A stretch of 22,435 nucleotides of DNA from Actinomortierella ambigua. Its lineage: Eukaryota > Mortierellomycota > Mortierellomycetes > Mortierellales > Mortierellaceae. Shown here in pieces: positions 1-22,435 of this stretch. A program made the position numbers and the translations under genes. A model generated the notes under the pieces. The model made no database searches. It saw only the letters and a list, made by a program, of their open reading frames with translations, and was not told the DNA's origin. The DNA lies in assembly GCA_016098155.1 (NCBI GenBank), contig JAAAJB010000568.1:1-22435 (forward strand), given 5' to 3'. Positions within the stretch are counted from its first letter, which is position 1. Every line of letters begins with the position of its first letter.

Positions 1-3000
1 TGGCACGCTGGGCAATGAGTCGTGAGATCCGGATCGTAATCTCTGGGTGCCGTAACGCAAGTGTGTTGAAAAGTGTCCTTGGCATCCTAGCCACTTCTGT
101 ATCGCGAATAGCGTGGAGTGTCGAAGGAAAAGGTGTACCCACTATGAAGAGCAGAGATTGTAGAACATGTAAGTGTAAACATCAACAGCGCATTGTCTTC
201 AATACGAGGATCACAGCGAAAGAGACCTATCATAATATACTTACGAAGAACTTCGAGTTCACCGACTGACTCGTCCTGACTGTACTCGCGCAAAACCTCA
301 ACCTTGCCTGGCTCTTTTTCGAGAATGGTTCGAAGTCGCCCGTTGAGTACGATATAAATCGAGCCACTGTCATCTTCTTCTCGATGCAACACTTGGCTGG
401 CGCTGATCTGCATCCACTCCATTGCATAACTCAGATGCAACACTAAAGACATGCGGACAAAATGGGTTCTGGTTAGCGTGGAGAAAGAAAAAGCAGGATG
501 TAGGAGACATTGAGACCCCGAGCGCCCGCCTCTCCTTACCGATCGGAGGAATCAATGAGATGAGTCGCTTGGCCAAGGTGAGAAGCACCGTAGGGCTGCG
601 TTCCATGACAAGGTCCAAGGCTTGCTTGGATAAATGACTAACATAAGCGTTGGTGTGAGCAGTGATGGTCACAAACGAAGGGTAGCCAGACAGCGCAGAG
701 AGGTAGCCAGCCAGACCACCAGCCCCAAAGGAAAACAGAGGGAATGGCTTTGACGAATCGGAGGATTTATGACGATGCATACCCGACGATGCTGGCGATC
801 CACCATTGTTGGCAACGTTGGGTTGAGGGGATGCGACAGAATTCTTGAGGTTCAGTGAAGAGAGATGATGACCAAAGGCGTTGCGACCTTCCTCCGTGTG
901 CATCTTGATATCCTGCTTCGGTGTGATGGAAACATCAAGGACACCCTCAATCACAAAGAAGAGTCTTGCGTTACGCTGGCCTTACTCGACCAACACGGCG
1001 CCCGCAGGGAAGAACATGAGCTCGACATCATTTTCCATCTCGCTCATCACGGAAGGCACAGTCGACGATGTTGACGATGAATTCAAATGGGAGTCATCAA
1101 CAAAAGGCGCCTCTGGATTGCTGGAGTGCGATCCAGTCTTGCGTAGTGGGAATCCGCCAATGCCCTGCAGTGCCGGGTCCTTCAAAGTTGCCTGGAACAC
1201 TGCTGAGAAATAGTCAGAGCTGCCGGTCGTCCTGATCTCGGCACGACTGGAGCCCGCGGGCATGATGGCAGGCGACTGGACTAGTCCGATATTCCGAGAG
1301 AGACACTCCATGACCTGATCGCGCAGATAGCTGTCCTCCTCCTCGTTGCCATCGTCGACGAGAGCAGTGTATCCAGATCCCTGCCGCATGTACTCTTCTT
1401 GGTGCATGTCTTTTGAGGTGTTGCTGTACGCCTTGTTCATACTGCTCAGATCCTGCCAAAGGTTGCATTAAAAAAAATTAACAGTAAGCATAACGTAGTT
1501 TTTTTTTAAACTTTACTTCTTCTTCATACCTTTCGTTCCCAGCATAGCCACGTGAAAAAAGGCCTGCGTATTCCTAGCGGTCCCTGAAAAAATAAAGTCC
1601 TATGAAATGTACTTACCGCTTTACCTGTACGTCTTCGGTTTTGTCGAATCTTGATGGCCAGAGGATGATCGTCCTCGTCACTCTCGTCACTGCGGACGCT
1701 GCTAAACTTCTTCTTGAGGTATTCCAGAGCACGTGGCCTGAAGAAGTCGGCGGGAAGGCCATAGCTTCCAATCTCGTTAATGCTACGCTCCATCCTCAGC
1801 AGCTCCTTTGTGAGTCCGAGATATTTGTGTCCGGTGAGCAGCGTAACACGTTGGAAGCGGATTAGGATGACCTGGACTATATGAGCAGCGGCCTGAGGGA
1901 ATTTTTGTGTGAGGCGGTGGAAGGCTTCGGCCGGAATGACGGCCAGGGTGGTGTCAACCATGGCCTTAGCGACAATAACATGTCGCTTGCCTCTTCCCTC
2001 GTCATCATGACGACGGTGCTGTTGATATTGGTGGGATCCCTGGCCGTCGCCACCGTCCATACTGTTTCTAGTGTGCGCCGTGGTCGAGCTGCTGGATCGA
2101 CGCGGCTGGGCAGGTCGCGTGTCGTCAAGCTCCTCGGACTCTGACTCTGGGTGGCTGTCGTCCAGCTGTTCCTGGGCAGTCTCGGCCCCGAGATCGTCGG
2201 GGGAGAGTGAATTGCTATAGATGGCCATATGATTGGGATTGGAGAGAGGGCTTGACGCATTTCGACCTCCGCTGCTCTTGCTACTCCGACGGTGGCTCTT
2301 TGAGGAACGTGCAGAGAGGTTGGAACGTCGCTGGCCGTGCGAATGAGGGTGGTGATGCGCATGCTGAGAGTCATAGGGCTCGCGAGGGCCGAGAACATGC
2401 TCCAGACGATCGCGTTCCCGGTGCTGGCTGCTGTCCGAACGCTTAAACTCCTTGATCGGCTCATCGTCATGTCTTAGCTTGACATTTTCGGTAAAGAGCG
2501 AGAGAATGGTGAAGAGGCTGCTGAGAATGCCACCGTTCTTGACCTCATTCAGCAGCTGGTAGCCTTCGTCGTCGTTGTGGTCCCACGATGAGCTAGGCAC
2601 AGCCGAGGGACTATCCCGAGCGAGATGATCCTCGTCATCCTCGCTGTCATCATCGTCAATGACCTTTTCGTACACCTGGACACATCCGTCCACGACAATG
2701 TAGAATGACTTTTCCAGCTCGGGTTGCTGAAGGAGGGTGTCGCCAGCCAACAGGCGGCGGGTCTGGAGGTGGCGGGCAAGCTCGTGGAAGACAGGCTGTT
2801 CGAGGTAGCCAAAGATCTTGATGCTAGAGAGGAAGGCGCTCAAAAACTCGTCTGGGTAGCTTAACAGGGCTTCCTTGTCCTCCTGAGGGTTCTTGATTGG
2901 ATTGTCAGGATGGAGATCAAAGGACATCCCATGCTTGCCAGCGCCGGTCTGAGGGAGGCGTGAGTACTTTGTTAGGAAGCGGTAGCGGACGACATAGTAG

Positions 3001-3488
3001 ACGGCGATACAGATGAGAACCAGGGCGACAAGCAAGGTGGTGAAAGTCAAGTGGAGAGTGAAAGACCACGACAGCAGCCGGTAGACAGTTGAAGGGATGG
3101 TGATGGTGACAAAGGCGAGGATCGAGAAAGACAGAGCCAGGAGCTGGCGAAGGACAGGTAAGGTAGTGGAGACGCTGGGTAGGTGTTGTGGCTGCTGTTG
3201 GCTCGTATGATGGAGAAGAGGAGTCGCTTCCGCTGCCACCGATTGCACTACCGCCGAGGCCGAGGCCGAGGCAGCCGCTGCTTGGGCCACTAGTAGGGCC
3301 GTGGTGGATGAGATGGTCGACGACAGAGAGGGCAGGAGAGACTGTTGGTGTTGCAGTGGCTGCTCTTGTGTCTGAGAGAAGTCGGGCGGTGTAACCGTGG
3401 GAGAGGGTGGAAACGAGTTGTCGGGCAGTTCGTCGAGGACAGTCTCAGGAACCTCTGGAGCAATGACCGGATCAGTCAATGGGTCCAT
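1..3488 (-). CDS. NTE1: Lysophospholipase NTE1 (neuropathy target esterase homologue), N-terminal part, with an in-frame stop
   Basis: NTE1 family proteins are ER-membrane phospholipases B that deacylate phosphatidylcholine. Proposed exons on the minus strand are 3488-1617, 1452-540, 442-245 and 141-1, with introns of 164, 97 and 103 nt and consistent phases; about 1,041 codons are present. The ATG at 3488 (gcaATGG context) is preferred to an in-frame ATG at 3701, which would add 71 residues of low-complexity leader. Two hydrophobic helices lie near residues 113-138 and 143-168. A first CNB-like domain starts near 225 and carries a long acidic and Ser/Arg-rich insertion; it ends near the family motif [17 protein letters not shown] second CNB-like domain starts near 765 ([12 protein letters not shown]) and a third near 930 ([12 protein letters not shown] ... 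[11 protein letters not shown] ... GELEVL). The patatin catalytic domain is off the left edge. Codon 781 is TAA in otherwise well-conserved sequence, so the gene may be broken or the base miscalled. Confidence 0.9.
982..984 (-). other. In-frame TAA inside NTE1 CNB-like domain 2
   Basis: Reading exon 2 in the phase fixed by both flanking joins gives VLVE, then TAA, then [17 protein letters not shown], with no frame change. Fungal NTE1 proteins usually have Gln at this place, so CAA to TAA, a single transition, is the simplest explanation. A GTAAGG donor-like string overlaps the stop, but removing it would delete conserved residues or need an intron of 10-20 nt. Translation would stop after 780 residues, before the catalytic domain. 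Confidence 0.85.
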
Positions 3489-4541
3489 TGCACAGGGGTG
3501 GGAATGGGGGGGGGAGGCGATGGTGGTGGTGGTGGTAATTGGAATGTAAAAGAGGGTGAAGAGTGTGTGTGTGGCTAAAGGAAGGAGAATGGGCAAGGCA
3601 GGCAGGCGGACAGGCACGAGAGCAATTATACAATAGAGAGGGATAGGGGTGGGTCGTGGAGACGCAAGCAAGCTATGTTTAGGCGCGTGTGGAGAGAGCA
3701 CAATGTGGATGCATGCAATGAAGAGGCATGCAGCTGAGCACTGAGAGAGACGAGAATGAGGTGAAAAGGAGACAAGGATAGGTGAAAGGGAGAGTCAAGG
3801 AGACAAGTATGAAGGCAAAGAAGAAGAAGAAGAAGAAGAAGAAGAAGAAGAAGAAGAAGAAGAAGAAAAGAAAGAAATAAAGCGATTTTAAAGGGCAGCA
3901 AAGCTGGGTGATCATGACCTCATCGACATCAGCAACGATCAAAAAAGGAACGTTCTGCCCGTTTCTTTTCCTGATTGACAAACGGAGAACTATCGCACCA
4001 TGTAACCTTGTCTCCAGCGAATTTTCCCTAGTCCGTTCCCACTCTTTTGTGTTCTTCTTTCTCCCCTTCTAGTCTATCTCGACATTGCTCCATGCTCCAT
4101 CTCTGCCGCGCCCTGTCTCCTCTCTCTTTTCCCCCTCCTTGCTCAGTATCAGTATTCTGTTCGATCCGATCAGCCAAATGATCGCCCTCGGCCCTGCCAC
4201 GTTGGCTGATCTCAAGGAGAAGAACTACCCTTCATTCTTTTCCTTGTTGTCTCTATTCCACACTCTTGCTGTCTCTCCATCTTTTCTCTTTTGACCCGGA
4301 GCCACCTCAATTGGCCTCTTTCGTCCAGACAGGAGAACCATGGCAAAGTAGTGTAAATTTGTATGGGTGCCACCAAAAAAAATCTCTTCGAGGGGAAGGA
4401 GCGGGGAATAGAGGGCCGAGAGGGCAAACCCTCCCACGCCCCTCCACAACCGTCACGGTGCTATGCTTGGTGAATCGGAACATCCTCTCTCGTGCTCCCT
4501 CTCTTTCTCCACCCCCCATCGCCACGCGACGAATTGCAGCA
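3489..4541. promoter_or_regulatory. Divergent intergenic region between NTE1 and the metaxin gene
   Basis: This stretch of about 1.05 kb separates two genes transcribed away from each other and must hold both promoters and 5' leaders. It is strongly strand-asymmetric: purine-rich on the left half (including the AAG microsatellite) and pyrimidine-rich from about 4020 to 4300 and around 4490-4515. Both flanks can be read open for some distance upstream of the chosen ATGs, but the translations are low complexity. I see no convincing TATA box and no additional gene. Confidence 0.6.
3818..3867. repeat. AAG trinucleotide microsatellite (about 16 units)
   Basis: An uninterrupted AAG run lies upstream of the NTE1 start and is followed by imperfect AAAG units. 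It reads as poly-Leu or poly-Phe in antisense frames; those frames are artefacts of the repeat. Confidence 0.95.
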
Positions 4542-6180
4542 ATGTCTCAGGAACAGCTCCCAGAAGACTTCAAAACCTACTCCGAGCCCGAGGTCCGATT
4601 CGTCGAAGAGATCGGCGAGGATGGCAAGAAAATCAGGAGGAAGATCACCACTCGCAAGGTCACTCATCACAAAGTGACCGCCGTGCCTACCACTACTACC
4701 ACTACCACCACCACCTCCTCCTCCTCGTCCTCGTCCACCTCGAATTTTTCGACCTCTGAGCACGTCCACGAGGAAAGCAGCATCGCCTCTTCATCCTCCA
4801 CAAGCAGCATCACCAGCAGTGCCGAGCAACGCGTGATTGAAGCCACACTGGTGGCGGAGAGTGAAGACAAAGAGGAGAGGTCGTCGACCGTGTCCTCCTC
4901 GTCTTCGTCATCTTCGTCGTCGTTAGTCTCTCAAACTGGATCTCTGAAGCAGCGCCTGGCAAGCCAGATTCATGATCATCCATACTACCGTTTCCTGAAC
5001 CGGTTCCCGCTCAAGGTCTTGCCTGCACAATACGTGCGCCCCAAGCAGACCAAGGCCGTGATCTACTGCTTTGGTCCCGACGTGAACACGAGCGCAAAGC
5101 CTGAGAGTGCCGACCAGGAAAAGGAGCAGGAGAAGGATCAGGAGCAGGAGAAGGAGAAGGAGGCTCAAAGTCAGGACAGCTTTGATGTCGACTCTCTTGT
5201 CTGGATTGTATGTTCGCGTTTTCATCCACATGCCCGTTATTTGTCCATGACAAAAAAAAATACAAAAAAAAAAAAATAAAAACTAATATTTTCCAAAATA
5301 ATAATAAAAAGAACCAAGCTTTGCTCACGTGTGATTCTTTACTGCCTTGCCTTTTCCTCCCCTATTCAATTGTTTTAGGCCTACTTGAAGTTCAACAAGA
5401 TTGACTTTGAGATCAAGTATGTCACCGAACCAACCATGTCGCCCTCAGGAAAGCTGCCCTTCTTGGCCCTGCCAAGTGGTGAGCTGATCACCCATAGTGG
5501 CTTTGAGCAGTGGATCCAGGAACACCGTCCGTCCGACGCCTCCAAACTCAACCTTCAAGAGGCTGCCGAGGCCGCTGCTTTCAGCACCCTTGTCGAGACC
5601 AAAATCTTGACCGCTCTTGTAAGTCCTTACTTCAAAAAGTGTAGACAAAATACAACAAAAGGAGAAGCTTGTTTTGTTAACCTCTTCTATAACCCCTTCT
5701 CTTCTTTCTTTCTCTCTTTTTATTTTTGTTTAGAACTATACTCTCTGGTTCGAGATGGCGCATTTTAAGACAACAACCCGCCAGCGCTACTTTGGTCACC
5801 ACAACAAATATTTGGGAATTCTGTTGTCGTACCTACGCAAGTCTGACATCGTGCAGGGGATGCTGCTGGTCAAGCCCCAGGTCGATCGCGAGCTAATCTT
5901 TGAGGAGGCTTCCAACGCACTGGAGGCCCTGTCCGTGACATTGGGCAAGGAGAACACCGAGGGATACTTCTTTGGCAAGAAGGAGCCATCGTCTTTCGAT
6001 GCCGTCCTGTTTGCTTACCTGCATGTTATCCTGCGCCTGCCCGCTGTTCGGGACCTCCAGCCCGAGAACAACGCCGATAGCGCTGATGGCGCCAAGGCTA
6101 CAGAGCTGACCCGCATGGTCCGCAAGCATGATAACTTGGTCCGGTATGCCATCCGCATCTGGAACGAGTGGTTCGCATAG
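4542..6180 (+). CDS. Metaxin/Sam37-like mitochondrial outer-membrane protein
   Basis: Metaxins and fungal Sam37/Sam35 are GST-fold subunits on the cytosolic face of the mitochondrial outer membrane that help import and assemble beta-barrel proteins. Exons 4542-5207, 5379-5618 and 5734-6180 join in phase 0 (introns of 171 and 115 nt, both GT-AG) and give 450 residues. The metaxin-type N domain is seen in FPLKVLPAQYV, SFDVDSLVWI|AYLKFNKIDFEIKY and SPSGKLPFL. The GST-C-like signature is GYFFGKKEPSSFDAVLFAYL, near residues 379-398. No GST catalytic signature is evident and no C-terminal anchor helix is obvious. The first 140 or so residues are unusual: a basic/charged start, a Thr/Ser run of about 18, and further Ser tracts. 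A Glu/Lys/Gln-rich insertion sits inside the N domain just before SFDVDS. It could be the Sam37 or the Sam35 equivalent. The start ATG has a purine at -3 and follows a pyrimidine-rich leader. Confidence 0.85.
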
Positions 6181-6473
6181 ACTACCTTTCATTATTACCT
6201 CTTCGCTCTCACCTTCTCTCCTCTCGCCATCTCTATCTCCCTTTTCCATTTTTTTTCGTCCACTTCATTTGCGCTTGTCTTTCGAATATAGAATGCATGT
6301 CTTTCTCTTTTATTCAAGTCTGCTAAAATTATATGATGACTCTAGAAAAGAGCGCATTGGTCATTGGTCGTCAAAGGCATCAAAGGGCGTGGGGACACAC
6401 TTATATAAAGAGTCCCTCCCCCTTCAAAACTGACAGAAGGGGATGGGAAGGTGGGGCAAGCGCAACTTCGGGA

Positions 6474-8998
6474 CTACTGCGTCTGCATGCCGCTCTGGCT
6501 TGGTCGACGAGGACGAGGCTTGGCGCCACGATGGAAGGAGCCTTGGTTGAAACTTCTTCCGGCAACAAAATAGTGGGGCGACAGGTCCTGAGAGTCATCG
6601 CCATTGCCATCGCCATCGCCATCGCCACCATCGCTGACATCTGAAGGAGAGGTGGCCACGAAGGTGACCTTGGAGCCATGCACCAGACGCTGCTTCTGCC
6701 TCTGCGACCGCTGGTTTCCGGTAGCCTTGACTACATCGTTGCCTTTGCCGCTGCTGCTACCATGAGCGTTGGATGCAGCCGCAGAGGTGGCAGTAGATGG
6801 CGGACCCGATGCGGCGTCGAGGCCAGTGGGGGCGTTGCTGGCATTAGTCGAACCAGTGCAGCTGCGGCTGCGGCTGTTGCCTTCAGCTGTCTTGCCTCCA
6901 TCAGCAGCAGGGGATGCATCACGGGTGGCCATGTTACGTTGGATTCGACGTCGGTGGCGCACGGGGAGGCCGTTTGGATAGGCTGTCATATTGGGTGTGG
7001 AGTCGGGTGTCGTGCCTTGCAGGCAGGCAGCAGGGAGAAAGTAAGCGATCGGGCGCCCGGCGTACATCTTGTCGAGGACGCGATTGTACAAAAACTTGGG
7101 CATGTTGAACACGAGTCGACGACACCAGTTGTTCAGGAAGGTCTAGTAAAGTCCCGGGCGCGTATAATTCGAACATCAGTGGGCGGCTGTGGAGGAGATC
7201 GAAGGGGAAGTGATGTAGAGGGGCAGGGTGGAATATTCTCTTACCTTTCCAGAGACAACCTTCATCATCAGAATGGAGGTGTCGACGGCAGCTGAGGCAA
7301 TAGGACGACGGATGCGAGCGTAGGCCTCGAAGGCGCGCTCAATGTCCTGCTGCCTATTCGATGGTAGCTCAGATAGCAGGTTGCTCAAGCAGACTGCATC
7401 CAAGATCGCCTGGATGGCACCTGTGGATTATGTGTACAAAAACATAATAGTAAGAACCCACGTTTTAATACCCTGGACAACAACTCGTGCACAATGAGCC
7501 ACATGAGAAGCATTTTTTGGTCGACAACTTTACCTTGGCCAGCAAAGGGGATGAGTTTGTGGCAAGCGTCACCAAGTAGGACAATCCTTCCACCATGCCA
7601 CGTAGAAAAGCACTTATCCTCAAGCATGACCTTGGAGATTAATTCGCGATCCGTAGCTTTGACCAAGGTACTAAACTTACCGCCCAAAGGGCAAGGGAGC
7701 TCCAGCACTTGAGGAAAAATACAAATCACCGCAGTAAGGATATTAGAGACATTCTATTCACGAAATGTGAATTCTTTCCCACCATATTTAATATGTTACT
7801 ACACATACCTTGCTCAATAGCCTCATCAACATATTCGGCCCCCCAATTGGAATGCTTAAAGTTGGCCTCGTCGTGGACTTGGGTGGTGAGGAGGTTACCA
7901 GCGATGCCCCAACCAATGCGGTTGTCCTTGAGTGGCATGACCCAGGTCGAATACGGGAGCTTGTCCGAGACGGTTACAAACAAGTCGCTAGCTTCTCCAC
8001 TAAGGTCCTTGAGACTTTCAGTGCCGGTAAGGTTGGCCACACCTTTGGATCACAGATGCATCACAGTTAACATCAAAAACGCTTAAGCAACAAAGCCACC
8101 AAAACTGCTGTAGAATAAAGATTTGACCGACGAACTACAAATACATACCGACAAGGGCAAACTGGTTGAAACGGAGCCTGCCTCGATCACTAGCAGGAAT
8201 ATCGACACCTTTGGCGGCCTCAGTGAGGTACAGACGCTGACGGACGGCCGAATAGGCGCCGTCACTGCCAATCATAATGTCAGCGTAGAACAAGGAGCCA
8301 TCGGCACACTTGGCGATGACATATTGCGTGTCCTGTGCAACCTCGAGGATGCGCTTGTTCATAACGATGCGGCCTTTCTTGATCCGAGAAAGGAGTACAT
8401 TCATGAGCTCCGGTCGTGGAAACATCATTGTGGGGAAACCGAAGCGTTCGGCCATGCCACTCATGTCATTACGACCGATTAGCGTGCCGTCCTGACGCAA
8501 GTAGCATAGCCCCGACACAGGTTGGCCAATCTTGAGCAGGTCAGGAAGTATGCCCAGCTGTTCGAAGACCCGCAAGGCTTGCTGCAACGATGGCATGAAA
8601 AGACAAAGTGTTCGAGAGCGGAAGACAAAAGAGTAAAGTAGGGGACGATAGAAGAATATGGCGCAAATTAGATCCTATATAAAAATCATTCTCTCGCCAT
8701 CACCGTCACCACCATTGTGTCAGCAAACTTGAATAACTATGTGTGTACTCGTACCGGTGAGATAGCAATTGAGGAGCCTAAGCAGACGAAAGACGAGCTT
8801 TTCTCAAGAATAAGATACTTGAGGCCCATTCTCTGGAGTAGAATGCCCATGACAAGACCTAGGAAAAGGGTTGTATTCCAATAGCACATTGTCAATGTCA
8901 TGAAAAAGGCTTTGTATTGACTATAATCCGAGTGACACGATTTCGTCCTTACCGCCGACGCCTGCACCAGCTATGAGGACCGAGAGTTTTTCCGCCAT
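6474..8998 (-). CDS. FAD-dependent monooxygenase (aromatic hydroxylase-like) with a low-complexity C-terminal tail
   Basis: Flavoprotein monooxygenases of this class use NAD(P)H and O2 to hydroxylate or epoxidise small organic substrates; the substrate here is unknown. Exons are 8998-8953, 8858-8755, 8581-8149, 8042-7809, 7707-7534, 7420-7245 and 7142-6474. All six introns are GT-AG (94-173 nt) and phases agree throughout, giving 611 residues. The Rossmann dinucleotide-binding motif GAGVGG is at residues 11-16, followed by an E at the end of beta-2 (YLILEKSSSF). The second FAD/NAD(P) motif, IGSDGAYSAVR, is near 154-164, and the FAD-ribityl motif GDACHKLIPFAGQG is near 318-331. The catalytic core ends around residue 430. 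About 165 further residues are Ser/Ala/Gly/Asn-rich with basic patches and a (DG)n run, which is unusual for the family. A TATA-like box lies about 85 bp upstream. Its 3' end faces the metaxin gene across 293 bp that show no gene. Confidence 0.9.
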
Positions 8999-9078
8999 TG
9001 AGAAAATGTATGGGAATGAGAAGGATTCTGGGATTAATGAAGGAAGGAAGGAAGATGGAGCGCTTCGCTTTGGGCATC

Positions 9079-9089
9079 CTTTATATATG
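9079..9089 (-). promoter_or_regulatory. TATA-like box upstream of the FAD monooxygenase gene
   Basis: Read on the minus strand the bases are CATATATAAAG, about 81-91 bp upstream of the ATG at 8998. This supports that ATG over an in-frame upstream one at 9130, which would lie upstream of the box. The role is inferred from sequence and spacing only. Confidence 0.45.
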
Positions 9090-9116
9090 ACAAGAGGAGA
9101 TACCACAGTTAGAATA

Positions 9117-9539
9117 GGGGGGGGGGTCAACGCTCAAAGTAGCACCCATTGGCGCAGATGAAAGCACGCGATCAACGTGAACAAGTGACACGGGCGTCTA
9201 GTCCAGCCCCACATCGCCCGCCCATTCTGCAAGTTAGTCGGAGTCCAGCAATCGTCTTTTTGTTACGTGCGTTTTGTTGTGTTGCGTTTCCTCACGCCTC
9301 CTCTCGCCTCGCCTCGCCTCGCATCACCTTGTGCCTCGCGTAGAGCCCTCTATCTCCTTGCAGGAGGAAGAACTGGTTTGTAGCGGCTCAAATTCTATTT
9401 ACTAGCCTATCGCAGGCAGAGGAGGTGCACTAAGCGGTCTGTGCCCTGTCTCGATTTGGAATTCAAACAAGGTTTGCATCTTTTTTTTACACTTTTCCAC
9501 CAATCTGTTCATTGCATTTTTTTTTTGGGGGGGGGGGGG
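9117..9539. repeat. Homopolymer and short tandem repeats in the PRMT5 / monooxygenase spacer
   Basis: The 590-bp spacer 8999-9588 holds the monooxygenase promoter and the PRMT5 3' flank. It carries a G10 run at about 9117-9126, a TCGCC pentamer repeat at about 9303-9322, and a T10 run directly followed by G13 at 9517-9539. No coding sequence is evident in the spacer. Confidence 0.8.
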
Positions 9540-9588
9540 CTGGAGCAAAAAGGGGAGAAGGGTGGGGGAGGAAAGCTACGACAGTATG

Positions 9589-12374
9589 CTAAAGACCAAT
9601 GGAGCTACATTTGCCAGAGACATTGTGGATGGCGGTTGTGTGGAACTCACCTACGCCTTCATGTTCACATCCGACTCGCCATTCATACCATACTCTACGA
9701 GTATCTGTTTGGCGCCAAAACTCAATTGTGACCACGCTGCCTGCAGGAGCATATATGGGGGTCTTGACAGGAAAGTAGATTGGGAACCAACTGAACATGC
9801 CGGGGGAATGTGTTTGAGGGTTGATACCTAATGACGAATAAATATAGAGAGGGAACGTGGGCATCGATGAGTGTACATCTCATTGCTCCGCTGCAACTTC
9901 CATATCCACGAGCAACAAGGCATGGAGTACCCTGGATTGCGAAAGGGGGGGGGGTCGAGAAGGGAGAGGCTTGGGGAGGAGGCAGCCTTAACTTGGAGAG
10001 GTGGGGAGCTGAGAAGAGACGAGGCGGAGGGGCGTGAAATAGAAGGAAAACTTACTGAGGGTAACATCCTTATACAACACAGACTCAAAGTATCCTGCAA
10101 TGCCATGGATGATCCCATTGGTCTTCAGCTCAAACAAGATTGACGCCGATCGAATGTTGTGGTGGTTGCTCAGGGATTCTAAATGGAGCGTCATGAAAGA
10201 TTTGAGGGGCAGGTGAGCAACGGCAGATCTCTTTCCAACCTCCATCCGATCATGCGTCAGGGCTTGCGAGGGAGACGATGTAGAGAATATCCCGCCCTTT
10301 GTGTCTATCTCAAATTTTCTTTGGTTTTTCACACAGCATGCTTGTACTCACCTTGGCCACATGGAATATCGTCAACATTGGGATGGTCAAATGTCCAAAC
10401 AGGTTTGGGTTCAGCCAGTAGAGAAATGGCCTGAAATTTAACCACATAGGACGACTCGAAACGCGTAGAGTCCTTAAACGCCGACACATTGTTATGCAGT
10501 TTGCTGGAACTCAGGGGAGCGACAAAGGCTGTATAGCTGGCAGGGATTGAAATGCCTGTACCAGGCTTGAGGAATTTTTGAGCGCCATCTAAGCATTCAG
10601 GTGAAAGCTCATTATCGCCAAAGGAACCAAGAAGCTCGCTGACAAGAATGTCTGCCTTCTCAGGAGCATTCCATGTCCGCATGTCTGAAAATACTATCGT
10701 CACTTTGTCACCCCAGAGTGTTGCCTTCATTCTCTGTAATCTGTGTTCGACACGCGATGCCGCGAATAACAACAGAAAAGAAAAGAGAAGAAAAACAATG
10801 GAAAATTAATATCAGGGGGATGGGGAGCAAACAAAAAAGGCGATGAATATACCATTGTCTTTGGCTGTGAAGACGTACGTGACAAAAGCGTTTGGATTCT
10901 TTTCAACCGCATAAATGCGGACGTTGCGTTTAGCTTTTTCTGCAGCGCGAAGGGAGCAATTGACCAAAGGCCCGCGACCCGCGCCGACAACCATCAGAAC
11001 AGCGGTGTCTGGATCTTGTGGATTCGACGGCTGAGGTCGATCTCTGAGAGCCTTTTCCACCGCAAGCTCGTATTGTTGGTACTTGATGGGGTCTTTCTCA
11101 AAGGTCTCGTAGGTGCTTGACTCGAGGTTGTCCTGCAGTGGCTGTAGTGGTGCCTGAAGGTAGTCCTGATATCCGGCTGCAAACTGCTCATCCAACCCTG
11201 GCGCCTCGAGTGGTCGATGGAGGAAATGAATATAGTCCGCAAAAGGCGAGGAGAAGCTCTGCTCCAAACTGTCATCAGAAAACTCGTCAATGACGTATTT
11301 GGGTATTGTTTTTGAGGAGAGAATGATTGACGGTTGGAACTATCGGTGAAGCGCATAGGGGGTAAGGTTAAGAGGTGGAGATTTGAGCACATCAATTCTC
11401 CAGATGCTACCAAAGAACTACCAGGATACCAGTAACGACACTACCTTGATAAAGCCTCGCACGATTGCCTGATGCCGTTTACTCAAGACTGGAAAACCGC
11501 TGTTGTTGGTCAAAAAGATCTCCTCGGGAATAATGAGTGCTTTGACAGGCTCTGCAAACCAGCGATCCATGATTTCATCGGAAGGGACAGTCTCTGACAG
11601 CTCCAGTGCGATGCCCAGCTTTGGATCGGCATCGACCATTGTTCTAAGCATGTTCCAACGCTCCCAGGACTTTGTGCCTTGTACGGAGGGGTTGGAAACA
11701 TTCATCTCGAGTTCGAGGTCCATGAGTGGTATCCGGATCCAGCAAGTGGTCCAAGTAAGGCTCTGAAGCACGCTTGCCAGGACACGGCTGTAATTGGAAA
11801 GAGGGCCAAAGGAAGGAGGGTATGGCAGCATCACGCCTCCAAGGCCCAGATGAGCAGTCCAATTGAGCTGCTGCTTCAGCGCCAGCTCTGAGTGCAGACG
11901 CACCGTCGCGTCTGGCGAGTCGAACTTCATCCATTGGGCAGGCAAGCCAACCAGGTAATCTGAGCGCTCTAGTAAGCATAAGAAAATGAGAGCGAACGAG
12001 CGATCGATGTGGGGGAAGCGATCAGTGATCAGTGATCAGTGCTCTATCTGCTATCTGTCCGAGTGGGCTACGCCACCAATATGGAGACCCAGTCATCCCC
12101 TTCCAATTGAATCATTTCATCCAGGCCGGGGTAGGTGAGTACCTGCCACCTGAAGGACCAGGTCCTCGGGAGTCATGGCCTCTTGACCAGCACGCCACTT
12201 TCTCAACTCGGTGCTGCTGAGGCTATGGCCGCGAAAGAGGACGCGCTCGTAGTGCGGGGTGGTGATAGGCGCCACCATAAAGTCAAGACCCTTTGCGAGG
12301 CCATAGTTGATCAGAGGACCAACATTGGCGGGAGTGAGCTGGTCACTCGGGGGCATGAATCCGATCTGGACCAT
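9589..12374 (-). CDS. PRMT5: Protein arginine N-methyltransferase 5 (Skb1/Hsl7 homologue)
   Basis: PRMT5 is the type II enzyme that makes symmetric dimethylarginine on histones, Sm proteins and other substrates in cytosol and nucleus. Exons are 12374-12143, 11968-11445, 11339-10879, 10740-10352, 10178-10056 and 9827-9589; introns are 174, 105, 138, 173 and 228 nt, all GT-AG with consistent phases. The product is 655 residues, normal for the family. An N-terminal TIM-barrel region (MVQIGF ... [17 protein letters not shown]) precedes the linker [20 protein letters not shown], whose Phe corresponds to the family's symmetric-dimethylation Phe. The SAM-binding GAGRGPLVN is near residues 370-378. 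The double-E hairpin [10 protein letters not shown] places the catalytic glutamates at 441 and 450. The C-terminal barrel has [20 protein letters not shown] and VWYEW, and ends IGL as in other PRMT5 proteins. A small insertion, rich in Gly/Glu/His, follows WYEW. All key residues are present and the gene looks intact. It shares its upstream region with the divergent UBR-MIR gene. Confidence 0.96.
9945..9954. repeat. G10 run inside PRMT5 intron 5
   Basis: Ten consecutive G on the plus strand (C on the transcribed sense) lie in the longest PRMT5 intron (9828-10055), which is otherwise purine-rich on the plus strand. Confidence 0.8.
12020..12041. repeat. Three tandem copies of a 7-bp unit in PRMT5 intron 1
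   Basis: The unit GATCAGT is repeated three times within the intron 11969-12142. Each copy contains palindromic TGATCA, so the run can also pair with itself. Confidence 0.85.
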
Positions 12375-13546
12375 GTTGACAGGAAGAGTGCGAGTGTCAA
12401 TGACAAGAGGGAGAAATCTCTGATTGAATGATTGAGCCAGGCAAAAAAGGGTGGTGACTGCACAAGAAGACGCGCCAGCTCAGTTTCCCAACCCCTCATC
12501 GCCCCTGTCTCCCTTTCTCGTCCCCTTTCCTTTCTTCTCTTCTTCCTTCCCCCGAGGCAGGCACATTAGGCTATGGGACGCCGCACCCTATCCTTCTATC
12601 GCTCTGCCGCTGTTCTGTGGTTTGCTCAATCGGACAACAGTCTGGTGCTGTGGTTCTCTTCTCTCCCTCCTCTCCCTCCCCCAACAATGCTGCTGCCTGT
12701 AGAGTTTGACCATGCATATCATCCTTTCCAAATCAAAAAAAAAGTCTCTCTTCTCCATCACACCAACGAGGAAGACGTCAGGCAAGCAAAAAAGACGAAA
12801 GGATATGCAGAGTGGGGGGGGGGGAAGAGCAGCAATCTAGTGAGAGGGGGAAAGGGTGAGGATGGAGAAAGAGAGACAGAGAGAGAAAGAGAGAGGCAGA
12901 AAGTGGGATTGTGAGAGAAAGAGAGAAAGAAAGAGAGAGGGAAGAAGCCGTGCCTGGAAATTTATGCTTTGTTGTGTCTCTCCTGTCCCCTCTCTCTCAC
13001 TCCTTTCCTTGTTTTCCCTCCTGCCACCCACCCATTGCTTGCCCTCTTTTTTATAATTTGCTTTTTCTGTTGTCTTCTATCCCACTCGCCCCCTCTCTCA
13101 TTCTCTCTCTCTCTCTCTCTTTGTCTGCTCTTTCGTCTCTCACTCACGCACCCACTATCCGTTCTCTCTCTTTCCTTCTTCTCGTCCGTACTCGTATCAC
13201 ACACACTCACACTCACATATATATCCACATACACACACACCTCACCCAGAACATTCTGGTCATTATTGAGGAGCACCACTCGAAAAAGAAAAGGCTCGAC
13301 AGGCAGGAAGGCAGGAAGGCAGGCAGGCAGGCAGCCCGAACAAGCATAAAGCATAGCCGGCATCTCATTCCCTTCTCTACCTCTCAGCCCTCAATCCGTC
13401 CCTGGCCTCCTCTACTCCCTGTCTGTGGATCAAAGGAACGACTGAGCAACACCAGCAGGACCGGACAGGGCAGGGCAGGGCAAGGCAAGGCAAGGCAAGG
13501 CAAAGTGAGGCAAGGATCCAAGGCGCACGCACATACGCACGCACAG
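12375..13546. promoter_or_regulatory. Shared divergent upstream region of PRMT5 and the UBR-MIR gene, rich in microsatellites
   Basis: This region of about 1.17 kb lies between two divergent start codons. It contains a G11 run at 12814-12824 and a GA-rich purine tract from about 12840 to 12950. CT-rich pyrimidine tracts follow at about 13083-13175, with (CT)n at about 13100-13120. Further on are CA/TA dinucleotide repeats at about 13199-13243, a GGCA/GGAA repeat at about 13300-13335, and a GGCAG/GGCAA repeat at about 13465-13515. Long open frames cross it on both strands, but their translations (Arg/Glu or Ser/Leu runs) are produced by the repeats. I see no clear TATA box or RNA gene. Confidence 0.6.
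13300..13515. repeat. GGCA-type tandem repeats just upstream of the UBR-MIR start codon
   Basis: Two separate blocks of degenerate GGCAG, GGAAG and GGCAA units lie about 30-250 bp upstream of the ATG at 13547, probably in the promoter or 5' leader. Confidence 0.85.
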
Positions 13547-16500
13547 ATGGTCTTTTTCCAACTCGTGCGTCTCCAAAAGGGAGTGTCGACCTCCGCGGGC
13601 TCGTCGCCGTCAGAGACTATTGCCGAACTGACATCAGCAGCCCACGAGGCCCTGTCCAGTTTAACCGACCCCTTGGTGGCCATCTCGATTGGTAAGCCCC
13701 GACAGAGTCTTGCTGTGGAGAGAGACACAGATACCGAAACACAGAATGACAGGGAAATGTCCCTAATTAAGTTTGAGGGGACCTGCGAGCGCCGTCACTT
13801 TCAAACGCCGTGTACATACTTCCCTCCTCGCATCCCCCCCCCACTCACCAGTACTGCCTTGCCTGTTCCCCGATCATCTTTCCCGTTATCTTGCATAAAC
13901 CCTAGTCATCCGGCACCAGCGCGAATGGGACCCCATTCTGGCCGCTATCGAAAAACGGGAAGGCCCTGACGGATCAGCCGTTGCAGCATCACCCTGGCAT
14001 ACACCTGGCCATCCACAGGAGGCAGGAATCTGGGCCTATCTTCCGACTGATGGTCTACCCCTGGAGGACATTGATCAGAACCACGCCAGGATCAGTACTA
14101 CCAAAGCTCGCCTAAGGCTGATCTACCTGTTTGCTTATCATCACCACCGCTCGAACGATGCACACAACAGCAGCGAAGATGAGGAAGTAGACAACTTTGC
14201 TCAGCACCCCCAAAGCCACACTGATGATACCACTCTTCAGCAAAATGAGAACCATCACACACTGTCGGAGAGCTTGTTGCGCTGGATGGTACTCTGCTCA
14301 TCGTGGTTCCATGTAGTCGTCTCGGACCCTCTCAGAACACAAGATTTCATCACGTTGGACGATGCCATCCGCCCACTCGCTCCCATGATACCTTCCCGCC
14401 GCCACACCGGCAGACGATCTTTGAGACAGCAAAGCCCGTTTCCAATACCAGCAACACCCTTCGCATCCATGCACAGGCACTTTGTTTGGACAATTCTTCG
14501 CCAATGCACCCACATCACCCGACAACAATTTGACGATCAAGCGTATCACGACCTCGCATCATATTTATCCAGCAGTGACCTCCACATACCCGACACATTA
14601 ATGCAACCAATTTCAGCATGTTTCCATACCGCCGAATGTCACGTCCTGAGGACGATTCAAGTTGAGAGGGCTCGGCCAATTACAGATACTGTAGAAGAGG
14701 AGATTCTCGGTCTCTCGATCCACAGTAACGAGCCCAGCGAATCTATTCACCACCCAACTTGGATCGAGAGAATTTTAACTGAGGGCAATGAGATGGCGTT
14801 GGCATCCTATGATCACGAATGGAATATGAGTGGTACAGTGTAGTCGGCTATTTTGTCCGCCTCGATATTCTTTTGTCATCTGGTTTTGTGATACTTGGCC
14901 TGGTTTTCAGCAGGGGTTCTAACAGCGCCCTAATTCTTTCAACAGGACCAATATACCTTTCCTATGCCGTGTCGACGCTTCTGGCACTCCAGCGCCCGAC
15001 ATGGACCGAGAACCCGTCGTTCTGGAAAGTTATTGACACGTCTGCCTGGGAGATGACACGAGAGACAGCGATTAAAGCAGCGCAAAAGGCGTATCACGAG
15101 TCAATGAACCAATTCTTAGACCAATACCCAATGCCGCAGCAGTGGCATGCGCTTGCGATGGCCCACCAGCGTGCCCTGACTCACGGAGAGCGGACTATTG
15201 AGAGGCGCCTTTTTGTCAACAGCAGCGGATTGCCCAAGCTACTCCAAGAGTTTCGACAGATATGCATCACCGTCCCGGAAGACTCTCATGGGGTGCCCAC
15301 GGCGGGCCTGTACTTGGAGTATTACAATATCAACGCAGCAGCACTTCAGAACTATCATATCAACTCCCTGGAGGAGCACTGGCAACTCAGCTTCAAGAGC
15401 CGTATGGCAGACATTAAGGTAACCGTGCCTTCTCTTTTAATGTAAGGCGTTCTTACTAATCGAGGTTTGCGCTTCATTTGACGGGTCTCATCTAACTTTA
15501 GCATACTTGATTTTTGTTCTCGTTCTTTGTACTTTCTCTTCTATCTAATTACAGGAGTATTCTCAGTTCTTGTTGGCAGTGGACATGGTTCGCAAGAGCT
15601 ATCTGGAGACATGTATTCCCTGTCCTGAGGCAATATCGGCGCTCGACAACCTGGAAGACATGCAACAGACTGTGCCGACAACGTTCTTGCGGATGCTGAA
15701 CAATTATCCTGAACACATCCCATCCTCTCGCACGGCGAAAACTCTGAGTCTGACTGGATCGAGCATCCTGCATACACCAATAAACACCAACCACAACCAT
15801 CATCACCACCTTCGCGGCCAACACCATCATCTGCACCAACATCCACGCAAGGATGCTCCAGCTGCCTCATCTGATCTGACGCGAACACGGACCCACCACA
15901 ACGATACATCCGCCATCATGGCGAGTATCAACTCGATCGAGCAGCAGATTGCAGATATCCTACAAGGCCGCCAGGCTGCCGAAGAGCAAGCAAAGTACGT
16001 CTGCACTCGCAGGGATTCGACAGGTTCGAAAGTATACACTATCCTTACAGCGACGTATCCATCTTTAGCAACTTATTCAAAAATGCGACCTTTATTGTTC
16101 TTTAATAGATCATTCGAGAGGAATGCGGCCCCTACAACACAGGTTATCAAGCCCAAGGCCAGCGCCACCTCGCGTACCACCACCAAGGACCACGATAGCA
16201 AAATGGCTGTTCAGTTTGGCTGGACCTTACACATGCTTCACGCCAACACATTGCAGTACGCGTGGATTTGGACTTGGCTCTACTCTCACGAAGGGTCGTC
16301 ACGACAGAACGTAGGCAAGTTGTTACATTATCTTGCGCCGTTTTTCTCCATGCAAATTTGTCAGTGGGACAAGGTGTGGTTGAACAGCCCTTTCGTCTAA
16401 CCTATATCGTTTTGCCTGTCTTAACAAACACTAGTGGCCTGCGATAACAAGATGTACACGGCCACTAAATGGATCATCCTACCAGCCAAGGATCAGGTCA

Positions 16501-19500
16501 AAACGCGCAAGGACTGGAAGGTCAATTTTGGCGACAGAGTATGGCTTGTGAGCTACTGGTTCTCGACACGTAATGCCAAGATGATGCTTCCAGAATACAT
16601 GCCTCGTGCAAGGGGAATGCCGTGTCGACATCTGATCCCATATGGCGAGACCTATGTGATCTGTAAGACGTGTCCAGCCGAGATTCTGTGCATGCGGTGT
16701 TTCCGAGCCTCAGACCATACCGACCATACCATGTACTTGCAATGCTCGTGGGGTACATCCGTCTGCGTATGTGGAGATGGCTCTCGGCTCAAACCAGGTC
16801 ATGATCTTCATTGTTCGCTTCACTGTGCCGAGGAGCATCGTTCCTACTCGAGCTTGGCTCGTGGTAAGCAGTGCTCATTCAAGTTTAAAGCCGGTGCCAA
16901 GGTTTTCCGATGCAGAGTAAGTTCAAATAAGAATGAACAATTGAGACCTCCGCAGAATGTCGAAGATCAAGGAAACTCACTGATCTCTGTTTGGGCGGTT
17001 ATTTACAATAGACGTGTCAGCTCGATCAAGCTACGTCGTCTGTGATCTGCGACCGTTGCTTCCGATCGGTAAGAACAGAATTTTCATTCTGACCCTCTTT
17101 TCTACGTGCGAGAGTGACCTCTGACAATCCCTAAAATATTTATTCCGCATCACTTTTTTTTTCCTTTTCGTGGCTCCTATTAGCATAACCATTTTGGTCA
17201 CGAGTATATTGCGCTCAGTGCCGAGGAAGGTGCTGTATGCTGTTGTAACGACAAAAAGTCCTGGAAGCTGCCTACGGTACCAAGTTGCCAGTACCACGAC
17301 GCGGGACCATTGGATATAGCATACACCACGGACTGGCTGCTTCAACCACAGACACAGACACAGGTGCAGCCACAAACACAAGCACAGCAACAGCGCCGAG
17401 CAGCCAACGGACGACGATGCGGGCACGTGTTCCAGCCAGGGGAGGATATTTACCACTGCCGAGACTGTAGCTTGAATGAGCTCACGGTATTATGTAGCCG
17501 GTGTTTTCACGGCTCGAACTGTGTTCAGCATCGGTGGCGAATGGGCGAATTCCAGGGGTCTACGCAACGGCAATTGGACCAACAGAAACAGCCAGACCAG
17601 CAGGAGCGACAGCAACAAAGGCATCAGCAGCGGCGGCGACGACAACGACGGAGCTCTGATGCAGTGTCATCCGTGTCTTCGTATTCAAGATCATCCTGCT
17701 CATCTTCGACCACGACTACCACTTCCCCAGCTATTGCTGGTGCGACCAGAAGAAAAAGGCTACAAAAGTCGTCTTCGCGGAAAGGTGAGCCTATCCCGAC
17801 GATCACACCGCTACTAGTGCCAAACCGAGGTGTCAGAAATCGACGAAACAGTAGTGCTCGCACCACACCCTCCACCAATGGTCAGAGTAAGACGGGCCAG
17901 AGCAAAGGCAAGGGCAAGGCGCGGCAGCTGTCTGAAGACGGCGAAGTCACCACAGCATATGTGACCTCTCTTGTTATCGACGTTGCTGGGACATTTCCTG
18001 ACGACCATCCTTGGAAGGACAGGGGCGATGGAACTTTGCAGGTCCACAGCGAATCGGACGATGAAGGGAGTGACAACGACGACGACGATCGTGAAAGTGA
18101 GGAGGAAGAGGAGGAGGAAGAGGAAGAGGAAGAGGAGGAGGATACTCTCGAAGCAAGCGACGATGAAGGTCATAGTGATGTTGATATCGATGATGACGAG
18201 GATCTAGGCGATGACGATGAAAATGGCAACGAGGACGACGAGGATGAGGACGACAGCAATGATGACGAAGACGAGGACGAGGACGGAGATGATGACGAAG
18301 CAGAGATGCCCATCTCGTGTGACTGTGGCGACCCGGCCATGTTCAAGAGCGCCTTTGACTGCAACTACCACTTGCCGGAGGAATACCGACCGATCCCGCA
18401 TCTCAAGTATTGCAACTACCAGTTCCGTGTGCAAGAAACGATGTATCACTGTCGGTCATGCCATGCCGCTGGCGCCTGGATCTGTACTCGATGTTATGAC
18501 CCAGTCCAGCATACTGGCCATATAATTGATCAAGCCCGGAACGAGCAGAACGAGGGCCGATATTGCAAGTGTGGCGACACGCGGGCCATTCTAGCCAAGC
18601 TCGAGTGCCGGGACGATCACAACCGTCAAAACATTCTATGCTCCAATGATATCAAGGAAGGATCATACTACTACTCCTGTGAGGTAAGACACGCGAAAGC
18701 CAGCGCAAAAGCAAAATTGCTAGCGATCGGCGTTGGTTGTTGGACTTAATCAAGTCGACTATGCGTTACTCACCTCCCACCAACTCTCCTTTGGCTCCGA
18801 GAAAGACTTGTCAGGTGGATTCAAACTCTGTAGTATGCGAGGAATGCTTCATCAAGGTCGCACACGAAGGCCATAATTATCAGCGGTTGTGCGCCCCAGT
18901 TGGATTTGAGACTACGCGTTGCGCGTGTGGTGAGAACTGTGCTTTCCGGTATGCAACCCACTGCGAGCAGCACGAGCGCGTCAATGGCTCCAACATTACT
19001 CATCGCTGCTACTATATCAGCAAAGCTGGTGAATGGGTAGCTACATGCAGGTAATCCCCGATAATATGTTGATTGAATCACGGGAAGGATGGTAGGTATC
19101 GCTTCAACGTAATTGATGTTTTTATTCCAATTTTCGGTCTCTTTCTTAGGGATTGCTACCCACCCGAAGAAACTGAGGATGCTGGAAAATGCGAAAGTCA
19201 ACCCCTCCAGAAAGCAGCCTCCGCAGAAGTATCTCCACCTTCACCATCTCCACCACCACCGCCACCACCAGCACCAACGACAGTCGCACAAAAACCAAAA
19301 ATGCCCTATCTTTGCATCCGGTGTCGCCAAGGTTCGGATCATACGAACCACCGAGTGGAGTGGATTCAGCTGGAGCAAGACATGACATACCCGTGTGCGT
19401 GTGGCACCGAGCTCGGATTCGACCCCCACACACGACCGCTATGCCAATACCATACGACAATACATAAGACGGTGCCCTCGACCACGCTCTATTTGCACTC

Positions 19501-19933
19501 GCACAGCCATCGGTCGCTCAACCACACGGACCACAACGAAGTCACCGGCTTTCGGTACCACAACTCTGATAATGACTGGATTGTGTGCCGGCCTGAAGGC
19601 GCAGGGGCAGGAGCAGCAGCAGCGGGGTCTGGAGGTGGAGGAGGAAGTAAGAGTACGGCAGGTGCAAGCAATGCAAATGGCAGTGGTGGCGCGGCTCAGT
19701 CTGGTGGTAGCAGCAACGGTAGCAGCAACAGCAGTAGCTCCCCGTATCTTCAGTGGCGCGACGTGTTTTGGCTCAAGCATGCCAACACGGGACTGTACCT
19801 CAACAGCATGGCGAACCTCAAGATCCCGCAAGGGTTCCAGGAGGTTACAACCCTTTCTGGCCTCCACAGCAATAACGATTGGATCATCGAGGAGACCACA
19901 TGGCTGCGTCAACAGATCCTGAGCGATGAGTGA
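13547..19933 (+). CDS. Large protein with six tandem UBR-type zinc modules and a C-terminal MIR domain
   Basis: Exons: 13547-13691, 13906-14832, 14946-15418, 15555-15994, 16109-16314, 16435-16916, 17012-17068, 17184-18683, 18806-19050 and 19150-19933. Phases agree at all nine joins, giving 1,752 residues. UBR boxes normally bind N-degrons in E3 ligases of the Ubr1 family. Cys/His modules fitting this fold lie at about 794-860, 877-948, 989-1306 (interrupted), 1320-1389, 1396-1466 and 1478-1593. Box 1 shows the pattern best (CRHLIPYGETYVICKTC, CMRCFRASDHTDH, CVCGD, CSLH). From about 1600 a two-part MIR domain follows (LYLHSH ... EVTGF ... DNDWIV, then LKHANTGLYL ... QEVT ... NNDWIIE), split by a Gly/Ser/Ala linker. 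The first 790 residues have no domain I recognise. No RING, HECT, signal peptide or membrane segment was seen, so a cytosolic or nuclear adaptor is possible but unproven. The weaker joins are introns 2 (GTACAG donor), 5 (GC-AG) and 8 (AAAG acceptor). The upstream frame is open, so a more 5' start cannot be excluded. Confidence 0.85.
16315..16434 (+). other. Apparent GC-AG intron (intron 5 of the UBR-MIR gene)
   Basis: The donor reads AG|GCAAGT, the strong consensus expected of GC-AG introns, and the acceptor is CACTAG. The join is phase 1 and produces RQNVVACDNKMYTATKW. No GT donor nearby is in the phase required. Stop codons just upstream of the acceptor (TAA at 16422-16424 in the downstream frame) rule out an earlier acceptor in that frame. 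Confidence 0.7.
17532..18317 (+). other. Disordered insertion of 262 residues inside UBR box 3
   Basis: Between the CxxCF ... QHRW half (Cys989 to about 1026) and the CDCGD half (from Cys1289) of one zinc module, the frame stays open for 786 nt. It encodes a Gln/Arg-rich stretch, a Ser/Thr-rich stretch with basic patches (TRRKRLQKSSSRK, KGKGKARQ), and a long Asp/Glu stretch with an uninterrupted Glu run of about 16. The DNA is GAG/GAC/GAT-repeat-like at 18090-18300. Confidence 0.8.
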
Positions 19934-20236
19934 GAACAAGAGGGCTCAAGTCTCGGCGCACTCGCACAGCCATCCTCTGCCCTCGATAATTAAAACAGCA
20001 TGAACATCATCTTTTCCCATTACATAGACTGGGAAAACCGCCACCACTATCTCCATTCAATAATGCGCGCTTTCCATCCTCCACAGCATAGTCGCCTATT
20101 TGGCTATCCCATATCCTAACAGAAAGTATATTACTAAAGGACGCATTTGAACCTCACATGAGGTGCTTTCGCATGCATTCGCGCGTGAAGAAGCAGGTAT
20201 TATATACCCCCTAAACATCACGTACCCAGAGACCGA
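19934..20236. other. 3' flank of the UBR-MIR gene
   Basis: AT-richer sequence follows the TGA at 19931-19933. No canonical AATAAA was found; AT-rich stretches such as GATAATTAAAAC occur at about 19985. I see no gene here. Confidence 0.6.
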
Positions 20237-20239
20237 CCA

Positions 20240-20358
20240 CTACATATGCATAGCCTCACGAATCCGTTTAGCCTGTCCATAGACTTCGTCGCTGTCCCCA
20301 GGGTAGCAGAGTCGACTGGGTAAGGACCATGGTGGCAACGGACAATGCCGAGATGAAC
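20240..20358 (-). CDS. Possible orphan terminal exon of an unidentified minus-strand gene
   Basis: On the minus strand a strong 3' splice site (TTTCTTTCTTAG, ending at 20359) lies about 20 nt downstream of a CTAAC branch-point-like motif at 20383-20379. From there a 119-nt stretch in phase 1 reads SSRHCPLPPWSLP, then YPGDSDEVYGQAKRIREAM, and stops at a TAG at 20242-20240. The composition resembles a real C terminus, but I do not recognise the family. No convincing upstream exon with a matching donor was found; the flank to the right is occupied by repeats. Other frames of the same stretch also stay open, so this is tentative. Confidence 0.3.
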
Positions 20359-20530
20359 CTAAGAAAGAAAGTGTAATGGTTAGCATTGGAGGATCAAACA
20401 CAGCCACACAACTCCCTTGATGTTATTGTTGGAGGCCCCAGTCACCCAATGGTGAAAACAGCCACAGCCAAGTCGGGAAGCTTCTGGTGACATAGCCACC
20501 CCCGGAGGGACAGCATCGATAGCAACTCCA

Positions 20531-21031
20531 CCAACCCCTCAAGGGGATTGGAGAGGTCATGGAGAGGTAGTCCAGCGATTATGCCTGTCCTTATAGCCAA
20601 CTCAGGGTACCCAAGGTGCAGTCAACACACGATAGCTCGGGCTCAGCAGCACCACCAACCCTCATATGAGAGATTGGAGAGGTCATGGAGAGGTAGTCCA
20701 GCGATTATGCCTGTCCTTATAGCCAACTCAGGGGGACCCAAGGAGCTGAGCCTTTACTAACGCGATATGTCTCCCATCGGCCTCATCTTCCCAGCGAGGA
20801 GTGAACGTCGAGAGTGGATGGGGTCATATGGAGGGAAGACACCTTCATTCATTCATCCCTCATGGACCCACGAGTCTTATGGAGAGCATACTGGTCTAGA
20901 CACGATAGGAGTAGACCGGTTGCTCAAATCCTGCACCTCCATGTCGAAGCGAATCGCCAAAGAATGGAGAGGTAATGGAGAGGTAGTCCAGCGATTATGC
21001 CTGTCCTTATCGCCAACTCATGTACCCAAGG
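20531..21031. repeat. Three direct copies of a 70-90 bp repeat (20531-20616, 20654-20742, 20962-21031)
   Basis: All copies share the core GAGAGGTAGTCCAGCGATTA followed by TGCCTGTCCTTAT and GCCAACTCA, and end near ACCCAAGG. Copies 1 and 2 are nearly identical over the core and start 123 bp apart; copy 3 is more diverged and lacks the left arm. Copies 1 and 2 begin with an inverted repeat of the form CCAACC ... GATTGG whose central bases differ. The minus strand of the core reads ELAIRTGIIAGLPLH in one frame in all three copies, which could be chance or a remnant of coding sequence. Confidence 0.85.
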
Positions 21032-21095
21032 AGGACCCAGCTCACATCCACTTCTAATTTCGTGCTCAACGCCATGCTTGGCCCATCCGAATGCT

Positions 21096-21461
21096 ACCAT
21101 GACCTGTTGTTGCCTGAGCGGAACTCGATAATCGAGAGGGCGCAAATTGTAGATGGTGGGTGATGAAATGAGGGAAGGAGCACAAAAATAGTGGCAAGGG
21201 GGTCATTTGAAAATGCATACCCTCTCCTGCTCTGATACAGTCACGCCACCCCAAGGCGTGGTTCACATCATGCAGTACACCATATTGCCCACTGGTCACA
21301 TACACATTCACCTCCTCGGATAGGAGCGAGGTTCGCCTAAGACGCCGGCTGCTGATGACAGCTCCAGCACTGGACTGGAGGCTGTGTTTTTGTCGGTAGG
21401 TTTCCAAGAGCAAGGTGGTGCAGATAGCCTTGGTCGCGTGATACTGGCTACTGAATTTCAT
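21096..21461 (-). CDS. Doubtful small two-exon gene, unknown product
   Basis: On the minus strand an ATG at 21461 opens a frame beginning MKFSSQYHATKAICTTLLLE and reading through NVYVTSGQYGVLHDVNHALG to about 21221. There a GTATGC donor-like string could be joined in phase 1 to the CAG acceptor near 21116, ending NNRSW and TAG, for roughly 88 residues. Without splicing the same frame runs to a stop at 21066. No domain is recognised, the plus strand also has open frames here, and the start context is weak. It may be a gene fragment. Confidence 0.25.
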
Positions 21462-22281
21462 ACGCTTTCTTTGCTTGGCTTTGCTTTCTTCTTTATTCCA
21501 CTTAAGACCACTTTAACACGACACGGACCGCCGGCAGCGGAGAGGCTGTCGCTCGATTACACTAAAGCGATGCAAGACAATCCAGCCCCAGATGCAGACG
21601 CGTTTGTTAGCTTTATCCGTTCCAGGAACTCGTCGTCACGCTGGCTATCGATTATGAACGCATAGGCACGGCTCAAAGGGTACTCTGTGAGCGATGGTCC
21701 GCACACTTTCCTGGAGCCATTCGTCGATGTTCCAGCTCTCGTTGCAGGGTTCGAGTCGGCAAAAGGCCCTGACTTTTGAGGATGATCTTACCATGCCACC
21801 ACCCGCACCATTCTTACCCACACCAGCGCCACGTTCGCGCTCGAGCACTCCGAGCGCAAACGGCTCGGTAGCGTCGATGGCGCTGCAAAGATTACGCAAT
21901 GAGTTCCAAGCGAACTTCAACGCCTTTAAGGGCGACACATGGGCCCTGTCGTCCGGAACGGACGTTGACCGGACGATCGCACGACAGGTGCTGACAGCGG
22001 GCAGTGAGACGATGATGCACTCATTCATCATCGAAAACAGCGAGGAGATCACGGGCCTGTTTGGCGAGGCAGGGGATCGCCAGGAGCTGCACGACCGGCT
22101 AATACGGTGTCCATCGAAAGTCAAGGTGGCCTGCTCAAGTCATAGCCTTCATCAAGCAGTATGCAGAAGACAATCCTTTTTTCCCCTTTGGTCGGGATTA
22201 TGGTCCTGCCTTTCCTTGATCCTTGAATGTCTCTCGCTGCCATTTCTTGTTGACCATTGGTGCTCCTTAGAAGAGGGGTAG
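21384..22281 (+). pseudogene. Coding-like but frame-broken sequence, unknown product
   Basis: Several plus-strand frames read like protein in turn. The frame from 21384 gives DADAFVSFIRSRNSSSRWLS, ends at TAG 21663-21665, and continues in the same frame with ARLKGYSVSDGPHTFLEPFV until TGA at about 21778. The frame from 21694 gives a Pro/Ser-rich stretch, then LRNEFQANFNAFKGDTWALS, SSGTDVDRT and MMHSFIIENSEEITGLFG. Near 22115-22135 the protein-like frame shifts by one to AQVIAFIKQYAEDNPFFPFG, ending at TGA around 22220. The WALSSGT and HSFIIE patterns recall hypothetical proteins common in Mortierella-type genomes; this is memory-based inference. It may be a decayed gene or one with introns I could not place. 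Confidence 0.35.
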
Positions 22282-22435
22282 TTCCTTCCGTTCATCATCA
22301 CATTTATTTGACCTTTTTGTGATCTGATCCGCATCATATCTGTACACCTAAAAATAGTAGATCACCGTTTATACATACAATACTAGCAGCTTCGCCCAGC
22401 GGTCGCCCGCCGGGCTAATCTCTCTCACTTTCACA
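22282..22435. repeat. Right-edge segment with a GC-rich hairpin resembling a dispersed-element terminus
   Basis: At 22394-22415 the bases form two 4-bp stem blocks separated by one A/C mismatch, with a TCGC loop (GCCC-A-GCGG ... CCGC-C-GGGC). It follows ATACTAGCAGCTTC and is followed by TAAT. Hairpin modules of this look occur at the ends of dispersed repeats in several eukaryotes. The element, if present, continues outside the window. Confidence 0.35.

Follow-up and report, generated by a model that had tools for sequence, protein, structure and literature searches.

A Mortierellaceae protein family with six UBR boxes, MIR sequence and a probable GBP/atlastin-class pseudo-GTPase region

A single gene at positions 13547–19933 of the forward strand of the window, the whole 22,435-nucleotide stretch of Actinomortierella ambigua DNA analysed here, encodes six UBR boxes, each with its full set of zinc ligands, and MIR sequence after them. 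The reading to which we lean, with slightly more confidence than doubt, is that the gene represents a Mortierellaceae family in which the six-box array is nested in a loop of a MIR β-trefoil and set on a GBP-class pseudo-GTPase, which would work as a non-catalytic recognition device with many zinc sites and one box left to read protein N termini.

In the splice model adopted, ten exons (13547–13691, 13906–14832, 14946–15418, 15555–15994, 16109–16314, 16435–16916, 17012–17068, 17184–18683, 18806–19050 and 19150–19933) and nine introns give, when spliced, an open frame of 1752 amino acids, whose product aligns with database relatives over its full length. One of the introns, intron 5 (16315–16434), is of the GC-AG type, as the 1752-residue model requires. 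Among the eight in-frame options for this intron is a GT-AG one that shortens the protein to 1745 residues, at the cost of residues retained in close relatives; the GC-AG choice was taken because relatives have the same junction, the close A. ambigua record P0001 among them. The protein had been placed at 16435–19933 in an earlier sequence-only reading; the UBR array and the MIR sequence after it do lie inside that extent, but the real gene start is at 13547. All the parts of the gene described below are on the forward strand. Upstream, on the opposite strand (10329–12032, reverse), lies a gene for a PRMT5 arginine methyltransferase with TIM barrel, catalytic and oligomerisation domains. The window also contains Tom37/metaxin-like exons with GST-type domains (5379–6177, forward) and a gene with a cyclic-nucleotide-binding domain (1524–3440, reverse; 26.5 bits against a cut-off of 27.5), which we assume to be possibly NTE1-like. 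Just downstream of the gene, at 20549–21031 (forward), there are three copies of a 68-bp sequence (100, 97 and 94% identical), and the search of the genome assembly (33.8 Mb, 846 contigs) listed no further copies of it.

The array is recognized as a whole and box by box. Against residues 694–1752 the Pfam zf-UBR model scores 195.3 bits (cut-off 25.2; E 1.4e-58) with seven passing stretches, and it gives six in each of the complete relatives P0002 and P0006; the window protein has seven rather than six presumably because a long loop splits box 3. Box 1 (CVCGD; 16623–16826) scores 42.7 bits and box 2 (CCCND; 16872–17300) contains two introns. Box 3 is made of a first part at 17418–17558 (37.2 bits) and a second part at 18306–18374 (CDCGD, the sole box with both Asp of the motif), separated by an acidic low-complexity loop of about 250 residues (17559–18305), in which 74 of 249 residues are Asp or Glu. 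Box 4 (CKCGD; 18411–18623) reaches 45.4 bits, box 5 (CACGE; 18639–18976), with one intron inside, 37.2 bits, and box 6 (CACGT; 19007–19456), interrupted by one intron and by a proline-rich loop, 27.4 bits. The ligands are conserved in every box: with 11 ligand positions per box, the number assumed for the count, Cys or His occupies 66 of 66 positions in the window protein and likewise in P0002 and P0006. Hence, the six UBR-type modules that had been proposed are borne out both by the profile search and by the ligands. Across the 29 family proteins aligned, Cys or His fills 1233 of 1253 ligand cells, compared with 4.5% elsewhere; the number of rows varies from box to box because many database models are partial or apparently skip exons. 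A UBR box binds three zinc ions, according to the excerpted text of PMC10687169. Variants of the ligand set are a Cys in place of one His in box 3 and a C-x3-H ending in box 4.

The six clusters had been said to extend over some 800 residues, and this span is real, although about 250 residues of it are loop inside box 3. The loop measures 246–255 residues in the window protein and two Actinomortierella rows, and 48–127 residues in 19 relatives outside named Actinomortierella. Asp and Glu together number 58–74 in the former rows and 6–39 in the 19 others, and long Asp/Glu runs are encoded at 17967–18305 (forward) in the window. Mean identity among the six boxes is 23–34%, and that of boxes 1–4 to the two UBR1-type boxes compared is 30–41% (8 to 22 rows per box in each case). 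An AF2 model of the array half (1033 residues), whose mean pLDDT of 36.4 is too poor to judge the nested MIR domain, gave UBR-box or Ubr1 structures in all of its first 29 Foldseek rows, none with E ≤ 0.001.

That the gene model is degenerating or mis-joined is hardly credible. In Mortierella claussenii the protein is covered by two records with adjacent locus tags (P0032 and P0023), and seven of nine relatives checked have gaps at 1–10 of the 66 ligand positions, probably through exons skipped in their models; against this, the Entomortierella (P0002) and Linnemannia (P0006) proteins are single models carrying the full ligand set, and the window holds one open gene.

The residues that read N-degrons follow another pattern. 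In UBR2, the α-amino group is bound by Asp150 and the side chain of arginine by Asp153 (PMC10687169, in excerpt). In the family alignment no row of boxes 1, 2, 4, 5 or 6 has Asp at the counterpart of Asp150, the residues there being Val, Ala or Leu in box 1, Ser or Cys in box 2, His, Lys, Arg or Cys in box 4, Gly or Ala in box 5 and Ala or Ser in box 6; in box 3 the position is Asp in 17 of 22 rows and Gly in five. The Asp153 counterpart is Asp in boxes 1 to 4 (15/15, 20/20, 21/22 and 20/23 rows, respectively); box 5 has mostly Glu there (13/14) and box 6 mostly Ser (13/17). Asp118, which we take to be the third acidic position of the UBR box, falls on a position that is variable in boxes 2, 3, 4 and 6 and mostly retained in box 5 (13/15). 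The pair of aspartates (Asp150 and Asp153) expected of a type-1 N-recognin is therefore present in box 3 and incomplete in the other five, and the same genome's UBR1-like gene has the full CDCGD. As judged from aligned residues, the array is one that retains its zinc framework with the N-degron residues incomplete in five boxes.

Multivalent recognition of protein N termini, the function previously suggested for the array, does not agree with this pattern: since five of the six boxes are without the α-amine Asp, multivalent N-degron reading appears unlikely, and box 3 alone could bind a protein N terminus. We give accordingly small credit to the array being a multivalent N-recognin adaptor, whose several boxes would bind N-degrons and pass substrates to a separate E3, since the loss of the Asp150 counterpart weighs against it despite the zinc ligands kept in all six boxes and the Asp kept at the Asp153 position in the first four. 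A minor but real chance, still on the doubtful side, goes to an array acting outside the ubiquitin system, where it would bind RNA, chromatin or another ligand while the MIR and pseudo-GTPase parts would be structural; the missing N-terminal-amine Asp in five boxes and the long charged, low-complexity loops would suit such a role, but nothing positive was found for any ligand of that kind.

The MIR sequence after the array comprises the tail of a repeat (TLYLHSH...NDWIV; 19472–19612), devoid of the first strand of the repeat, and a complete repeat (19742–19900). Aligned by hhalign with this genome's MIR domains, the post-array part gives E 2.8e-10, and its MIR scores were reached by 0 of 400 shuffles in five comparisons and by 0 of 500 in six, among them that of the repeat tail. 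MIR domains make up 12 of the 16 matches of the post-array profile in the PDB (3mal at 3.7e-5, 1t9f at 1.3e-4), the other four being sulfiredoxins at E 1.5–1.9. The Pfam MIR model does not reach its cut-off of 25.6 bits on the C-terminal 159 residues alone (22.3 bits) and has no match when residues 694–1752 are scanned as one piece, whereas the profile, hhalign and shuffle comparisons identify MIR; across the family, 7 of 18 proteins match the Pfam model at E ≤ 1 (best 0.00056). The sequence-only reading saw two MIR halves after the array, but MIR-like sequence also precedes it; that earlier placement of the domain was probably just half right.

Because there is MIR-like sequence on both sides, the array is probably nested in one SDF2-type MIR domain, and we consider it fairly probable that the insertion lies within the second repeat of that domain. 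The front segment would comprise a probable first repeat of SDF2 type (residues 694–748; 16203–16487), which spans the GC-AG intron and was placed by its 1t9f match and by Smith-Waterman alignment, and the probable head of the second repeat (residues 757–787; 16512–16604), placed partly by a joined-profile match to 1t9f and otherwise by position. For residues 694–787 the sole PDB match at E ≤ 10 was 1t9f (E 0.57), which we take to be an SDF2-type MIR protein and which resembles this genome's SDF2-like gene. Smith-Waterman scores of the front piece with SDF2-type repeats were reached by 0 of 500 shuffles for 1t9f, a post-selected value because 1t9f was chosen as the PDB match of the front segment, and by 1 of 500 for 3mal and 2 of 1000 for the genome's SDF2, neither of which was picked via the front segment. 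A profile of the joined parts aligns with 1t9f in three colinear blocks (33–77, 82–121 and 131–183; E 2.9e-5) that are individually insignificant (i-E 17, 7.6 and 22), and the array would fall between chain residues 77 and 82. Joining the parts changed the score from 25.4 to 26.7 bits for 1t9f (+1.3), from 27.1 to 22.7 for 3mal and from 25.2 to 24.4 for PMT1.

Other comparisons of the front segment do not favour MIR. Pfam gave no MIR match; its Ins145_P3_rec model appeared in three of nine rows (best 0.11), PDU_like (two of nine rows, best 0.053) and DUF3485 (one of nine, 0.039) scoring no worse, and in the whole relative P0006 Ins145_P3_rec reached 0.018 over residues 761–870, below the cut-off, covering much of the front segment. 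The hhalign score of 12.6 lies within that of 100 column-shuffled controls (mean 10.1, maximum 23.2), with no useful match to this genome's MIR domains. Scores of the front profile with five MIR domains of this genome were reached by 5, 32, 19, 124 and 30 of 400 shuffles, those of the repeat-HMM by 1–72 of 500 in nine of ten rows, the remaining row yielding no score, and Smith-Waterman scores with three PMT-type MIRs by 16, 38 and 80 of 500. Against the genome's SDF2 the MIR parts show no single register: the front-piece register differs between rows, with repeat 2 the best partner of the P0012 front piece, and after the array the pieces from both the window protein and P0012 align over repeats 1–2 instead of 2–3. 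Hence, the SDF2-type Smith-Waterman alignments and the 1t9f match favour MIR in the front segment, whereas the Pfam, HMM, hhalign and PMT-type comparisons do not.

The N-terminal third is probably, and with good support, a degenerate GTPase of the GBP/atlastin class without a P-loop. It would include a GBP/atlastin-like pseudo-GTPase (residues ~1–330; 13547–14750), assigned from a PDB profile, fold matches of a weak model and motif rows, and a region similar to the middle domain of GBPs (residues ~340–577; 14778–15740), assigned from helices in the same model, the limits of both being approximate. Guanylate-binding proteins account for all five PDB matches of the N-terminal profile (best E 0.0089) and, with a second set of rows, for five of six (best E 0.0046). 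The AF2 model has a mean pLDDT of 45.5; it was used because its matches stand out from the remaining rows and the sequence profile, obtained independently, points to the same class, and its predicted fold is best matched by the GBP/atlastin class. The best Foldseek row has a TM of 0.28–0.31 and an rmsd of 20.7, unrelated folds appear from rank 20 on (E 0.004), and in VIA-align several rows extend to about residue 486 of hGBP1 (rmsd 13–20). The P-loop GxxxxGK[ST] is found in none of the 14 rows covering the site and nowhere within residues 1–200 of 29 rows, while a GIW motif is retained at residues 89–91, as G[IV]W in family rows. Pfam GBP has no match to the window protein, nor over this genome, where absence is not established because the model matched no control genome either; the GTPase search did recover its positive control in this genome, a Sey1-type RHD3 GTPase. 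The gene of that Sey1/RHD3-type GTPase lies at 16814–17959 of contig C766 (reverse). Of 7996 protein candidates scored with the N-terminal profile, chosen as those sharing most words and with longer family members beyond the length limit, five matched at E ≤ 10; all were Mortierellaceae family members, and therefore no P-loop-bearing intermediate was found. Between the helical region and the MIR repeat, the low-complexity linker contains an isolated EQQIADIL-type segment (15936–15962, forward); its pattern is present in 21 of 29 family rows, not all of which are complete, and it is possible that it serves as a docking motif.

No RING, HECT or other catalytic module was detected by Pfam in the window protein and 18 members, so that the lack of a visible ligase domain noticed earlier extends to these relatives. 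An autonomous atypical E3, which would recruit an E2 through the helical region or through one of the boxes in degenerate form while remaining cryptic in sequence, has a precedent in UBR4, whose hemiRING ligase module is not evident from sequence search (PMC10873205, in excerpt). Six of 18 relatives also carry the name E3 ubiquitin-protein ligase, presumably given automatically by a source, and such names are to be taken with caution as unproven. However, with no RING, HECT or similar match in Pfam, and with the 16 Cys/His columns that are at least 90% conserved outside the 66 ligands forming no cluster of eight, we see a slim chance for it. Instead, we put at even chances that the protein is a large, probably non-catalytic scaffold or adaptor on a split MIR base, with a GBP-class pseudo-GTPase. 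In the model, the protein would be cytosolic; the pseudo-GTPase and helical regions would serve assembly or partner docking rather than GTP hydrolysis; the MIR domain, with the array inserted in its second repeat, would act as the folded base that holds it; the six boxes together would offer a binding surface with many zinc sites, on which only box 3 might recognise a protein N terminus; and any ubiquitination would be done by a partner, for example the same genome's UBR1-like protein.

The proposal of a fungal protein family agrees with three protein searches, in which relatives make up 18 of 20, 27 of 28 and five of five matches. The first search gave its 20 among 170 candidates, 18 from Mortierellaceae and two with other UBR-protein domains; the second gave its 28 among 5579, with 26 named Mortierellaceae, one close relative and one UBR1-like protein; and all five of the third are Mortierellaceae. 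Ten genera are represented, all within Mortierellaceae, and within the reach of these searches the family is only found there. Distant relatives may have escaped, because a protein had to share 5-residue words with the query and fall within a length limit to be retrieved. An A. ambigua protein, 88% identical over residues 694–965, is the nearest relative found. Elsewhere in this genome, zf-UBR matches fall in two genes, which on visual inspection are UBR1-like and UBR7-like.

In the open-licence literature we found no description combining a UBR box with a MIR domain or with Mortierella, nothing linking a MIR domain with a guanylate-binding protein or a GBP with pseudo-GTPase and fungi, and, in titles and abstracts, nothing on such an architecture under zf-UBR and fungi or under MIR domain, ubiquitin ligase and fungal. 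Wording on multiple or tandem UBR in the excerpts of PMC11134608 concerns UBR5. A dead-GTPase-like part joined to six UBR modules apparently placed within another domain thus appears to be without description in that literature. UBR boxes have been studied mainly as N-degron readers, and a six-box array with intact zinc sites and mostly incomplete N-degron residues would be a natural test of the fold's other ligands. Moreover, the pairing of a GBP-class pseudo-GTPase with ubiquitin-type modules would bear on the reuse of GBP/atlastin proteins in fungi.

The N-recognins UBR1, UBR2 and PRT6 have one UBR box each. The boxes described here share a terminal His with those of the UBR1 subfamily (PMC10687169, in excerpt), and boxes 1–4 share with the two UBR1-type boxes compared the 30–41% mean identity given above. 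In contrast, the window protein is without ClpS, RING and UBR1 C-terminal domains in Pfam scans, and its N-degron residues are mostly incomplete. UBR4 is likewise a large UBR protein whose ligase module is not evident from sequence (excerpts of PMC10873205). No hemiRING-UZI was noticed in the window protein within general searches. UBR4 is not known to contain a MIR domain, a GBP-like region or an array of six boxes. Guanylate-binding proteins and atlastins provide the closest fold and profile matches and share the G[IV]W motif, but the window family has neither their P-loop nor a Pfam GBP match. RNF112, among the fold matches of the weak N-terminal model, also sets a GBP/atlastin-class fold in a ubiquitin-type protein; it has a RING and binds GDP, the structures matched having GDP-bound titles, and to our knowledge it contains no UBR or MIR. 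Finally, the MIR repeats of the window protein have the LHSH and W core of the SDF2 and PMT MIR domains, which are located in the ER, but, if the front part is MIR, the domain described here is interrupted by about 800 residues.
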